From the NCBI RefSeq assembly GCF_020181355.1, contig NZ_CP084004.1, forward strand, positions 1,116,001-1,180,000: a stretch of 64,000 bases of DNA, read 5' to 3'. Each line of letters begins with the position of its first letter. The first letter of the stretch is position 1. This document shows, piece after piece, positions 1 through 64,000 of this stretch. The notes beneath the pieces were generated by a model. That model was not told the origin of the DNA and did not search any database. It worked only from the letters and a program-made list of their open reading frames with translations. Origin of the DNA: Collinsella aerofaciens. Lineage in GTDB: Bacteria; Actinomycetota; Coriobacteriia; Coriobacteriales; Coriobacteriaceae. Position numbers and translations under genes: made by a program.

Positions 1-2
1 GG

Positions 3-1136
3 GTGGGCGGCTACGTGCTTATCGCCATCTACAAGCTCGAGGTCGATCGCGAAGGCATCGGCAGCTTTACCGCGCGTCAGGGCTACTTTGGCCGCTGGTT
101 GCTCCTGGTGATCCTGGGCGCGTTGCAGGCCATCATCGTTACGGTAGGCGATCTGGTGATTGGCGTGCAGTGCGTCAGCCCGCTGCTGTTCGTGCTGGGC
201 GGCATCGCCATTTCGTTCACCTACGTCAATATCATCTATGCGCTGTCCACCACGTTTAAGCATATCGGCAAGGCTATCGGCGTCATTCTCGTCATCGTGC
301 AGATCCCGGGTTCGTCGGGCATGTACCCCATCGAGATGATGCCCGGCTTCTTCCAGTGGCTGCACCCGCTGCTGCCCTTTACCTACGGCATCAATCTGCT
401 GCGCGAGACGGTCGGCGGCATGTATTCGTTCAACTACCTGTTCAACCTGTGCATTCTGGGCGTGTTCTTGATCGTGGCGCTCTTTATCGGCCTGCAGCTG
501 CGTCCGCTGCTGCTCAACCTTAACCTGCTCTTTGATAAGCAGCTTTCCACGACGGGCCTCATGATCTGCGAGTCCAACGACCTGCCGCGCCAGCGCTATT
601 CGCTGCGCACGGCCATGCGCGTCATGCTCGATTCCGATTCGTACCGTCGCGAGCTGCTCGATCATGCCGTGGCGTTTGAGCATCGCTACCCGTACTACAT
701 CAAGGGCGGTTTTGCTGCCGTGGTAGGCGTGCAGGTCCTGCTCTTTGTGCTCTCGACGGTGCTCGATATCGACAATAACGGCAAGATTATCCTGCTCGTT
801 ATCTGGATCATTTCGGTTATCGCCATCTGTGGCTGGCTCATCAACATCGAGTACATCCGTGCGAGCCTCAATACCCAGATGCGTATCTCGGCGCTTTCGG
901 ACGAGGACCTTCGCCGCGAGATGCGCGAGCACACGGCTGCCATCCCTGCTGCCCGTCGCATGTTTGGTCTCAACGCCAGCGAGCGGGGCACCAAGGACAG
1001 CGAACAGCCCACGAGCCGTCTGCCGCATATCGGTGCGCATCGTAAGGCTCAAGATGTCGACGACGTTGACAACGTAAGCGGAAACGACGGGGACACCACC
1101 CCGCTTGGCAAGCACTCTAAAGGAGGTGAGGCATAA
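3..1136 (+). CDS. YhgE/Pip-type membrane protein, C-terminal part (5' truncated by window)
   Basis: This is the C-terminal portion of a YhgE/Pip family membrane protein; the true start lies before the window. The visible part has about five hydrophobic segments in residues 30-170, with the family signature of a TM block followed by 'GSSGMYPIEMMPGFFQWLHP' near residue 103, also present as 'GSGGTFPIEMTG' in the next gene. Two more TM segments (about 237-257 and 263-283) precede a charged cytoplasmic tail. It ends at the base before the ATG of the second YhgE/Pip gene, so the two are translationally coupled and probably form one exporter-like unit. Family members resemble ABC-2 permeases and type VII-associated proteins; the substrate is unknown. 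Family assignment is confident, function is not. Confidence 0.8.
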   Translation: MGGYVLIAIYKLEVDREGIGSFTARQGYFGRWLLLVILGALQAIIVTVGDLVIGVQCVSPLLFVLGGIAISFTYVNIIYALSTTFKHIGKAIGVILVIVQIPGSSGMYPIEMMPGFFQWLHPLLPFTYGINLLRETVGGMYSFNYLFNLCILGVFLIVALFIGLQLRPLLLNLNLLFDKQLSTTGLMICESNDLPRQRYSLRTAMRVMLDSDSYRRELLDHAVAFEHRYPYYIKGGFAAVVGVQVLLFVLSTVLDIDNNGKIILLVIWIISVIAICGWLINIEYIRASLNTQMRISALSDEDLRREMREHTAAIPAARRMFGLNASERGTKDSEQPTSRLPHIGAHRKAQDVDDVDNVSGNDGDTTPLGKHSKGGEA

Positions 1137-3326
1137 ATGAAAAACATCCTGCACCTGTTTAAGCGCGATGTCCAAAACGTGTCCCGCTCCGTGATCGGCT
1201 TGGTTGTTGTGATGGGCCTGATCATCGTGCCGTGCCTGTACGCGTGGTTTAACATCGCCGGAAGCTGGGATCCCTACGGCAATACCGGCAACCTTAAAAT
1301 TGCAGTGGTCAACACTGACGAGGGCTACGAGAGCGATCTGATTCCCGTCGAGGTCAACGTGGGCGAAAACGTAACCGCCACCCTGCGCGGCAACGAGAAC
1401 TTCGACTGGGTCGTCCTCAACGACCGCGATAAGGCGATTGAGGGCGTTAAGTCGGGCGCATACTATGCGGCCGTTGTTATCCCTAAAAGTTTTAGCGCAG
1501 ACATGATGACGCTCTTCTCGACCGACGTGAAGCACGCCGATATCGAGTTCTATGAGAACCAGAAGGCCAACGCCATCGCACAGATCGTGACCGAGAAGGG
1601 CTCGAGCGCCGTCCAGAGCCAGGTCAACGAGACCTTTACCAAGACCATTACGACTATCGGCCTTAAGACCGTGTCCAGCCTGCTCGACTATATGAGCACC
1701 GACCAGGTGAGCAACTTTATCGCCAATCTGTCCTCTACACTGGGCGATTCGGTCGAGGACCTGCAGGACGTTCAGGCGAGCGCGACGTCACTCGCGGGCA
1801 TTTTGAGCTCTACGTCCGATTCGTTGACATCGGCGGGTGGCATGCTCAAGCAGACGGGCACCGTTGATGAGTCGACGAAGCAGCTGATGGAGCACGCCAA
1901 GAACGGAATCAATGATTCCAAGGAAGCGCTCAAGGCCGCCAGCGATGCCGTTGACGCGGCGATTGACGGAAGCGCGGGCTCGTTCGACAACGTGTCCGCC
2001 GAGCTTGCGAAGGCATTCGATGCCGCGAATCAGCATGTTGACCTTACGGTGTCTCAGCTCAACGAAGCCGCAGCGGCGCTCAATACGCGTGCTGACGATA
2101 TCGATGCGATGGCCGATCGGCTCCGCAACCTTGCCGACCAGGTGAGTGATGACAAGCTCAAAGACGGCCTCAAGTCCGCTGCGACGTCGCTGGGCAGAAT
2201 TGCCGCGGAGTACCGTAACAATGCGAAGGACCTGACGGCGACCGCAAAGTCCCTTTCGGGCAGCATGGCGGAGGTCAACAATTCGCGTGCCGAGGTCGAC
2301 CAGGCCATCGCCGATGCCAAGGCGGGTATCTCGGGTGCCAAGTCCGACTACGATTCTACGTTCTCGGTTAAGGCCAAGGAGCTCAAGAAGACCATTTCGG
2401 GCGTTCTGGATTCCCTGAACGGTATCTCGGGTGACTTGGATAGCGCCGTGAGCGGTCTGACCGACGCCTCTGGTTCGCTCGCGAAGGGTCTCTCCAAGGC
2501 TGCAAAGCTGGTCAACAAGGCTTCCAATCAGCTGGGCGAGGCGTCGGACAAGATCAGTGCCTTTAAGGACGAGCTTGATAGCGCTCTGATCTCGGGTGAC
2601 CTGGCCATGATTAAGACAATGATTGGCAGCGACCCCGAGGGCCTCGCCGTGTCGCTTTCCGGCCCCGTTGCGCTCGATCGCAAGCCGGTCTATCCGATCC
2701 GCAACTACGGCTCGGCTATGGCGCCGTTCTACACGATTCTGTCGCTATGGGTCGGCTCGATCGTACTGGCGGCCATGATGAAGGTTTCGGTTGACGATGA
2801 GCTTATCAACGAGCTCATCCCCGTGCGCCTGCACGAGATCTACCTGGGTCGCTACCTGTTCTTTGGCGGTCTGGCTCTGCTGCAGGCAACGCTCGTGTGC
2901 GCGGGCGACATTCTGTTCTTTGGCATCCAGTGCGACAATCCCCTGCAGTTTGTGCTGGCGGGCTGGGTCGCGAGTCTAGTGTTCTCCAATATCGTCTACA
3001 CGCTTACGGTATCGTTTGGAGATATCGGCAAGGCCCTCGCCGTCGTGCTGCTGGTCATGCAGGTCGGCGGTTCGGGCGGTACGTTCCCCATCGAGATGAC
3101 CGGCCCCGTGTTCCAGGCGATCTACCCGTTCCTGCCGTTTACTCACGGCATCAACGCCATGCACGCCGCCATGGCCGGTGCCTACCATATGGAGTACTGG
3201 ATTGAGCTGGGTATCTTGGCGAGCTACCTGATTCCGTCGCTGGCCCTGGGCGTCGTCTTCCGCCGTCCGGTTATCAAAGCTAACGACTGGATCATCGAAA
3301 AGCTGGAGAGTACTAAATTAATCTAG
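1137..3326 (+). CDS. YhgE/Pip domain-containing membrane protein
   Basis: 729-residue YhgE/Pip family protein. An N-terminal TM segment (about residues 20-40, ending 'CLYAWFNIAGSWDPYGN') is the family hallmark. A long extracytoplasmic region follows (about 45-510), rich in Ala, Ser and Asp with heptad-like helices in about 200-480, suggesting coiled coil. Five to six TM segments close the protein, including 'GGSGGTFPIEMTGPVFQ'. The start is fixed by an AAAGGAGG motif upstream of the ATG, and the ATG follows the stop of the preceding paralogue with no gap. The pair probably acts as a heteromeric membrane complex. YhgE is known as a phage receptor in Firmicutes and Pip-like proteins accompany some secretion systems; the role here is unassigned. 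Confidence 0.85.
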   Translation: MKNILHLFKRDVQNVSRSVIGLVVVMGLIIVPCLYAWFNIAGSWDPYGNTGNLKIAVVNTDEGYESDLIPVEVNVGENVTATLRGNENFDWVVLNDRDKAIEGVKSGAYYAAVVIPKSFSADMMTLFSTDVKHADIEFYENQKANAIAQIVTEKGSSAVQSQVNETFTKTITTIGLKTVSSLLDYMSTDQVSNFIANLSSTLGDSVEDLQDVQASATSLAGILSSTSDSLTSAGGMLKQTGTVDESTKQLMEHAKNGINDSKEALKAASDAVDAAIDGSAGSFDNVSAELAKAFDAANQHVDLTVSQLNEAAAALNTRADDIDAMADRLRNLADQVSDDKLKDGLKSAATSLGRIAAEYRNNAKDLTATAKSLSGSMAEVNNSRAEVDQAIADAKAGISGAKSDYDSTFSVKAKELKKTISGVLDSLNGISGDLDSAVSGLTDASGSLAKGLSKAAKLVNKASNQLGEASDKISAFKDELDSALISGDLAMIKTMIGSDPEGLAVSLSGPVALDRKPVYPIRNYGSAMAPFYTILSLWVGSIVLAAMMKVSVDDELINELIPVRLHEIYLGRYLFFGGLALLQATLVCAGDILFFGIQCDNPLQFVLAGWVASLVFSNIVYTLTVSFGDIGKALAVVLLVMQVGGSGGTFPIEMTGPVFQAIYPFLPFTHGINAMHAAMAGAYHMEYWIELGILASYLIPSLALGVVFRRPVIKANDWIIEKLESTKLI

Positions 3327-3665
3327 CGCAACAATGTAAACGCTGATGCTGCGGCAATGTCAGCGAGCGAGCCGCATTTGCGCCAAGGTGACGTGAAATG
3401 AAAGGGCGCTGACCTTCTGGTCGCGCCCTTGAAATTGAACGTCAGATTGGTGTGAATGCGGCTCGCGCAGCGTCGGCCGGTCCGCCGTTCGGTAGAACGG
3501 CGGAACAAAACGCTTTAGTGGGCTGGATTGCACGGGTTGCTTGGTTGTTGCTACAGTAGCGGGGCGTGCCGGGGGTCCGGCGCGTCCCGTTTTTATTTGA
3601 CCATGAGGCGGCACGCAGCCTTACGCGTGCGGACACCACGCCCAGTTTGAGTGTGAGGATGTTCC
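3327..3665. other. Intergenic stretch with stem-loops
   Basis: No gene is supported in these 339 bases. Three stem-loops are visible: AAGGGCGC/GCGCCCTT at 3402-3430 without a T tract, a perfect 10-bp stem TCCGCCGTTC/GAACGGCGGA with a 4-nt loop at 3481-3504, and a G+C-rich stem at 3561-3588 followed by GTTTTTATTT. Only the last resembles an intrinsic terminator. It lies 230 bases after the YhgE gene and 75 before the DMT transporter start, so it could terminate the former or attenuate the latter. Confidence 0.5.
3559..3597 (+). terminator. Intrinsic terminator or leader attenuator before DMT gene
   Basis: A stem of about 12 bp (GGGGCGTGCCGG with CCGGCGCGTCCC, including G-T pairs) around a short GGT loop is followed by TTTTT. 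The position leaves open whether it ends the YhgE operon or attenuates the next gene. Confidence 0.5.
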
Positions 3666-4649
3666 ATGGCCCAATACGCTGCCAACGAAATCGAAAACTT
3701 GCCCGATAGCCCTGTTGCTCGCGAGGACCTAAGCGCGGGCGGCACCTCCCGCGGCGCCGGCGCTCGCTCGCCGCTGTTCTGGAAAGTTCTGCTGCTTTCG
3801 GTGGCGATTATCTGGGGCTACTCCTTTACCACTATGAAGGATGCGCTCGACACCATTCCGGTGTTCGAGCTGCTCTATGTACGCTTTCTGCCCGCAGCGT
3901 TGGTCATGTTTGCCGTCTTCCACAAGCGCATCATTGCACATTTCAACGCTCGCAACCTGATCGTTGGCCTGAGTATGGGCGTGCTCATGTGGGCGGCCTA
4001 TGCGTTGCAGACGGTCGGTCTGGCACATACTACGGCGGGCAAGAATGCTTTTTTGACGGGCACGTACTGCATCCTTGTGCCGTTCGCGAGCTATTTTCTG
4101 AGCGGCGAAAAACTCACCCGCTATAACCTGGGCGCGGCACTGCTGTGCTTGGCGGGCATTGGTTTGGTGGCGCTCGATAGCGTTGAATTCAACATCGGTG
4201 ACGTCATTACGCTGGCGGGTGCGGTCTTTTTCGCCATCCAGATGGCGGTGACTGCCAAGTACGGTCGCAAAATGGACATCAACGTCATCACGTTTTGGAT
4301 GTTTGTGGGCAACGGCGTGCTGAGCCTGGCAACGTCGCTGCTATTCGAGACCCAAGCGCCTCTGTCCGTGTGGACGCCGAGCTTTATCACTGCGATGGCG
4401 TTTCTCTCGGTGGGCTGCACATGCGTGGCTCTGCTCATCCAAAACGTCGGCCTGGCGCATGTCCCGGCCTCGACGGGCTCGCTGCTCCTTTCGATGGAGT
4501 CGCCTTCGGGTGTGCTGTTCTCGGTGCTGCTGATGGGGGAGGCGCTCACCTCGCGCCTGCTCGCCGGCTTCGCGCTCATCTTCCTGTCGATTATCTTGAG
4601 CGAGACTCACTTCGATTTTTTGCGTCGAAAGCCGCGCCCGCAATTGTAA
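3666..4649 (+). CDS. EamA/DMT family transporter
   Basis: 327-residue integral membrane protein of the drug/metabolite transporter superfamily with two EamA repeats. The first repeat (about residues 36-170) starts with the typical 'VAIIWGYSFTTMKDALDTIPVFELLYVRFLPAALVM' segment, not written out in full here; the second (about 180-315) ends with a last helix before a basic tail 'RRKPRP'. Ten TM helices are expected. Such proteins export metabolites or amino acids in many anaerobes, but the substrate cannot be read from sequence. A hydrophilic 35-residue N-terminal extension precedes the first helix. The gene stands alone, with a strong terminator 12 bases after its stop. The start is ATG with only a weak GAGGAT-type ribosome site. 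Confidence 0.85.
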   Translation: MAQYAANEIENLPDSPVAREDLSAGGTSRGAGARSPLFWKVLLLSVAIIWGYSFTTMKDALDTIPVFELLYVRFLPAALVMFAVFHKRIIAHFNARNLIVGLSMGVLMWAAYALQTVGLAHTTAGKNAFLTGTYCILVPFASYFLSGEKLTRYNLGAALLCLAGIGLVALDSVEFNIGDVITLAGAVFFAIQMAVTAKYGRKMDINVITFWMFVGNGVLSLATSLLFETQAPLSVWTPSFITAMAFLSVGCTCVALLIQNVGLAHVPASTGSLLLSMESPSGVLFSVLLMGEALTSRLLAGFALIFLSIILSETHFDFLRRKPRPQL

Positions 4650-4660
4650 ACAACTTGTTG

Positions 4661-4687
4661 CGCCGCCCTCCCGGGGCGGCATTTTTT
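4661..4687 (+). terminator. Intrinsic terminator after DMT transporter
   Basis: GCCGCCC/GGGCGGC stem with a short TCCCG-type loop followed by ATTTTTT. Confidence 0.85.
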
Positions 4688-4765
4688 ATGCCTCGCCCTT
4701 AAAGTAGTACCTTGCACTTTATGCTATCAAAGTGCTTGCTGCAAAAACGATACTGGAGGGCATCT

Positions 4766-6061
4766 ATGGCACCAGCTTTGTCCGATCTTCAACCGCAATC
4801 AGCGCCCAAGGCCACCGCAGCGGCGCAGACCGCTATCGGTGACGGTCTTGTTGCAGAAGCTCAGGCTTTTGCAGACGAGCTCGCTGCGTGGCGACACGAT
4901 CTACACCAGATGCCCGAGCTGGGTAATAGCCTCCCACAGACCTCTGCGTATATCCAAGCGCGCCTGACCGAGATGGACATCCCGTTTGCCACGCTCGTCG
5001 ATGGTTCCTGCGTTGTGGGCCTTGTCGGCGCCGGTGCCGCCGCGGCCCAGGGTAATGGCGTCTGCACGAATGAGCAGGCCGGTACGGTCATCATGCTCCG
5101 TGGCGACATGGACGCCCTGCCCGTTGCCGAGGAATCCGGCGAGCCCTTTGCATCCACCAACGGCTGCATGCACGCTTGCGGTCACGATATGCACGCGACG
5201 GCGCTGCTTGGTGCGGCTCGTATGCTCAAAGCGCGCGAGGCAGAGCTTGTTGATGCCAACGCCACGGTTAAGTTGCTGTTCCAGCCGGGCGAGGAAACCT
5301 TTGAGGGTGCCCGCGCCGCCATCGCCGACGGTCTGCTGCAGAACCCGCGTCCTCAGGTCGCCTTTGCCATGCATGTCAATAGCCAGTCGCCGCTTGGTTT
5401 GGTGCTCTACGGCAGCCCGGCGCTCTCGGGCGTGTACGGTTTTCGCATCACGCTTCAAGGCAAGGGCGGCCATGGCTCGAGCCCCGAGATTTGCATCGAC
5501 CCCATCACGGCCGGCGTGCATGTGCATCTGGCACTTCAGGAGCTCATCTCCCGCGAGGTGCCGGCGGCCAAGGAAGTCGCACTTACCGTTGGTAAGTTTG
5601 CCGGCGGCTTGGCGGCCAACGTCATCCCCGACACCTGCGTGCTTGAGGGAACGCTGCGCGGCTTTGATGTTGAGCTCATGGAGCACCTAAAGACCCGCAT
5701 CGCGGAGGTCGTTAACGGCGTTGCCGCAACATATCGTACGCCGGCGACCATCGAGACGCTTTCGGATGTTCCGCCGCTTGTACTCGACAGCGATATGACT
5801 CAGGCGTCGCTTGGCTACGTGGGCGCAGTGCTGCCCAAGGTGGCTTTCTTGCCGCTTTTCCATGCCATGGCGAGTGAGGACTTTGCGCTTATCTCGAGCG
5901 AGATTCCGAGTGCGTACTTTACCGTGGGCGCGGCCGTAACCGACACGGACGAACACTTTGCCCAGCACCATCCCAAGGCACGTTTTAACGATGCCGAGCT
6001 TCCTCTCGGCGCCGCGGCCTATACCGCCGTCGCTTTGGGCTATATCGCCGACCACCGGTAG
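4766..6061 (+). CDS. M20 family amidohydrolase / peptidase
   Basis: Cytoplasmic metal-dependent hydrolase of the M20D subfamily (amidohydrolases acting on N-acyl amino acids, indole-3-acetyl-amino acids or hippurate). Visible motifs: 'AWRHDLHQMPELG' at the N-terminus, 'LRGDMDALPV' (metal-bridging Asp region), 'HACGHDMHATALLGAA', 'LFQPGEET' (catalytic Glu pair region), 'GKGGHGSSPE' of the dimerisation domain, and a C-terminal 'FHAMASEDFA' His/Asp metal-ligand block. The chosen ATG is preceded by GGAGGG at a 5-base spacing; upstream in-frame starts lack a ribosome site. At 431 residues it is slightly longer than the family norm of 390-400, owing to an N-terminal extension and an insert after 'VGLVGAG'. 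Exact substrate unknown. Confidence 0.85.
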   Translation: MAPALSDLQPQSAPKATAAAQTAIGDGLVAEAQAFADELAAWRHDLHQMPELGNSLPQTSAYIQARLTEMDIPFATLVDGSCVVGLVGAGAAAAQGNGVCTNEQAGTVIMLRGDMDALPVAEESGEPFASTNGCMHACGHDMHATALLGAARMLKAREAELVDANATVKLLFQPGEETFEGARAAIADGLLQNPRPQVAFAMHVNSQSPLGLVLYGSPALSGVYGFRITLQGKGGHGSSPEICIDPITAGVHVHLALQELISREVPAAKEVALTVGKFAGGLAANVIPDTCVLEGTLRGFDVELMEHLKTRIAEVVNGVAATYRTPATIETLSDVPPLVLDSDMTQASLGYVGAVLPKVAFLPLFHAMASEDFALISSEIPSAYFTVGAAVTDTDEHFAQHHPKARFNDAELPLGAAAYTAVALGYIADHR

Positions 6062-6070
6062 CACCCAACC

Positions 6071-6128
6071 TTGCCTTTCAAGCCTGCGGGCATGGCCGTA
6101 AGGCCTATGCCCTTGTCTTTCAAGGCAA
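6071..6128 (+). terminator. Terminator-like hairpin after M20 gene
   Basis: A GGGCATGGCC / GGCCTATGCCC stem (6088-6112, one bulge) is followed by TTGTCTTTC. A longer outer pairing TTGCCTT (6071) with AAGGCAA (6122) encloses it. Confidence 0.6.
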
Positions 6129-6184
6129 TCTTGGGCACTACCGGCGCCCGGCGCCGGCTATTCGTTTGTTAAATAAGGAGCAGT

Positions 6185-6634
6185 ATGTCCCAGCAGCGTA
6201 AGTTCTTCCCCGGCTGGCTCGTTGTGACCTCCGGCTTCGTGATCATGGCCACGTGCTACACGATTTTCGTCAACTGCATGAGCCTGTTCCAGCCGCTGAT
6301 CGTCAGCGACCTGGGCATTTCCCTTGCGCAGTACAACATCTCCAATGCCATCTCCACCGTGGTGAGTGTCGTGGGTTCGCTCGTTATCGGCCATGTTGCC
6401 GATAAGGTGAGTGGCCGCGTATTGGGCTCGCTTACCGTTATCGCCACCTCGACGGTGCTCGCGGGCATGAGCTTTGTGGGTGAGCTTTGGCAGGTCTATG
6501 TGCTCTTTGCCGTCTCGGGCTCCTTTGCGAGCACCTGGATCGTGTGCCTGGCGTGCTCCGTGGTCATGCTCGTGTTCCTGCTGGCATCCGAGCCCATCGC
6601 CGCCAAGCTGCGCGCGAGCGTGGCGGGGGAGTAG
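6185..6634 (+). CDS. Internally deleted MFS permease remnant
   Basis: 149-residue open frame that begins like a normal major facilitator transporter: 'FFPGWLVVTSGFVIMATCYTIFVN' style first helix, then TM2 and the loop 'GHVADKVSGRVLG' (MFS motif A), TM3 and TM4. After residue about 118 the sequence jumps directly to what looks like the last helix and tail 'VVMLVFLLASEPIAAKLR'. A full-length homologue would have about 400 residues, so roughly 270 codons appear to be missing in frame. The start has a good AAGGAG ribosome site. A protein with only five helices is unlikely to transport, so this is probably a pseudogene that kept its frame. The large hairpin at 6671 follows it. Confidence 0.7.
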   Translation: MSQQRKFFPGWLVVTSGFVIMATCYTIFVNCMSLFQPLIVSDLGISLAQYNISNAISTVVSVVGSLVIGHVADKVSGRVLGSLTVIATSTVLAGMSFVGELWQVYVLFAVSGSFASTWIVCLACSVVMLVFLLASEPIAAKLRASVAGE

Positions 6635-6670
6635 GTAGGCCAAAGCGCATCGCCGCTTGTCCGCTTCGTC

Positions 6671-6732
6671 CGCGGCGGCGCGTCTGGCCGAACGAGTCCC
6701 CATACCCTCGTTCGGTCAGGCGCGCCGCCGCG
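6671..6732. repeat. Long near-perfect intergenic palindrome
   Basis: Two 26-base arms (6671-6696 and 6707-6732) begin with CGCGGCGGCGCG and mirror each other with only two G-T-compatible mismatches; the loop is 10 bases. It lies between the MFS remnant and hisS, just before a TATAAT at 6749. It is probably a bidirectional terminator or extragenic palindrome. Confidence 0.75.
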
Positions 6733-6748
6733 TTGCTGCTTTGTGCCG

Positions 6749-6754
6749 TATAAT
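6749..6754 (+). promoter_or_regulatory. Candidate hisS promoter -10 element
   Basis: A perfect TATAAT lies 43 bases before the hisS start. No good -35 hexamer is visible because the upstream sequence is the arm of the palindrome. Confidence 0.5.
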
Positions 6755-6796
6755 GTCCACTACCTATGACGCGATACAAAAGAAAGGTGTTTGCCC

Positions 6797-8110
6797 ATGC
6801 AGGCACAGAAGGCGGAGGGAACCCGCGACCTTATCGGCGCCGAGATGCGCGCCTGGCAAAAGATGCAGCAGATTGCGGCCGGCGTGTTCGAGCCGTTTGG
6901 TTTTAAACCCATCGAGACGCCCGCGATCGAGCAGGTTGACGTGTTTGTCCACGGTATCGGCCAGTCGACCGACGTCGTGCGCAAGGAAATGTTCCGCGTG
7001 TTCAGCGGTGCCAACCTGGAGCGCGTCTTTACCGAGGGCACCGACACCAAACTCAAGCCCAAGCAGCGCCTGGCACTTCGCCCCGAGGGCACGGCCGGCG
7101 TGGTGCGCGCCGTCGTCGAGAACAATCTGGTGCCCCAGGGCTCCACGCCGTTTAAGGCTTACTACGCCGAGGCCATGTTCCGCGGCGAGCGTCCCCAGAA
7201 GGGCCGCCTGCGCCAGTTCCACCAGGTGGGCATCGAGTGGCTCGGCGCTCCCGATCCGGCGGCAGACGCCGAGTGCATCATCATGCTCATGGAGTTCTAC
7301 AAGCGCCTGGGCTTCGATCTTTCCAAGCTTCGTCTGCTCATCAACTCGATGGGTGACGCCCAGTGCCGTCCGGCTTACCGCGAGCAGGTCAAGCAGTTCA
7401 TCCTCGATCACGCAGACGAGATGTGTGACGAGTGCCGCGAGCGCGCCGAGCTCAACCCGCTGCGTGCCTTCGACTGCAAGAACGACCACTGCCGCGAGAT
7501 CATGGCCGAGGCTCCGCTGATGGGTGACAACCTGTGCGATGAGTGCCGCGAGCACTACGAGCAGGTCAAGCGCTATCTGGATGCCGCCGGTATCGAGTAT
7601 GTCGAGGATCCCACCTTGGTGCGCGGCCTGGACTACTACACCCGTACTGTCTTTGAGGTCGAGGCCCCTGGCGCCGGCGTCGGCTCCATCGGCGGCGGCG
7701 GCCGCTACGATGGCCTGGTCGAGCTCGAGGGTGGCAAGCCCACGGCGGGCGTCGGCTTTGCTGTCGGTTTTGAGCGCGCCCTGCTGGCCCTGCAGGCCTT
7801 TGGCAGCGATTTGGGTGCCGATGAGGCCCCGTGCGTCTATGTCGCCAACGCCGGCAAGGAGCTGCGTCAGAACGTCTTTGCCATTACGCAGGAGCTTCGC
7901 GCCGCAGGTATCGTGACCGAGGCCGACTATCAGGGTCGTTCGCTCAAGGCCCAGTTTAAGCAAGCCGATAAGGTAGGCGCCAAGCTCATCTTGGTCCTGG
8001 GTGGCGACGAGCTTGCCGCCGGCAAGGTCAAAGTGCGCGACATGCAGAGCCATGACGAGGTGCTCGCCGATCTGGACAACGTCGTCGAGGCGGTTCGCGA
8101 GCGCCTGTAG
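6797..8110 (+). CDS. hisS: Histidine--tRNA ligase
   Basis: Class II aminoacyl-tRNA synthetase that charges tRNA-His in the cytoplasm. Motif 2 'LRPEGTAGVVRAVVE', the HisRS signature 'RGLDYYTRTVFEV' and 'GGGGRYDGLVE' (motif 3 region) are all present, followed by the C-terminal anticodon-binding domain from about residue 335. At 437 residues it is near the family norm (E. coli 424). A Cys-rich stretch 'DEMCDECRERAELNPLRAFDCKN' with later 'DNLCDECREHYEQ' in the insertion domain may bind zinc. The ATG at 6797 is preferred over an in-frame TTG six bases upstream because AGAAAGG precedes it at a suitable distance. Confidence 0.96.
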   Translation: MQAQKAEGTRDLIGAEMRAWQKMQQIAAGVFEPFGFKPIETPAIEQVDVFVHGIGQSTDVVRKEMFRVFSGANLERVFTEGTDTKLKPKQRLALRPEGTAGVVRAVVENNLVPQGSTPFKAYYAEAMFRGERPQKGRLRQFHQVGIEWLGAPDPAADAECIIMLMEFYKRLGFDLSKLRLLINSMGDAQCRPAYREQVKQFILDHADEMCDECRERAELNPLRAFDCKNDHCREIMAEAPLMGDNLCDECREHYEQVKRYLDAAGIEYVEDPTLVRGLDYYTRTVFEVEAPGAGVGSIGGGGRYDGLVELEGGKPTAGVGFAVGFERALLALQAFGSDLGADEAPCVYVANAGKELRQNVFAITQELRAAGIVTEADYQGRSLKAQFKQADKVGAKLILVLGGDELAAGKVKVRDMQSHDEVLADLDNVVEAVRERL

Positions 8111-8167
8111 CGCATCTTTTTGAGCTTCGGGCCTGCTAACGTGCCCTGCTCATGGAGAGCGATTGTT

Positions 8168-8205
8168 ACGGGGGTGTTTCGCTTTTATGCGGAATGCCCC
8201 CGTTT
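8168..8205 (+). terminator. Terminator after hisS
   Basis: An ACGGGGG-headed stem pairs with CCCCCGT around TTTTAT, with a partly paired inner segment, and is followed by TTTACG. Confidence 0.65.
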
Positions 8206-8317
8206 ACGTATGCCGCCCACCGAGAAATACGACCATTTAGGGCAAAAACCTTTGCAATGCAGAAAATACTTTTGTGTGGTAAAGCGCAATCAGTGTCGAA
8301 AGTATTTCTCAAGCGCC

Positions 8318-8323
8318 TATAAT
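8318..8323 (+). promoter_or_regulatory. Candidate ppc promoter -10 element
   Basis: A perfect TATAAT lies 50 bases before the ppc start. The region upstream carries a long-range inverted repeat GAGAAATAC (about 8220) / GTATTTCTC (about 8302) and the string AAATACGACCATTTA; a variant of that string recurs upstream of the gluconate permease gene. Confidence 0.5.
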
Positions 8324-8367
8324 GAATACCGCATGTTACGTGCATAGAAGGAGGAATGGGAGGAAAC

Positions 8368-11181
8368 GTGGCTGAGAACCTAAGCAACCAGTCTGTACCC
8401 GAAGCCGCGGCGCGCGTCGCTGCCGTGGTCAACCGCCTCGTTAACCGAATCGGCTCGAATGCCGAGTCCAGGGAGCGTCTCGCCGAGATCGAGATCCCCG
8501 AGGAGCTGCGCGACAATCTGGCGCTGTTCTTGCGCCTGGAGCGCCGTGTGCTTAGCGAGTATGATCCCGAGATCGCGGACCTGTTCGACAAGATTTTGAC
8601 AGCCGAGATTGTGGTCAATGCCGGCAACCCCGGTACCTGCGCTGCCGACGAAGCCGTCGACGAGCAGGGCGTGCCCACCGCCGACGAGCCCACTGCCGTG
8701 GCATTTCGTGAGGTCGTCGATTTGATCGACAGCCTGCCGCTCGATAAGCAGCAGGTCATCGTTCGCGCCTTTACGAGCTTTTTCCATCTGGCAAACCTGT
8801 CGGAGGAGAACTACCGTGTGGCGCAGCTGCGCGAGCGCGAGGCCGGTGCGTCGACCGATACCGAGGTCGATCCTGCCAACGAGCTTACCGTTGCCTATCA
8901 CCAGCTGGTGAATGAGCTGGGTGTCGAGGGTGCCAACGAGCTGCTCGACAAGCTCGAGTTCCACCCTGTCTTTACCGCACATCCCACCGAGGCCCGTCGT
9001 AAGGCCGTCGAGGGCAAGATCCGCCGTATCTCCAACCTGCTGGAGGAGCGTCCGCGTCTGGGCGGCTCCGACCTGGTGGAGAACGAGCGCCATATGCTGC
9101 AGGAGATCGACGCCCTGGTGCGTACGAGTCCCATCGCGCTCAAGAAGCCCACGCCGGTCGAGGAAGCCGATACCATCATCGACATCTTCGATAACACGCT
9201 GTTCGACGTTATCCCCGTTATCTATCGTCGTTTTGACGATTGGGTGCTGGGCGACAAGGCCGGTACTGTGCCGCCGCTGTGCCCGGCGTTCTTCCATCCC
9301 GGCAGCTGGATCGGTTCCGACCGCGACGGTAACCCCAACGTCACCGCCAAGGTGAGCCGTGAGGTCGCCGCCAAGTACTTTACGCACATGGTGCTCAAGC
9401 TCGAGGACAAGTGCCGCCACATCGGCCGCAACCTCACGCTCGAGGCTACCTACAGCAAGCCGTCGGCCGAGCTCATTAACCTGTGGAACCATCAGGTCGA
9501 GATGAGCCCTCGTTACACGGCCCGCGCCGAGCTGATCTCCGAGCACGAGCCGCATCGCGCCGTCATGCTCGTCATGGCCGACCGCCTGAACGCCACCGTC
9601 CGTCGTATCACCGACACCATGTACCACAGCGCCGATGAGTTCTTGGAGGACCTGCGCGTCGTCCAGCGCTCGCTGGCCGCCTGCGGTGCCGTCCGTGCTG
9701 CCTACGGCCCGGTCCAGACCATCATCTGGCAGGTCGAGTCCTTCGGCTTCCATATGGTCGAGATGGAGTTCCGTCAGCACTCCGTGGTGCATGCCCGCGC
9801 CCTTAAGGATATCCACGAGAACGGTATCCATGGCGACCTGCAGCCCATGACGCGCGAGGTCATCGATACCTTCCGCGCTATCGGCTCCATCCAAAAGCGC
9901 TACGGCAAGAAGATGGCGCACCGCTACATCATCTCGTTTACCAAGAGCGCTCAGCATGTGGCCGACGTCTTTGAGCTGGCGCACCTGTCCTTTGCACACG
10001 AGGAGGATGTCCCCGAGCTCGACGTGATCCCGTTGTTCGAGCAGCTCGAGGACCTCGAGGGCTGCGTCGACGTGCTCGATCAGATGCTTACGCTGCCCGT
10101 GGTGCAAAAGCGCCTTGCCCAGACCAACCGCCGCATGGAGGTCATGTTGGGCTATTCCGACTCTTCCAAGGATGCCGGTCCTACCACGGCCATGCTCGCG
10201 CTGCACTCCGCGCAGGAGCGCATCGCCAAGTGGGCAGAGAAGAACGATATCGACCTGGTGCTCATGCACGGTCGCGGCGGTGCCGTGGGCCGTGGCGGCG
10301 GCCCGGCCAACAAGGCCGTGCTGGCGCAGCCCAAGGGTTCGGTCAACTGCTTCTTTAAGCTTACCGAGCAGGGCGAGGTCATCTTTGCCCGTTACGGTAA
10401 CCGCACGCTGGCTCAGCGCCATGTTGAGTCCGTTGCTGCCGCAACGCTTTTGCAGTCGGCCCCGAGTGTCGAGAAGACCAACACCGAGACCACGCAGAAG
10501 TTCTGGGATATGGCCGAGAAGCTCAACACCGCAAGCCACGAGCGCTATCTGGACCTGCTGAACACCGAGGACTTTACGCCATGGTTCTCGACCGTGACGC
10601 CGCTGACCGAGGTCGGTCTGCTGCCGATCGGCTCGCGTCCCGCCAAGCGCGGCTTGGGTGCCAAGTCGCTCGACGACCTGCGTACCATCCCGTGGATCTT
10701 CAGCTGGAGCCAGGCGCGCATTAACCTGGCCGCTTGGTACGGTCTGGGCACCGCCTGCGAGCAGCTTGGCGATCTTGACCAGCTCAAGGCTGCCTACCAG
10801 GAGTGGCCGTTCTTCCGCACCTTTATCGACAACATCGAGATGTCGATCGCCAAGACCGACCAGCGCATCGCCAAGATGTATCTGCACCTGGGCGATCGCC
10901 AGGATCTGTCCGAGAAGGTCTTCACCGAGATGCAGCTCACGCGTAAGTGGGTCCTTGCCATCGTCGGTGATGAGTGGCCGCTGCAGCGTCGCCGCGTGCT
11001 CGGTTGCGCCGTCCGCGTGCGCAACCCCTACGTCGACGCCCTGTCCATCGCCCAGGTCCGCGCCCTTCGCGAGGTGCGTATGAACCAGGACGAGATGGCC
11101 GAGGAGAAGAAGGCCGAGTACATGAGCCTGATTCTTTCGACTGTGACCGGCGTCTCGGCAGGATTGCAGAACACGGGGTAA
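8368..11181 (+). CDS. ppc: Phosphoenolpyruvate carboxylase
   Basis: Catalyses PEP plus bicarbonate to oxaloacetate and phosphate, the anaplerotic route to C4 acids and, in gut anaerobes, to succinate. Key motifs are visible: 'FHPVFTAHPTEARR' (catalytic His), 'GSDRDGNPNVTA', 'GYSDSSKDAGP', and the glycine loop 'GRGGAVGRGGGPANKA'. Length of about 937 residues is normal for bacterial PEPC. Two starts compete: ATG 8356, which directly abuts GAAGGAGG, and GTG 8368, which has GGAGG at a 4-base spacing plus the stronger upstream site. The GTG is preferred. The C-terminus ends 'SAGLQNTG', typical of the family and needed for activity. Confidence 0.95.
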   Translation: MAENLSNQSVPEAAARVAAVVNRLVNRIGSNAESRERLAEIEIPEELRDNLALFLRLERRVLSEYDPEIADLFDKILTAEIVVNAGNPGTCAADEAVDEQGVPTADEPTAVAFREVVDLIDSLPLDKQQVIVRAFTSFFHLANLSEENYRVAQLREREAGASTDTEVDPANELTVAYHQLVNELGVEGANELLDKLEFHPVFTAHPTEARRKAVEGKIRRISNLLEERPRLGGSDLVENERHMLQEIDALVRTSPIALKKPTPVEEADTIIDIFDNTLFDVIPVIYRRFDDWVLGDKAGTVPPLCPAFFHPGSWIGSDRDGNPNVTAKVSREVAAKYFTHMVLKLEDKCRHIGRNLTLEATYSKPSAELINLWNHQVEMSPRYTARAELISEHEPHRAVMLVMADRLNATVRRITDTMYHSADEFLEDLRVVQRSLAACGAVRAAYGPVQTIIWQVESFGFHMVEMEFRQHSVVHARALKDIHENGIHGDLQPMTREVIDTFRAIGSIQKRYGKKMAHRYIISFTKSAQHVADVFELAHLSFAHEEDVPELDVIPLFEQLEDLEGCVDVLDQMLTLPVVQKRLAQTNRRMEVMLGYSDSSKDAGPTTAMLALHSAQERIAKWAEKNDIDLVLMHGRGGAVGRGGGPANKAVLAQPKGSVNCFFKLTEQGEVIFARYGNRTLAQRHVESVAAATLLQSAPSVEKTNTETTQKFWDMAEKLNTASHERYLDLLNTEDFTPWFSTVTPLTEVGLLPIGSRPAKRGLGAKSLDDLRTIPWIFSWSQARINLAAWYGLGTACEQLGDLDQLKAAYQEWPFFRTFIDNIEMSIAKTDQRIAKMYLHLGDRQDLSEKVFTEMQLTRKWVLAIVGDEWPLQRRRVLGCAVRVRNPYVDALSIAQVRALREVRMNQDEMAEEKKAEYMSLILSTVTGVSAGLQNTG

Positions 11182-11204
11182 TCGATAGCCCTGTGGCTCT
11201 CACC

Positions 11205-11331
11205 GGGGCCCGATGGGTTTCCCTCTGAATGCGTCCTCGCACTTGAAGCCCCCTTATCCTGCTCCTTCGGAGCTGCGGATAAGGGGGCTTCGTGCTGCGG
11301 AATGCATTCAGAGGGAAACCCATCGGGCCCC
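11205..11331. repeat. Large nested palindrome after ppc
   Basis: Outer arms of about 27 bases (11205-11231 and 11304-11331, reading GGGCCCGATGGGTTTCCC inward) are perfect inverted repeats. Nested inside is a second stem GAAGCCCCCTTATCC (about 11244) / GGATAAGGGGGCTTC (about 11277) capped by GCTCC-TTC-GGAGC. It begins about 24 bases after the ppc stop. It shares the string GCGTCCTCG-AC-TGAA with the palindrome at 14143. Probably a terminator and member of a genome repeat family. Confidence 0.8.
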
Positions 11332-12062
11332 TTCGTCCTCGGTCTTCAGGGATTGGGGCTGAAGGGGATAATGGCGCGCTTCGCGCTTAATGTGGAGTGC
11401 GGCGAGGGCTTCTTGCGTCCTGCGGAGTGTGCCTAAAAGTAAACTAATGGCGGGCCCTGCGATGTCCGGTCTTCGGCGGATCAGCCGCTGGGTGAGGGTG
11501 GTGCTTGGGGCGACGTGCAAAAAACGGAGTTTTCAGCAGCCAAAGATTGATGCATAAGGCCATAGCCGGCTTTCGCTGCCTTTGTTGATGCTTTTGCACG
11601 ACGATTGGGCTTTGGCGACGATCATATATGGCTGGTTTCTCGCCGCATGCTATCCAGATGGGTCGAGTCATGAGGACTATCTACCTTTTGAAAGATTTTT
11701 GGCACCAAAATCTTATCCCGCGATGCTGAATACTCGCAAAAATGCACGCTCCGGAGGGTACTACCCAGTTATGGCCAGAAATCCATGCGCCATCTTATGC
11801 AATTAATTAACGAATTTATGCAAAATGGCTTACGTGCGTACGTCTCGGACTAGATGTTTGCCTCGGCGCTGCGTAAATCATCCTGTCTATAGTGTCTTTG
11901 ACAGGCGGCTGCGGTCCCGTTTGGGATCGTGGCCGTTTTGTTGTGGGTCAAATACGAACGTTGTGTTAATGAGTCGGTGGACGGTGGTGTTTTTCGGTGA
12001 GCGGCGTATCCTTCCAACGGTTTATCTAGTGTGTCAGTTGAAAAGGAAGAGGGCGCTCGTCA
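11332..12062. other. 730-base non-coding stretch before larA
   Basis: No convincing gene is seen; the short open frames lack ribosome sites and recognisable composition. The A+T-richer part 11690-11830 differs from the surroundings. A terminator-like stem lies at about 11904-11940 (CGGC...GGCCG enclosing GCGGTCCC/GGGATCGT) with TTTTGTTG after it. It may be a remnant of a lost gene or a long larA leader. Confidence 0.4.
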
Positions 12063-13340
12063 TTGTTTGAATGTGAACTGCCGTTTGACCACAAGACGTT
12101 GCATCTGGAGCTCGAGGATAAGAACTTCGCGGGTGTGATGGAAGGTCATCAAAACGAGTTTAAGACCACGAAATCGCAGGAAGAGCTGGTAGAGGAGTCG
12201 CTTGCCAACCCTTATGGCTCGCCGTCGCTCGAGGAGCTTTGTGCTGGCAAGAAGGATATTGTCATTATTAGCTCCGATCATACGCGTCCCGTTCCCTCGC
12301 GTGTGACGATGCCTATTCTGCTGCATCACATCCATTCCGCTGCGCCCGAGGCTCGCGTGCGCATTTTGGTTGCTACGGGTATGCATCGTCCGTCGACGCA
12401 TGAGGAACTCGTCAACAAGTACGGCGAGGAGATCGTTGCCAACGAGGAAATCGTTATGCACGTCGCGACTGACGACAGCATGATGAAAAAGATCGGCACC
12501 CTGCCTTCTGGTGGCGAGTGCATCATCAACAAGATTGCCGCCGATTGCGATCTGCTGCTTGCCGAGGGCTTTATTGAGCCGCACTTCTTTGCCGGTTTCT
12601 CTGGTAGCCGCAAGTCCGTCTTGCCTGGCATCGCCAGCTACAAGACCATCATGTACAACCACAACGGTCAGTTTGTGAACGATTCCCATTCGCGTGCCGG
12701 CAACCTGTGCCACAACCACGTGAGCGAGGACATGTTTGCCGCTGCCGAGATGGCTCACCTTGCCTTTGTGCTCAACGTGGTGCTCAACGGCAAGCATGAG
12801 GTTATCGGCTCCTTTGCAGGCGACATCCATAAGGCACACGAGGCTGGCTGCGAGTTCGTGAAGAGCCTTGCCGGCGTTGAGCCCGTCGAGTGCGAGATCG
12901 CCATCACCACCAACGGCGGCTACCCGCTCGACCAGAACATCTATCAGGCCGTGAAGGGCATGTGCTCTGCCGAGGCCACGCTTCCCGAGGGCGGCGTGAT
13001 CATCGACGTCGCCGGTTGTGCCGACGGCCACGGTGGCGAGGGCTTCTATCACAACATCGCCGACAACGATCCGGCGGAGTTTGAGCGTGCCTGCATCGAC
13101 CGTCCTAAGGACGAGACCCTGCCCGACCAGTGGACGAGCCAGATCTTTGCCCGCATCCTGGCGCATCACCCTGTGATCATGGTCACCGACCTGTGCGATC
13201 ACCAGATGATCAAGGATATGCACATGACGCCGGTCAACACCCTCGATGAGGCGCTCAAGCTCGCCTTTGAGATGAAGGGTGCCGATGCCAAGGTGGCCGT
13301 CATTCCCGATGGCCTGGGCGTTGTCGTCGCTCAGCACTAG
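12063..13340 (+). CDS. larA: Nickel-dependent lactate racemase LarA
   Basis: Interconverts L- and D-lactate using the nickel-pincer nucleotide cofactor. Numbered from the TTG start, the residues known to be essential in Lactobacillus plantarum LarA fall at identical positions: Asp72 and Arg75 ('SDHTRPVPSR'), His108 ('ATGMHRPS'), His174 ('IEPHFFAGFSG'), Lys184 ('GSRKSV', which tethers the cofactor) and His200 ('MYNHNG', a nickel ligand). This agreement supports both function and the unusual TTG start; length is 425 against 424. GGAAGAGGG lies about 10 bases upstream. An aquaporin-like gene follows 49 bases later, as larD does in the Lactobacillus operon. The cofactor genes larB and larC are 3 kb downstream on the other strand. 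Other LarA homologues racemise other hydroxy acids, so the substrate is inferred. Confidence 0.92.
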   Translation: MFECELPFDHKTLHLELEDKNFAGVMEGHQNEFKTTKSQEELVEESLANPYGSPSLEELCAGKKDIVIISSDHTRPVPSRVTMPILLHHIHSAAPEARVRILVATGMHRPSTHEELVNKYGEEIVANEEIVMHVATDDSMMKKIGTLPSGGECIINKIAADCDLLLAEGFIEPHFFAGFSGSRKSVLPGIASYKTIMYNHNGQFVNDSHSRAGNLCHNHVSEDMFAAAEMAHLAFVLNVVLNGKHEVIGSFAGDIHKAHEAGCEFVKSLAGVEPVECEIAITTNGGYPLDQNIYQAVKGMCSAEATLPEGGVIIDVAGCADGHGGEGFYHNIADNDPAEFERACIDRPKDETLPDQWTSQIFARILAHHPVIMVTDLCDHQMIKDMHMTPVNTLDEALKLAFEMKGADAKVAVIPDGLGVVVAQH

Positions 13341-13389
13341 TACGCGGCCTAAACGAATCGTTTATAACCGACAAGAAAGATAAGGTTTT

Positions 13390-14121
13390 ATGCTTACCAA
13401 ACTCCTCTGCGAATTCGGCGCAACGGCCCTCATGATCATCTTTGGCGTGGGCGTGCACTGCGATACCGTGCTCAAGGGCACCAAGTATCAGGGCTCCGGT
13501 CACATGTTTGCCATCACCACCTGGTCTTTTGGCATCTCGGTCTGCCTGTTTGTCTTTGGCGGCGCCGTGTGCATGAACCCCGCCATGGTGCTTGCCCAGT
13601 GCATCGTAGGCCTGGTGCCGTGGAGCAGCTGCATCCCCTTCATGATTGCCGATATGCTCGGCGGCTTTGCGGGTGCCGTGATCGCGTGGTTGATGTATGC
13701 CGATGAGTTCAAGGCTTCCGAGGGCGTCGTCGACCCTATTGCCCAGCGCAACATCTTCTCGACCAACCCTACTACCGAGGGCACGAACTATGCTCGCAAC
13801 TTCTTCTGCGAGGCCATCTGCACCTTTGTGTTCATCAGCGCCATCCTTGCTGCCGCTAGCCGCGCCGGCGAGAACGTTTTGATGCTCGCCATCTGCGTCG
13901 GTCTGATCGTTTGGGCTGTTGGCATGGGCATGGGCGGCATCACCGGCTTCGCCATGAACCAGGCTCGTGACCTTGGTCCTCGCATGGCCTATCAGGTGCT
14001 GCCGATTAAGAACAAGGCTGACAACAACTGGAAGTACGGCCTGCTCGTTCCTGGCATCGCACCGTTTATCGGTGCCGCTCTGGCCGCGCTGTTTGTGCAC
14101 GGTTTCTTGGGCATGTTCTAG
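13390..14121 (+). CDS. larD: MIP-family channel, probable lactate channel LarD
   Basis: 243-residue major intrinsic protein (aquaporin/aquaglyceroporin fold) with six hydrophobic helices and the two half-helix loops. The first loop has the standard NPA ('CMNPAMVLAQ', residues 63-65). The second reads 'FAMNQARDLGPRMAY', so the canonical NPA is NQA at 190-192 while the following Arg of the selectivity filter is kept and the GlpF-like 'ARD-GPR' context is intact. Position right after larA suggests it is the lactic acid channel known as LarD in Lactobacillus. It is 49 bases from larA, preceded by AAGAAAGATAAGG, and ends 22 bases before a long palindrome. The alternative is a glycerol facilitator. 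Confidence 0.82.
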   Translation: MLTKLLCEFGATALMIIFGVGVHCDTVLKGTKYQGSGHMFAITTWSFGISVCLFVFGGAVCMNPAMVLAQCIVGLVPWSSCIPFMIADMLGGFAGAVIAWLMYADEFKASEGVVDPIAQRNIFSTNPTTEGTNYARNFFCEAICTFVFISAILAAASRAGENVLMLAICVGLIVWAVGMGMGGITGFAMNQARDLGPRMAYQVLPIKNKADNNWKYGLLVPGIAPFIGAALAALFVHGFLGMF

Positions 14122-14142
14122 TCTGAGGCTACATAGTTGTCC

Positions 14143-14197
14143 GCTGGCCGCATGGGGTAACTTCCCAGCGCGTCCTCGGACATGAAAGAACCCCCGC
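14143..14197. repeat. Left arm of 55-bp palindrome split by an IS
   Basis: This 55-base segment is the exact reverse complement of 15662-15716. The centre-proximal part AAAGAACCCCCGC / GCGGGGGTTCTTT has the look of a bidirectional intrinsic terminator between the converging larD and tetR genes. The IS3 element and 7-11 flanking bases separate the arms. Confidence 0.9.
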
Positions 14198-14249
14198 TGC
14201 GCACTGAACTGCCTCCCATTTCTTGGACATGAGAAATGGGAGGCTTTTT

Positions 14250-14741
14250 ATGCGTGTCGACTTGAGGGTGAAGCACGACATCGAGGCCAGGAAGGCGGCG
14301 ATCGGGCTCTTCGAGCGAGGCCACGGCTCCGAGTCGGCGGCGAAGGCGCTGTCGGTCCCGCGCGACACCGTGAGACAATGGCTCTACGTATACCGGTCGT
14401 TCGGAAGCGAGGTGCTGCTATCCATGGACGGCAAGCAGGCCAGGTACACATACGAGCAGAAGGTCGCCGCCGCCTCGGCCGTGGTCGACGGCGGCATGAG
14501 CAAGCGGGACGCCATGGAGGCGTTCGGGGTCATGTCCTTGGCACCGCTCAAGAGATGGTGCGCGCTCTACCGCGAGGGCGGCGCCGAGGCGCTCAGGCCC
14601 AGGCCCAAGGGCCGGCCGAGCGGTTCCAAGGCGAGGCCGCGGACCCGCGAGGAGGAGCTCGAGGAGCGCTGCCGAAGGCTCGAGACCGAGGTGGCCTACC
14701 TAAAAAAATTGCGTGCCCTGGTCGGGAGGGACGGGCTCTGA
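14250..14741 (+). CDS. IS3-family transposase OrfA
   Basis: 163-residue DNA-binding subunit. Two helix-turn-helix segments are visible, 'SAAKALSVPRDTVRQWLYVY' (about 30-50) and 'SKRDAMEAFGVMSLAPLKRW' (about 85-105), followed by a leucine-zipper-like helix 'EEELEERCRRLETEVAYLKKL' type region, typical of IS150 OrfA. The start ATG follows GGGAGG at a 6-base spacing. The 3' end overlaps the orfB frame and contains the slippery run 14702-14708; the TGA stop lies within the stimulatory hairpin. Confidence 0.88.
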   Translation: MRVDLRVKHDIEARKAAIGLFERGHGSESAAKALSVPRDTVRQWLYVYRSFGSEVLLSMDGKQARYTYEQKVAAASAVVDGGMSKRDAMEAFGVMSLAPLKRWCALYREGGAEALRPRPKGRPSGSKARPRTREEELEERCRRLETEVAYLKKLRALVGRDGL

Positions 14742-14748
14742 CCAGGGC
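14702..14748 (+). promoter_or_regulatory. Programmed -1 frameshift signal of the IS
   Basis: A run of seven A (14702-14708; codons CTA AAA AAA TTG in the orfA frame) is followed six bases later by a perfect 9-bp stem GCCCTGGTC (14715-14723) / GACCAGGGC (14740-14748). The orfA TGA stop is in the hairpin. Slipping back one base continues into the orfB frame, giving the OrfAB fusion transposase expected for IS3 elements. Confidence 0.85.
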
Positions 14749-15612
14749 GAAGGTCGAGGCCGTGAGGGTCCTGCGCGAAGAGGGGCACGGGCTGGGGCGC
14801 CTGCTGGAGTGCGCCGGCATGGCCCGGTCCAGCTACTACTACGCGCTGTCGCACCCGAAGGCTCCCACCAGGCCCGAGCTCTGGGAGGCCGCCGCCGAGA
14901 TATTCTCGCGCACGGCCAACGGGTGCGGCCACAGGCAGATCGCCATGTGCCTGCGCGCCGAGCGGGCGCGCGCATAGCCTACAAGACCGTGCTGAAGATG
15001 ATGCGCGAGATGGGCATCAGCTGCGGGATTCGCCGCGAGACCGACTACCACAGGTACAACTCGTACAGGGGCAAGGTCGGAAAGACCTTCGAGAACGTCA
15101 TCGGGCGCGACTTCGCCGCCGACGGGCCGTGGGAGAAGATGGGCACCGACGTCACCGAGTTCAAGCAGCCCTGGGGCAAGGCCTACTTCGCGCCGGTCTA
15201 CGACTTCGGCAGCAAGGAGATCGTCGCCTGGTCCACGTCGCTGCACCCCAACATGGCTCAGCAGCACGAGCTGCTCGACCAGCTCGTGTCCAGGAAGCCC
15301 AAGGGCTCCAGGCCGATCCTGCACTCGGACATGGGCTGGCAGTACCAGCAGGCCGGTTGGTGCAGGCGGTTGGAGGAGGCCGGCGTGGTGCAGAGCATGT
15401 CCCGGAAGGGCAACTGCATCGACAACGGCGCGACGGAGCAGGTGTTCGGCCACATCAAGGACGAGTTCTTCCGCGGAAGGACGTGGCCGGACTTCGAGTC
15501 CTTCAAGGCGGACCTCGACGACTTCGTGGTCCATTGGAACACGAGGAGGCGCCAGGTTAAACTGAAGGGACTGACCCCGGAGGAGTTCCGGAGACAGTCC
15601 CTTGCGGCGTAG
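14709..15612 (+). pseudogene. IS3-family transposase OrfB, frameshifted
   Basis: Catalytic half of the transposase. The N-terminal segment (HTH_21 type, 'LTRAKVEAVRVLREEGHG' to 'HRQIAMCLRAER') is read in one frame up to a TAG at 14975-14977. The rest, from 'RIAYKTVLKMMREMGI' to the C-terminus, is read in the next frame to 15612. The break lies in the GC-alternating run GCGGGCGCGCGCATAG and is explained by loss of one base. The DDE core is intact downstream: Asp in 'MGTDVTEFKQP', Asp in 'ILHSDMGWQYQ', Glu in 'DNGATEQVFGHIKDEFF'. Either a genuine inactivating deletion or an assembly error in a GC run. Confidence 0.85.
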
Positions 15613-15661
15613 TTCTTATTTAAGCCGTCCAAGTTTTGGGGCGCAGTTCACACTACGTGCG

Positions 15662-15716
15662 GCGGGGGTTCTTTCATGTCCGAGGACGCGCTGGGAAGTT
15701 ACCCCATGCGGCCAGC
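15662..15716. repeat. Right arm of 55-bp palindrome split by an IS
   Basis: Exact reverse complement of 14143-14197 over all 55 bases. Before the IS entered, both arms formed one hairpin of roughly 125 bases between the convergent larD and tetR genes. Confidence 0.9.
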
Positions 15717-15742
15717 TGCGGGATCTTGGCCGCGTTGGAACA

Positions 15743-15817
15743 AGCAGCCCAACATATAAATCTGAATTTGGATTTGGATGGGAGGGGCTTGTTGCTGGTA
15801 GGGGCGTTGGGCTGCTG
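15743..15817. repeat. Inverted repeat downstream of tetR
   Basis: AGCAGCCCAAC and GTTGGGCTGCT form an 11-bp inverted repeat around a 50-base G+T-rich loop. The stretch from 15717 to the tetR stop holds no gene. Confidence 0.4.
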
Positions 15818-15893
15818 TCGACACTTTGGGATGGATTGTGCTTTGGGTTCGGGTCTTTGAGATGAGGGCGGAACTTTGGGATAAGGGGTTTAC

Positions 15894-16433
15894 TTAGTTG
15901 AAGAGGGGCTTTATGGCTGATAAGTAGTCTTTGGCTACGTCGGCTTTGTCTGCTTGGAAGTTGTGCCAGGCCCACCATTGGACGGTGGCTACGAAGCTTG
16001 AGGCTATGTGGTGTAGTAAGAAACTGCGGTCCATGGTGCCAGCGGGGCCTGTGGAGTCGGCGGGGACGGTTTCGGCTGCTCGTGACATGATGGTCTTGCG
16101 TAAGCAGTCGGCGAAGACGCGGGAGCCGGCGCCGGCTACGAGGGCTCGAACGCCCTGGCGGCGCTCCCAGAGGTTGTTGAGGATATGCTCGACCTGCACG
16201 AGTGGGTCGTCGAGCGGTGTGCCATCGTCGTCGAGGGCGTGGGTACAGATGTCGCTCACGAGCTCGGACAGTAGGTCGTCTTTGCTCTTAAAGAGGCCGT
16301 AGAATGTCGCGCGGCCTACGTGAGCGCGCGCGATGATGTCGCCGACGGTAATCTTGCCGTAGTCCACTTCGCGTAGCAGCTCGGAGAACGCCGCAACGAT
16401 GGCAGCGCGGCTTTTTTCTTTGCGGGCATCCAT
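15894..16433 (-). CDS. TetR family transcriptional regulator
   Basis: 179-residue one-component repressor. The N-terminal helix-turn-helix reads 'RAAIVAAFSELLREVDYGKITVGDIIARAHVGRATFYGLFKSKDDLL', abbreviated here as residues 8-55; the rest is the variable ligand domain. The start (complement of 16431-16433) lies only 2 bases after the larC stop, so tetR is the last gene of a larB-larC-tetR transcript. An 11-bp inverted repeat upstream of larB (18208-18241) is a plausible operator. Regulation of the lar genes is therefore inferred from context; in Lactobacillus the lar regulator is a Crp-type protein, so this arrangement differs. Confidence 0.85.
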   Translation of the reverse strand: MDARKEKSRAAIVAAFSELLREVDYGKITVGDIIARAHVGRATFYGLFKSKDDLLSELVSDICTHALDDDGTPLDDPLVQVEHILNNLWERRQGVRALVAGAGSRVFADCLRKTIMSRAAETVPADSTGPAGTMDRSFLLHHIASSFVATVQWWAWHNFQADKADVAKDYLSAIKPLFN

Positions 16434-16435
16434 GG

Positions 16436-17371
16436 CTATGCATCCACGTGAACGAGCAGACAACGGAGCGTGCCGGAGCAACCCTCGTAGGGGCGCTTAC
16501 CGGCGCCGTAGCCGACGGCCTCGATGCGGTAGCGGGCCGGTAGGTGCTCGGACGTGCGCAGTGCGGCGACGATGGCGGCGCCCGTGGGCGTCACGAGCTC
16601 GCCGGCGACCGGTGCGGGCGTGAGGGCGATATTGCCTGCTTGGCATAGGTTGACGACGGCGGGCACCGGGATGGGCATAAGGCCGTGGGCACAGTGGATG
16701 GTGCCGTGACCCTCGGAGAGCGACTCGACGACAATGTCCTCGATACCCAGGTCATCGAGACAGATGGCGACCGAGCAGATGTCGACGATGGAGTCGATGG
16801 CGCCTACCTCGTGGAACATGACGGTCTCGGGCGTTTTGCCGTGGGCCTTGGCCTCGGCGGCGGCGAGCGCGGTAAAGATGGCGAGCGCGCGGCGCTTGGC
16901 GCCATCGCTTAACTGCGAGCCATCGATGATGGCGGCGACATCCGCCAAAGAACGGTGGTGATGGTGGTGGGTGTGGTGATGATCTTCGTGCTCATGGGCG
17001 TGGCCCTCATGGTCGTGCTCATGGCAGTGCTCGTGTTCGTGCCCGCCATGATCATGATGGTGATGCTCATGCCCGTGCTCGTGCGTGTGCTCGTGCGTGT
17101 GCTCGACAGCTGTTTCGTTGCCGTAGAGCCAGGCCATATCGTGGTCGTGGTTCTCGAGTCCCTCTGCAAGCTGGACGTCGAAATCGCAGGCGTCGATGCC
17201 ATGCTTGTTTGCACGCGTGACGGCGATCGTAAAGCCGTCGACCGGCAGTGTGGCGAGCTGTTCGCGCAGGTGCTCCTCGCTGGCGCCCAGATCGAGCAGG
17301 GCCGCGACGGTCATATCGCCGCTGATGCCTGAGGTGCCGTCGATGATAAGCGTGTGCTGATGATTGGACAT
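16436..17371 (-). CDS. larC: LarC-type nickel insertion protein, N-terminal domain only
   Basis: LarC (former DUF111) inserts nickel into the pincer cofactor in a CTP-dependent reaction. The N-terminal family motif 'DGTSGISGDMTVAALLDLGA' and the core 'FHEVGAIDSIVDICSVAICLDDLGI', 'VAGELVTPTGAAIVAAL' and 'GYGAGKRPYEG' are present. Residues 91-139 form a striking metal-binding insert with 28 His in 49 residues. The protein stops at 311 residues with 'LLVHVDA', where the LarC1 part normally ends. The C-terminal LarC2 domain (about 100-150 residues, known to bind CTP) is absent, and the following DNA encodes tetR. The start has AAGGAGC upstream and lies 10 bases after larB. Function with a separate LarC2 encoded elsewhere is possible. 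Confidence 0.88.
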   Translation of the reverse strand: MSNHQHTLIIDGTSGISGDMTVAALLDLGASEEHLREQLATLPVDGFTIAVTRANKHGIDACDFDVQLAEGLENHDHDMAWLYGNETAVEHTHEHTHEHGHEHHHHDHGGHEHEHCHEHDHEGHAHEHEDHHHTHHHHHRSLADVAAIIDGSQLSDGAKRRALAIFTALAAAEAKAHGKTPETVMFHEVGAIDSIVDICSVAICLDDLGIEDIVVESLSEGHGTIHCAHGLMPIPVPAVVNLCQAGNIALTPAPVAGELVTPTGAAIVAALRTSEHLPARYRIEAVGYGAGKRPYEGCSGTLRCLLVHVDA

Positions 17372-17381
17372 GGAATGCTCC

Positions 17382-18164
17382 TTAGCGGGCGCGGGGTGTG
17401 CCGGCGCTCAGATGATTGATAAGACTTGCCTGGTAGGCGGCGCCAAAGCCGTTGTCGATATTGACGACCGAAACGCCGCTGGCACAGGAGTTGAGCATGG
17501 CGAGCAGCGCAGCTACGCCACCAAAACTTGCGCCGTAGCCAACGCTGGTGGGAACGGCGATGACCGGACAGCTCACCAGACCGCCGATAACGCTCGCCAG
17601 CGCGCCCTCCATGCCGGCGATGGCGATGACCACCTGCGCCTGGGCAAGTTCCTCGGCATGCGCGAGCAGGCGGTGCAGGCCGGCGACACCTACGTCGTAG
17701 AGGCGGTCGACCTCGTTGCCATAGAACTCGGCCGTCAACGCGGCTTCTTCGGCGACGGGTAAGTCGCTCGTGCCGGCGCAGGCGACGACGATGCGTCCGT
17801 TGCCGGTAGGGGAGGGCTTGCCGCCCACGAGGGCGAGCTGTGCGTCCGGGACATATCCCAGGTCGATGCCGTTGTCGAGGAGCTCCGAGGTACGGGCTGC
17901 TTTTTCGGCATCCAGGCGCGTGACCAGGATGCGCTCCTGGCCGGCATCGCGCAGCGCTTCGATAATGGCGGCAATTTGCTCGGCGGTTTTACCGGCACCG
18001 TAGACAACCTCGCCGGCTCCCTGGCGCACTCCGCGCGAAAGATCGAGCTGTGCAAAACCCAGATCGGCGGTTGGCGCCGTCTGGATGCGTGTGAGGGCGA
18101 CTGCCGGGGCGACTGCTCCGTCGGCAACATCGCTCAGCAACTGCTCAAGATCTCGCTTATCCAT
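17382..18164 (-). CDS. larB: Pyridinium-3,5-biscarboxylic acid mononucleotide synthase LarB
   Basis: LarB carboxylates and hydrolyses nicotinic acid adenine dinucleotide, the first step of nickel-pincer cofactor synthesis. The C-terminal half (about residues 125-250) is a PurE/AIR-carboxylase-like domain, with 'GLHRLLAHAEEL', 'IAIAGMEGALASVIGGL', 'PVIAVPTSVGYGASFGG' and 'NSCASGVSVVNIDNGFGAA'. Cys227 in the last block is where the family's catalytic cysteine is expected. The ATG at 18164 is preferred over an upstream in-frame start because GAAGGG lies 8 bases before it. First gene of the larB-larC-tetR operon, 113 bases after serB. At 260 residues it matches the family length. Confidence 0.9.
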   Translation of the reverse strand: MDKRDLEQLLSDVADGAVAPAVALTRIQTAPTADLGFAQLDLSRGVRQGAGEVVYGAGKTAEQIAAIIEALRDAGQERILVTRLDAEKAARTSELLDNGIDLGYVPDAQLALVGGKPSPTGNGRIVVACAGTSDLPVAEEAALTAEFYGNEVDRLYDVGVAGLHRLLAHAEELAQAQVVIAIAGMEGALASVIGGLVSCPVIAVPTSVGYGASFGGVAALLAMLNSCASGVSVVNIDNGFGAAYQASLINHLSAGTPRAR

Positions 18165-18207
18165 ATATGTTCCCTTCGACGGCGCAAAGTCTAGCACTCA
18201 AAGGTAT

Positions 18208-18241
18208 GTTTCCGAACACTAAAACAAAATTGTTCGGAAAC
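18208..18241 (-). promoter_or_regulatory. Candidate TetR operator upstream of larB
   Basis: A perfect 11-bp inverted repeat GTTTCCGAACA (18208-18218) / TGTTCGGAAAC (18231-18241) around a 12-base A+T-rich spacer lies 44 bases before the larB start. No T tract follows, so it is more likely a binding site than a terminator. Confidence 0.6.
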
Positions 18242-18277
18242 TATAGGACAGACTGATTCAATTGTTAGACGGATCGA

Positions 18278-18913
18278 CTAGTCGCGCAGGATGATGTCCA
18301 TGGCGAGCATCAGGTTGCGCTCGTCGATGGCAAACGGGGCGGCTTCGCGCGTCTTGGGCTTGGCACAAAACGCGATGCCCGTGCCCGCGGCCTGAATCAT
18401 AGGGATATCGTTTGCCCCGTCGCCGATCGCGACGGTGTGGGCCATATCGACACCGCACTCGACTGCCCAATCCAGCAGCCGGATGAGCTTGGATTCCTTG
18501 GTCACGATGTCTGCCGCCAGCTTACCGGTGAGCTTGCCGTCCACGACCTCTAGGCGGTTAGCCAGGCAAAAATCGATGCCCGCGGCGGCCACGATCTTGT
18601 CGGCGACCTCGTGGAAGCCGCCGCTTACCACGCCGACCTTCCAGCCCTTGCTGTGCGCCGAGCGCACAAGCTCCAGCGCGCCAGGAGTAAACGTCACGCG
18701 CTCAAAGGTACGCTCGAACACACTCTCGTCCAAGCCGGCAAGCAGCCCAACGCGCTCCTCGAGCGCCTGCTTAAAGTCCAGTTCGCCGCGCATGGCGCGC
18801 TCAGTGATCTTCGCCACTTGCTCGCCTACGCCGGCCTCCTCGCCCAACAGGTCGATGACCTCCTGGTCGATGAGCGTGGAGTCGATATCCATAACGATGA
18901 GGCGTGCAGTCAT
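18278..18913 (-). CDS. serB: Phosphoserine phosphatase SerB
   Basis: HAD-superfamily phosphatase that hydrolyses phosphoserine in the last step of serine synthesis. Motif I is 'VMDIDSTLID' with nucleophile Asp9 and acid Asp11. Motif II is 'GVVSGGFHEV' and motif III/IV 'TVAIGDGANDIPMIQAAG'. The cap segment 'QALEERVGLLAGLDESVFE' matches SerB. Length 211 residues is typical for the single-domain bacterial form lacking the ACT domain of E. coli SerB. The ATG (complement of 18911-18913) has AAAGG six bases upstream. Confidence 0.92.
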   Translation of the reverse strand: MTARLIVMDIDSTLIDQEVIDLLGEEAGVGEQVAKITERAMRGELDFKQALEERVGLLAGLDESVFERTFERVTFTPGALELVRSAHSKGWKVGVVSGGFHEVADKIVAAAGIDFCLANRLEVVDGKLTGKLAADIVTKESKLIRLLDWAVECGVDMAHTVAIGDGANDIPMIQAAGTGIAFCAKPKTREAAPFAIDERNLMLAMDIILRD

Positions 18914-19105
18914 GGCGGGCCTTTCCGAGTGCAGTTGTATTGGGACACATTGTCGCACGTGGCGCGCCTTGGCGACGGCCGCGGTGCGTCAATTGTTTCG
19001 TCTCCGTCAAGTCTTTGGGCAGGAGCTACTTTTCCGCGGCACATCGACGCAGGTGCGATAAGATAGAACGCCATGTCCGGCTGCGCGGTTTACGCAGGCA
19101 GGGCA

Positions 19106-19148
19106 AATCTGTACGACGCCGCCCGGAACGACACGGGGCGGCACAGAT
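19106..19148 (+). promoter_or_regulatory. Stem-loop in the aspS leader
   Basis: ATCTGT ... GCCGCCC (19118-19124) pairs with GGGCGGC (19136-19142) and ACAGAT (19143-19148), directly before the AAAGGAGG ribosome site. A -10-like TAAGAT lies near 19059. It could modulate translation, but no T-box features are present. Confidence 0.35.
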
Positions 19149-19169
19149 CCATAAAGGAGGATCACTGGT

Positions 19170-20957
<1,788 letters not shown>

Positions 20958-20982
20958 GCAAGCGGCTACATATTGCCCGTAA

Positions 20983-21015
20983 CGAGGGAAGGACGCGTGC
21001 CTTCCCTCGTTTTTT
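20983..21015 (+). terminator. Intrinsic terminator after aspS
   Basis: Perfect 10-bp stem CGAGGGAAGG / CCTTCCCTCG with a 7-base loop, followed by six T. Confidence 0.95.
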
Positions 21016-21056
21016 ATGCGCCGAGGTTGTGAGGGCATGGGGTGACCGGACGTCGA

Positions 21057-21226
21057 GGAAACTGCGTCCCGGAATTTGCGTCCAGAATGGGATGTACTTT
21101 CCGCCAGGGTCGCTCAGCGGAAACTGCGTCCCAGAATCCAGCCAAATAACGGGTCGCACTTTCCGGTTGAGCCTTCTGGCGGAAACTGTGTCCCATCATT
21201 GACGCTCGAAATGGGATGCGATTTCC
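21057..21226. repeat. Three tandem hairpin repeats, 62-bp period
   Basis: Units start at 21057, 21119 and 21181, exactly 62 bases apart. Each is a hairpin of about 46 bases with left arm GGAAACTG(C/T)GTCCC and right arm GGG(A/T)(T/C)G(T/C)(A/G)(C/A)TTTCC, and the units differ mainly in the loops. The array lies between the aspS terminator and the HPr gene and encodes nothing recognisable. Confidence 0.85.
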
Positions 21227-21313
21227 GTCCCGCCCTCAACAAGCATCTAACGCTACAATAACTACCACGTGGCTGGGTTTGCCGGCCGAATGTGTGATGT
21301 CGTGGGAGGGGAC

Positions 21314-21562
21314 ATGGTCGAGTTTACAAAGACGATTAAAGATCCGTTGGGACTACACGCCCGCCCGGTTGCGCTGCTCTATGACATCATTGCCAAGCAC
21401 CGTAGCGACGTGTCGGTCAGCATCGGCGACCGCCATACCGACGGTCGCGATGTCATGGGCCTCATGGCTCTCTACGGCGAGTGCGGCGAGGACATCATCT
21501 TTCGCGTTTCGGGCGTAGACGAGGCTTCCTGCGTTACGTCGATCAGAAACCTCTCGCTCTAA
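21314..21562 (+). CDS. HPr family phosphocarrier protein
   Basis: 82-residue HPr-like protein. The active-site loop 'GLHARP' places the phosphorylatable His at residue 15, exactly as in HPr. The regulatory serine of Gram-positive HPr (Ser46 in 'KSI(M/L)G') is replaced: the sequence reads 'DGRDVMGLMAL' with Asp46. It keeps the overall HPr length and the central 'MGLMAL' helix. It is either a PTS carrier that cannot be phosphorylated by HPr kinase or a regulatory paralogue. The chosen ATG follows GGGAGGGG; an upstream in-frame start would add 15 residues not typical of HPr. Single gene with its own terminator. Confidence 0.88.
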   Translation: MVEFTKTIKDPLGLHARPVALLYDIIAKHRSDVSVSIGDRHTDGRDVMGLMALYGECGEDIIFRVSGVDEASCVTSIRNLSL

Positions 21563-21571
21563 GCATGACAG

Positions 21572-21609
21572 GGCGCGGCAAAGGACAGCTCTTTGCCGCG
21601 CCTTTTTGT
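21572..21609 (+). terminator. Intrinsic terminator after HPr gene
   Basis: 12-bp perfect stem GGCGCGGCAAAG / CTTTGCCGCGCC followed by TTTTTGTTT. Confidence 0.95.
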
Positions 21610-21654
21610 TTCATATAGGAAACTTTTTCGAAATCTGAATAGGGACCCTTTCCA

Positions 21655-21708
21655 AAAAGTTAACCACGTGCTAGTTTACTAAAGCGAACATAGACGTGGT
21701 TAACTTTT
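21655..21708 (+). promoter_or_regulatory. Inverted repeat upstream of the feo operon
   Basis: AAAAGTTAACCACGT (21655-21669) and ACGTGGTTAACTTTT (21694-21708) are perfect 15-bp inverted repeats around a 24-base A+T-rich loop, 43 bases before the first feoA. It is probably an operator pair for a metal-dependent (DtxR/IdeR-like) regulator flanking the promoter; the identity of the regulator is inference. Confidence 0.6.
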
Positions 21709-21750
21709 ATCGCGTCGATGTTGAGGACGAACTGACGTTAGGAGCAACTC

Positions 21751-21993
21751 ATGTCTTGCGGACCGCAGATGCCGGCCATGCCGCTTTCGATGGTAAAAGC
21801 GGGCGAAACCGTACGCGTGTCCCGTGTAAAGGGCAATGAGGACATGAAACACCACCTCAAGGACCTCGGCTTTGTCGAGGGCAGCGAAATCCACGTGGTG
21901 AGCTCGAGTGGCGCCAATATCATCGTCACTGTGCTGGGCGCACGCTTTGGTATCGATTCCAAGGTTGCCATGCACATCATGACCGTCGGCTAG
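21751..21993 (+). CDS. feoA: Ferrous iron transport protein FeoA (first copy)
   Basis: 80-residue SH3-like cytoplasmic protein that assists FeoB. Typical FeoA features: 'VKAGETVRVSRVKGNEDMKHHLKDLGFVEGSEI' region (abbreviated; residues about 15-48) and a closing 'LGARFGIDSKVAMHIMTV'. Cys3 is present in the N-terminus 'MSCGPQMPAMPLS', which is longer than in the second copy. The start has AGGAG seven bases upstream. First gene of the feoA-feoA-feoB operon, with a 39-base gap to the second feoA. Confidence 0.9.
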   Translation: MSCGPQMPAMPLSMVKAGETVRVSRVKGNEDMKHHLKDLGFVEGSEIHVVSSSGANIIVTVLGARFGIDSKVAMHIMTVG

Positions 21994-22032
21994 TCTGCAG
22001 CATTTCATAAAAACCGAAAGGGGGACAAGAGG

Positions 22033-22254
22033 ATGAAGACGTTGGGTGACGTTAAGGTGGGCGAGAGCTCTACCATCGTCAAGCTTCACGGTGAGGGTGC
22101 GCTTCGCCGCCACCTTATGGACCTGGGGCTCATCAAGGGCACTTCGTTCAAGGTCGTGAAGGTTGCACCGCTCGGCGATCCGGTCGAGATCAACGTGCGC
22201 GGCTACGAGCTTTCCATCCGCAAGGAGGAGGCGGCCGTCGTCGAGGTCCAATAA
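22033..22254 (+). CDS. feoA: Ferrous iron transport protein FeoA (second copy)
   Basis: 73-residue FeoA domain protein: 'MKTLGDVKVGESSTIVKL', 'LRRHLMDLGLIKGTSF' and 'PLGDPVEINVRGYELSIRK', the last being the family's diagnostic segment. It matches classical FeoA better than the first copy. A ribosome site AAAGGGGGACAAGAGG precedes the ATG. FeoB follows after 123 bases containing a candidate iron-box. Confidence 0.92.
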   Translation: MKTLGDVKVGESSTIVKLHGEGALRRHLMDLGLIKGTSFKVVKVAPLGDPVEINVRGYELSIRKEEAAVVEVQ

Positions 22255-22282
22255 GGGCTCGCGGCGTATGTTTCTGCAGATA

Positions 22283-22302
22283 AAGTTAGGTTTTTCTAAC
22301 TT
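22283..22302 (+). promoter_or_regulatory. Candidate DtxR/IdeR-type box before feoB
   Basis: AAGTTAG-GTTTTT-CTAACTT is a perfect 7-bp dyad resembling DtxR-family operators (TTAGGTTAG-type). It lies 76 bases upstream of feoB, within the operon, and may drive or block an internal promoter. Confidence 0.5.
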
Positions 22303-22377
22303 AATGCAGCGTCTTTGAAGCACATTATCCAGCCTGCGCGGAGAAAGCAGCGCGGGCACACAAGGAAGAAGGATTGA

Positions 22378-24705
22378 ATGGCGGATTCTCAGATCCATGT
22401 CGCGTTGGCGGGTAACCCCAACTGCGGCAAGACCACGCTTTTCAACCTGATCACCGGCGCCAACGGCTACGTTGGCAACTGGCCCGGCGTCACGGTTGAG
22501 AAAAAGGAGGCCAAGCTCCTAAGCGACAAGAACGTTACCATCACGGACCTCCCTGGCATCTACTCGCTTTCCCCCTACAGCCCCGAGGAGCAATGCTCGC
22601 GCGATTACCTCATGAGCGGCGAGCCCGATGTTGTCGTCCAAGTCGTCGATGCCACCAACCTCGAGCGTAACCTGTACCTGGCGCTTCAGGTTATCGAGAC
22701 CGGCCTGCCCGTGGTCGTTGCCCTCAACATGGCCGACCTGGTCGAGAAGAACGGCGATAAGATCGACACGGACAAGCTCTCCAAGAAGCTCGGCTGCCCG
22801 GTCATGATGATCTCGGCTCTTAAGAACAAGGGCATCAAGGAGCTCTTCGAGCAGGTCAAGAAGTCCGCTGCTTCTAAGGGCCAGGTGCCGGAGCACAAGT
22901 TCGATTCCTCCATCGAGGACGTTCTGGACCACATCGAGAATAACCTGCCTGCGAGCGTTCCCGCCAACAAGCGTCGCTACTACGCGGTCAAACTGTTTGA
23001 GCGCGACGCGGACGCCTGCAAGCTCATCAACCTCACCAAGGAGAAGGCCGCTCGCGTGGAGGAGCTGGTCGCCCAGTGCGAGCAGGACTGCGACGACGAT
23101 GCCGAGTCCATCATCACCGGTGAGCGCTATGGCGTCATCGCGCACATCATCGACGAGTGCATGACCAAGGCTCCGGCAAAGATGAGCACCTCCGAGAAGA
23201 TCGACCGCGTGGTTACCAACCGTATCCTGGGCCTGCCGATCTTTGTGGTCATCATGTTCTGCGTGTACTACATCGCCGTTTCTACCTTGGGCGGCACGGT
23301 GACCGACTTCACCAACGACCAGCTCTTCGGCACCGACGGCTGGTACGTGCTCGGTCAGGGCCGCGACGCCTACGACGCGGCCGTCGAGGCTGCGGGCGAC
23401 AATGCCGACTCGGTCGACCCGGCGCAGTACGGCCCCTATGTCCCGGGTATCACCACCGTGGTGCACGACGCCCTTGTGGCGGGCGGTACCGAGGACGGTG
23501 GCCTGGTCGATTCGCTGGTCTGCGACGGTATCGTCGGCGGCCTTGGCGCCATCTTCGGTTTTGTGCCGCAGATGTTCCTGCTCTTTGTGATGCTGTCCTT
23601 CCTGGAGGACTGCGGCTATATGGCCCGCGTCGCCTTCATCATGGACCGCGTGTTCCGCCGCTTTGGCCTGTCCGGTAAGTCCTTTATCCCCATGCTCGTG
23701 TCCTCGGGCTGCGGCGTTCCCGGCGTCATGGCTACCAAGACCATCGAGAACGAGAAGGACCGCCGCATGACGGTCATGACCACCACGTTCATTCCCTGTG
23801 GCGCTAAGCTGCCGATCATCGCCCTGCTCATGGGTTCCATCATCGGCGATTCTTCTACCACTGCCGCATGGATCAGCCCGCTCTTCTACTTCCTGGGTGT
23901 CTTTGCCGTCATCGCCTCGGGCCTCATGCTCAAAAAGACCAAGCTCTTCGCCGGCCGCCCGACGCCGTTCGTTATGGAGCTTCCTGCCTACCACTTCCCG
24001 GCGATCCGCTCTTGGGCGCTGCACGTGTGGGAGCGCTGCTGGGCCTTTATCAAGAAGGCCGGCACGGTCATCTTCGCGTCCACTGTCGTGGTTTGGTTCC
24101 TGTCTAACTTTGGTAGCTACAACGGTTCCTTTGGCTTCCTGCCTGCGATGGACGGCATCCCCGAGGAGTTTATGGACTACTCCGTGCTTGCCATGCTCGG
24201 CAACCTGGTCGCTTGGATCTTCGCCCCGCTCGGCTTTAGCACCTGGCAGGCAACCGCGCTGACCGTCTCGGGCCTCGTCGCCAAGGAGAACGTCGTCGCC
24301 ACTGCTGGCTCGCTGCTGTCCGTTGCCGATGCCGGCGAGACCGATCCGAGCCTGTGGACCGCATTTGCCGGTATGTTCCCGACCATGGGCGCTTGCGTGG
24401 CATTCGGTGCCTTCAACCTGCTGTGCGCTCCGTGCTTTGCCGCCATGGGTACCATCCGCAACCAAATGGACTCCGGCAAGTGGACCGCGATTGCTATCGG
24501 CTACGAGTGCCTCTTCGCTTGGGTGATCGGCCTGTTCATCAATCAGTTCTACAACCTGTTCGTGCTGGGACAGTTTGGTTTCTGGACGATTGTCGCCGTT
24601 GTACTGCTGGTTGCGATGCTCTTACAGATCTTCCGTCCCATGCCCAAGCATGCTTGGACCGACGAGGACGAGACCAACACTGCTTCCGCCGCAGTTTCCG
24701 CTTAA
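22378..24705 (+). CDS. feoB: Ferrous iron transporter FeoB
   Basis: GTP-gated inner-membrane Fe2+ transporter, 775 residues. N-terminal G domain: G1 'AGNPNCGKTTLFN', G2 region 'NWPGVTVEKKEA', G3 'DLPGIYSLSPYSPEE', G4 'ALNMADLVE'. The GDI-like helical region follows to about residue 275. The membrane domain contains two Gate motifs, including 'FIPMLVSSGCGVPGVMATKTIE' (shown in part) and 'PCGAKLPI'. An extracytoplasmic loop of about 70 residues (about 305-375, acidic and Gly-rich) lies between the first two TM helices. Start supported by AAGGAAGAAGGA. Part of feoA-feoA-feoB, with a terminator at 24735 and a FeoB-associated small protein after it. Confidence 0.95.
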   Translation: MADSQIHVALAGNPNCGKTTLFNLITGANGYVGNWPGVTVEKKEAKLLSDKNVTITDLPGIYSLSPYSPEEQCSRDYLMSGEPDVVVQVVDATNLERNLYLALQVIETGLPVVVALNMADLVEKNGDKIDTDKLSKKLGCPVMMISALKNKGIKELFEQVKKSAASKGQVPEHKFDSSIEDVLDHIENNLPASVPANKRRYYAVKLFERDADACKLINLTKEKAARVEELVAQCEQDCDDDAESIITGERYGVIAHIIDECMTKAPAKMSTSEKIDRVVTNRILGLPIFVVIMFCVYYIAVSTLGGTVTDFTNDQLFGTDGWYVLGQGRDAYDAAVEAAGDNADSVDPAQYGPYVPGITTVVHDALVAGGTEDGGLVDSLVCDGIVGGLGAIFGFVPQMFLLFVMLSFLEDCGYMARVAFIMDRVFRRFGLSGKSFIPMLVSSGCGVPGVMATKTIENEKDRRMTVMTTTFIPCGAKLPIIALLMGSIIGDSSTTAAWISPLFYFLGVFAVIASGLMLKKTKLFAGRPTPFVMELPAYHFPAIRSWALHVWERCWAFIKKAGTVIFASTVVVWFLSNFGSYNGSFGFLPAMDGIPEEFMDYSVLAMLGNLVAWIFAPLGFSTWQATALTVSGLVAKENVVATAGSLLSVADAGETDPSLWTAFAGMFPTMGACVAFGAFNLLCAPCFAAMGTIRNQMDSGKWTAIAIGYECLFAWVIGLFINQFYNLFVLGQFGFWTIVAVVLLVAMLLQIFRPMPKHAWTDEDETNTASAAVSA

Positions 24706-24734
24706 GTCCGAATAAGGATTAACCCCTTTCCACG

Positions 24735-24768
24735 AGCCCGGGTGTCCCAGCGACACTCGGGCTTTTTG
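24735..24768 (+). terminator. Intrinsic terminator after feoB
   Basis: AGCCCGGGTGTC / GACACTCGGGCT stem around a short CCAGC loop, then TTTTT. Confidence 0.9.
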
Positions 24769-24880
24769 GTGGGGGAGATGTGGCGTTTCCGCAGATAAAA
24801 CCAACCAAAATAAACCTGTCCCGTTTTGGTAGGTGGAGAATAGGGTAAAGTAAGTGATGGTTAACTAGAGGAGGCTTGCT

Positions 24881-25081
24881 ATGGCACCTATCGATATTGT
24901 TGTACTGGCTGTTATCGGTATTGCGTTTGTCGCGGTATGCGTGCGCATCTACCGCAAGGGCACTTGCGCCGACTGCGCTCAGGGCGGCGCTTGCACGGGG
25001 CATTGCTCCAACAAAAAGACGTGCGCCGCGCTGAAAGGCGTCGACAAAGTGGCCGAGAATTTAGGCCGCGGTGTCAAATAA
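24881..25081 (+). CDS. FeoB-associated Cys-rich membrane protein
   Basis: 66-residue protein with one N-terminal TM helix (about residues 4-22) followed by a basic loop and a Cys-rich tail 'CADCAQGGACTGHCSNKKTC' (five Cys). This layout matches the FeoB-associated Cys-rich family found next to feoB in Firmicutes and Actinobacteria; a role in metal handling or FeoB assembly is presumed. It has its own AGAGGAGG ribosome site and terminator. GGTTAACT just upstream resembles the half-site of the dyad before feoA, suggesting shared iron control. Confidence 0.85.
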   Translation: MAPIDIVVLAVIGIAFVAVCVRIYRKGTCADCAQGGACTGHCSNKKTCAALKGVDKVAENLGRGVK

Positions 25082-25100
25082 ACAACTGGGTATCTTGAAC

Positions 25101-25131
25101 GCCCCGCGAGCATCCGTTCGCGGGGCTTTTT
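25101..25131 (+). terminator. Intrinsic terminator after FeoB-associated gene
   Basis: GCCCCGCGA / TCGCGGGGC stem with an 8-base loop followed by TTTTT. Confidence 0.9.
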
Positions 25132-25228
25132 ACACATTCGAGCGTGAGTGCGGCGAGTAGACATGCATTTTTTGGGGTATCGTTAACTGAATTGTTTATT
25201 AGCTGCCCGTCTGTACCGGAGTAACCCT

Positions 25229-26308
25229 ATGAGCGCACGCGTCACCATGAAGGACATAGCCGCCGAGCTTGGCGTTTCCATTAACACCGTGCATAAGGCC
25301 CTTACGGGCAAGGCCGGCGTGAGCGAGTCTGTGCGTGCCAAGGTTAATGCTAAGGCTGAGGAGATGGGCTATCACCGCAACACGAGTGCTTCGAGCCTGC
25401 GTCGTAAGGACATCAATCTGCTGTTTTGTCTGCCGTGCGCATCGCGTGAGGGCGCTTATTTCTATCGTTACCTATGGGAAGGCTGCAATCGCTTTGAGCA
25501 AGAGGTCATCGACCAGGGCATTACCGTTGAACGCGTTGAATTTGGCGTGGGCGGCTACGCTGATGCACTCGAGCAAATCGACGAGCGTCTGCAGGTGGGC
25601 GAGAAGATTGATGGTTTGCTCGCCTATGCGCCGGGCGACGATCGTGCGACTGAGCTTTTGGGGCAGATCGCCGAGGCGGGCGTGACGATTGAGCTCGTTG
25701 ACGGCGACCGCCCTCACCTCGATCGTCTGGGCGCTAGTTTGGCCGACTACTCCACAGCGGGAAGCCTGATGGCCGAGCAGGCAGCCAACCTGGTTCACGC
25801 TTCTGGGATCGATACCCGCGTGCTTTTATTGGCGGGCGACCCCTATACCGACTCGCACTATTTGACCGCTCGTGCCTTCCACAATTACCTTCGCGAGCAC
25901 AATGTTCCCTGGCAGGTCGAGGATCTGACCGGTGCTCATGCCCAGGTCAAGCAGCTCGAGCACGAGCTCAACCAGCGTCTAAGGTCATCGGAAGCCCCCG
26001 AGTTGATCTGCAGCGTGTTCGCCGTGGGCTCTGAGCTGATTGCCGATGCGCTTGTCTCGGCTAACAAGGCCGGCGAAGTAATGGTGATTGGCAACGACCT
26101 GTTCCCAGAAAGTGCGCTGGCTTTGCGTCGGGGCATCTTTACCAACATCGTCTACAAGGACCCGGTGAGTCTGGCATATCGTGGCGCCAAGACCTTAGGC
26201 GATTACCTGCTGTGGGGGAAGACACCGGCGGAGCCTGTGCAAAAGGGGGCTGTTGAGATGGTGTTTGCCAGCAACGTCGATCGTTACTGCGAGCTCGCCG
26301 GAATCTAA
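25229..26308 (+). CDS. LacI family regulator of hexuronate genes (predicted)
   Basis: 359-residue repressor with an N-terminal LacI helix-turn-helix, 'VTMKDIAAELGVSINTVHKAL', shown as residues 5-24, and hinge 'GYHRNTSASSLRR'. A periplasmic-binding-protein-like ligand domain follows from about residue 62. It precedes the uxaC operon on the same strand, separated by a terminator and two copies of the palindrome GGTGAACGTTCACC, a classic CG-centred LacI operator. It therefore probably represses uxaC-symporter-uxaB-uxaA and responds to a hexuronate or an intermediate such as tagaturonate. The ligand is inference. Start ATG with a GGAG site nine bases upstream. Confidence 0.85.
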   Translation: MSARVTMKDIAAELGVSINTVHKALTGKAGVSESVRAKVNAKAEEMGYHRNTSASSLRRKDINLLFCLPCASREGAYFYRYLWEGCNRFEQEVIDQGITVERVEFGVGGYADALEQIDERLQVGEKIDGLLAYAPGDDRATELLGQIAEAGVTIELVDGDRPHLDRLGASLADYSTAGSLMAEQAANLVHASGIDTRVLLLAGDPYTDSHYLTARAFHNYLREHNVPWQVEDLTGAHAQVKQLEHELNQRLRSSEAPELICSVFAVGSELIADALVSANKAGEVMVIGNDLFPESALALRRGIFTNIVYKDPVSLAYRGAKTLGDYLLWGKTPAEPVQKGAVEMVFASNVDRYCELAGI

Positions 26309-26370
26309 TGCGTTTAGGGAGTTCCCTACTTGCCGCGTATTTTTTGGCAGGGGATCGAAAAATTGTTTCG

Positions 26371-26412
26371 AAGGCCGCTGATGGCGAATCTGCCGTCAGC
26401 GGCCTTTCTTTG
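26371..26412 (+). terminator. Intrinsic terminator after the LacI gene
   Basis: 15-bp stem AAGGCCGCTGATGGC / GCCGTCAGCGGCCTT (one mismatch) with a 6-base loop, followed by TCTTTG. Confidence 0.85.
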
Positions 26413-26486
26413 TGCCGCTTCAACGCAGGATCCATGGCTCGGCAACCGTTAATCGGTCAAAACCTACCGTTTACCCCATGGTAGTT

Positions 26487-26539
26487 AGGTGAACGTTCAC
26501 CTTTTGAGTCGTAATGGATTAGTATGGTGAACGTTCACC
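26487..26539 (+). promoter_or_regulatory. Twin LacI operators flanking the uxaC promoter
   Basis: AGGTGAACGTTCACCT (26487-26502) and GGTGAACGTTCACC (26526-26539) are perfect palindromes with centres 38 bases apart. Between them lies a -10-like TAGTAT (26520-26525); TTCACC inside the first operator could serve as a weak -35. This arrangement would let one repressor block the promoter directly or by looping. Confidence 0.8.
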
Positions 26540-26592
26540 TAGAGGATGACGAGCGTATTGTGCGCCCGCTCCGCAAACAAAGGGGTTGTTTG

Positions 26593-28020
26593 ATGAAAAA
26601 CTTCATGGACGATCAGGATTTCCTGCTGAGCACCAAGACCGGCGAGGAACTGTTCCACAGCTTTGCCGAGGGCATGCCCATCGTTGACTACCATTGCCAC
26701 ATTTCTCCCAAGGAGATCTGGGAGGACAAGCGTTTCGAGAACATCACCGAGGTTTGGCTGGGCGGCGACCACTACAAGTGGCGCCTGATGCGCGCCAACG
26801 GCGTCGACGAGCGTTTTATCACTGGCGACGCCCCTGCTCGCGAGAAGTTCCAAAAGTGGGCCGAGACCCTGGGTCGCTGCGTTGGCAACCCCGTCTTTGA
26901 GTGGAGCCACCTGGAGCTTAAGCGCTACTTTGGCTACGAGGGCGTCCTCAACGGCAAGACTGCCCAGGAGGTCTGGGACCTTGCCAACGCCAAGCTCGCC
27001 GAGGCCAGCTTTACCTGCCGCAACCTGATCAAGCAGTCCAACGTCCGCATGATCTGCACTACCGACGACCCCGCCGACAGCTTTGAGTGGCACAAGAAGA
27101 TTGCCGCCGATGACAGTTTTGACGTTCAGGTCGTTCCCGCCATGCGCCCCGACGCCGCTCTGCGCATCGAGCGCGGCCAGGAGTTCGCCGACTACTGCAA
27201 GCACCTTTCCGAGGTTGCCGGCGTTGAGGTCAGCGACTTTGAGGGCATGAAGTCCGCCATCTCCAAGCGCTACGATGTTGCCCACGAGCTGGGCTGCCGC
27301 GCCTCCGACCACGCACTCGATTACGTTATGTATGTCCCGGCTACCGCCGATGAGATTGAGGCCATCTTTGCCAAGGGCCTGGCTGCCGAGCCGCTCACCG
27401 AGGAAGAGGTCCTCAAGTACAAGACCGCCTTTATGCAGTTTGTCGCGGGCGAGTATGTCCGCCTGGGCTGGGTCATGCAACTGCACTTTGGCTGCAAGCG
27501 CGACAACAACCGTGCCATGTTCGCCAAGCTCGGTCCCGACACCGGTTACGACTGCATCTCCAACTACACGCCGTCCGACCAGCTCGCCGATTTCCTCAAC
27601 TCCATCCAGGAGACCTGCGGCTTGCCCAAGACCATCCTGTATAGCTTGAACCCCATCGACAACACCATGATCGATACCGTGATGGGCTGTTTCCAGGAGG
27701 CTCCGACCGCCGGTAAGATCCAGAACGGTTCCGCCTGGTGGTTCAACGACAACGAGGTCGGTATGCGCGAGCAGCTCACGGCTCTGGCTAACGAGGGCGT
27801 CCTGGGCAACTTTGTCGGCATGCTCACCGACTCCCGCTCCTTCCTGTCCTACCCGCGCCACGAGTATTTCCGTCGCGTGCTGTGTAGCGTGATCGGCGAG
27901 TGGGTTGAGCAGGGCAAGTATCCGGCCGACATGGAGCTGCTGGGCACCATCGTGCGCGATATCAGCTACAACAATTCCGTTCGCTACTTTGGCTTCGATC
28001 TGGACACCGCCGAGGCATAG
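26593..28020 (+). CDS. uxaC: Glucuronate/galacturonate isomerase UxaC
   Basis: Isomerises D-galacturonate to tagaturonate and D-glucuronate to fructuronate, the first cytoplasmic step of hexuronate catabolism. The N-terminal signature 'PIVDYHCHISPKEIWEDK' provides the metal-binding His-X-His of this amidohydrolase-like fold. Other conserved blocks are 'CTTDDPADSFEWH' and 'GMLTDSRSFLSYPRHEYFRRV' region (abbreviated). The start 'MKNFMDDQDF' at 26593 is chosen because AAAGGGG lies upstream and an earlier in-frame GTG sits within the operator. 475 residues, matching the family. First gene of the operon. Confidence 0.95.
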   Translation: MKNFMDDQDFLLSTKTGEELFHSFAEGMPIVDYHCHISPKEIWEDKRFENITEVWLGGDHYKWRLMRANGVDERFITGDAPAREKFQKWAETLGRCVGNPVFEWSHLELKRYFGYEGVLNGKTAQEVWDLANAKLAEASFTCRNLIKQSNVRMICTTDDPADSFEWHKKIAADDSFDVQVVPAMRPDAALRIERGQEFADYCKHLSEVAGVEVSDFEGMKSAISKRYDVAHELGCRASDHALDYVMYVPATADEIEAIFAKGLAAEPLTEEEVLKYKTAFMQFVAGEYVRLGWVMQLHFGCKRDNNRAMFAKLGPDTGYDCISNYTPSDQLADFLNSIQETCGLPKTILYSLNPIDNTMIDTVMGCFQEAPTAGKIQNGSAWWFNDNEVGMREQLTALANEGVLGNFVGMLTDSRSFLSYPRHEYFRRVLCSVIGEWVEQGKYPADMELLGTIVRDISYNNSVRYFGFDLDTAEA

Positions 28021-28070
28021 ATCTGTATGTGCTCCGATTGGTGAAATCGGTTGCAAAGGGGAGGGACCAT

Positions 28071-29576
28071 ATGGTAACAGGGCAACAGAAAAACGAGCAG
28101 ATCGTGTCTGCTCAGGCGGATTCGAGATCGATGCAGAGCTCGCAGGATATCAAGCTGAGCTGGCGTGAGAAAATCTGCTATGGCTTTGGCGATTTGGGCA
28201 ACGGATTCATGTTCGATCTTGGTCAAGCATATCTGACCAAGTTCTACACTGACATCTGTCTGATTTCGCCAGGCGTAGTGAACCTGATTTTCGCCGTCAC
28301 CAAGATTTTCGATGCGTTCATGGACCCGATTGCCGGTGCATTCGTCGACGGTAGAAAGAAGATTGGCAAGCACGGTCGGTTTCGTCCGGTCATGATGGTT
28401 TCGGCCGTGATCCTTGCCGTTCTAACCGTGGTGACCTTCACTGCGTCCGATATTCCCATGGCAGGTAAAATTGCCTATGCGCTGATAACTTACATGATCT
28501 GGGGCGTCGTATACAGCTTCACTAACGTGCCGTACGGATCTCTGGCCACGGTAATGACGCGTGACGTCGATGACCGCGCGCACATGGCGTCAACGCGCCA
28601 GGCCGGTTCGCTTTGCGCACAGCTCATCACGGGCGTAGCGTTCATCCCATTGGTCCTGTTCTTTGCGGGTGGCGACACGCTCGACGGCAATCCGCACGGC
28701 TATACGATTGCAGCTGTCGTCATGGGACTGTGCGGCATCGCCGGATTCGCCATCTGCTTTTTAGGAACGCGCGAGCATATCCGTATCGATCGACAGGCCG
28801 AGGAGAAGGCTGCGGGAAAGGCCGGCAAGAAGTCGAGCGCATTCAGCACGTATTTCAAGGTCGTTTTCACCAACAAGAACCTGGGAGCAGTTATCCTGCT
28901 TACGCTGTTTACCATTTCGGCCATGAACACCAACAACACCATGATGGTGTATTTCTGCCAGTACAACCTGGGTAACATCGCGTTGCAGCCCGTTGTCAAC
29001 GGCATCATGATCGGAACGTCGGTTGTCGCCATTCTCGCCATCCCGACGCTCGTCAAGCATTTCGGTAAGAAGCGCACGTGCGTCGCCTGCTTTATCGTCG
29101 GCGCTGTGGCAAACGGCCTCAACTTCATCCTGCCGACCAATACCGTGACGTTCATCATCTTCGTCACCATCGGCTACGTCGCGCTTGCCATCCCCAACGG
29201 TATCACCTGGAACCTGGTTTCCGATGTTATCGATTACGGTGAATGGCACACGGGAATCCGCAAGGAGGGTACGACCTACGCCGCGTTCAACTTTTCTCGT
29301 AAGCTTGCGCAATCCCTTGCCGCGATCATTTCCGGCGGCATCCTTGCCCTTACCGGATATGTGGCAAATAAGCCCCAGACGGCTGCCACGCTGCTTGGCA
29401 TCAAGGGCGCTCTGACGATTTATCCCGCCTGCGCCCTTCTGGTAGCAGCCTTGATTATCTTCGCTCTCTACGACATTACCGAGAAGAAGTTCAATTCCAT
29501 TTCCAACGACCTGTCGAATGGTCGCTGGGAGCGCGGCAAGATCGGCGAGAGCACTATCGAGACGATCGATAAATAG
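28071..29576 (+). CDS. GPH-family hexuronide/glycoside:cation symporter
   Basis: 501-residue MFS-fold transporter of the glycoside-pentoside-hexuronide (GPH) family, 12 TM helices. The family start 'KICYGFGDLGNGFMFDL' and 'MDPIAGAFVDGRKK.GKHGRFRP' cytoplasmic loop are present, as is the late motif 'LVSDVIDYGEWHTGIRKEGTTYA'-type (abbreviated). UidB and related importers bring in glucuronides or oligogalacturonides with sodium or protons. It lies between uxaC and uxaB and so probably imports galacturonate or its glycosides. ATG 28071 follows GGGAGGG. A stem-loop CCCGGTGCGG / CCGTACCGGG at 29606-29630 separates it from uxaB. Confidence 0.88.
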   Translation: MVTGQQKNEQIVSAQADSRSMQSSQDIKLSWREKICYGFGDLGNGFMFDLGQAYLTKFYTDICLISPGVVNLIFAVTKIFDAFMDPIAGAFVDGRKKIGKHGRFRPVMMVSAVILAVLTVVTFTASDIPMAGKIAYALITYMIWGVVYSFTNVPYGSLATVMTRDVDDRAHMASTRQAGSLCAQLITGVAFIPLVLFFAGGDTLDGNPHGYTIAAVVMGLCGIAGFAICFLGTREHIRIDRQAEEKAAGKAGKKSSAFSTYFKVVFTNKNLGAVILLTLFTISAMNTNNTMMVYFCQYNLGNIALQPVVNGIMIGTSVVAILAIPTLVKHFGKKRTCVACFIVGAVANGLNFILPTNTVTFIIFVTIGYVALAIPNGITWNLVSDVIDYGEWHTGIRKEGTTYAAFNFSRKLAQSLAAIISGGILALTGYVANKPQTAATLLGIKGALTIYPACALLVAALIIFALYDITEKKFNSISNDLSNGRWERGKIGESTIETIDK

Positions 29577-29605
29577 CCCCGCTGCTTGAAAAATCATGAA
29601 TGCAA

Positions 29606-29630
29606 CCCGGTGCGGCGATGCCGTACCGGG
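29606..29630 (+). promoter_or_regulatory. Intra-operon stem-loop, symporter-uxaB
   Basis: CCCGGTGCGG / CCGTACCGGG with a CGATG loop and no T tract; probably an mRNA processing or stabilising hairpin. Confidence 0.5.
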
Positions 29631-29654
29631 ACTTGAGTTGAGAGGAAAACCTCT

Positions 29655-31169
29655 ATGAATAACATCAGCTACGAGACGCTCGAGAAGATCGGCTACGAGG
29701 GCTACGTGCTGCCCAAGGACGCCCCCGAGAAGGTCCTACAGTTTGGCGAGGGCAATTTCCTGCGCGCCTTCGTCGATCGTTTCTTCGATATGGGCAACGA
29801 GGCCACCGGTTGGAACGGCAAGGTCGTCATGGTGCAGCCCATCAGCGGCGCCTTCGATTTCGCCGATGGTATCAATGCCCAGGATGGCCTGTACACCGTA
29901 CTGGTGCGCGGCAAGGAGAACGGTGACACGGTTGACGATTCCCGCGTGATCAGCGCCTGCAGCCGTTGCCTCAATCCGTATCGCGAGGCTGACTACCGTG
30001 CCATGATGGAGGTCGCCGTTTCCGACGACCTGGAGATTATCGTCTCCAACACCACCGAGGCCGGTATCGCCTACGATCCGTCCTGCAAGGCCGACGACAT
30101 GCCCCCCGCGAGCTTCCCTGCCAAGCTTGCCCAGGTGCTCCATGCCCGCTGGGCTGCCGGCAAGCAGGGCGTCATCGTGCTCGCCTGCGAGCTCATCGAC
30201 CATAACGGCGAGGAGCTGCTGCGCATCATGAACCAGTACGTGAGCGACTGGGGCTGGGAGGACGAGTTTTCGCAGTGGATGGCCAACGACTGCACCGTCT
30301 GCACCACGCTCGTCGACACCATCGTTCCGGGTCGCATCCGCGATCCCAAGGAGGCCGCTGCCGTGGCCGAGCGCTTGGGCTATGAAGATCCGTTCTTGGC
30401 CGTGCGTGAGCCCTTCCAGATGTGGGGCATCCAGGGTGACGAATCGCTCAAGGAGCGTCTGCCCTTCGTGAAGGCCGGTCTGCCGGGTGTCTTTGTGACC
30501 CCCGACGTCACCCCGTACAAGAAGCGCAAGGTCCGCATCCTCAACGGCGCCCACACCGCCTTTGTCCCGGGTTCCTGGGTTGCCGGCTTTGATATCGTGC
30601 GCGATTGCATGCACGACGAGACCGTCCGCGGCTTCATGAACACTATGCTCTACGACGAGGTCATTCCGACGCTTGCCGCCGACCTGGATGTCGAGGACTG
30701 CAAGGCCTTTGCCGCCGCTGTTGAGAACCGCTTCGACAACCCGTTTATCGACCACGCGCTGCTCTCCATCTGCCTCAACTCCACGGCTAAGTGGCGTGCC
30801 CGCGACCTGCCTACGCTCAAGGACTACGCTGCCGAGACCGGCAACCTGCCCAAGTGCCTGGCGACGAGCCTGGCCACGCTCATCTCCTTCTACACGCAGG
30901 AGCTCGTGTCCCGCGAGGGCGACGGCCTGCACCTGCGTCGCTCCGACGGCACCGAGTTCACCGCTCAGGACGACGCCTTTGTGCTCGACTTCTACGCTGC
31001 TCACGCCGGCGCCGACGACGCCGAGCTGGTGCACGATGTGCTCTCCAACGAGCAAATGTGGGGCGAGGATCTTACGCAGATCGCCGGCCTGGAGGAGTTT
31101 GTCGTCAACGCTCTCGCCGTCGTGCGCTCCGAGGGCGTCAAGCAGGCGTTCGCGAACGCTCAGGCCTAA
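29655..31169 (+). CDS. uxaB: Tagaturonate reductase (altronate oxidoreductase) UxaB
   Basis: NAD-dependent long-chain mannitol dehydrogenase family enzyme reducing tagaturonate to altronate. The start region 'VLQFGEGNFLRAFVDRFFD' matches UxaB (E. coli 'IIQFGEGNFLRAFVDW'). Further signatures: 'SNTTEAGIAYDP', 'ELIDHNGEELLRIM' and the catalytic block 'KKRKVRILNGAHTAFVP' with Lys, Asn and His. 504 residues, typical. UxaB rather than UxuB is chosen on these blocks and on the neighbouring uxaA. Downstream a stem-loop ACGCCCGCC / GGCGGGCGT (31180-31205) without T tract separates it from uxaA. Confidence 0.92.
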   Translation: MNNISYETLEKIGYEGYVLPKDAPEKVLQFGEGNFLRAFVDRFFDMGNEATGWNGKVVMVQPISGAFDFADGINAQDGLYTVLVRGKENGDTVDDSRVISACSRCLNPYREADYRAMMEVAVSDDLEIIVSNTTEAGIAYDPSCKADDMPPASFPAKLAQVLHARWAAGKQGVIVLACELIDHNGEELLRIMNQYVSDWGWEDEFSQWMANDCTVCTTLVDTIVPGRIRDPKEAAAVAERLGYEDPFLAVREPFQMWGIQGDESLKERLPFVKAGLPGVFVTPDVTPYKKRKVRILNGAHTAFVPGSWVAGFDIVRDCMHDETVRGFMNTMLYDEVIPTLAADLDVEDCKAFAAAVENRFDNPFIDHALLSICLNSTAKWRARDLPTLKDYAAETGNLPKCLATSLATLISFYTQELVSREGDGLHLRRSDGTEFTAQDDAFVLDFYAAHAGADDAELVHDVLSNEQMWGEDLTQIAGLEEFVVNALAVVRSEGVKQAFANAQA

Positions 31170-31179
31170 ATCCTTCTGT

Positions 31180-31205
31180 ACGCCCGCCGGGTAACTGGCG
31201 GGCGT
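31180..31205 (+). promoter_or_regulatory. Intra-operon stem-loop, uxaB-uxaA
   Basis: Perfect 9-bp stem ACGCCCGCC / GGCGGGCGT with a GGTAACT-like loop, not followed by T; it may tune uxaA expression. Confidence 0.5.
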
Positions 31206-31247
31206 CACTCGACTTCTGCTCAACCTGTAGGGTTAGGACTCTTTGTA

Positions 31248-32732
31248 ATGAACACTATCCAGATCAATCCGGCCGACAACGTCATCGTTGCGCTGTCGCC
31301 GCTCGCCAAGGGTGCTGCCGTCGAGGTTCCCGGCGTGGGCGAGGTCGTTGCCGCGGAGGATATCCCGCAGGGTCACAAGATGGCCGTGCGCGCCATTGCA
31401 GCCGGTGAGGATGTCATCAAGTACGGTCTTCCCATCGGCCACGTGACGAAGGACATTCAGCCCGGCCAGTGGCTGCACACGCACAACGTGAAGACCAACC
31501 TCTCGGGTGAGATCGAGTACGCCTACAATCCGACACATCCGGTCGTTGAGCCGGTCGAGGCCGAGACCTTTATGGGCTTCCGCCGTGCCGACGGTCGTGC
31601 CGCCACGCGCAATGAGCTTTGGATCATTCCCACCGTCGGTTGCGTCAACGAAGTCGCTCGTGCCATGTGCGAGCAGACTCAGGACCTGGTCGAGGGCTCG
31701 TTGGAGGGCGTCTATTACTTCCCGCATCCGTTCGGTTGCTCACAGACCGGCGCCGACCATGCCCAGACCCGTCGTCTGTTGGTGGCGCTGTCGCGTCACG
31801 CAAACGCCGCGGGCGTGCTGTTCTTGTCGCTCGGTTGCGAGAACTGCACGCATCAGCAGGTGCTCGACGAGCTCGGTGACTTCGATCACGAGCGCGTTCG
31901 TTTTCTCACCTGCCAGGATGTAGCCGACGAGCAGATCGAGGGCCACAAGATTCTGTCCGAGCTGGCTGACCTGGCCAAGCAGGCCAAGCGTGAGCCCATT
32001 CCGGCCTCAGAGCTGGTTATTGGTCTTAAGTGCGGCGGCTCTGACGGTCTTTCGGGCATTACCGCCAACCCCACGATCGGTCGCGTGAGCGATATGGTCG
32101 TCGCCCGTGGCGGCACGTCGGTGCTCACCGAAGTGCCCGAGATGTTTGGCGCGGAGAGCATCCTGCTCGATCGCTGCGAGAACGAGCAGGTCTTTAACGC
32201 TGCCTCTGACATGCTTAACGGTTTTAAGGATTACTTTATTAGCCATGGTGAGGTGGTCTACGAGAACCCGAGTCCCGGTAACAAGGACGGTGGCATCACC
32301 ACGCTCGAGGACAAGAGTTGCGGCTGCGTGCAAAAGGGCGGCTCCGCACCCATCGTCGACGTGCTGCCGTATGCCGGTCAGGTCACCAAGCATGGCCTGA
32401 ACATGCTGTGCGGCCCGGGCAACGATATGGTATCCACCACGGCGTTGACGGCTGCTGGCTGTCACGTGATTCTGTTCTCGACTGGACGCGGCACGCCGTT
32501 TGGTGCACCGGCGCCCACCCTCAAGGTGTTCACCAATCAGCGTCTGTGCGACCACAAGGCCAACTGGATGGACTTTAACGCCGGCGTGATTGCCACAGGC
32601 GAACGCACACTCGACGAGGCTGCCCGCGACCTGTATCAGCTGGTACTGGATACAGCGAGCGGTAAGCTAACGAGTGCCGAGCGCCGCGGCTGCCACGAGA
32701 TCAGTATCTGGAAAGACGGCGTCTGCCTGTAG
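31248..32732 (+). CDS. uxaA: Altronate dehydratase UxaA
   Basis: Dehydrates D-altronate to 2-keto-3-deoxygluconate (KDG), metal-dependent. Contains the N-terminal SAF-like domain (about 1-95; 'LAKGAAVEVPGV', 'GHKMAVRAIAAGEDVIKYG') and the catalytic domain with 'RADGRAATRNELWIIPTVGCVN', shown in part, 'HPFGCSQTGADH', 'LGCENCTHQQ', 'GLKCGGSDGLSGITANP' and a C-terminal 'FSTGRGTPFGAPAPT'. Conserved Cys in these blocks are the expected iron ligands. 494 residues, full length. Last gene of the operon, with a terminator directly after. Confidence 0.94.
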   Translation: MNTIQINPADNVIVALSPLAKGAAVEVPGVGEVVAAEDIPQGHKMAVRAIAAGEDVIKYGLPIGHVTKDIQPGQWLHTHNVKTNLSGEIEYAYNPTHPVVEPVEAETFMGFRRADGRAATRNELWIIPTVGCVNEVARAMCEQTQDLVEGSLEGVYYFPHPFGCSQTGADHAQTRRLLVALSRHANAAGVLFLSLGCENCTHQQVLDELGDFDHERVRFLTCQDVADEQIEGHKILSELADLAKQAKREPIPASELVIGLKCGGSDGLSGITANPTIGRVSDMVVARGGTSVLTEVPEMFGAESILLDRCENEQVFNAASDMLNGFKDYFISHGEVVYENPSPGNKDGGITTLEDKSCGCVQKGGSAPIVDVLPYAGQVTKHGLNMLCGPGNDMVSTTALTAAGCHVILFSTGRGTPFGAPAPTLKVFTNQRLCDHKANWMDFNAGVIATGERTLDEAARDLYQLVLDTASGKLTSAERRGCHEISIWKDGVCL

Positions 32733-32735
32733 AGA

Positions 32736-32767
32736 GATTCGCCATTCGTAGGGGTGGCGAATCTTTT
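32736..32767 (+). terminator. Intrinsic terminator after uxaA
   Basis: Perfect 9-bp stem GATTCGCCA / TGGCGAATC with a 10-base loop, followed by TTTT. Confidence 0.9.
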
Positions 32768-32939
32768 GATCTCGATGACGGGGCTGCACAGTGGCTCCGT
32801 GCGAGGGAAGGGTTGCTACTGCGCGTTTGTGAGATGCTTTTCGGTGCCCTTTTCCGCACTGTTGACGTATCTATGGTTATTAATTCGGGCAAATTGGTTT
32901 AAGAAGCCGATTTCGTCCAGGTCGATAGAGGGGAATTGC

Positions 32940-34157
32940 GTGCCTATCCACATCGTTGAGGAAGCAAATCGCTGTCTGGGCTGCAAAAAGGCGTTCTGTC
33001 AAATAAAGGGCTGTCCGGTGCAGACGCCCATTCCGCAGGTTATCGACCTCTTTAAGCAGCGCCGTCTGCAAGAGGCGGGCGAGCTGCTGTTCCAGAATAA
33101 CCCGTTGAGTGCGGTCTGCTCCATGGTTTGCAACCATTCGGGCCAGTGCGAGGGCGCGTGCATCCAGGGCCGCAAGGGCGCGCCCGTGCATTTTTCGAGC
33201 ATCGAGAACTATATCTCCACGGCGTATTTGGACCGCAAAGAGTGGAAACCCGCGCCGTCGTGCGGCAAACAGGTCGCTGTGGTCGGCTCCGGCCCCGCCG
33301 GTATGACCGTGGCCATTAAGATGGCGCAGCTGGGTTGCGCCGTCACCGTTTTTGAGCAGCGGCCCGAGATCGGCGGCGTGCTGGAGTACGGTATCCCCGA
33401 GTTCCGCCTGCCGCGCTCGCTCGTGCAAAAGTACCGCCACGTGATGTGCTCGCTCGGCGTGCGCGTTCGCCCCTCGACCACCATCGGCGGTGCGCTCCAC
33501 ATCGACGACTTGCTGCGCGACGGCTACGATGCGGTCTTTGTTGGTACCGGCACCTGGCGAGCTCGAAAGCTGGGTATTCCCGGCGAGTCGCGCGGCAATG
33601 TGCTCTTTGGCATCGACTACCTCGTTGACCCCACGAGCGTGGCGATCGGCGAAAACGTGGCCGTAATCGGTGCCGGCAACGTAGCCATGGATGTGGCCCG
33701 TACGGCGCTTCGCTCGGGTGCCCGCAAGGTCACTGTGTATGCCCGTTCGCGCCATATCTCTGCGATTGACGACGAGGTGGAGTTGACCGAGCTTGACGGT
33801 GCCGAGATTGTGCGCGGCAAGGCGATCTGCGCCATCGATGATAACGGTCCGGTGTTCGAGACGGCTGTCTTTGACGAGGACAACAATGTGGTGGGCTACG
33901 AGGAAGAGCTCGACCGCGTGTCCGCCGACACGGTTGTGATTGCGGCGTCTCAGGTGCCCAAGGACAAGCTCGTGCTTACAACGGGCGGTCTGGAGACCGA
34001 CCATCGCGGCCTGCTTTCGGTCGACGAGCATGGCATGACCACCGTGCCTGGCGTCTTTGCCGCCGGCGACGTGGTCAACGGCCCGCTCACCGTGGTCCAT
34101 GCCGTAGCTGGTGCCAAGCTCGCCGTCGAAGGCATGACCACCTACCTGGGCCTTTAA
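32940..34157 (+). CDS. GltD-like FeS/FAD pyridine-nucleotide oxidoreductase
   Basis: 405-residue flavoprotein related to the glutamate synthase small subunit, NfnB and dihydropyrimidine dehydrogenase N-termini. The N-terminal domain has two FeS-type Cys clusters: 'CLGCKKAFCQIKGCPVQTPI' and 'CSMVCNHSGQCEGAC'. An FAD-binding 'VAVVGSGPAGMTVA' and an NAD(P)-binding 'VAVIGAGNVAMDVARTAL' follow, then a closing 'GVFAAGDVVNGPLTVVHAV'. No glutamate synthase large subunit or NfnA partner is adjacent, so the electron partner is unknown. The GTG at 32940 is chosen over the longer frame because GAGGGG precedes it and 'MPIHIVEEANRCLGC' fits the family start. It is followed by a conserved repeat hairpin. 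Confidence 0.85.
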   Translation: MPIHIVEEANRCLGCKKAFCQIKGCPVQTPIPQVIDLFKQRRLQEAGELLFQNNPLSAVCSMVCNHSGQCEGACIQGRKGAPVHFSSIENYISTAYLDRKEWKPAPSCGKQVAVVGSGPAGMTVAIKMAQLGCAVTVFEQRPEIGGVLEYGIPEFRLPRSLVQKYRHVMCSLGVRVRPSTTIGGALHIDDLLRDGYDAVFVGTGTWRARKLGIPGESRGNVLFGIDYLVDPTSVAIGENVAVIGAGNVAMDVARTALRSGARKVTVYARSRHISAIDDEVELTELDGAEIVRGKAICAIDDNGPVFETAVFDEDNNVVGYEEELDRVSADTVVIAASQVPKDKLVLTTGGLETDHRGLLSVDEHGMTTVPGVFAAGDVVNGPLTVVHAVAGAKLAVEGMTTYLGL

Positions 34158-34163
34158 CTCCAT

Positions 34164-34255
34164 CCCGCCCATCAGTTGCGGTGAAATACGGACTGTTTTG
34201 GCTGTCAAAGGCCTTATCTACTCCGTATTCCACCGCAACTTTTTGTGGGGTGGGC
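34164..34255. repeat. Intergenic hairpin repeat, copy A
   Basis: Arms 34174-34192 and 34222-34240 (AGTTGCGGTGAAATACGGA with its inverse, one mismatch) are followed by TTTTTGTGGGG. The whole unit, including the loop ACTGTTTTGGCTG, recurs almost unchanged at 42573. A shorter relative occurs at 56780. It probably works as a bidirectional terminator between the converging GltD-like gene and kdpE. Confidence 0.88.
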
Positions 34256-34959
34256 TAGAGACGCTGCATGCGGTACCCGACACCCATGTGCGTCTGAATC
34301 ATTTTGGGGTGAGAGGGGTCTGCCTCGATCTTCTTACGCAGGGTGCGCATGAACACGCGCAGGCTCGCCAGATCGCTGTCCCAGCTCGTGCCCCATATCT
34401 CGCGGGTGATGAAGGTGTGGGTGAGCACCTTGTCGACGTTTTTCGCCAGAAGGACGAGCAATTTGTACTCGGTTGGGGTGAGCGAGAGCTCGCGTCCGTC
34501 TTTCGTCGCGTATCCCGCGGCGTAGTCGATATGCAGCGGACCGTTGTCGAACGTGCTCGCTTCTGTCGACTCGCTCGACGCCATCGAGGAGCGCCTCAAA
34601 TTCGCACGGACGCGCGCGAGCAACTCATCCACAGAAAAGGGCTTGGTGAGGTAGTCGTCTGCCCCTGCGTCAAGTGCTGCAATCTTGTCGGAATCTTCGG
34701 TGCGCGCCGAAATGACGATAATGGGGACTGCCGACCAGCTTCGGATCTTCGTGATGACCTCGATACCGTCAATGTCGGGAAGGCCGAGGTCGAGCATGAT
34801 GAGGCTGGGGCCGTGCGACACCGCATCCATGATGGCGGCTTGGCCGTTGCAAACCTTGCTCACGACATAGCCGTGGAGGTCAAGCGCGGTCGAAACGAGG
34901 TTTTGAACGGTCGGGTCATCTTCGACCAGGAGGATGCGTGGCTTAGCGGCATTATTCAT
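34255..34959 (-). CDS. kdpE: Response regulator KdpE
   Basis: OmpR-family response regulator for the potassium transporter. Receiver domain with acidic pair 'VEDD', phospho-acceptor in 'MLDLGLPDIDG', Thr/Ser site 'VISART' and 'DDYLTKPFS' Lys. The C-terminal winged helix ends 'LRVFMRTLRKKIE' and 'IQTHMGVGYRM'. The start (complement of 34957-34959) overlaps the kdpD stop by 8 bases, giving translational coupling, and GAGGAG precedes it. The 234-residue length is typical; earlier in-frame starts would lie deep in kdpD. It is predicted to activate kdpFABC at low potassium or high osmolarity. Confidence 0.94.
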   Translation of the reverse strand: MNNAAKPRILLVEDDPTVQNLVSTALDLHGYVVSKVCNGQAAIMDAVSHGPSLIMLDLGLPDIDGIEVITKIRSWSAVPIIVISARTEDSDKIAALDAGADDYLTKPFSVDELLARVRANLRRSSMASSESTEASTFDNGPLHIDYAAGYATKDGRELSLTPTEYKLLVLLAKNVDKVLTHTFITREIWGTSWDSDLASLRVFMRTLRKKIEADPSHPKMIQTHMGVGYRMQRL

Positions 34960-37687
34960 GAATCTCAATCTCCTCGGCGGGCAGGGTAAAACGGAAGACG
35001 GCCCCATGGGGGTGGTTGTCGCGAACTTCGATGACGCCGCCATGCGCCTCCACGATGGAGCGGCAGAGCGACAGGCCAAGGCCGATGCTTCGACGCGAAT
35101 CCACGGGCCGCGTATTGCTTGAGGTGAAGAAGCGCTCAAAGATATGAGGCTTGTCGCAGTCTGCCACACCCGGCCCATCGTCTGCGACGTCCACCACGAC
35201 GAACGCGCCCTCGCGACGTGCGCTGATGGTGACAGACGAGTCCTCGGGCGTGTATTTGAAGGCGTTCATGATGAGATTCGTAAGCACCTGCATGATGAGA
35301 TGGACGTCGATGCGTACCAGCAGGATGTCGTCAGTGTGCTCGATGGTGACGGCACGTCCATGCGATGCTTGGGCGACATGGCTGAGGGCGGCCTCGATGA
35401 CCTCGTCGATGAGCTCGGATGTTAAGTTGAGGCGAATGGTGCCGTCCTCGACGCGTGTGATGGCGAGGAGGTTCTCCACGGTATCGATAAGCCAGAGGGA
35501 GTCGTCGTAGATGGCATCGGCAAGATCGCAGCGTTGTTCGAGGCTGAGCTTCTCGTCGCTCTTCCGAAGGATTGCCGCAGATCCGGATATAGCCGTGAGG
35601 GGTGTCCTCAAATCGTGGCCGATGGAGCGTAAAAGGTTGGCGCGCAGCTGCTCGTTTTTCGCCAAGACCGCAGCCTCTTCGCGCTCTTGCGCCGCCCGGT
35701 CGCTTTCGAGCGCCAAGGCGCATTCACCTACGATAGATAGGACGATCGAATGCTCGAAGGCTTCGATCTCGCGCCCCTCCAGGGCGATGCCGATGACACC
35801 GAATACCTTGTCGCCGGTGCGAACCGCGAGGTAGAGACAGCGCGCCTCAGGCAGGGTCCGCGTGCTTGCGCCCGCGCGCTTGTTGTTGGTGTAGGTCCAG
35901 GTTGCAACGGCGCGCTCGTAGTCGGTGAGCAGCGACGCGGATCGGTTTTCGGTGCCAGCGGACTCATAGAGCGCCTTGCCGAGCGTGCCGTGTTCGGCGG
36001 GGTAGAAGACCACGTCGAGTTTTAGCAGTTTGACGAGTTGGTTCATGGCGACGCGGGCGCACTCCTCCGCGCTATGGGCTTGCTGCAAGAGCTGGTTCGT
36101 TTCGAGGAGTACGCGCGTTTTGAATGCGCTCTCGGCGGATGTACGGGCGTTGTCGGCGATGCGCGCAGTTAACTCGCCGGCGACCATAGCGGTGGCGAAC
36201 ATGATGCCGAACGTGACCAGATAGCTTCGGTCGTAGCTGGCGAGCGAAAACAGAGGCGTGACAAAGCAGAAGTTGTAAAGCACTACAGAGAGCACGCTCG
36301 ATACGATCGTGCAGATACGCCCCGTCGTGGTGACGGCGGTCAGCAGGGCCGTGAAGATATAGAGGGATATGATGCTGGAGTCGGCAAATCCCAGATGGCG
36401 GAAAGCCGTGCCGATCGCCGTGGCGGCAAGAGAGAGGGCCAGCGTGCGAAGCACGTTTCGGCTGCTGGGCGGCTGCAGGGCGAGCGCATGGCGGCGTCCT
36501 TTGGGTCGGGAGGGCGGAGTCGACTGTTCTGGAATGATGTAAATGTCGAGGTTCGGGGCGAATGTTATGAGCTGTTCTACGAGAGATTTGCGGCCGAAGA
36601 GGGCCTGACGGACGCTGCTGCGCTCGCCCGTGCGCCCCATGACGATCTTCGAAATACCCGACAGGCGCGCGAACTCGGAGATCTGAAACGCGATGTCGTC
36701 GCCATAGACGGTTTCCATATGTGCTCCGAGCTGCTCGGCTAGGGCGATATTGGCTGCAAGCTTGGCGCGCTCATCATCGCTCATGGCTTGCGTGCGCGGG
36801 CTCTCTACGAACAGGGCGACGAGTTCGCTGCGAAACGCTTTCGCCATGCGTGCGGCGGCACGGATGATGCGGGGATTGGTCGGCGCCGGGGAGACACAGA
36901 CTAAGATACGCTCCCTGGTGTAGTAGTCACGGTTTCCCAGCACGCGTGCGGCGTCTGTGAGGTGACCGGTGCGATCGGCGCAGCGGCGCAGCGCGATTTC
37001 TCGGAGTGCGGTGAGGTTCTCGACGGTAAAAAAATGCTGTTGCGCTCGGTCGGCTTGTGCGGGACGGTAGACGAGGCCGGCGCGAAGGCGCTCAAGTAGG
37101 TCTTCGGGCTCTATGTCGACGAGCTCGACCTGGTCGGCATCATCGAAGATACGGTCGGGGATTCGTTCGCTCACGACAACGCCGGTGATGGATGCAACCA
37201 TGTCGTTTAGGCTCTCGATATGCTGAACGTTCACGGTCGTATAGACGTCGATGCCCGCATGTAGAAGTTCCTCGACGTCTTGATAGCGTTTGTCGTGGCG
37301 AGACCCCGGCGCATTCGTATGGGCGAGCTCGTCGACAAGGATGAGCTGAGGGGCGCGCTCGATAGCCGCATCTAGATCGAACTCGCTGAGCGCAATGCCG
37401 TTGTGCTCGATGAGTTTACAGGGCACGTTCTCAAGCCCTTGTGCAAGATGGGCAGTTGCCGGACGTTCGTGCGGCTCGATGTATCCCGCGACGACGTCGA
37501 CACCTCGCCGCTTGGCGGCGTGGGCGGCTTGAAGCATTGCATAGGTTTTGCCTGTACCAGCAGCGTAGCCAAAGATAATTTTGAGGTGTCCCCGGCTGGT
37601 TCGAGTGTCATCGGCGACCTCGTCTTTCTCAATTGCCTTGAGGATGAGGTCTGGATTGACGCGAGTGTCCGATGCGTCGCGCTGCAT
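34952..37687 (-). CDS. kdpD: Sensor histidine kinase KdpD
   Basis: 911-residue osmosensitive K+ sensor kinase. The N-terminal KdpD domain has a Walker A 'GYAAGTGKTYAML' and 'DELAHTNAPGSRHDKRYQDV'. A USP domain follows (about 235-370), then four TM helices (about 400-510), a GAF-like domain (about 530-660), HisKA with phosphorylated His in 'SIGHDLRTPLTAISGS', and a HATPase with 'NLIMNAFKYTPE', 'DDGPGV' and 'GLGLSLCRSIV'. The ATG at 37687 is preferred because AAAGG lies 8 bases upstream. It diverges from kdpFABC and is followed by kdpE with overlapping ends. Confidence 0.95.
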   Translation of the reverse strand: MQRDASDTRVNPDLILKAIEKDEVADDTRTSRGHLKIIFGYAAGTGKTYAMLQAAHAAKRRGVDVVAGYIEPHERPATAHLAQGLENVPCKLIEHNGIALSEFDLDAAIERAPQLILVDELAHTNAPGSRHDKRYQDVEELLHAGIDVYTTVNVQHIESLNDMVASITGVVVSERIPDRIFDDADQVELVDIEPEDLLERLRAGLVYRPAQADRAQQHFFTVENLTALREIALRRCADRTGHLTDAARVLGNRDYYTRERILVCVSPAPTNPRIIRAAARMAKAFRSELVALFVESPRTQAMSDDERAKLAANIALAEQLGAHMETVYGDDIAFQISEFARLSGISKIVMGRTGERSSVRQALFGRKSLVEQLITFAPNLDIYIIPEQSTPPSRPKGRRHALALQPPSSRNVLRTLALSLAATAIGTAFRHLGFADSSIISLYIFTALLTAVTTTGRICTIVSSVLSVVLYNFCFVTPLFSLASYDRSYLVTFGIMFATAMVAGELTARIADNARTSAESAFKTRVLLETNQLLQQAHSAEECARVAMNQLVKLLKLDVVFYPAEHGTLGKALYESAGTENRSASLLTDYERAVATWTYTNNKRAGASTRTLPEARCLYLAVRTGDKVFGVIGIALEGREIEAFEHSIVLSIVGECALALESDRAAQEREEAAVLAKNEQLRANLLRSIGHDLRTPLTAISGSAAILRKSDEKLSLEQRCDLADAIYDDSLWLIDTVENLLAITRVEDGTIRLNLTSELIDEVIEAALSHVAQASHGRAVTIEHTDDILLVRIDVHLIMQVLTNLIMNAFKYTPEDSSVTISARREGAFVVVDVADDGPGVADCDKPHIFERFFTSSNTRPVDSRRSIGLGLSLCRSIVEAHGGVIEVRDNHPHGAVFRFTLPAEEIEIHE

Positions 37688-37799
37688 AGCGTAGCCTTTC
37701 TGAAGCGTTGTCCATGCGTGCATACGCGGTGAAGACACCACTGTATGCTCGCGAGGTCGAGTATAGGCGCACTGCAGCTGCAATAGTGCTTTCTACCTG

Positions 37800-37821
37800 C
37801 ATCTTTACGGCATCTTAAGGA
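37800..37821 (+). promoter_or_regulatory. Candidate KdpE binding site upstream of kdpF
   Basis: Two 11-base direct repeats CATCTTTACGG and CATCTTAAGGA lie head to tail, the spacing expected for an OmpR-family activator. TTTAAT at 37846-37851 could be the -10. A hairpin CGTGAG ... CTCACG lies between them. The remaining kdpD-kdpF gap shows no gene. Confidence 0.5.
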
Positions 37822-37931
37822 CGTGAGCCCCGGCCCTCACGCCTCTTTAATCCCTAGAAGCGTTTACTGTCCCCAGACGCTTGCGAGGGCAGGCGTCCGA
37901 GACATCGGACCGCGTGTGAAAGGGGCGGTAA

Positions 37932-38018
37932 ATGGACATCCTCATTCCCATCATCGGAGTCGTCTGCATTGGACTTCTTATCTATTACATCTACATTCTG
38001 ATGAGGAGTGATTCGTAA
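37932..38018 (+). CDS. kdpF: Potassium-transporting ATPase subunit KdpF
   Basis: 28-codon gene, reading 'MDILIPIIGVVCIGLLIY' then 'YIYILMRSDS', one TM helix with a short polar end, as in KdpF (29 residues in E. coli). AGGGGCGG precedes the ATG and it ends 3 bases before kdpA. KdpF stabilises the KdpABC complex. It is easily missed because of its size. Confidence 0.88.
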   Translation: MDILIPIIGVVCIGLLIYYIYILMRSDS

Positions 38019-38021
38019 ACT

Positions 38022-39845
38022 ATGGACGCTGCGATTCAGTACATCTTGTACTTTGCCGTACTCGTCGTCCTGGCCGTTCCGCTCGGTCGGTTCATGGCCC
38101 ATATCATGGATGGTGAGCATACGTTCCTGTCGCCTGTGATTGCTCCTGTGGAGCGTGGCGTCTATCGTCTGCTTCGCATCGACGCGGCAGAACAGATGGG
38201 GTGTAGGCGCTATCTGGCGAGCGTGCTGGTCTTTTCGGGGATCGGCCTCGTGGCTCTTGTGGCACTCCAGGCGCTTCAGTCCTTCTTGCCAGGCAATCCC
38301 CAGCACCTGCCGGGTGTGTCATGGAACCTGTCGTTCAATACGGCTGCTTCCTTCATAACCAACACCAACTGGCAGTCCTACTCCGGTGAGACCACCCTGT
38401 CCTACCTTGTGCAGTTCATGGGTCTCACTGTGCAGAACTTCGTTTCCGCTGGCACCGGTATCGCGGTCATGTTCGCGCTGATCCGCGGCTTCCGTCAGGT
38501 CAAGGAGCAGGGTCTGGGTTCCTTCTGGGTCGACCTCACCCGCACCGTCCTGTATGTGCTCATTCCGCTGAACCTCGTGTTCGGCATCTGCCTGGCTGCC
38601 GGTGGCGTCATCTCCAACTTCCAGCCGGCTCAGAAGGCTGAGCTCGTAGAACCCGTCGCTGTTCAGCCTAATGCAGACGGCGGCTGGAGCGTCATCGACG
38701 GCGCCCAGATCGAGGGCGACACGGTCAAGGTCGACGGCAAGGTTGTCGAGGGCGCGCGCGTGGTCACCGAGCAGTTCCTGCCCCAGGGTCCCGCGGCTCC
38801 TCAGGTCGCCATCAAGCAGTCCGGCACCAACGGCGGCGGCTTCTTCGGCGTGAACTCCGCCCATCCGTATGAGAACCCCAGTGCCTTCACCAACATCATC
38901 GAGATGACTAGCCTGCTGCTGATCCCGGCCGCCTGTTGCTTCGCCTTCGGTATCGGCGTCAAGAACACCAAGCAGGGCAAGGCCATCTTTGCCGCCATGT
39001 TCATCCTGCTGGTGATCTTCACCGGCATCATCGCCGTCAACGAGCATGCGGGCACCCCGCAGCTGGCCGATGGCGGAGCGGTCAATATCGAGATGACCGA
39101 CGGCCAGGCCGGCGGCAACATGGAGGGCAAGGAGAGCCGTTTCGGTATCGCCTCCTCTTCTACCTGGTCTGCTTTCACGACGGCTGCTTCCAACGGCTCG
39201 GTTAACTCCATGCACGACTCCTACACCCCGCTGGGCGGTTTTGTCCAGATGCTCCAGATTGCTCTGGGCGAGGTCGTCTTCGGCGGCGTGGGCTGCGGCC
39301 TGTACGGCATGATCGGCTTCGCCATCCTCACAGTGTTCATCGCCGGCCTCATGGTCGGACGCACGCCTGAGTTCCTGGGCAAGAAGATCGAGCCGGGCGA
39401 GATGCGCTGGGCAGTTGTCCTGTGCTTGGCAACTCCGTTTGCCATTCTGGTGTGCTCGGCCATCGCCTGCATGGTGCCCGGTCTTGCCGACCAGCTCAAC
39501 AATGGTGGCGCGCACGGCTTCTCCGAGGCGCTGTATGCCTTCACCTCATGCGGCGGCAACAACGGCTCGGCGTTTGCAGGCATGAACTGCAACATTCCCT
39601 GGATCAACGTCATGCTCGGCCTCGAGATGCTGTTCGCCCGCTTCATGCCCATCATCGGTACGCTGGCTATCGCCGGCTCGCTGGCCAAGAAGGGTAAGGT
39701 CGCCGAGAGCGCCGGTACCTTGTCTACCACCAACGGCATGTTCGTATTCCTGCTCGTGTTCATCGTTCTGCTGATCGGTGCCCTGAGCTTCTTCCCGGCC
39801 CTGGCGCTTGGCCCCGTTGCCGAGTTCTTCCAGATGATTGCGTAA
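38022..39845 (+). CDS. kdpA: Potassium-transporting ATPase subunit KdpA
   Basis: Channel-like K+-binding subunit, related to the KtrB/TrkH superfamily with four selectivity-filter repeats: '[10 protein letters not shown]', '[21 protein letters not shown]', '[17 protein letters not shown]' and '[13 protein letters not shown]'. Ten TM helices expected. At 607 residues it is about 50 longer than E. coli KdpA. The extra length is mainly an extracytoplasmic insert of about residues 205-260 ('[20 protein letters not shown]' and following), a feature also seen in some actinobacterial KdpA. kdpB follows after 16 bases. Confidence 0.95.
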
Positions 39846-39861
39846 AGGAGGGTGCAGATTT

Positions 39862-41916
39862 ATGACTATGCAAAAAGACATGATGGGCCGCGCGGTCCGC
39901 GACTCGTTTGCCAAGCTGGATCCTCGCGTCCAGATTCAAAACCCGGTCATGTTCCTGGTGTGGCTTTCCGCCGTCATGACCTCCGTCCTGGCCGTCGCTT
40001 CCATTTTCGGTGTGCAGGACGCGGGTGTGCCCACCTACTATGTGGTCGCCATTGCGGTCATCCTGTGGCTTACCGACCTGTTCTCGAACTTCGCCGAGGC
40101 GCTTGCCGAGGGCCGCGGTAAGGCCCAGGCCGATTCCCTGCGTGCGGCCAAGAAGGATGTCGAGGCCCATCGCATCGAGTCCGTTGAGGACAAGGAGCAC
40201 TTCACCGTCGTTCCCGGCACCGAGCTCGCGCGCGGCGACCTGGTGATCGTACGCGCCGGCGAGCAGATTCCCGGCGACGGCGACGTCATCGAGGGCGCTG
40301 CCTCCGTTGACGAGTCCGCCATCACCGGCGAGTCCGCCCCCGTGGTCCGCGAGGCCGGCGGCGACCGCTCTGCCGTTACCGGCGGTACCACGGTGCTGTC
40401 CGACTGGATCATCGTCAAGATCTCCAGTGAGCCCGGCCAGAGCTTCCTGGACAAGATGATCGCGATGGTTGAGGGTGCCGCGCGCAAGAAGACCCCTAAC
40501 GAGATCGCTCTGGAGATCTTCCTGGTGGCCCTCTCCATCGTCTTTATCCTGGTCACGCTGGCCCTGTATTGTTACTCCTGCTTCTCGGTCGGTCTTAACG
40601 ACATGGACAACCCCACGGCCGTAACCACGCTCGTGGCGCTGCTCGTGTGCCTGGCTCCTACTACCATCGGCGCCCTTCTTTCCGCCATCGGCATCGCCGG
40701 CATGAGCCGTCTGAACGAGGCCAACGTGCTGGCCATGTCCGGCCGCGCCATCGAGGCCGCCGGCGACGTCGACATCCTCATGCTCGACAAGACCGGCACC
40801 ATCACCTTGGGTAACCGCCAAGCCGCCGAGTTCATCCCGGTCGACGGCGTCGATCCCGCGGAGCTGGCCGATGCCGCCCAGCTTTCCTCGCTGGCCGACG
40901 AGACCCCCGAGGGCCGCTCCATCGTCGTCCTCGCCAAGGAGCAGTTCGGTCTGCGCGGCCGCACACTCGAGGATAAGGGTATGGAGTTTATCCCGTTCAC
41001 CGCGGCAACGCGTATGTCCGGCGTGAACTACGAGGGCAATGAGATCCGCAAAGGCGCTGCCGATTCCGTGCGCACCTATGTGGAGGCAGCCGGCGGCGTG
41101 TTCTCAAAGGAGTGCGACGAGGCCGTCGAACGCATCGCCAAGGCCGGCGGCACCCCGCTGGTCGTGACAAAGAACTGCCGCGTGCTGGGCGTTGTGTACC
41201 TCAAGGACATCATCAAGTCCGGCGTTAAGGAGAAGTTCGCCGACCTGCGCAAGATGGGCATCAAGACCATCATGGTGACGGGCGACAACCCGCTCACCGC
41301 CGCGGCAATCGCCGCCGAGGCCGGCGTTGACGACTTCCTGGCCGAGGCCACCCCTGAAGGCAAGCTCGAGAAGATCCGCGAGTTCCAGCGTGAGGGGCAC
41401 CTGGTCGCCATGACCGGCGACGGCACCAACGACGCGCCCGCTCTGGCCCAGGCCGACGTCGCCGTGGCCATGAACACGGGCACCCAGGCTGCCAAGGAGG
41501 CCGGCAACATGGTCGACCTCGACTCCAGCCCCACCAAGCTCATCGAGGTCGTGCGTATCGGCAAGCAGCTGCTCATGACCCGCGGTTCGCTCACGACCTT
41601 CTCGGTGGCCAACGACATGGCGAAGTACTTCGCTATCATCCCGGCCCTGTTCTCGCCGATCTACCCCGGGTTGGACGCCCTCAACATCCTCGGTCTGGCA
41701 AGCCCGCTGTCCGCGGTTCTTTCGGCCATCATCTATAACGCGCTCGTTATCGTCGCGCTGATCCCGGCCGCGCTGAAGGGCGTTAAGTACCGCGAGGTCC
41801 CGTCCGGACAGCTGCTGACCCACAACCTGCTCGTGTGGGGTCTGGGCGGCATCGTTGCCCCGTTCGTATTCATCAAGCTCATCGACATGCTGCTCGCGTT
41901 CTGCGGCATTATGTAA
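39862..41916 (+). CDS. kdpB: Potassium-transporting P-type ATPase KdpB
   Basis: 684-residue P1A-type ATPase subunit that energises K+ uptake. Actuator motif '[13 protein letters not shown]', phosphorylation motif '[12 protein letters not shown]', nucleotide-binding '[10 protein letters not shown]', and hinge '[21 protein letters not shown]' and '[20 protein letters not shown]' (shown as separate segments of the P domain). Full length. ATG 39862 has AAAGGAGGG upstream; the earlier in-frame TTG overlaps the kdpA stop and lacks a site. kdpC follows 12 bases later. Confidence 0.96.
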
Positions 41917-41928
41917 GTGGAGGTTTGT

Positions 41929-42519
41929 ATGTTCAAAGGTGTTGCATCGCGCGCACTGGGCGTGTTCGCGCTGTTTACCGTTGTCTGCGGCCTGGGCTAT
42001 ACGCTTGTCGTGACCGGCATTGCCCAGGTTGCGTTCCCGTATCAGGCGAACGGTTCGCTCATTACGGTCGACGGCAAGGTTGTGGGTTCCGAGCTCATCG
42101 GCCAGAACTTCGAGGATGAGGACCACATGTGGGGCCGCATCCAGAACGTGTCAATTTTCGAAGGCGAAGATGGCGAGCTCATGGCGTATGGTGCCCCATC
42201 CAACCTGTCCCCGGCGAGTGAGGAGTATCGGCAGCTTGTGGATGCGCGCGTGAAGAAGATCCGCGCCGCCAACCCCGATGCCGATATGGACGCTGTGCCC
42301 GTCGACCTGGTGACGTGTTCCGGCTCAGGGCTCGACCCCGAGATCTCTCCCGATGCCGCCGAGTACCAGGTCCCGCGCCTTGCCAAGGCCACGGGCAAAA
42401 GTGAGGACGAGGTGCGCGACATCATTGCCGCGTGCACCAAGGGCCGTTTCCTCGGCGTGTTCGGCGAGCCCACGGTCAACGTGCTCAAGGTGAACCTTAT
42501 GCTGGACGGCGCGCTGTAG
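41929..42519 (+). CDS. kdpC: Potassium-transporting ATPase subunit KdpC
   Basis: 196-residue single-pass membrane subunit. N-terminal TM helix (about 8-30, 'LGVFALFTVVCGLGYTLVV'), then the extracytoplasmic domain with 'GSELIGQNFEDEDHMWGR' and the conserved 'TCSGSGLDPEISPDAAEYQV' segment. It ends 'FGEPTVNVLKVNLMLD'. KdpC stabilises KdpB and raises ATP affinity. GTGGAGG precedes the ATG at a 6-base spacing. Last gene of the operon. Confidence 0.95.
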   Translation: MFKGVASRALGVFALFTVVCGLGYTLVVTGIAQVAFPYQANGSLITVDGKVVGSELIGQNFEDEDHMWGRIQNVSIFEGEDGELMAYGAPSNLSPASEEYRQLVDARVKKIRAANPDADMDAVPVDLVTCSGSGLDPEISPDAAEYQVPRLAKATGKSEDEVRDIIAACTKGRFLGVFGEPTVNVLKVNLMLDGAL

Positions 42520-42572
42520 GTGAGGGAGTGGCGGATGAGGGCATGACTGACTATCTGAGCCCTCAAGTCCAC

Positions 42573-42659
42573 CCCGCCCATCAGTTGCGGTGAAATACGG
42601 ACTGTTTTGGCTGGCAAAAGTCTCATCTACTCCGTATTCCACCGCAACTTTTTGTGGGG
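42573..42659. repeat. Intergenic hairpin repeat, copy B
   Basis: Arms 42583-42601 and 42631-42649 are the same as copy A at 34174/34222, and the loop differs at only a few positions. It is followed by TTTTTGTGGGG. Located after kdpC, as copy A is located after the GltD-like gene, consistent with use as a terminator. Confidence 0.9.
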
Positions 42660-42766
42660 ATTGGATTAAAGGCGGGGGAGTGCGAGCGGGTACGGACGCG
42701 GCGGTTGCTGATACGATAAGTACGTTAGCAACTGCCGCCGAGCGGCTTAAACGAAAGGAAGCCTGT

Positions 42767-44716
42767 ATGGAGTCATCCGCCTACCCGATGCTCTTTAGCC
42801 CGATCAAGGTCGGTACGACCGAGGTCAAGAACCGCGTCTTTATGCCGCCGGTATCCACGAACCTGGCCGATCATGGCTATGTGACCGACGACTTGGTCGA
42901 TCATTACCGTGCCCGTGCCAAGGGCGGCGTTGGCCTCATCATTACCGAGGTCGTGACGGTCGAGCCCACCTATACCTATCTGCCGGGTGACATGTGCTGC
43001 TACGACGACACGTTTATCCCCGGCTGGGAAAAGCTCGCCGCGGCCGTCCACGAGTATGGCTGCAAGATCATGCCGCAGCTCTTCCACCCCGCCTACATGG
43101 CCTTTAACATTCCGGGCACGCCTCGCCTGATCGCTCCGTCCTTTGTGGGCCCGTCTTACGCCCGCGAGGCACCGCGCCCCATCACGGTCGACGAGATTCA
43201 CGAGCTCACGCATCAGTTTGGCGACGCTGCCGTGCGTATGCAGAAGGCTGGCGTCGATGGCGTCGAGGTCCATGCGGCGCATGCCCACGGCATGCTTGGC
43301 GGCTTTTTGACCCCGCTCTACAACAAGCGTACCGATGAGTACGGCGGCTCGCTCGACGCCCGCATGCGCTTTTTGCTCGAGGTCATCGCCGAGATTCGCG
43401 AGCGCTGCGGCAAGGACTTTATCATCGACGTCCGCATCTCGGGCGATGAGTACACTGATGGCGGCCTGACCCTCAACGACATGATCTACGTCTCGCGTCG
43501 CCTGGAGAAGGCCGGCGTCGACATGATTCATGTGTCGGGTGGCACCACCATCAAGCGCGGCTCCGCAATTCCCGCCGCCGGTACCCAGCAGGCCTCGCAT
43601 GCCGCCTGCTCGCGCGAGATCAAAAAGCACGTCAACATTCCCGTCGCCACCGTCGGTCGCATTAACGAGGCCTGGATCGCCGAGGAGCTGATCGAGGACG
43701 GCGCTGCCGACATCTGCATGATGGGCCGCGCCAATCTGTGCGATGCCGAGTTCTGCAATAAGGCCGCTGCCGGCAACGCCGACGATATCCGCCCCTGCAT
43801 TGGCTGCCTGCGCTGCCTGAACGGCATCATGTTCGGCAAGCGCATCTCCTGTACCGTCAACCCGGACGTGGAGCGCGACGAGGCTGGCTACGAGCCTGCC
43901 GCCGAGGCCAAGAACGTGCTCGTTGTGGGCGCTGGTCCTGCGGGCATGGAGGCAGCCTACATTGCCGCCAAGCGCGGCCACAACGTGGTGCTCGTGGACA
44001 AGCAGGATGAGCCGGGCGGCGAGATGCGTATCGCGGCCGTTCCGCCGGCAAAGCAGGAACTCACCCGCGTGATCAAGTATCAGTACCGTCGTCTGGCCGA
44101 GGCCGGCGTGAAGTGCGTATTTGGCACCGAGCTTACTGCCGAGGACATTCAGCATGACTACGCGGGTTACGAGGTTGTCCTGGCTTATGGCGCCGAGCCC
44201 ATCGCTCCGGCCTTCATGCAAGGCTTTAAGCAGGTTATGACAGCTGACGACCTACTGGGTGGCAAGGCTTTCCCGGGCAAGAAGATCGTCATCGTGGGCG
44301 GCGGCACCGTTGGCTGCGAGACGGCCGATTACCTGGCCCCGCTGGTCAACGACCTGTCGCCGGCCAACCGCGATGTCACCGTCATCGAGATGACCAAGAC
44401 GCTCGCCGCCAACGAGGGCGGTGCCGATCGCGCGGTGCTCATCACGCGCATGCTCTCCAAGGGCGTTCACGTGCTGACCGAGGCCAAGGTGACCGAGATT
44501 ACCGAGGACACTATCAGCTACGAAAAGGACGGCGAGGTCCACACCATCACCGGTGCCGATACGCTGGTGCTTGCCATGGGCTATCGTCCCAATACCAAGC
44601 TGGCCGACGACCTGGCTGCAGCCGGTGTTGCCACCCACGTGCTGGGCGATGCCCAGAAGTGCGGCAACATCCGCGATGCCATCGGCGATGGCTACAAGGT
44701 TGCCTGCGAGCTCTAG
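42767..44716 (+). CDS. OYE-family FMN/FeS/FAD oxidoreductase (2,4-dienoyl-CoA reductase or enoate reductase-like)
   Basis: 649-residue enzyme with an N-terminal old-yellow-enzyme barrel (about 8-350; 'KNRVFMPPVSTNLADHGYVT', 'GVDGVEVHAAHAHGMLGGFL', 'YNKRTDEYGGSLDARMRF'), a 4Fe-4S site 'CIGCLRCLNG' plus a later Cys in 'RISCTVNPD' (spacing C-x2-C-x2-C-x11-C), and an FAD/NAD(P) domain with 'VLVVGAGPAGMEAAYIAA' and 'IVIVGGGTVGCETADYL'. Such enzymes reduce activated C=C bonds; family members include FadH and the bile-acid enzymes BaiCD/BaiH. The substrate cannot be read from sequence. The ATG follows GAAAGGAAG. Single gene with a strong terminator. Confidence 0.87.
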   Translation: MESSAYPMLFSPIKVGTTEVKNRVFMPPVSTNLADHGYVTDDLVDHYRARAKGGVGLIITEVVTVEPTYTYLPGDMCCYDDTFIPGWEKLAAAVHEYGCKIMPQLFHPAYMAFNIPGTPRLIAPSFVGPSYAREAPRPITVDEIHELTHQFGDAAVRMQKAGVDGVEVHAAHAHGMLGGFLTPLYNKRTDEYGGSLDARMRFLLEVIAEIRERCGKDFIIDVRISGDEYTDGGLTLNDMIYVSRRLEKAGVDMIHVSGGTTIKRGSAIPAAGTQQASHAACSREIKKHVNIPVATVGRINEAWIAEELIEDGAADICMMGRANLCDAEFCNKAAAGNADDIRPCIGCLRCLNGIMFGKRISCTVNPDVERDEAGYEPAAEAKNVLVVGAGPAGMEAAYIAAKRGHNVVLVDKQDEPGGEMRIAAVPPAKQELTRVIKYQYRRLAEAGVKCVFGTELTAEDIQHDYAGYEVVLAYGAEPIAPAFMQGFKQVMTADDLLGGKAFPGKKIVIVGGGTVGCETADYLAPLVNDLSPANRDVTVIEMTKTLAANEGGADRAVLITRMLSKGVHVLTEAKVTEITEDTISYEKDGEVHTITGADTLVLAMGYRPNTKLADDLAAAGVATHVLGDAQKCGNIRDAIGDGYKVACEL

Positions 44717-44740
44717 TCAACCCCTTTGCACCAATCGATT

Positions 44741-44791
44741 GCAAAAAGCGGCGGCTGCCCTGTGTGTTGGGCAGCCGCCGCCTGCGTTTTG
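44741..44791. terminator. Bidirectional terminator between OYE and FadR-type genes
   Basis: 13-bp perfect stem GCGGCGGCTGCCC / GGGCAGCCGCCGC with an 8-base loop. It is flanked by AAAAA on the left and TTTT on the right, so it can end both converging transcripts. Confidence 0.9.
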
Positions 44792-44815
44792 CCAAAGAAA
44801 GATTATTGTCGGGCC

Positions 44816-45508
44816 CTAAATGCCTTTTGCTTCTGCTCCCTCCGCAATCATGTTGCGGTTATACACCAGGTGCAGATACATCGCGTCGTGCGCGGCGGTG
44901 GGATTGCGCGAGGCGATGGCGTCGGCCACATCGCGGTGCGTGCGGATAGTTTCCTCGACGAGCTTTTTGCCAGTCACGTCGATAAAGAGGGGGACGGATG
45001 CCTTGAGCACGCCCATCAGGCGGGGAACGACGAGGTTTCCGGAGCTCTCGGCAATGGCATTGTGGAACGCGGTGTCGGCGGCGGAGTAATCCTCACCGGC
45101 CTCGGCCAGGCGCTCGGATTCGTCGCAGAGCTCTTCGATACAGACGACCTGATCGTTGGTTGCGTGCTCGGCCGCCATGCGTGCCATCTGCGGCTCGATC
45201 ATAAAGCGCACCTCGAGTAGGTCGCGCGCCAGACGCTGCTTGTCGTCAATAAAGGTAAAGCCCAGCGGGTCGTCGGCAACGCCGGGGTTTGACGCCACAT
45301 AGGTGCCCGAACCCTGCTTAATGCGCACGATATTGCGCGACTGCAGCAACTTCATGGCTTCGCGCACGGTGCTCCTGCCGGCGCCCAAGCGCTCGACCAG
45401 CACGGTTTCCTTAGGCAGGCGATCGCCTTGCTCAAGGTGTTCATCCAGAATCAATTGAATGATTTTCTCCGATATTTGCTCGGGGAGTCCCGATTCGCCG
45501 CGGGCCAT
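44816..45508 (-). CDS. GntR/FadR-type transcriptional regulator
   Basis: 230-residue regulator with an N-terminal winged helix ('LPEQISEKIIQLILDEHLEQ', 'LVERLGAGRSTVREAMKLLQ', 'IKQGSGTYV') and a C-terminal FCD ligand domain with the metal-binding-type His residues ('DTAFHNAIAESSGN', 'RTHRDVADAIA', 'HLVYNRN'). It diverges from the gluconate permease/dehydratase operon across a 234-base gap with two dyads. It probably represses that operon in response to a sugar acid or KDG. ATG 45508 has GAAAGG 8 bases upstream. Confidence 0.88.
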   Translation of the reverse strand: MARGESGLPEQISEKIIQLILDEHLEQGDRLPKETVLVERLGAGRSTVREAMKLLQSRNIVRIKQGSGTYVASNPGVADDPLGFTFIDDKQRLARDLLEVRFMIEPQMARMAAEHATNDQVVCIEELCDESERLAEAGEDYSAADTAFHNAIAESSGNLVVPRLMGVLKASVPLFIDVTGKKLVEETIRTHRDVADAIASRNPTAAHDAMYLHLVYNRNMIAEGAEAKGI

Positions 45509-45633
45509 AGCTATACCTTTCAATACAGAATTCATCTGAGCTATTTTAGCGCACCACGGATGCGATATTGGCCGATGGATTTGAGTCGGGCGGCTTAGAT
45601 ATACCGTTCGCAGCGCAAATACGACCGTTTACC

Positions 45634-45652
45634 AAATACATCAGATGTATTT
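45634..45652. promoter_or_regulatory. Palindromic operator candidate 1, FadR-type/gntP gap
   Basis: AAATACATCAGATGTATTT is a perfect 19-base palindrome around a central A. It shares the core CATCAGA with the second dyad nearer to the permease gene. Confidence 0.6.
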
Positions 45653-45673
45653 CGGACAAATTTCAAAATGAAA

Positions 45674-45730
45674 CATCAGACTATTCCAAAACACGCTATA
45701 GTCATCAGACGAATTCAAAAGGTCTGATGA
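45674..45730 (+). promoter_or_regulatory. Operator candidate 2 and promoter of the gluconate operon
   Basis: TCATCAGAC (45702-45710) and GTCTGATGA (45722-45730) form a perfect 9-bp dyad with an 11-base spacer. A third half-site CATCAGAC is at 45674-45681. TATAGT at 45697-45702 is a likely -10 overlapping the dyad, which suits repression by the divergent GntR-type protein. Confidence 0.6.
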
Positions 45731-45742
45731 ATTGGAGGAAAG

Positions 45743-47104
45743 ATGTCAGACCCAACGTTTATGGCTGATCCCACCAGGCTGGTCATCGCCGCCATCGTGG
45801 GCATCGCGCTGCTGCTTGCGCTCATCATCAAGTTCAAGCTGCACCCCGTGCTGTCGATGATGGTCTCGGCGCTCGTGATCGGTATCGGTGCCGGCATGCC
45901 GCTCGACATGGTGGCAGACACCGTCACCAAGGGCGTGGGCACCACGCTGCAAAACATCGCCTTGCTCATTGGCCTGGGATCGATGTTTGGCCAGATTTTG
46001 GAGGAGAGCGGCGGCGCCAAGAAGATCGCCCAGACCTTCATTGACGCCTTTGGCCAGGGCCACTCCAGCTGGGCGCTGGGCATCACCGGTTTGGTCATCG
46101 GCACCACGGTGTTCTTTGAGGCGGGCGTAGTCGTTTTGATTCCGCCTGCGTTTAGCGTGGCATCGCAGACCAAAAAGTCGACGCTCTACTACGGCATCGC
46201 GCTGCTCGCGGGACTTGCCGCTGGCTATGCGTTTGTGCCGCCATCCGCCGGGTCGGTTCTGGTCGCCGGCACGCTCGGTGTCGACCTGGGCACCATGATC
46301 CTCGTCGGTATCCCCACCGCCTTTATCGCTATGGCGATTGCCGGCGTCGTGTGGGGCCGCAACGTGGGCGGTCGCATTTTTACCGATGTTCCGGAGCACT
46401 TTACCTCTGCCGAGGGTGCGAGCGATGAAAAAGAGCTTCCCTCCTTTGGCATGGTGCTTGCCATCGTGCTCACGCCGCTTTGTCTGATTTTGCTGGGCAC
46501 GTTGTCCTCTTATATCCCCATGCCCGCCGAGCTCGCCTCGATTCTCGCCTTCCTGGGCAAGCCGTTCGTCGCTTTGACGCTTGCCACGCTCGTCGCGATG
46601 TATCTGCTGGGCGCGCGCCGCGGCTACTCCGGCGCCGAGCTCAAGGCCCTGCTCGACCGCTCTCTTAAGCCCGTCGGCATGATCTTGCTGGTTATCGCCT
46701 GTGGCGGCGTCATTCGCTGGATGCTGCAGGACTGCGGCTTGGGCCAGGTTATCGGCCCTATGCTCGAGGCCTCACCGCTGCCTTTGGTGGTCGTTGCCTT
46801 TTTGATTGCCGTCATGGTGCGTGCCTCTGTCGGCAGCTCCATCGTCGCTATGACCATGGCATCGGGCATTATGGCCGCCATGCCTGCGGTTTCCGGAGCC
46901 TCAGTGCTCATGCGTGCCGCTATCTGTCTTGCTATCTGCGGCGGTGCCACGGCCCTCTCGCACGTCAACGATGCCGGTTTTTGGATGTGCTCCTCGTTCC
47001 TGGAGATTGACGAGAAGACCACCCTCAAGTCCTGGACCGTTATGGAGACGCTCATCGGCCTTTCGGGTCTTGCCTGCGCCCTGGTGATTTCGTTCTTCGC
47101 CTAG
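45743..47104 (+). CDS. GntP-family gluconate/sugar-acid permease
   Basis: 453-residue membrane protein of the GntP family (gluconate:H+ symporters), about 12-14 TM helices. Family signatures visible: 'KFKLHPVLSMMVSALVIGIGAG' near the N-terminus (in part), 'GLGSMFGQILEESGGAKKIA', 'FFEAGVVVLIPPAF', 'VRASVGSSIVAMTMASGI' and 'LSHVNDAGFWM'. It is followed 108 bases later by an IlvD/Edd dehydratase, so gluconate or a related aldonate is the likely substrate. Start ATG with GGAGGAAAG directly before it. Confidence 0.9.
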   Translation: MSDPTFMADPTRLVIAAIVGIALLLALIIKFKLHPVLSMMVSALVIGIGAGMPLDMVADTVTKGVGTTLQNIALLIGLGSMFGQILEESGGAKKIAQTFIDAFGQGHSSWALGITGLVIGTTVFFEAGVVVLIPPAFSVASQTKKSTLYYGIALLAGLAAGYAFVPPSAGSVLVAGTLGVDLGTMILVGIPTAFIAMAIAGVVWGRNVGGRIFTDVPEHFTSAEGASDEKELPSFGMVLAIVLTPLCLILLGTLSSYIPMPAELASILAFLGKPFVALTLATLVAMYLLGARRGYSGAELKALLDRSLKPVGMILLVIACGGVIRWMLQDCGLGQVIGPMLEASPLPLVVVAFLIAVMVRASVGSSIVAMTMASGIMAAMPAVSGASVLMRAAICLAICGGATALSHVNDAGFWMCSSFLEIDEKTTLKSWTVMETLIGLSGLACALVISFFA

Positions 47105-47128
47105 TTCGTGTAGCTAAGCATCTTTTGC

Positions 47129-47143
47129 CGAGTGCATCGCTCG
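47129..47143 (+). promoter_or_regulatory. Short stem-loop between permease and dehydratase genes
   Basis: CCGAG-TGCAT-CGCTCGG forms a small stem in the 108-base gap; there is no T tract, so read-through within the operon is expected. Confidence 0.35.
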
Positions 47144-47212
47144 GTACCCATTTACACCTGATTCATTAACCAACGATTGGTACAACCGTTCAAACCAAAA
47201 GAGGAGAGCACC

Positions 47213-48991
47213 ATGGACGAGAAGACCAAGGCACAGATTCAGCAGGAGGCAGCCGACCTGGTTGCCAAGCTGCAGCCGCGTTCCGGCAAGTTTCGCACCA
47301 TCAGCCCCGAGATGGACCCGCTGCGCCTGGGCTCTGGCTGGTCTATCGAGGATCTGGACAAGCCGCAGGTCATTATCGAGTCGACCTTTGGCGATTCGCA
47401 CCCGGGTTCTGCCGGCCTGTTCGAGCTGGTCGAGGAGGTCCGTGCCGGCGTTGCCGAGGCTGGCGGTCACGGTGCCCGTTACTTCTGCACCGATATCTGC
47501 GACGGCGAGGCCCAGGGACACGACGGCATTAACTACTCGCTGCCCAGCCGCGACATGATCGCCAACATGATCGAGATCCATGCCAAGGCCACCCCGTTCG
47601 ACGCCGGCGTCTTTGTCGCCAGCTGCGATAAGGGCCTGCCTGCGAACCTCATGGCCATGGGCCGCATCAACATCCCCTCCATCGTCGTTACCGGCGGCGT
47701 CATGGATGCCGGTCCCGATCTGCTGACCTTGGAGCAGCTCGGCGCGATTTCTGCCCGCTACGAGCGCGGCGAGATCTCCCGCGAGGAGCTTGAGTTTGCC
47801 AAGCACAACGCATGCCCCAGCTGCGGCGCCTGCTCCTTTATGGGTACCGCCTCGACCATGCAGGTCACGGCCGAGGCCCTGGGCCTTATGCTCCCCGGCA
47901 CGGCTCTGCTGCCCGCCATCAGCTCCGACCTGCGCGAGTTCGCCCGCGAGGCCGGCCGTCAGTCCGTGTGGCTCTCCGAGCACAACCTGTGCCCCCGCGA
48001 CATCGTGACCAAGGAGTCCTTCGAGAACCTCATCATGGTCCACGGCGCCATTTCGGGCTCCACCAACTCGCTGCTGCATATCCCCGCGATTGCCCGCGAG
48101 TTTGGCATCGAGATGTCCGCCGACGACTTCGATCGTCTGCACCGTGGCGCTCACTACCTGCTTAACGTCCGTCCCGCAGGCGAGTGGCCGGCGCAGTTCT
48201 TTTACTATGCGGGTGGCGTGCCGCGCATCATGGAGGAGATCAAGTCGATGCTCCACCTCGATGTCATGACCGTCACCGGCAAGACCCTCGGCGAAAACCT
48301 CGAGGACCTTAAGAACAACGGTTACTACGAGAAGTGCGGTCGTTACCTTGAGAAGTGGAATCTCAAGCGCGAGGACATCATCCGTCCGTTTGACCAGGCC
48401 TTCGGCACCGACGGTTCCATCGCCATCCTCCACGGCAATCTTGCTCCCGAGGGCGCGGTCGTCAAGCACACCGTCGTTCCGCGCGAGATGTTCCAGGCTA
48501 CGCTCAAGGCCCGTCCGTTCGACTGCGAGGAGGACGCCATTCACGCCGTCCTGACGCACGAGGTCAAGCCCGGCGATGCCGTTATCATTCGCTATGAGGG
48601 ACCCAAGGGTTCCGGTATGCCCGAGATGTTCTACACCACCGAAGCTATCGCCAGCGACCCCGAGCTGGGCGCGAGCATTGCCCTGATCACTGACGGCCGC
48701 TTCTCCGGCGCCTCCAAGGGCCCGGCTATCGGTCACGTTTCGCCCGAGGCCGCTGTGGGCGGTCCGATTGCCCTGATTGAGGAGGGCGACCTTATCCGAA
48801 TCAACATCCCCGAGCGCTCGCTGTCCATCGTGGGCATCGCCGGCAAGGAGATGGAGCCGGCCGAGGTCGACGCCGTCCTGGCCGAGCGCCGAGCCGCTTG
48901 GAAGCCCAAGGCTAATCGTTACACCTCCGGCACGCTCAAGTTCTTTATCGAGCATGCAGTTTCCGCCATTCAGGGTGGCTACATGGAGTAG
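47213..48991 (+). CDS. IlvD/Edd-family sugar-acid dehydratase (probable gluconate dehydratase)
   Basis: 592-residue FeS dehydratase of the IlvD/Edd family. Cluster-ligand Cys are seen in 'CDGEAQGHDGINYSLPSRD' (start of block), 'VASCDKGLPANLMAM' and 'NACPSCGACSFMGTASTMQV'. Later conserved blocks are 'VHGAISGSTNSLLHIPAI' and 'ALITDGRFSGASKGPAIGHV', the last with the catalytic Ser region. The family includes dihydroxyacid, 6-phosphogluconate, gluconate and pentonate dehydratases. Linkage to a gluconate-type permease and a FadR-type regulator, with kdgK and eda nearby, favours gluconate to KDG conversion over branched amino acid synthesis; this is inference. ATG 47213 has GAGGAG upstream. Confidence 0.85.
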   Translation: MDEKTKAQIQQEAADLVAKLQPRSGKFRTISPEMDPLRLGSGWSIEDLDKPQVIIESTFGDSHPGSAGLFELVEEVRAGVAEAGGHGARYFCTDICDGEAQGHDGINYSLPSRDMIANMIEIHAKATPFDAGVFVASCDKGLPANLMAMGRINIPSIVVTGGVMDAGPDLLTLEQLGAISARYERGEISREELEFAKHNACPSCGACSFMGTASTMQVTAEALGLMLPGTALLPAISSDLREFAREAGRQSVWLSEHNLCPRDIVTKESFENLIMVHGAISGSTNSLLHIPAIAREFGIEMSADDFDRLHRGAHYLLNVRPAGEWPAQFFYYAGGVPRIMEEIKSMLHLDVMTVTGKTLGENLEDLKNNGYYEKCGRYLEKWNLKREDIIRPFDQAFGTDGSIAILHGNLAPEGAVVKHTVVPREMFQATLKARPFDCEEDAIHAVLTHEVKPGDAVIIRYEGPKGSGMPEMFYTTEAIASDPELGASIALITDGRFSGASKGPAIGHVSPEAAVGGPIALIEEGDLIRINIPERSLSIVGIAGKEMEPAEVDAVLAERRAAWKPKANRYTSGTLKFFIEHAVSAIQGGYME

Positions 48992-49119
48992 CGCCCATGC
49001 GCATCAAATATCTCCTCTCATAGATGCGCGGTACAAAGAGCCCCGAGCCACGTCACCGGGGCGCGTTGTTCAGCGCCGCCGGGGCGCTCCACTCAAACGA
49101 CAAGAGACGTCTTACGCAA

Positions 49120-49159
49120 GCGCCCGCGTCCGTGGATAAAACCACGGGCGTGGGCGCTT
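49120..49159. terminator. Hairpin between dehydratase and Spx/ArsC-like genes
   Basis: AGCGCCCGCGTCCGTGG pairs with CCACGGGCGTGGGCGCTT (one bulge) around a short A-rich loop, between converging genes. A second smaller stem GCCCCG / CGGGGC is at about 49041-49063. Confidence 0.7.
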
Positions 49160-49178
49160 CACTTTATTCCCAGCCGCT

Positions 49179-49520
49179 TTATTCCCAGCCCTTCCACACG
49201 TCAGGCTCGTAGCCAACGGTTGCCTGGCGGCCGTTGCGAACGATGGGCTCACGAAGAATCTGCTGGTTATCGAGCACCTTTTCGAACTTCTGGTCGGCAG
49301 CAAGATACTGTACGAGCGCAACCGTGTCGGCATCTTTCGCCTTTGGATCGATCACAGCGTCGATCCCGCCGACGGCGCGCGCCACGCTTTCGAGCTCGCC
49401 TTTGCTCATCCCCTTTTCCTTCAAGTCGATGAACTGGAACTTCACACGACGTTCCTTGAAATAGCGCTGCGCCTTCTTAGTATCGAAGCTTTTCTTCGTG
49501 CCGAATATCTGGATGTTCAT
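49179..49520 (-). CDS. ArsC/Spx-like thioredoxin-fold protein lacking the active-site Cys
   Basis: 113-residue protein of the ArsC/Spx/YffB family. The N-terminal strand-loop 'IQIFGTKKSFDTKKAQRYF' aligns with YffB-type 'YGIKNCDTIKKA', and the usual redox Cys is replaced by Ser11. The rest follows the family: 'FIDLKEKGMSKGELESV' and a C-terminal 'ILREPIVRNGRQATVGYEPDVW'. Without the Cys it cannot act as a thiol-based reductase; a binding or regulatory role (Spx-like) is possible. Length and fold are intact. Monocistronic, minus strand. Confidence 0.85.
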   Translation of the reverse strand: MNIQIFGTKKSFDTKKAQRYFKERRVKFQFIDLKEKGMSKGELESVARAVGGIDAVIDPKAKDADTVALVQYLAADQKFEKVLDNQQILREPIVRNGRQATVGYEPDVWKGWE

Positions 49521-50040
49521 ACGTACCGCCTTCGCTCAATTCTCGTCCGTTCATGATACGACAAGGGAGCCGAGCAAAAACAGAGCAGGCGGAGATGGAG
49601 GAGGACGGCGACCGACCGTCGGCAAGAGTCGGCCGGATCGGACTGGCGCCCAGCGCGCGCCGGCGACACGCTCGCAGCTGCACACATAGCCGATGTACAA
49701 GCTCGCCGCGGCGTTCCCTCGCCCCGCGGTGTGGCGATAGAGAAGCACGCCACCCGTCAACGATGGCGCCTCGGTGAAGAAAATCAACGTCTGGGTTACA
49801 TCCCTTGAAAGGGGCGAAGACGGCTGCTAGAATGCCTCCCCGCTATGAAGGATTTGACCAAAGCATACATCGCAATTCGGCGGCCCCTGGTATACGGGGC
49901 CTCTCCTGTTGTTCCCCAAGTGCGCTCTGAGCAGCCGCTTTCTTCCTGTCGTATCTGATGCACGCATAGCACGTGCATGTTATTTCGCCCGTGGGCCGGC
50001 GCGCCTTCGGCGAAGAATCGAATAGATACGAAGGAAGCTT
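49521..50040. other. 520-base gap before DHA2 exporter
   Basis: No credible gene. Visible structure: a GGCCCC / GGGGCC stem (49882-49901) followed by a T-rich stretch, possibly an attenuator, and a dyad ATGCACG (49958) / CGTGCAT (49972) that could be an operator for the exporter gene. A GCGCGCC-rich stem lies just before the AGGAAGC ribosome site. Confidence 0.4.
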
Positions 50041-51480
50041 ATGTCTGATAATTGTACGGTCGCGCCCGCCAATGGGCGCATTACCGGTACCCAGATCAGC
50101 ATCGTCGCGGTCGTCGTCCTGGGTGCCTTCTTGGCGCTACTGAACCAAACGGTGATGTCGCCTGCGCTGCCGGTCATCATGTCCGATTTCGCCATCGATG
50201 CCTCGACTGCCCAGTGGATCATGTCCATATACCCGCTGGTGAGCGGCATCATGGTCCCCGTTTCGGCGTTCCTTATCGACAAGTTCAGCACCCGCGCGCT
50301 ATTCTTCGGGGCGACGCTGGTGTTCGCGCTGGGCACGCTGCTGTGCGCCGCAGCCCCTGATTTCCTGTTCCTCATCATCGGTCGCGTGTTGCAAGCGGCG
50401 GGCTCAGGCGTGCTCATGCCGCTTGTCTCGGTGGTTCCCATGCTGGTGTTCCCCGTCGAGAAACGAGGAACGGCTATGGGCATGGCGGGCATCGTCATGT
50501 CGGCGGGTCCCGCGGTCGGCCCCGTCGTAGGCGGCGCGGTGATCGACACGTACGGCTGGCGCACCATGATCGGCGCCATCGTCCCCCTCGCAATTCTCGT
50601 GCTGGTGCTGGGCGTGTTCATGCTGAAAAACGTGGGCGAGCTGAAGAACCCCAAGCTCGACCTGCCCTCGGTCGTCCTCTCCACCATCGCCTTCGGCGGA
50701 CTTCTCTACGGGTTCTCGAGCGCCTCGTCGATGGGTTGGGGCAACCCCGTGGTGCTCGGCTCGATCGTCGCGGGTGTCGTGTGCTTGGTGCTGTTCGTCG
50801 TACGCCAGGGCAAAATCGAGGACCCGCTGCTTCAACTGGGCACGCTCAAGACGCGCGAGTTCCGCGTGGCCGCCATCATCGTCACGCTCATCAACGCCGC
50901 ATGCCTGGTCACCAACACGCTGTTGCCGTTGCTGCTGCAAACCTCGCTTGGCGCTTCGGCCTTCGAAACCGGCATGGCCATGCTTCCCGCCGCGGCGGTG
51001 GGCATCATCATCAGCCCTATCTCCGGCGTGGTGTTCGACAAGTTCGGTCCGCGTGCCATCTCGATCGTCGGCCTGGCCCTCATGACCGGCGCCCTGTTCC
51101 TGCTCTCGCTTTCGACGGTAAACACGCCCATCTTGGTGGTTGCGCTGTTCTGCATGCTGCAGTCCGCCGGCCAGTCGCTCGCGAACATGCCGGTGAACAC
51201 ATGGGGTGTCAATGCCTTGAAAAATGACATGATCGCCCACGGCAACGCCATCGCGAACACCGGCCGCCAGGTCGCCGGCGGTTTGTGCACGGCGCTCATC
51301 ATCACGGTCATGACAGGCGTCACCGCGTCGGCCGGCGTCGATGCGAGCATCCAAGTAGCCACCGCCGTGGGCGCGGGCGTCGCTTACAAGGTGTGCGCGG
51401 CAATCGGCCTCGTTTCCCTTATCTGCGCCATATTCAGCGTGCGCACCAAGAAAACCGCACCGAAAACGAAGGAGGCATAA
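50041..51480 (+). CDS. DHA2-family MFS exporter (EmrB/QacA type)
   Basis: 479-residue, 14-helix drug:proton antiporter. N-terminal 'LGAFLALLNQTVMSPALPVIMSDF' (in part) and 'STAQWIMSIYPLVSGIMVPVSAFLIDKF' are typical of DHA2 members; motif C-like 'GPAVGPVVGGAVIDTYGWRTM' (in part) lies in TM5. Substrates are typically lipophilic drugs or bile-type compounds. It is followed after 3 bases by a CBS-domain gene, so the two are probably co-transcribed. Codon choice and the long leader differ somewhat from neighbours, so acquisition by transfer is possible but unproven. Confidence 0.88.
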   Translation: MSDNCTVAPANGRITGTQISIVAVVVLGAFLALLNQTVMSPALPVIMSDFAIDASTAQWIMSIYPLVSGIMVPVSAFLIDKFSTRALFFGATLVFALGTLLCAAAPDFLFLIIGRVLQAAGSGVLMPLVSVVPMLVFPVEKRGTAMGMAGIVMSAGPAVGPVVGGAVIDTYGWRTMIGAIVPLAILVLVLGVFMLKNVGELKNPKLDLPSVVLSTIAFGGLLYGFSSASSMGWGNPVVLGSIVAGVVCLVLFVVRQGKIEDPLLQLGTLKTREFRVAAIIVTLINAACLVTNTLLPLLLQTSLGASAFETGMAMLPAAAVGIIISPISGVVFDKFGPRAISIVGLALMTGALFLLSLSTVNTPILVVALFCMLQSAGQSLANMPVNTWGVNALKNDMIAHGNAIANTGRQVAGGLCTALIITVMTGVTASAGVDASIQVATAVGAGVAYKVCAAIGLVSLICAIFSVRTKKTAPKTKEA

Positions 51481-51483
51481 GCG

Positions 51484-51990
51484 ATGTCCGAGATTCTGTC
51501 CGAGCGCATCCCGCTCGAGCTCGAGGGGACGCCCGTTTCGAGCATCATGATTGAAGAGCCGTTCACCTGCACGCAGGATTGCACGATTTCCGACGTGGTG
51601 CGCATGCTCGCCGAAAACGAGGTGAGCAGCATGCCCGTAATCGATGAGCGCAACCAGGTGGTCGGGTTCATCTCCGACGGCGATGTCATGGGAGCCATCG
51701 CGCAGCATCGCGCTCACACCATCTTCACGGGCGGCGACGCGTCCATGCTGTACTTCGACGATCAGAGCCTTGAGCAGCGCATCGAAGACCTGAAGGATCG
51801 CTGCGTCATGGATTTCGCGACGCGCCAGGTAGTGTGTGCCCGTCCCGAGCAGAGCATCGCCCGCGTCGCCGCGCTGCTGGCGAAGAAGAAGTTCAAGAAG
51901 CTTCCTGTGGTTGATGACGAGGGCAAACTCGTGGGGGTCATCCGCCGCTCCGCCATCACCAAATACATCTTCGGCATCCTTTTCCAATAG
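51484..51990 (+). CDS. Tandem CBS-domain protein
   Basis: 168-residue cytoplasmic protein with two CBS domains (about 15-75: 'PVSSIMIEEPFTCTQDCTIS', 'SSMPVIDERNQVVGFISDGD'; about 105-165: 'CVMDFATRQVVCARPEQSIA', 'KKLPVVDDEGKLVGVIRRSA'). Such Bateman modules bind adenine nucleotides and regulate partners. It starts 3 bases after the DHA2 exporter gene and may modulate it, but no direct evidence exists. Confidence 0.85.
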   Translation: MSEILSERIPLELEGTPVSSIMIEEPFTCTQDCTISDVVRMLAENEVSSMPVIDERNQVVGFISDGDVMGAIAQHRAHTIFTGGDASMLYFDDQSLEQRIEDLKDRCVMDFATRQVVCARPEQSIARVAALLAKKKFKKLPVVDDEGKLVGVIRRSAITKYIFGILFQ

Positions 51991-52164
51991 GGGCAGGTCG
52001 CACTTGAGGCGAACATCTCGAGGCATCGAGCCAGCAACTGGACTAGACAACCTTGACACGCACGCGCTTTCCCTCGATGCTTCGGTAAGGGGAGCTGCGA
52101 AAATCGCAGTACGGGTGATCGGTGCCGCGCCCCCGAAGGCAAAAGCGAACACGGGAGCGATACG

Positions 52165-52473
52165 ATGGGAAAAGTCCTGGACGAAGATTTGGTTTATGAG
52201 ATTCTCTCCGTCGTGGCAGAGATTCCGGCGGGATGCGTCGCCTCGTACGGTCAGATAGCGCGCCTCATCGGCAGGGAGAAAAACTCTCGCCTGGTCGGAG
52301 CGGTGCTGAGCGAGGCGGATCGCTACGGAGATTATCCCTGCCACCGCGTCGTCAACCACGCGGGACGCCTCGCGCCAAACTTCCCCGACCAGCGAGCACT
52401 ACTGACGGAGGAAGGAGTCGCCTTCCGAGACAACGGCTGCGTCGACATGAAAAAGCACCAGTGGAACGAGTAG
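52165..52473 (+). CDS. MGMT-family DNA alkyltransferase-like protein
   Basis: 102-residue protein equal to the DNA-binding/active domain of O6-alkylguanine-DNA alkyltransferase without the N-terminal domain. Motifs: 'EIPAGCVASYGQIARLIG', 'VGAVLSEADRY' and the active-site 'YPCHRVVNHAGRL' with Cys59. Most short alkyltransferase-like (ATL) proteins have Trp or Ala in place of this Cys; here it is retained, so alkyl transfer is possible. A TTGACA at about 52052 is a potential -35. Single gene, 174 bases after the CBS gene. Confidence 0.85.
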   Translation: MGKVLDEDLVYEILSVVAEIPAGCVASYGQIARLIGREKNSRLVGAVLSEADRYGDYPCHRVVNHAGRLAPNFPDQRALLTEEGVAFRDNGCVDMKKHQWNE

Positions 52474-52691
52474 CCAGGCAGCGTAGCGTCGAAAGGAGCG
52501 ACGCCACGGGGAACGACCTGCGCCCCGCCGCCGGACAACCTATGGCAAAGTGACACGTCCCACAAAGAGCGGCGCACCAGTACGAGACACGACCGCGACG
52601 TAAAAAGACCCTATGATACTCGTAAGCATCTATCTGATTGCCCGCCTCGAGGTACCCAAAGAACGAGAGATGCCGAAACCCCTAGACAAAG

Positions 52692-52722
52692 AAAAAGGTC
52701 GGGAGCTTTTATGCTTCCGACC
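52692..52722 (-). terminator. Minus-strand terminator after the tRNA-Met fragment
   Basis: On the minus strand GGTCGGAAGC and GCTCCCGACC pair around ATAAAA and are followed by TTTTTC. It lies 11 bases beyond the tRNA 3' end, as a native tRNA terminator would. Confidence 0.75.
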
Positions 52723-52732
52723 TGAAGTTTCA

Positions 52733-52776
52733 TGGTCGCGGGGGCGGATTTGAACCACCGACCTTCGGGTTATGAG
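52733..52776 (-). pseudogene. tRNA-Met 3' fragment (attachment-site remnant)
   Basis: Read on the minus strand this is the 3' half of a CAT-anticodon tRNA: CTCATAACCCGAAGG (anticodon loop), TCGGTGGTTCAAATCC (T arm) and the acceptor strand ending CCA. The 5' half is absent beyond 52776, where unrelated sequence starts. A 44-base tRNA tail next to an integrase remnant is the typical scar of a tRNA-targeting element. Confidence 0.85.
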
Positions 52777-52805
52777 GTCGCTACGACGTTGTTTCATTCA
52801 GACAT

Positions 52806-52905
52806 TTCGACCCAAATTGAAGTCAATATAACTCCAGGTCATTTGATGTTTTCATAGATTTACGAAAGAAAAGTACGCGGAATAATTCGACCCAAATTCG
52901 ACCCA
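52806..52905. repeat. Direct repeats next to the att core
   Basis: TTCGACCCAAATT occurs at 52806-52818 and 52886-52898, with a partial TTCGACCCA overlapping at 52897-52905. Repeats beside the core are typical of integrase arm-type sites. Confidence 0.55.
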
Positions 52906-52932
52906 CAACGAGCTTGAAAGCGGTCAGGCGGA

Positions 52933-52984
52933 GCATTACCCTTGGGGTGTGACCCCACGCAGGGCCCACCACCAAGGGTAATGC
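52933..52984. repeat. Inverted repeat upstream of integrase remnant
   Basis: GCATTACCCTTGG and CCAAGGGTAATGC are perfect 13-bp arms; the loop has a further GGGGT / ACCCC stem. No T tract follows. Confidence 0.65.
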
Positions 52985-53057
52985 CCACTCGCCCCAGCCC
53001 TTTGCGCCATTCCGCGCAACCGAGCGCGATTCTCAGGCACTTCAGGCAAGGAACACG

Positions 53058-53393
53058 ATGAACGACCGACCTCTCGTCATAGGCAAAGGAACGAAGCAAC
53101 GCCGCGACAAATACACGTGGCGCTACCGTCACAGCCTCGGCAAGGATCCGGTCACGGGCAAATACCGCTATTCGCCGTGGCAGACCATACATACCACCAA
53201 AAGCCGAGAGGTCGACGCCGCACTCGAAGCCTACAAGGCAGAACTCAACAGCGGCACCTACGTCCAAAAATCGAGGGACACCGTCGGCTCGTACGCAAAA
53301 AAGTTCCACGACAACCGCGAAGGAACCATCACGCCGCTCGCCTACTCGACATCCTACTCAATCGAGAACCGGACGCGCACATCACATGCGTGA
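53058..53393 (+). pseudogene. Tyrosine recombinase, N-terminal remnant
   Basis: The first about 95 residues read like the N-terminus of a phage-type integrase: 'GTKQRRDKYTWRYRHSLGKD', 'YSPWQTIHTTKSREVDAALE' (arm-binding AP2-like domain) and 'TVGSYAKKFHDNREG' (start of the core-binding domain). The frame then ends after an aberrant stretch 'SYSIENRTRTSHA', where the core-binding domain is missing. The catalytic part resumes in another frame at about 53345, so an internal deletion with frameshift has destroyed the gene. Confidence 0.75.
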
Positions 53394-54412
53394 TGCCCAT
53401 GCTCGACACCGACATGAGAAGGGCAGAAGCCCTCGGGATGACGTGGTCCGATGTCTCCGTCGAGAACAGAAGCATCCTCATTGAGCAGCAGTTCGCGGCC
53501 GATCGAAGCGTTCGCTCGCCCAAAAGCAAGAAAAGCGTGCGGAGGATCTCGATAAGCGAGACGCTGACGTCGTATCTCGAATTCTGGAAAAAGGAGCAGG
53601 CCCGCGAAATGGAAGCCTTCGGCCTGGAACAAGTCAAAGGCACTCCGCTCGTCCACTCATTCGAACGAACGAAAGACAGGCATCCCCAAGTCAACTTCAT
53701 GGACCTGAATGGGTTTTCGCGCTGGTTCAGAAACTTCAGCGTCGAGAACGGGTTCGGCAAGTTCGAAGGCGTTCGAACATACCATTATGTGAAGGAAACT
53801 GTCGACGGGGAAACGATTTCGAAGCGTTATGAGCATAAAGAGTGGCTCGAATTGAGGGATTACCTCAGGAAGCATCCCAAGGTTCGCGAGGCGAGGCATA
53901 TCAGCACATATGAGAGCGAGCACCTTCCTTACGGATATTCGGGCCTATCGAGCCACACCGCTACTGCCGCTACTGCCCGCTACTGCCCGCCAGCTTCCGA
54001 ACCAGCGGGCGGTAGCAGCACCCCGAACATCTCGCCGACAGCGCAGAGAGTCGTCGACCTGGCGGCCAAGGCCGACATCGAGGACGTGATGCTGTGCGAC
54101 CTGCCCGGCGTCCTGTCCTTCCTAGGGCTGCCACCTGAGACGGAGATGCCACCGGGCAACAAGGGGAAGACGAAGCTCAAGAAGCTCTACAGGAAGGTGG
54201 CGCCGAACAAGGCATACCACTCCGGCGAGCGCGCCAAGGATTTGATCTCGCACCTCGACATGGCAGAGATCAGGGCATCGGCGCCCGTCCAAGAATTGGG
54301 ATGCAGTTCAATACGAGCTCGGGGCTCTTTTCGTCTAGATTGGGGACGCATGGCCGGACGAAAACAATTTGCGTCTGGTAATAAGCGTACGAAAGCGCAA
54401 TTTACGTCTTAA
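53345..54412 (+). pseudogene. Integrase catalytic remnant fused to unrelated sequence
   Basis: The frame from about 53393 to 53762 matches the first half of a tyrosine recombinase catalytic domain ('DMRRAEALGMTWSDVSVEN' with the first catalytic Arg, 'SPKSKKSVRRISISETL', 'FSRWFRNFSVENGFGKF'). The remaining catalytic H-x-x-R and Tyr motifs never appear. From about 53765 the sequence changes character ('TYHYVKETVDGETISKRYEH', then after a Ser/Ala/Thr-rich join 'LPGVLSFLGLPPETEMPPGN'), which I do not recognise. It looks like a chimaera of fragments left after deletions in a mobile element. Confidence 0.65.
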
Positions 54413-54480
54413 TTCCGTACGCAAATCAAGACGAAAATCGTTTACGTCTGCTTTAATCCGTACGAAAACGGTTTTCGTCT
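54357..54480. repeat. Array of four short palindromes beside integrase remnant
   Basis: Four imperfect to perfect palindromes of about 19 bases (54357-54375, 54388-54407, 54430-54448, 54461-54479) share (G/T)ACGAAAA at the left and TTT-CGTCT at the right. They are separated by joins with CCGTACG or GCGTACG and repeat about every 31-42 bases. The array lies between the integrase remnant and the end of the AAA ATPase gene. Confidence 0.8.
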
Positions 54481-54499
54481 TGCAGGGCAGTTGCCGTTT

Positions 54500-55591
54500 C
54501 TACAGTTCAACTTCCAGTTCGGCTTTGTGCTCGTAGAGGTAGTCGCGCATGTAGGGGATGGCAAATGAGACCTTGCCGTACGAGGGAGCCTCGATAATCG
54601 ATTCTCTTAACAGGCGGCTGCGGACGGAACTCACCTGTTGAGGCGTTTTGTTTAGGGCATCGGCAACCATGCTGGTCGAGCTCGTCTGCCCCAAAGACGC
54701 CATGCTCAGCAGATAAGCGATGCACGTGGGCGGAATGCGCTGCAGCGCGGGCTCAATCACCATGGCACAGAAGCGTTCGCGTGCCGTTGCAATGCCGCGC
54801 TCGGCTTCTTCTTCTCCAATAATCGGTGTATGTGCGCGTCTTGCCAACTGCCATGCGTAGTATCCAACGAGTTGGATCATGAAAGGATAACCTTGCGTTG
54901 CCTCGGCAAGTTGGCCGGCAATGCCTGGCTGCAACTCCATGCCAGACGCTTCAATGGTTTCCTCGAGGGAGTACGACACTTCGGTTACTGCCACAGCCTT
55001 CAGGTCAAAGGGGAGGGCACGGCGCAAAAACGTAAGTGTCTTTCCGTTGATGATGCTTTCAATCATCGAAGGCAGCCCCGCAAAAACAAAGGCGATATCA
55101 AGGTCTTCGCCGATAACCTGCTGAATCGCAATGGAGAGCGTTCGGACCTCATCGAGCTCTGCGTCTTGAACCTCGTCGAGAGTGATGAGCAGGCCATTTT
55201 CATTCTTGGATATTGTCTGTCTCATGGCGTCGCGTAGCGATGGACCGATTCGCTCAATGTCTATGCTGCCGATGGATATGCCAGCTACGGTGGGCTCAAA
55301 TCTGGCGTGTTTGGCCTGGAATTTGGGCTGCAGCTGTTCGAGAATGCGTTGGCAAAGTCCCTCGGTTGCGACCTCTTTTATGACCGTCCAGCCACGGCTT
55401 TGCGCCAAACGTGAGCACTCGTCAAGGAGGACCGTCTTGCCTGTTCCACGGACGCCGGCTATGCGCATTAGGCGCCCCGGGGCACCAGGCCCGTTGACGA
55501 GGCCTTCACTGAATTCTTCGAGCACATCTTCGCGGCCGATAATCGTGGGAGGTGTTTTACCTGCTGTGGGCTTAAAAGGGTTTGTTTGCAT
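54500..55591 (-). CDS. AAA+ ATPase of the ATP-binding (Orc1/Cdc6-like, AAA_16) group
   Basis: 363-residue protein with N-terminal 'NPFKPTAGKTPPTIIGRED', Walker A 'GVRGTGKTVLLDE' (about 46-58), Walker B 'GLLITLDEVQDAE' and a sensor-like 'IAFVFAGLPSMI'. A C-terminal winged-helix region follows ('LLSMASLGQTSSTSMVADAL', 'VSSVRSRLLRESIIEA'). Similar proteins are common in Actinobacteria as stand-alone STAND-like ATPases near mobile DNA; function unknown. ATG 55591 has AAAGG 8 bases upstream. Four 10-base tandem repeats lie in its promoter region. Confidence 0.85.
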   Translation of the reverse strand: MQTNPFKPTAGKTPPTIIGREDVLEEFSEGLVNGPGAPGRLMRIAGVRGTGKTVLLDECSRLAQSRGWTVIKEVATEGLCQRILEQLQPKFQAKHARFEPTVAGISIGSIDIERIGPSLRDAMRQTISKNENGLLITLDEVQDAELDEVRTLSIAIQQVIGEDLDIAFVFAGLPSMIESIINGKTLTFLRRALPFDLKAVAVTEVSYSLEETIEASGMELQPGIAGQLAEATQGYPFMIQLVGYYAWQLARRAHTPIIGEEEAERGIATARERFCAMVIEPALQRIPPTCIAYLLSMASLGQTSSTSMVADALNKTPQQVSSVRSRLLRESIIEAPSYGKVSFAIPYMRDYLYEHKAELEVEL

Positions 55592-55610
55592 GTGAGCCAC
55601 CTTTGCTCAA

Positions 55611-55650
55611 GATATAGCAAGATATAGCAAAGTATAGCAAGATATAGCAA
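55611..55650 (-). repeat. Four 10-bp tandem repeats upstream of the AAA ATPase
   Basis: GATATAGCAA, GATATAGCAA, AGTATAGCAA, GATATAGCAA run head to tail, 20 bases before the start codon. On the minus strand each unit gives TTGCTATATC or TTGCTATACT, so several overlapping -10-like TATAxx hexamers are present on one face of the helix. Confidence 0.85.
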
Positions 55651-55771
55651 AGTAAGCGCTACTCGCGGGTTTTGCGGTGGTGCTATTTTCCAAATGCCGC
55701 GCGGATAAAGCGCTGGTCGAACAGCTTGTTGGCAACTCACGAGGGCTCGGGGTGCCAATTTGGGATGGAGT

Positions 55772-55943
55772 AGTGCTGTGCCACGAATAGGGCCTATCTA
55801 CTACGTTTAAGCCGCAGAGGTCAACCATAGCCGGCTTTTTCGAAAATCGACAAGCTGTCTACCTGCGGTTTTGTTTTCACGGTTTTCGGTATGGCCGAGG
55901 CTATCCGTGTTAACGTAGTAGATGGGCCACTTTTGTGGCAAGG
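55772..55943. repeat. 172-base inverted-repeat element
   Basis: Left arm GCCAC...GGCCTATCTACTACGTTTAA (to 55806) mirrors the right arm TTAACGTAGTAGATGGGCC...GTGGC (to 55943), with small internal differences. The 100-base interior has further pairing (CCGCAG / CTGCGG, CATAGCC / GGCTAT). It encodes no protein; it could be a structured RNA or MITE-like repeat. Confidence 0.65.
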
Positions 55944-56072
55944 GGGCCGATCTGCGGGCCAGGGTAGCTAAAAGAGCCCCGTCCCAAAAAGACTGATTGG
56001 GAGCTGGGGCGTGTCGATGCGATAGTATTGCATGGTGGTATTCGACTAACCGAGGGTTTATCCGAGGGCTTT

Positions 56073-56765
56073 ATGGAACAGCACCAGCATTATCAGAGCC
56101 TGCAAGATCAGGCATACAACGCATTGCGCTCCAAGATTATCTATGCCGAGCTCAAGCCCGGCACGCGCCTTTCGGCGATTGGTCTGGAAAAGGAGACGGG
56201 AATCGGGCGCACGCCCATTCGCGAGTCATTTGTGCGCCTGCGTGAGCAGGAGCTGGTGGAAACGCGTCCCAAAAGCGGCACCTATGTCTCGAAAATCAGC
56301 ATGGAGCGCGCCGAGAACGCCTGCTTTTTGCGCGAGAAGCTCGAGAGAAGCGTGCTTATTAAATGCTGTTCGGCCGCCTCGCCCGAGCAAAAGCAGCGGC
56401 TTGAGCAGATTCTTACCGAGTCCGAGTCGCTCGACCATGGCGAAACGCGCCGCTTCTTTGACCTGGATAACCTGTTCCATGAGACGTGTTTTGAGATTGC
56501 CGGTCGTCACATGTTGTGGGATTGGATGAAGAGCATCAACACGCATTTTGAGCGATACAACTGGTTGCGTATGGTGTCGCAGGACCTGGATTGGGAGCCG
56601 ATTCGTCGACAGCATCGTCGGATTCTTGAGGCCATTAAGAGGGGCGATACCGACGCGGCGAGCTATCTGGCAGAGACACACTTGCACCTGATGCCCGAGG
56701 AGCAGGGCCCGGTTATCGCCTTGCATCCCGACTATTTTGAGCTGTCCAAAGACTCGTTTATCTAA
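56073..56765 (+). CDS. GntR-family (FCD) transcriptional regulator
   Basis: 230-residue regulator: N-terminal winged helix ('SLQDQAYNALRSKIIYAELK', 'GLEKETGIGRTPIRESFVRL', 'RPKSGTYVSKI') and an FCD-type all-helical ligand domain with His residues at 'DNLFHETCFEIAGRHM' and 'RQHRRILEAI', plus 'ETHLHLMPEE'. It converges on eda and kdgK, which lie next to it, and may control them through the TTGGCAC dyads at 59133-59185; this link is inference. ATG 56073 is preceded by GAGGG; an earlier in-frame ATG has no site. Confidence 0.85.
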   Translation: MEQHQHYQSLQDQAYNALRSKIIYAELKPGTRLSAIGLEKETGIGRTPIRESFVRLREQELVETRPKSGTYVSKISMERAENACFLREKLERSVLIKCCSAASPEQKQRLEQILTESESLDHGETRRFFDLDNLFHETCFEIAGRHMLWDWMKSINTHFERYNWLRMVSQDLDWEPIRRQHRRILEAIKRGDTDAASYLAETHLHLMPEEQGPVIALHPDYFELSKDSFI

Positions 56766-56779
56766 TCAATCCCCATATA

Positions 56780-56846
56780 AGTTGCGGTGAAATAGGGACT
56801 GTTTTGCGGCCTAGGTGGCGCAAACAGTCCCTATTTCACCGCAACT
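56780..56846. repeat. Intergenic hairpin repeat, copy C
   Basis: Perfect 25-base arms (56780-56804 and 56822-56846) beginning AGTTGCGGTGAAATAGGGAC. The arm sequence is a one-base variant of copies A and B, but here both arms carry the complete motif and the loop is different. It starts 15 bases after the gntR stop. Confidence 0.88.
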
Positions 56847-56871
56847 GCGTTGGGGCGTAACCGGGGCACAA

Positions 56872-56943
56872 AGCTGCGGCACCGCTTGGAGGAAAAGACC
56901 GGAAGCAAGGGTCCATTCCTCCAGACGGCGCCGCAGCTGTTTT
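56872..56943 (+). terminator. Second hairpin after the GntR gene
   Basis: AGCTGCGGC (56872-56880) pairs with GCCGCAGCT (56930-56938) and TGGAGGAA with TTCCTCCA inside. TTTT follows shortly after, so it may act as a terminator. Confidence 0.6.
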
Positions 56944-57000
56944 GGTGGCTCGGCTTTTGTCGAAGTGTCTTAGTTGAGCGCGACTGCCAGCCGAGTAGGC

Positions 57001-57101
57001 AAAGCGGCTCGGGGGCGTGTCGCTTCCGTCACGTTCTATCAGCATACAAGACGGTTTTGGTTCTTGCTCGTGACGGAAACGGCGCGCTTCCGAGCCGCTT
57101 T
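57001..57101. repeat. Two-tier palindrome upstream of eda terminator
   Basis: Outer 12-bp arms AAAGCGGCTCGG (57001-57012) / CCGAGCCGCTTT (57090-57101) and inner 10-bp arms TTCCGTCACG (57024-57033) / CGTGACGGAA (57069-57078) are both perfect. Unpaired internal segments of 11 bases on each side separate the tiers. Confidence 0.75.
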
Positions 57102-57105
57102 AAAA

Positions 57106-57140
57106 GAAAGGGGGCGAGGTCTAGGACACGCCCCCTTTCA
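57106..57140 (-). terminator. Terminator after eda
   Basis: AAAGGGGGCG / CGCCCCCTTT perfect 10-bp stem. On the minus strand, reading out of eda, the second arm is followed by CTTTT. Confidence 0.85.
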
Positions 57141-57156
57141 CGATAGAGAGCTAAAC

Positions 57157-57798
57157 CTAGCCGCGGACCTTCTTGACGACGTCCATGGCCTCGCGGGCGA
57201 TCTGCTCGACCTTGGAGAAGTCGCCGTCAGCGAACAGGGCCGGCTTGACCATCCAAGTGCCACCGCAGGCGATGATGGCGGAGGAGCTCAGGTACTCCTC
57301 GACGTTGGCAGTGCTCACGCCGCCGGTGGGCATAAAGCGGTGACCGACAAACGGAGCGGCGAGGGCCTTGATGGTGTTCAGGCCGCCATACTGGGACGCG
57401 GGGAAGAACTTGGTGACCTTGAGGCCCAGGTTCTCGGCTGCGGTGACCTCGGAGGGGGTTACGGTGCCGGGAAGGACAGGCAGGTCGATGTTGATGCAGT
57501 GCTTCACAACGTCCTCGTTGTAACCCGGGGAGACGATGAACTTGGCACCGGCTGCGCGGGCCTGCTCAACCTGCTCGACGGTCAGGACAGTGCCGGCGCC
57601 AACGCACATCTCGGGCTCGGCCTCGGCCATAGCGGCGATGCACTCGGCGGCGCAGGCGGTGCGGAAGGTGACCTCGGCGGACTTCATGCCAGCTGCCATA
57701 AGGGCGTGGGCGAGCGGAGCGGCGTCCTCGACCTTGTCGAGCACGACGACCGGCACGATGCCCAGGGACTCAAGCGTGGTGTAGAACTGATCGAACAT
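57157..57798 (-). CDS. eda: KHG/KDPG aldolase
   Basis: 213-residue class I aldolase cleaving 2-keto-3-deoxy-6-phosphogluconate to pyruvate and glyceraldehyde-3-phosphate. Signatures: 'GIVPVVVLDKVEDAAPLAHA', 'SAEVTFRTACA' (catalytic Glu), 'CVGAGTVLTVEQVEQA', 'FIVSPGYNEDVV', 'LPVLPGTVTPSEV', the Schiff-base Lys in 'GLKVTKFFPASQYGG', and 'FMPTGGVSTANVEEYL'. ATG 57798 has GAAAGGAAC upstream. It follows kdgK on the minus strand after 253 bases and is read with it or from its own promoter. Confidence 0.94.
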   Translation of the reverse strand: MFDQFYTTLESLGIVPVVVLDKVEDAAPLAHALMAAGMKSAEVTFRTACAAECIAAMAEAEPEMCVGAGTVLTVEQVEQARAAGAKFIVSPGYNEDVVKHCINIDLPVLPGTVTPSEVTAAENLGLKVTKFFPASQYGGLNTIKALAAPFVGHRFMPTGGVSTANVEEYLSSSAIIACGGTWMVKPALFADGDFSKVEQIAREAMDVVKKVRG

Positions 57799-58051
57799 AA
57801 TGTTCCTTTCGATGTATGGCGCGCGTGGGCGCGTGATTGCCAAATATGCTGGTCAGGAGCCGATTTTGGATTGGTTATCGGAGGCACTGCTTGGGGTTCA
57901 AGCAATTCCAAAACCAGCTGCTCGACCAGTCATGTAGGGAATGCCAGGCAAAACCGGAATGGGACTGGTGGTTTTGTCCGGCCGGAGGAATCGGGGAGCG
58001 GGCCGCAGGGGTATGGGATTGGAAAGCTGCGGCCCGCGGAATGGAGACGGA
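57799..58051 (-). other. eda-kdgK intergenic region
   Basis: No gene. A GCGGGCCGCAG / CTGCGGCCCGC 11-bp stem (57999-58038) follows kdgK without a T tract. CTGGTC / GACCAG pairs enclose a possible leader structure nearer eda. Confidence 0.4.
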
Positions 58052-59086
58052 CTAGCGCGCGACGCGGGTGCCACCGTCGGCGGCGGATGCCACGGCTGCG
58101 ATCTCGTCTGCGGTCACCAAGTTGGAATCGCCCTTGATGGTGAGCTTGAGGATCGAGGCTGCAATCGCGTAGTTGACGGCGTCCTGCGGGTCAAAGTCGT
58201 TGATGAGGGCATGGACGAGGCCGGCGTTGAAAGCGTCGCCGGCGGCAACGCCCTCGAGCACGTGCACGTCGTGAGCGGGGGAGAACCAGTGCGCGCCGCT
58301 CTCGGCGTCATAGAGCATGCCCATCCAGATGGAGCGCTCGACGCAGGAGATGTTGCGGACGACCGAAGCGACCTTCTTGCAGCCGTACTCGGCGCAGATC
58401 TGACGGGCCATCTCGACGTAGGTGTCGCGCTCCTCAATGCCGTGGGCAAGGGAGCCGGAGACGCAGGTCATGCCGAGGCCGGCGGGTGCGTCCTCATCGT
58501 TGGCGATGCAGACGTCGACGAGCGGCAGGAGTTCCTTCATGGTGGCCTGCGACTTCTCGGGCGACCACATCTTGCCGCGATAGTTGACGTCACACACGGT
58601 GGTGATGCCCTTGGCGCGGCAGGCGGTGAGGGCATCCTTGCACGCAGCGGCCATCTCGTCGGAGACAGCGGGCGTCACGCCGGAGAAATAGAAGACATCG
58701 ATGCCCTTGAGGATCTCGTCCCAGTCAAAGACGTCGCGCTTGGCCATGTTAATGGCAGAGTACTTGCGGTCGTAGACGCAGCCGTTGCCGCGCTGCGAGG
58801 CACCGACCTCAAAGACATAGGAGCCCAGGCGATCGCCCTGACGCACGACGCGCGTGGTGTCGACGTCGTAGACCTTCAACGAACGCAGAGCGCACTCGCC
58901 CAGACGGTTGGCCGGGACAACGGAGACGTAAGCGGCCTTGTCGCCCTGGTAGGCCAGGGAAAGCGCGGTGTTGGCCTCGGCGCCGCCGTAGCGGACATCA
59001 AACTCGGTCGCCTGCTCAATGCGCAGATGGTCTTTGGGCGAGAGCCTCATCATGATCTCGCCGAAGGTAAGAACCGTTTTACCCAT
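58052..59086 (-). CDS. kdgK: 2-keto-3-deoxygluconate kinase (PfkB family)
   Basis: 344-residue ribokinase-family sugar kinase phosphorylating KDG to KDPG. N-terminal 'FGEIMMRLSPKDHLRIEQAT' and 'VRYGGAEANTALSLAYQG' match KdgK. Substrate-region 'YDRKYSAINMAKRDVFDWDE' is a family feature, and the PfkB motif 'GVAAGDAFNAGLVHAL' holds the catalytic Asp. With eda downstream it completes the KDG branch fed by UxaA and the IlvD/Edd dehydratase. The ATG at 59086 starts 'MGKTVLTFGEIMMR'. Upstream in-frame starts would run into operator DNA. Confidence 0.93.
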   Translation of the reverse strand: MGKTVLTFGEIMMRLSPKDHLRIEQATEFDVRYGGAEANTALSLAYQGDKAAYVSVVPANRLGECALRSLKVYDVDTTRVVRQGDRLGSYVFEVGASQRGNGCVYDRKYSAINMAKRDVFDWDEILKGIDVFYFSGVTPAVSDEMAAACKDALTACRAKGITTVCDVNYRGKMWSPEKSQATMKELLPLVDVCIANDEDAPAGLGMTCVSGSLAHGIEERDTYVEMARQICAEYGCKKVASVVRNISCVERSIWMGMLYDAESGAHWFSPAHDVHVLEGVAAGDAFNAGLVHALINDFDPQDAVNYAIAASILKLTIKGDSNLVTADEIAAVASAADGGTRVAR

Positions 59087-59132
59087 GGTTGCGCAGCTCT
59101 TTCTTGCTCGTGCGTACACCTTTGATATGGCG

Positions 59133-59185
59133 TTGGCACGGAGGTGCCAAGACGGTAGGGTACATCTTTGCACCTACGTGCCAAC
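59133..59185. promoter_or_regulatory. Paired TTGGCAC dyads upstream of kdgK
   Basis: TTGGCACGGAGGTGCCAA (59133-59150) and TTTGCACCTACGTGCCAA (59168-59185) are palindromes with centres 35 bases apart and are themselves in inverted orientation, giving an overall 15-bp inverted repeat with one mismatch. They lie 47-99 bases before the kdgK start and are probable operators. Confidence 0.65.
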
Positions 59186-59191
59186 GCTCGC

Positions 59192-59218
59192 CGAAATCGG
59201 TTTACGAAATCGGTTTCG
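59192..59218 (+). promoter_or_regulatory. Tandem LacI-type half-operators before the LacI gene
   Basis: A 13-base unit CGAAATCGGTTTA / CGAAATCGGTTTC is repeated head to tail. The second reads CGAAATCGGTTTCG, a dyad with 5-bp arms. TATACT at 59232-59237 is the likely -10 of the LacI gene, so autoregulation is plausible. Confidence 0.55.
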
Positions 59219-59322
59219 TTTCGAGTTGTAGTATACTCACCTACAGCGTTTTGCAAGCGAGATTTTTAAAAAAAATGCCTAAAATGGCTCAGACTGCTGA
59301 CAATTGGGAAACGGGGTGCGCC

Positions 59323-60345
59323 ATGGCGCAGATGAGAATCAAGGACATTGCCGCCGAGGCGGGCGTGAGCCCGGCCACGGTCTCGCGCTATCTCAACAAC
59401 CGCCCCGGGCAGATGACCGAGGAAACCCGCGCTCGCATCGCGGCGGTTATCGAGCGCACCGGCTATCGCCCACGTGCCGCCGCACGCAATCTGCGCAGCT
59501 CGCGCACCAACCTCATCGGCGTGATCCTGGCCGACATCGCCAACCCGTTCTCGAGCGCCATGCTCGAAGGACTTTCCGCCAGCGCCGCTGCGCGCGGCTG
59601 CTCGCTCATGACGGCCATTAGTGGTAACGACCCCGCTAAGGAAGCGGAGTCGCTCACCAGACTTATCGATGCCGGCGTGGACGGCCTGGTCGTCAACACC
59701 TGCGGAGGTAATGACGAGGCGATCGCCGCGGCAGCGGGACGTCTGCCCGTTGTGCTGCTCGACCGCGATGTTGCCGACGGCGGTGTCGATCTGGTGACAT
59801 CTAACAACCGTGAGCTGGTCGCCGGGTTGGTGGACGCTTTGGCCGCTGCGGGCAGCGAGCGCCTGTGCCTGCTCACTGAGGCAAGCGACGACAGCCCCGT
59901 GCGTCGTGAGCGCGCCGAGGCCTTTGCCGACGAGCTTTCGCGACGCGACCTTGCGGGCGAGGTCGTCACCTTGGCCGACGGGGGCGCCGCAGGCGTCGGT
60001 CGCTTGGACGAGACCATCCGCGGCTATGCAGGCAAAAAGCTCGGCCTTATCGCCGTCAACGGCCTGGTTTTCCTGCGTCTGACCGAGGCGTTGGCACAGC
60101 TGGGACCCTCGTTGCCGGCGGGTCTCAAGATTGCGACGTTTGACGATTACCCCTGGAACCACGTGCTCTTTGGCGGTGTGACCACGGCCGCGCAAGACAC
60201 CCTTACCATTGCCGAACGCGTGGTCGAGCGCCTGTCCGAGCGCATCGACGTTGTTACCACCACCGTGGGCGAAGCCGCAAAGCTGGCACCCAAACGCATC
60301 GAGATCCCCGGCCACATCGAACACCGCGCATCGACCTCGCGCTAG
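59323..60345 (+). CDS. LacI family transcriptional regulator
   Basis: 340-residue regulator starting 'MAQMRIKDIAAEAGVSPATV' (helix-turn-helix), hinge 'GYRPRAAARNLRSSRT', and a periplasmic-binding-protein-like domain ('LIGVILADIANPFSSAMLEG', 'DGLVVNTCGGNDEA', 'VVLLDRDVADGGVDLV'). It diverges from kdgK-eda and probably regulates them through the sites in the 236-base gap, responding to KDG or KDPG (KdgR-like role); this is inferred. The ribosome site before ATG 59323 is weak (GGGG); ATG 59332 and ATGs at 59275/59284 are alternatives. Confidence 0.85.
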   Translation: MAQMRIKDIAAEAGVSPATVSRYLNNRPGQMTEETRARIAAVIERTGYRPRAAARNLRSSRTNLIGVILADIANPFSSAMLEGLSASAAARGCSLMTAISGNDPAKEAESLTRLIDAGVDGLVVNTCGGNDEAIAAAAGRLPVVLLDRDVADGGVDLVTSNNRELVAGLVDALAAAGSERLCLLTEASDDSPVRRERAEAFADELSRRDLAGEVVTLADGGAAGVGRLDETIRGYAGKKLGLIAVNGLVFLRLTEALAQLGPSLPAGLKIATFDDYPWNHVLFGGVTTAAQDTLTIAERVVERLSERIDVVTTTVGEAAKLAPKRIEIPGHIEHRASTSR

Positions 60346-60479
60346 CCGCTCGTTCGCAACTGCCTGTTCGCACACGTTTTTTGAGCGCTTGATACGCTTT
60401 AACCCTGCGGAAACATTTTTCTGCGATAGTATCTGCGATATAGACCAGTCGAAACCCGCCCGAAAGAAAGGGGAGCGAC

Positions 60480-61817
60480 ATGAACCAGCAGAACATCGAT
60501 TACGTACTCCGCTCCGTAGAGCAGCGTGACATCCGCTTTGTGCGTCTGTGGTTTGTCGACATTCTCGGCCGCCTCAAGAACTTTGCCATTAGCCCCGAGG
60601 ACCTCGAGGTCGCTTTTGAGGAGGGTATTGGCTTTGACGGCTCCGCCATCGAGGGCTTTGCCACGCCCGAGGAAGCCGACATGCTGGCGTTTCCCGATGC
60701 TTCGACCTTCCAGATTCTGCCGTGGCGCCCGAGCCATAACGGCGTCGCCCGCGTGTTCTGCGACGTGTGCACTCCCGATCGCAAGCCGTTTGCCGGCGAC
60801 CCGCGCGATGCCCTGCGCCGCATGTTCTACAGGGCCGAGAAGGCCGGCTATCTGCTCAACGTGGGCGCCGAGCTGGAGTACTACTATTTTCCCGACGAGC
60901 ACACGCCCGAGCCGCTCGACAACGTGGGCTACTTCGATCTTTCGGTGAGCGATGCCGCTCGCGACCTGCGCCGCAACACGGTCCTCACGCTCGAGAAGAT
61001 GTCCGTGCCCGTGGAGTACACCTTCCACGCCGCCGGCCGCTCGCAGCATGGCATGAGCCTGCGCCACGCCGAGGCCCTGAGCATGTCCGACGCCATCACC
61101 ACGGCCAAGCTCATCATTAAGCAGCAGGCTTACGAGAGCGGTTGCCACGCCTCCTTTATGCCCAAGCCGTTGGCGGGCGAGGACGGCAGCGCTATGTTCC
61201 TGTGCCAGTCGCTATTCGACCACGACGGCAACAACGTCTTTTGGGGCGAGGACGACGAGAAGTACCACCTCTCCGATATCGCCAAGCACTACATGGCCGG
61301 CATCCTGGCGCACGCGCGCGAGATCAGCGCCATCACCAACCCCACGGTCAACTCGTACAAGCGCATTACCACGGGCGGCGACTCCGTGCCGCAGTACGCC
61401 ACGTGGGGCCTGCGTAACCGCGCGAGTATGGTCCGCATTCCGGTCTACAAGCCCGGCAAGCAGCTGTCCACGCGCATCGAGCTGCGCAGTCCCGATCCCA
61501 TGGCCAATCCGTACCTGGTCAACGCCGTCACGCTGGCGGCTGGTCTGGACGGCCTCGAGCGCAAGCTGGAGCTCCCGCCCGAGGCCACGGCCGAGACGCT
61601 CAAGCTCACCGACCGTCAGATGGTCGAGGCCGGCTACACGCCGCTGCCGCGCTCGCTCAAAGAGGCGCTCGACGTCTTTGAGGGCTCGCAGTTTATGAAG
61701 GATGCCCTCGGCGAGCACATCCACAGCTTCTTCCTCAAAAAGAAGCGCGACGAATGGCATAAGTTTGAGTCCACGATCACCGAGTGGGAGATCAAGCACT
61801 ACCTGGCGAACTCCTAA
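60480..61817 (+). CDS. glnA: Glutamine synthetase
   Basis: 445-residue type I (alpha-like) glutamine synthetase. Signatures: 'GFDGSAIEGFATPEEADM', 'VGAELEYYYF' (metal-binding Glu), 'FMPKPLAGEDGSAMF' (ATP-binding region), 'NPTVNSYKRITTGGDSVP' and 'RSPDPMANPYL'. The adenylylation Tyr segment of beta-type enzymes is not evident, consistent with the shorter alpha type. AGGGGAG precedes the ATG. A GlnR-like regulator follows 50 bases later. Confidence 0.95.
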   Translation: MNQQNIDYVLRSVEQRDIRFVRLWFVDILGRLKNFAISPEDLEVAFEEGIGFDGSAIEGFATPEEADMLAFPDASTFQILPWRPSHNGVARVFCDVCTPDRKPFAGDPRDALRRMFYRAEKAGYLLNVGAELEYYYFPDEHTPEPLDNVGYFDLSVSDAARDLRRNTVLTLEKMSVPVEYTFHAAGRSQHGMSLRHAEALSMSDAITTAKLIIKQQAYESGCHASFMPKPLAGEDGSAMFLCQSLFDHDGNNVFWGEDDEKYHLSDIAKHYMAGILAHAREISAITNPTVNSYKRITTGGDSVPQYATWGLRNRASMVRIPVYKPGKQLSTRIELRSPDPMANPYLVNAVTLAAGLDGLERKLELPPEATAETLKLTDRQMVEAGYTPLPRSLKEALDVFEGSQFMKDALGEHIHSFFLKKKRDEWHKFESTITEWEIKHYLANS

Positions 61818-61867
61818 TCGCGCTGGCTTGTTCCAGTACGATTGAGCTCATTTCCTTGGAGGCCGAT

Positions 61868-62527
61868 ATGTCCGAAAAGAGTGCCCTGTTCATGGCGCGC
61901 ACGACGCGCTTCCACGAGTTTGCCCGCAGCTTGACGACCACCCTGGGTGTTGAGGTGAGCCTGGCTACCCCCGATTCGCCGACTGCGGCGCACGACTTTG
62001 ACCTGCTGATCCTCGATTCCGACGGCATCCGCAGCGACCGCATCGATCAGATTGCCAAGTGGCTTGACGATCGCGGCGGCGTCCCCATGTTGGTGATCGT
62101 CGACGACGAGGCGCTCGGCACCCTGCGCCTGCCGAATCACGCGCATGCCGACTTTGTATGCCCCACGGCGACGCCCAACGAACTCAAGGCTCGCGCACAG
62201 CGCCTGATGGGCGAGGAGGAGACCGTCGCCGCCGATGTGCTCAACATCGATAACCTCGAGATTAACCTTGCCACCTACCAGGTGACGCTCGACGATGAGC
62301 CCATCGACCTGACGCTGATGGAGTACTCGCTGCTGAGCTTTTTGGCGACGCACCCCAACCGCGCCTACAGCCGCGAAGTGCTGCTGCACCGCGTGTGGGG
62401 CTTTGAGTACTGCGGCGGCACGCGCACCGTCGACGTGCACATTCGACGCATCCGTTCCAAGGTGGGCCCGCAGATCGCGGCACACATCACCACCGTCCGC
62501 GGCGTGGGCTATCTGTTTAAGGACTAG
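61868..62527 (+). CDS. GlnR-like atypical OmpR-family regulator
   Basis: 219-residue regulator with a degenerate receiver domain (about 1-110) and a complete winged helix ('DLTLMEYSLLSFLATHPNRA', 'LHRVWGFEYCGGTRTVDVHI', 'ITTVRGVGYLFKD'). The receiver keeps 'LLILDSDG' but lacks the N-terminal acidic pair and the conserved Lys ('DFVCPTATPNEL' replaces 'DYLTKP'), as in the phosphorylation-independent GlnR of Actinobacteria. Its position after glnA supports a nitrogen-control role. ATG 61868 has TGGAGG upstream. No sensor kinase is adjacent. Confidence 0.83.
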   Translation: MSEKSALFMARTTRFHEFARSLTTTLGVEVSLATPDSPTAAHDFDLLILDSDGIRSDRIDQIAKWLDDRGGVPMLVIVDDEALGTLRLPNHAHADFVCPTATPNELKARAQRLMGEEETVAADVLNIDNLEINLATYQVTLDDEPIDLTLMEYSLLSFLATHPNRAYSREVLLHRVWGFEYCGGTRTVDVHIRRIRSKVGPQIAAHITTVRGVGYLFKD

Positions 62528-62531
62528 ATTT

Positions 62532-62568
62532 CCACCGCAAGGGGGACAGGCGCCTTTGCGGTGGTTTT
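62532..62568 (+). terminator. Terminator after the GlnR-like gene
   Basis: CCACCGCAA pairs with TTGCGGTGG (with inner GG / CC) and is followed by TTTT. Confidence 0.8.
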
Positions 62569-62682
62569 GCCGCAGGTGCGGGTTCCTTTCGAGTTTGCAG
62601 TAGAACTTAAGCCTTCCTAAAAGATTGCGTTCTCATACACGTGCACCCGCATATTGGGGTACAACTCATCGTGAACAATGAT

Positions 62683-62709
62683 GGCCCGCCACGTGTTTGG
62701 CGGGCCTTT
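62683..62709 (+). terminator. Hairpin before the HtrA gene
   Basis: Perfect 9-bp stem GGCCCGCCA / TGGCGGGCC with a 6-base loop, followed by TTTGG, 27 bases before the protease start. It may be a terminator of an upstream transcript or part of an htrA leader. Confidence 0.7.
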
Positions 62710-62735
62710 GGTTATTTGACGAAAGGATTGCAGCT

Positions 62736-64000
62736 ATGAGCGAGAACGATTCCCAGCGTCCCCAGGATGCGGGCCACGCCGGCGAGACTCAGCAGCAACC
62801 GCGCGTACAGGTGGAGTCGACGCCTGCCGACGGCAACATTCCCTACGTGCAGGCCTACGACACGCAGACCGGCAAGCCGCTGGGCGGCCAGCAGGTTGTA
62901 AACAAGCACACGGTGGTCAAGACCAAAACCAAAAAGCTGCCGATCTTTATTACGGCACTCGCCGGCTGTGCCTGCGGCGCCCTGCTGGTCATTGCGCTCA
63001 TTATGAGCGGCACGCTCGATATCGGCGGCGGCAGGAACGCCGTGACGGCGGGTGCTTCGGGTTCATCGACGCAAAAGATCACCATCGACTCCGAGGACAC
63101 CACGCTGGCCGAGGCCGTCTCTGCCAAGGCCCTGCCCTCCGTCGTTTCCATCACCGCTACTTCGAGTGGCAGCCAGAATGGCTCGCTTTCGCAGTCTGCC
63201 GACGAGTCGGATAGTTCGGGCAGCGTCGGTTCGGGCGTTGTGCTCGATACCGAGGGCCACATCCTCACCAACAACCACGTGGTCGATGGTTACGACCAGT
63301 ACGTGGTGACCATGGACGACGGAACCACGTACGAGGCCGAGTTCGTGGGCAACGATGCTTCGAGCGACCTGGCCGTCATCAAGCTCAAGGATGCTGACGC
63401 CTCCAAGCTCACGCCGATTGAGATTGGTGATTCCTCCAAGCTCAACGTGGGCGAGTGGGTCATGGCGATCGGCTCGCCGTTCGGCAACGAGCAGTCTGTC
63501 TCCACGGGCATTGTGTCGGCGCTCTATCGCTCCACGGCCATGAGCTCTACCAACGGTAACACCATCTATGCCAACATGATCCAGACCGATGCCGCCATCA
63601 ACCCGGGCAACTCCGGCGGCGCGCTCGTCAACGACAATGGTGAGCTGGTGGGCATTAATTCGCTTATCGAGAGCTATTCGGGCTCCAGCTCGGGCGTGGG
63701 CTTTGCCATTCCGGTTAACTACGCCAAGAACATTGCCGACCAGATCATCGACGGTAAGACGCCGGTGCACCCGTACCTGGGCGCCACGCTTTCGAGCGTC
63801 AACGCGCTCAACGCCCGCACCAACAAGCTGAGCACCGATAGCGGCGCGTATGTGGCGAGCGTCGTTGAGGATGGCCCTGCTGCCAAGGCCGGCATCCAGG
63901 AGGGCGATGTCATTACCAAGCTGGGCGACGACGAGATTACGAGTGCCGATGGCCTGATCATCGCCCTGCGCAGCCACGAGGTGGGCGAGAAGGTCGAGAT
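62736..64000 (+). CDS. HtrA/DegP-like membrane-anchored serine protease (3' truncated by window)
   Basis: At least 421 residues. A Gln/Pro-rich cytoplasmic N-terminus (about 1-65) precedes one TM helix (about 70-90), a Ser/Thr-rich linker, and a trypsin-like domain with the catalytic triad His in 'ILTNNHVVDGYD', Asp in 'DASSDLAVIKL' and Ser in 'INPGNSGGALVN'. A PDZ domain starts at about residue 345 ('PYLGATLSSVNALNARTNKL', 'VEDGPAAKAGIQEGDVI') and is cut by the window end. Type of quality-control protease anchored outside the membrane. ATG preceded by GAAAGGA. Confidence 0.93.
   Translation, partial: MSENDSQRPQDAGHAGETQQQPRVQVESTPADGNIPYVQAYDTQTGKPLGGQQVVNKHTVVKTKTKKLPIFITALAGCACGALLVIALIMSGTLDIGGGRNAVTAGASGSSTQKITIDSEDTTLAEAVSAKALPSVVSITATSSGSQNGSLSQSADESDSSGSVGSGVVLDTEGHILTNNHVVDGYDQYVVTMDDGTTYEAEFVGNDASSDLAVIKLKDADASKLTPIEIGDSSKLNVGEWVMAIGSPFGNEQSVSTGIVSALYRSTAMSSTNGNTIYANMIQTDAAINPGNSGGALVNDNGELVGINSLIESYSGSSSGVGFAIPVNYAKNIADQIIDGKTPVHPYLGATLSSVNALNARTNKLSTDSGAYVASVVEDGPAAKAGIQEGDVITKLGDDEITSADGLIIALRSHEVGEKVE

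Follow-up and report, generated by a model that had tools for sequence, protein, structure and literature searches.

Why does an insertion sequence (IS) lie in the exact centre of a long palindrome between two converging genes of Collinsella aerofaciens, and was this position a matter of target choice? In the window, by which we mean the whole 64,000-nt stretch analysed here, two 55-nt arms read from the sequence were exact reverse complements of each other, and the repeat finder extended them to 58 nt with 98% complementarity, a length that rules out a chance origin. Joining 14143-14204 to 15654-15716, with one CAC removed, rebuilt a hairpin of 125 nt. An earlier note on this DNA had claimed exact 55-base inverted arms, a 1446-bp IS with a CAC duplication in their loop, and a hairpin of about 125 bases between converging genes before the insertion; all three were borne out. 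The features of the site are as follows.

12063-13340: larA-like (lactate racemase) gene, adjoining the larD-like gene
13390-14121, + strand: larD-like MIP channel gene (Pfam MIP), upstream of the hairpin
14143-14197, no strand: left arm, which forms the perfect palindrome with 15662-15716, its exact reverse complement
14185-14197: inner part of the left arm, terminator-like core, AAAGAACCCCCGC
14202-14204, no strand: CAC target-site duplication, left copy (read from the sequence)
14205-15650, + strand: IS3-family (IS150-subgroup-like) IS of 1,446 bp, present in 11 copies in its own genome; OrfB of the sibling copy L002 passes the NCBIfam transpos_IS3 cut-off
15651-15653, no strand: CAC target-site duplication, right copy (read from the sequence)
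15662-15716, no strand: right arm of the palindrome, reverse complement of the left arm; its lateral box differs in 18 empty orthologous loci
15662-15674: inner part of the right arm, GCGGGGGTTCTTT
15894-16481, - strand: TetR-family regulator gene, converging on the hairpin

To follow this locus in other genomes, the end of larD was located in 26 of 43 genomes of the genus, and the junction could be read in 21 loci (L112 to L132). The check on the empty locus that the earlier note had called for gave an intact hairpin in 18 of the 21 sequences and the IS in three. Besides the window copy (L112), the IS was found in the opposite orientation in G021 and shifted by 1 nt in G009, where the same IS end faces larD as in the window and only the left end is present because of a contig break. 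We interpret them as three independent events at a single apex. Folding energies of the 18 empty hairpins range from -96 to -138 kcal/mol, and for the inner arm there are at least three complementary versions, of the AAAGAACCCCCGC, CAAAAAGGCTCGC and CAAGAAGCTCCCGC types.

The palindrome is perfect in the window, as the earlier note had it, but the intact hairpin is normally imperfect: 17 of the 18 empty hairpins contain an asymmetric internal bubble in which a left box, GTCCTCGGACATG, is opposed on the right by CGTCCTGCGGAATG or a slight variant of it. In the window, the right box is now the exact complement of the left box. The opposite change was observed in G018 (L124), where the left box has become the complement of the right one. 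Perfect symmetry is a derived state, seen in the window strain and in G018. Quasipalindrome correction by template switching is an established mechanism and the likeliest cause, acting here in two directions.

Furthermore, the window palindrome belongs to a family of giant hairpins of about 125 nt with covarying stems and conserved asymmetric boxes. The pattern TCCTCGGACATG-N38-68-TCCTGCGGA occurred in 23 of the 43 genomes of the genus, and the reversed-pattern control gave 0 matches. An alignment of 20 of the 54 distinct sequences revealed changes on both sides at 33 of 50 pairs, with 97.9% of the cells paired compared to 75.9% in shuffled and at most 49.2% in slid alignments, bearing in mind that correction of one arm by the other could alone keep the arms complementary and that the boxes are invariant partly because they served as the search pattern. 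A covariance model placed 13 intact members in the window strain's own genome, besides the two IS-occupied ones (about 15 in total), including a second hairpin within the window:

11210-11326, + strand: second, intact giant hairpin (covariance model R1, E 2.3e-14; fold -112.3 kcal/mol), just 3' of a 941-codon ORF (8356-11181)

In some of these members, the GGAC/GTCC box is changed to GCAC/GTGC or GACC/GGTC and is still complementary. The target of the window insertion was a pre-existing hairpin of about 125 nt from a multicopy Collinsella family. A class-wide search under stricter filters found members in 26 of 296 genomes, which represent 3 of 125 genera, 24 of the 26 genomes being from this genus; the family is almost confined to part of it. 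In 9 of the 13 intact cases, an ORF on the same strand stops 15-39 nt short of the hairpin, so that the giant hairpin looks like a transcribed 3' element; our guess is that it might form a very stable 3' end, maybe acting in both directions. At gathering thresholds, Rfam gave no match in window positions 11000-17000 and matched only an FMN riboswitch among eight loci with intact hairpins. These hairpins form a separate structural family for study.

The IS itself has the ends TGAACTG...CAGTTCA and the following internal features.

14211-14249, + strand: left-end hairpin (arms 14211-14223 and 14232-14244) followed by TTTTT
14250-14741, + strand: orfA, helix-turn-helix protein of 163 aa, 28% identical to InsJ of IS150
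14702-14708, + strand: run of seven A (A7), where a -1 frameshift from orfA into orfB may occur (read from the sequence)
14738-15612, + strand: orfB, DDE transposase with an rve domain; start approximate, frame broken

Assignment to the IS3 family rests on the intact OrfB of L002, which scored 239.6 bits against NF033516 (cut-off 160), on Pfam rve and rve_2 domains in a piece of the window OrfB, and on TG...CA ends combined with a target duplication of 3-4 bp (3 bp at 76, 4 bp at 13 and none at 19 of the 108 clade sites described below). Among three reference elements, which represent three of the five IS3 subgroups named in the part of PMC6211511 that we consulted, IS150 was the closest: InsK gave 193 bits at 38% identity to OrfB, compared to 95.5 bits for InsF of IS3 and an E value of 0.029 for InsD of IS2, and IS150 also has similar ends. 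The frames of orfA and orfB overlap, and the A7 run is a candidate site for programmed -1 frameshifting. The window copy has a further break in orfB, unlike L002, L003, L012 and L013, which have a stop-free frame of 468 codons, and in length it falls 1 base short of the siblings L002 and L003. Given the broken frame, it is probably inactive by itself.

Of 41 distinct left ends, 40 have a stem of at least 7 bp, and in 37 the 8 nt that follow include at least four T; in L251 and L269, the stem found differs from the one that pairs the end repeat. Such a stem occurred at only one of 41 right ends (L022), where a single T follows. In the window, GGGAGG, the likely ribosome-binding sequence of orfA, lies in the 3' arm of the hairpin just before the orfA start, so one hairpin could both stop read-through and hide the ribosome-binding sequence. 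Several IS with hairpins in their first 50 bp, as reported in the part of PMC3196728 available to us, offer a precedent. The hairpin and its T run would stop transcription from entering the transposase gene and partly replace the terminator that the insertion split.

If the hairpin was a chosen target, other copies should tell. The own genome carries 11 copies, three at about 100% and eight at 80% identity, and the 55-base arms do not travel with them: nine of the ten other copies have quite different flanks, and the tenth, L002, has only the hairpin core in common with the window site because it sits in a paralogous hairpin. The earlier note had asked whether copies repeatedly sit in palindrome loops. 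A stem scoring at least 8 and centred on the insertion was found for 8 of the 11 copies; among the others, L004 scored 7, and L008 and L011, which look like half-terminators, scored 5. By eye, 9 of the 11 flank pairs join into an A-tract, a GC stem, a loop, a GC stem and a T-tract, with the insertion in the loop.

We then extended the collection. The IS matched 36 of the 43 genomes of the genus, and a protein search of 296 Coriobacteriia genomes gave a match at E 1e-40 or better in 64 of them and in 30 of 125 genera. For the other genera, 80 regions were fetched; the ends could not be resolved in 17 of them, and another 6 were dropped. One of 19 regions in a separate set (L111) had no usable site, and partial or contig-end matches were left unused. 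The resulting 115 sites with resolved ends comprise 52 from the genus, 56 from other genera and 7 from a sublineage termed C, and span three families of the order; counts over 108 sites exclude sublineage C. Sites were made distinct by their 25-nt flanks, L002 being restored by hand since its outer flanks differ, and an inherited insertion with diverged flanks could be counted twice, as L004 and L277 appear to be. Copies of odd length in G015 and G018 (542-1,915 bp) were considered as MITEs and rejected: where translated, they gave runs of X, from N in their interiors, and we take them as assembly gaps. On that view the flanks of these copies are scaffold joins; they still count as sites here, since their duplications and pairing are consistent.

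Across the 108 sites, a strong stem (score of at least 8) was centred on the insertion at 79, compared to 50 of 2,160 nearby windows. Both halves of the collection contributed (genus, 43/52 vs 21/1,040 background windows; other genera, 36/56 vs 29/1,120). In the genus, the mean stem score reached 12.55 at the site but stayed at 2.5-4.0 in all other steps of 10 nt, and the stem at the site was the best within 110 nt at 39 of 52 genus sites and 32 of 56 sites elsewhere. Strong stems accompanied 40 of 46 genus sites and 28 of 43 other sites with a target duplication, and 3 of 6 and 8 of 13, respectively, without one. The position was precise, the offset from the apex having an SD of 1.09 and 1.19 nt among sites scoring at least 6. 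A separate count from folds, which includes sublineage C, requires an apex with at least 8 pairs and uses random windows of the same loci as controls, put 46 of 58 sites within 2 nt of an apex compared to 145 of 1,146 control windows.

Furthermore, the two arms of a site mostly match each other. After removal of sublineage C and of 23 genus sites with ACCACC-type arms, many of which represent one repeat and are not independent targets, arms paired at 53 of the 85 remaining sites, small shifts being allowed, compared to 4.5 on average and 13 at most when arms were swapped between sites (2,000 permutations). Information per aligned position reached at most 0.53 bit over these 85 heterogeneous sites; this maximum reflects a C-rich/G-rich arm preference, so sequence is not irrelevant to targeting. 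Among the 79 strong sites, half-stem length varied more (SD 3.5 nt) than the apex offset (SD 0.98 nt), showing that the insertion tracks the apex instead of keeping a set distance to the base of the stem. Of the 79 sites, 65 had an A or T tract on either side and 14 had none, and the two orientations relative to the IS were about equally frequent (T>A, 37; A>T, 33). At most sites, the centre of insertion thus coincides with the centre of a hairpin within about 1 nt, the stems differ, the site's own arms match and there is no orientation bias. The targets are mostly terminator-like hairpins of differing sequence, their terminator function being predicted from the sequence. The earlier note's suggestion that the IS may recognise hairpins or terminators therefore finds support in a wider clade, with exceptions, and we consider it very probable that the element is a member of an IS3-family clade, IS150-subgroup-like, whose insertions fall at palindrome apices, mostly in terminator-like hairpins or repeats.

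There are exceptions: 29 of the 108 sites scored below 8, and at L020, L226 and L233 (scores 3, 2 and 2) there is no hairpin. One sublineage is almost confined to AAACCACCACAAAGG...CCTTTGTGGTGGTTT repeats. Sublineage C, from G001, showed an apex stem at 0 of 7 sites (background, 4 of 140), and its left end lacks a stem of 7, although weaker imperfect pairing can be drawn there. That a lineage which left terminators also lacks the left-end stem is only suggestive, being a single case. All seven sublineage C copies (L047, L049, L052, L054, L057, L060 and L063; 1,452-1,464 bp) adjoin GGGACAG repeats. More distant relatives at 34-38% identity, compared by their copies in G110, G007, G250 and G251, gave no clear apex insertion, some cases being ambiguous, and were left out of the site counts. 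In G007, two loci (L267 and L268) hold an IS at 37% identity which, by eye, occupies the long loop of a different inverted repeat (TTGCGGTGAAATA...).

A scan of contigs returned 61 loci, including C. aerofaciens, Adlercreutzia, Gordonibacter, Gleimia and, at about 36% identity, Bacteroidota. We tried 29 loci from Bacteroidota and other distant hosts, of which 19 had a pair of ends, 12 a duplication as well and 10 also both flanks. Seven of these ten usable sites (L402, L403, L412, L417, L418, L422 and L423) scored at least 8 and three (L405, L409 and L410) failed, compared to 10 of 233 background windows taken over the 19 loci with ends. The arms at the Bacteroidota sites differ from those in Collinsella, most of them having a higher A and T content. 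In a tree of 58 OrfB proteins, whose outer order is uncertain owing to long branches, the Coriobacteriia elements and the Gleimia one formed a single group (100/98) within which the ACCACC sublineage and sublineage C are nested; target labels on this tree were assigned by hand, and L022 (3.5), L228 (4) and L232 (6), though labelled apex, have weak stems of their own.

InsK of IS150 grouped with the Bacteroidota elements outside the Coriobacteriia clade (94/99, without resolution inside the group), and IS150 was used as a control. From 6,053 E. coli places in the collection, 17 copies were read (MG1655 and 16 matches), giving 10 distinct sites, none of which had a stem of at least 8 at the insertion. 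By eye, 7 of the 10 lie just before the GAGGC arm of a GCCCC...GAGGC hairpin, on the 3' side of its loop. This proximity to hairpin arms means that an association with hairpins may predate the Coriobacteriia clade, whereas precision at the apex is a property of that clade and the Bacteroidota group. We also observed that hok or mok genes adjoin seven of the ten E. coli sites (L433, L437, L438, L441, L442, L443 and L448).

What, then, brings the IS to the apex? Of the ways to account for the pattern, the idea that the 55-base arms are part of the IS or were made by it is virtually impossible: the arms do flank the element symmetrically, but the palindrome is present without the IS in 18 orthologous loci and the flanks of the other copies differ, in agreement with the earlier note's view that the arms are not IS repeats. 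Survival bias, under which insertion is random and only the least harmful events, in terminator regions after genes, persist, would suit the window copy with its place between two convergent genes. Such bias does not account for a precision of about 1 nt or for the drop to background within 10 nt, and the same score gives 0 of 7 for sublineage C in the same genus and 0 of 10 for E. coli IS150, making it a very improbable explanation. Sequence-specific targeting of a few repeat families, as IS1397 or ISPsy8 do with REP, with palindromy as a by-product, draws on the sublineage tied to one repeat type, on two own-genome copies in the same giant-hairpin core and on the weak C/G arm bias. Yet 53 of 85 sites still pair once that repeat type is set aside, arms cannot be swapped between sites and the more AT-rich terminator-like hairpins of Bacteroidota are targeted too; we regard this reading as decidedly unlikely.

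Less easily dismissed, though still unlikely, is targeting linked to transcription, in which the transposition complex would be drawn to RNA polymerase, an R-loop or nascent hairpin RNA and not to the shape of the DNA. The terminator-like targets and the A or T tract at 65 of 79 strong sites speak for it, but the IS has no preferred orientation relative to the T tract (37 vs 33) and 14 of the 79 strong sites lack any such tract. The mechanism that we consider probable is that the transposition complex reads the two-fold symmetry or the folded apex of the target: it would bind two symmetric half-sites or the tip of an extruded cruciform, and both IS ends would be joined 3 bp apart, staggered across the apex. 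Symmetric binding with joining at 3 bp would place the insertion centrally, duplicate 3 bp and favour neither orientation, as observed. A bolder reading, which we offer tentatively and at less than even confidence, is that a phylum-spanning branch of IS150-like transposases responds to any terminator-like DNA hairpin through its folded or two-fold-symmetric apex, by shape more than by sequence, and that the elements carry a stand-in terminator at their left end. If this is true, the transposase would be a protein-only reader of DNA cruciforms, providing a testable case for structure-directed integration by protein alone.

The closest known parallels are IS1397, ISKpn1 and ISPsy8, which are likewise IS3-family elements inserted in palindromic repeats; ISPsy8 occupies the axis of symmetry of a REP hairpin, where it has duplicated 3 bp (PMC1525189). 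Insertion at a symmetry axis is shared by the clade described here, at 79 of 108 sites and with an offset SD of about 1 nt. However, those elements each target one repeat family per species, whereas the 85 heterogeneous sites do not belong to one defined family: their arms are not exchangeable, the stems are many and the common factor is the apex. IS150 differs in turn, with no distinct site at an apex by score. Group IIC introns are linked to terminators and are RNA-based retroelements that insert beside the stem. Like the IS as read here, they are mobile and are guided by the shape of a DNA stem-loop (PMC10190682), whereas the IS has a DDE transposase, produces target duplications and inserts inside the loop. 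Literature searches, in which subscription journals were thinly covered, returned REP-targeting IS and group II introns and no report of IS3 elements targeting intrinsic terminators at large; nor is such insertion mentioned in the accessible parts of PMC1525189, PMC9208149, PMC3196728, PMC6211511, PMC2430713 and PMC10190682. Insertion at the centres of REP hairpins is thus known, and the targeting of terminator apices at large appears to be a new form of it.

Target choice decides how an IS spreads without killing its host, and for a DDE transposase that finds terminator tips, any bacterium would offer plenty of safe sites. Such targeting would explain the place of the window copy between convergent genes, which also fits the overrepresentation of IS3 and other families between convergent genes reported in the part of PMC9208149 that we consulted. 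A large supply of safe sites would further fit the fact that two families of the order share the element with 99% protein identity: G228, from another family, carries eight copies (L199-L206) whose OrfB is 99% identical to that of a sibling of the window element, pointing to a recent transfer.
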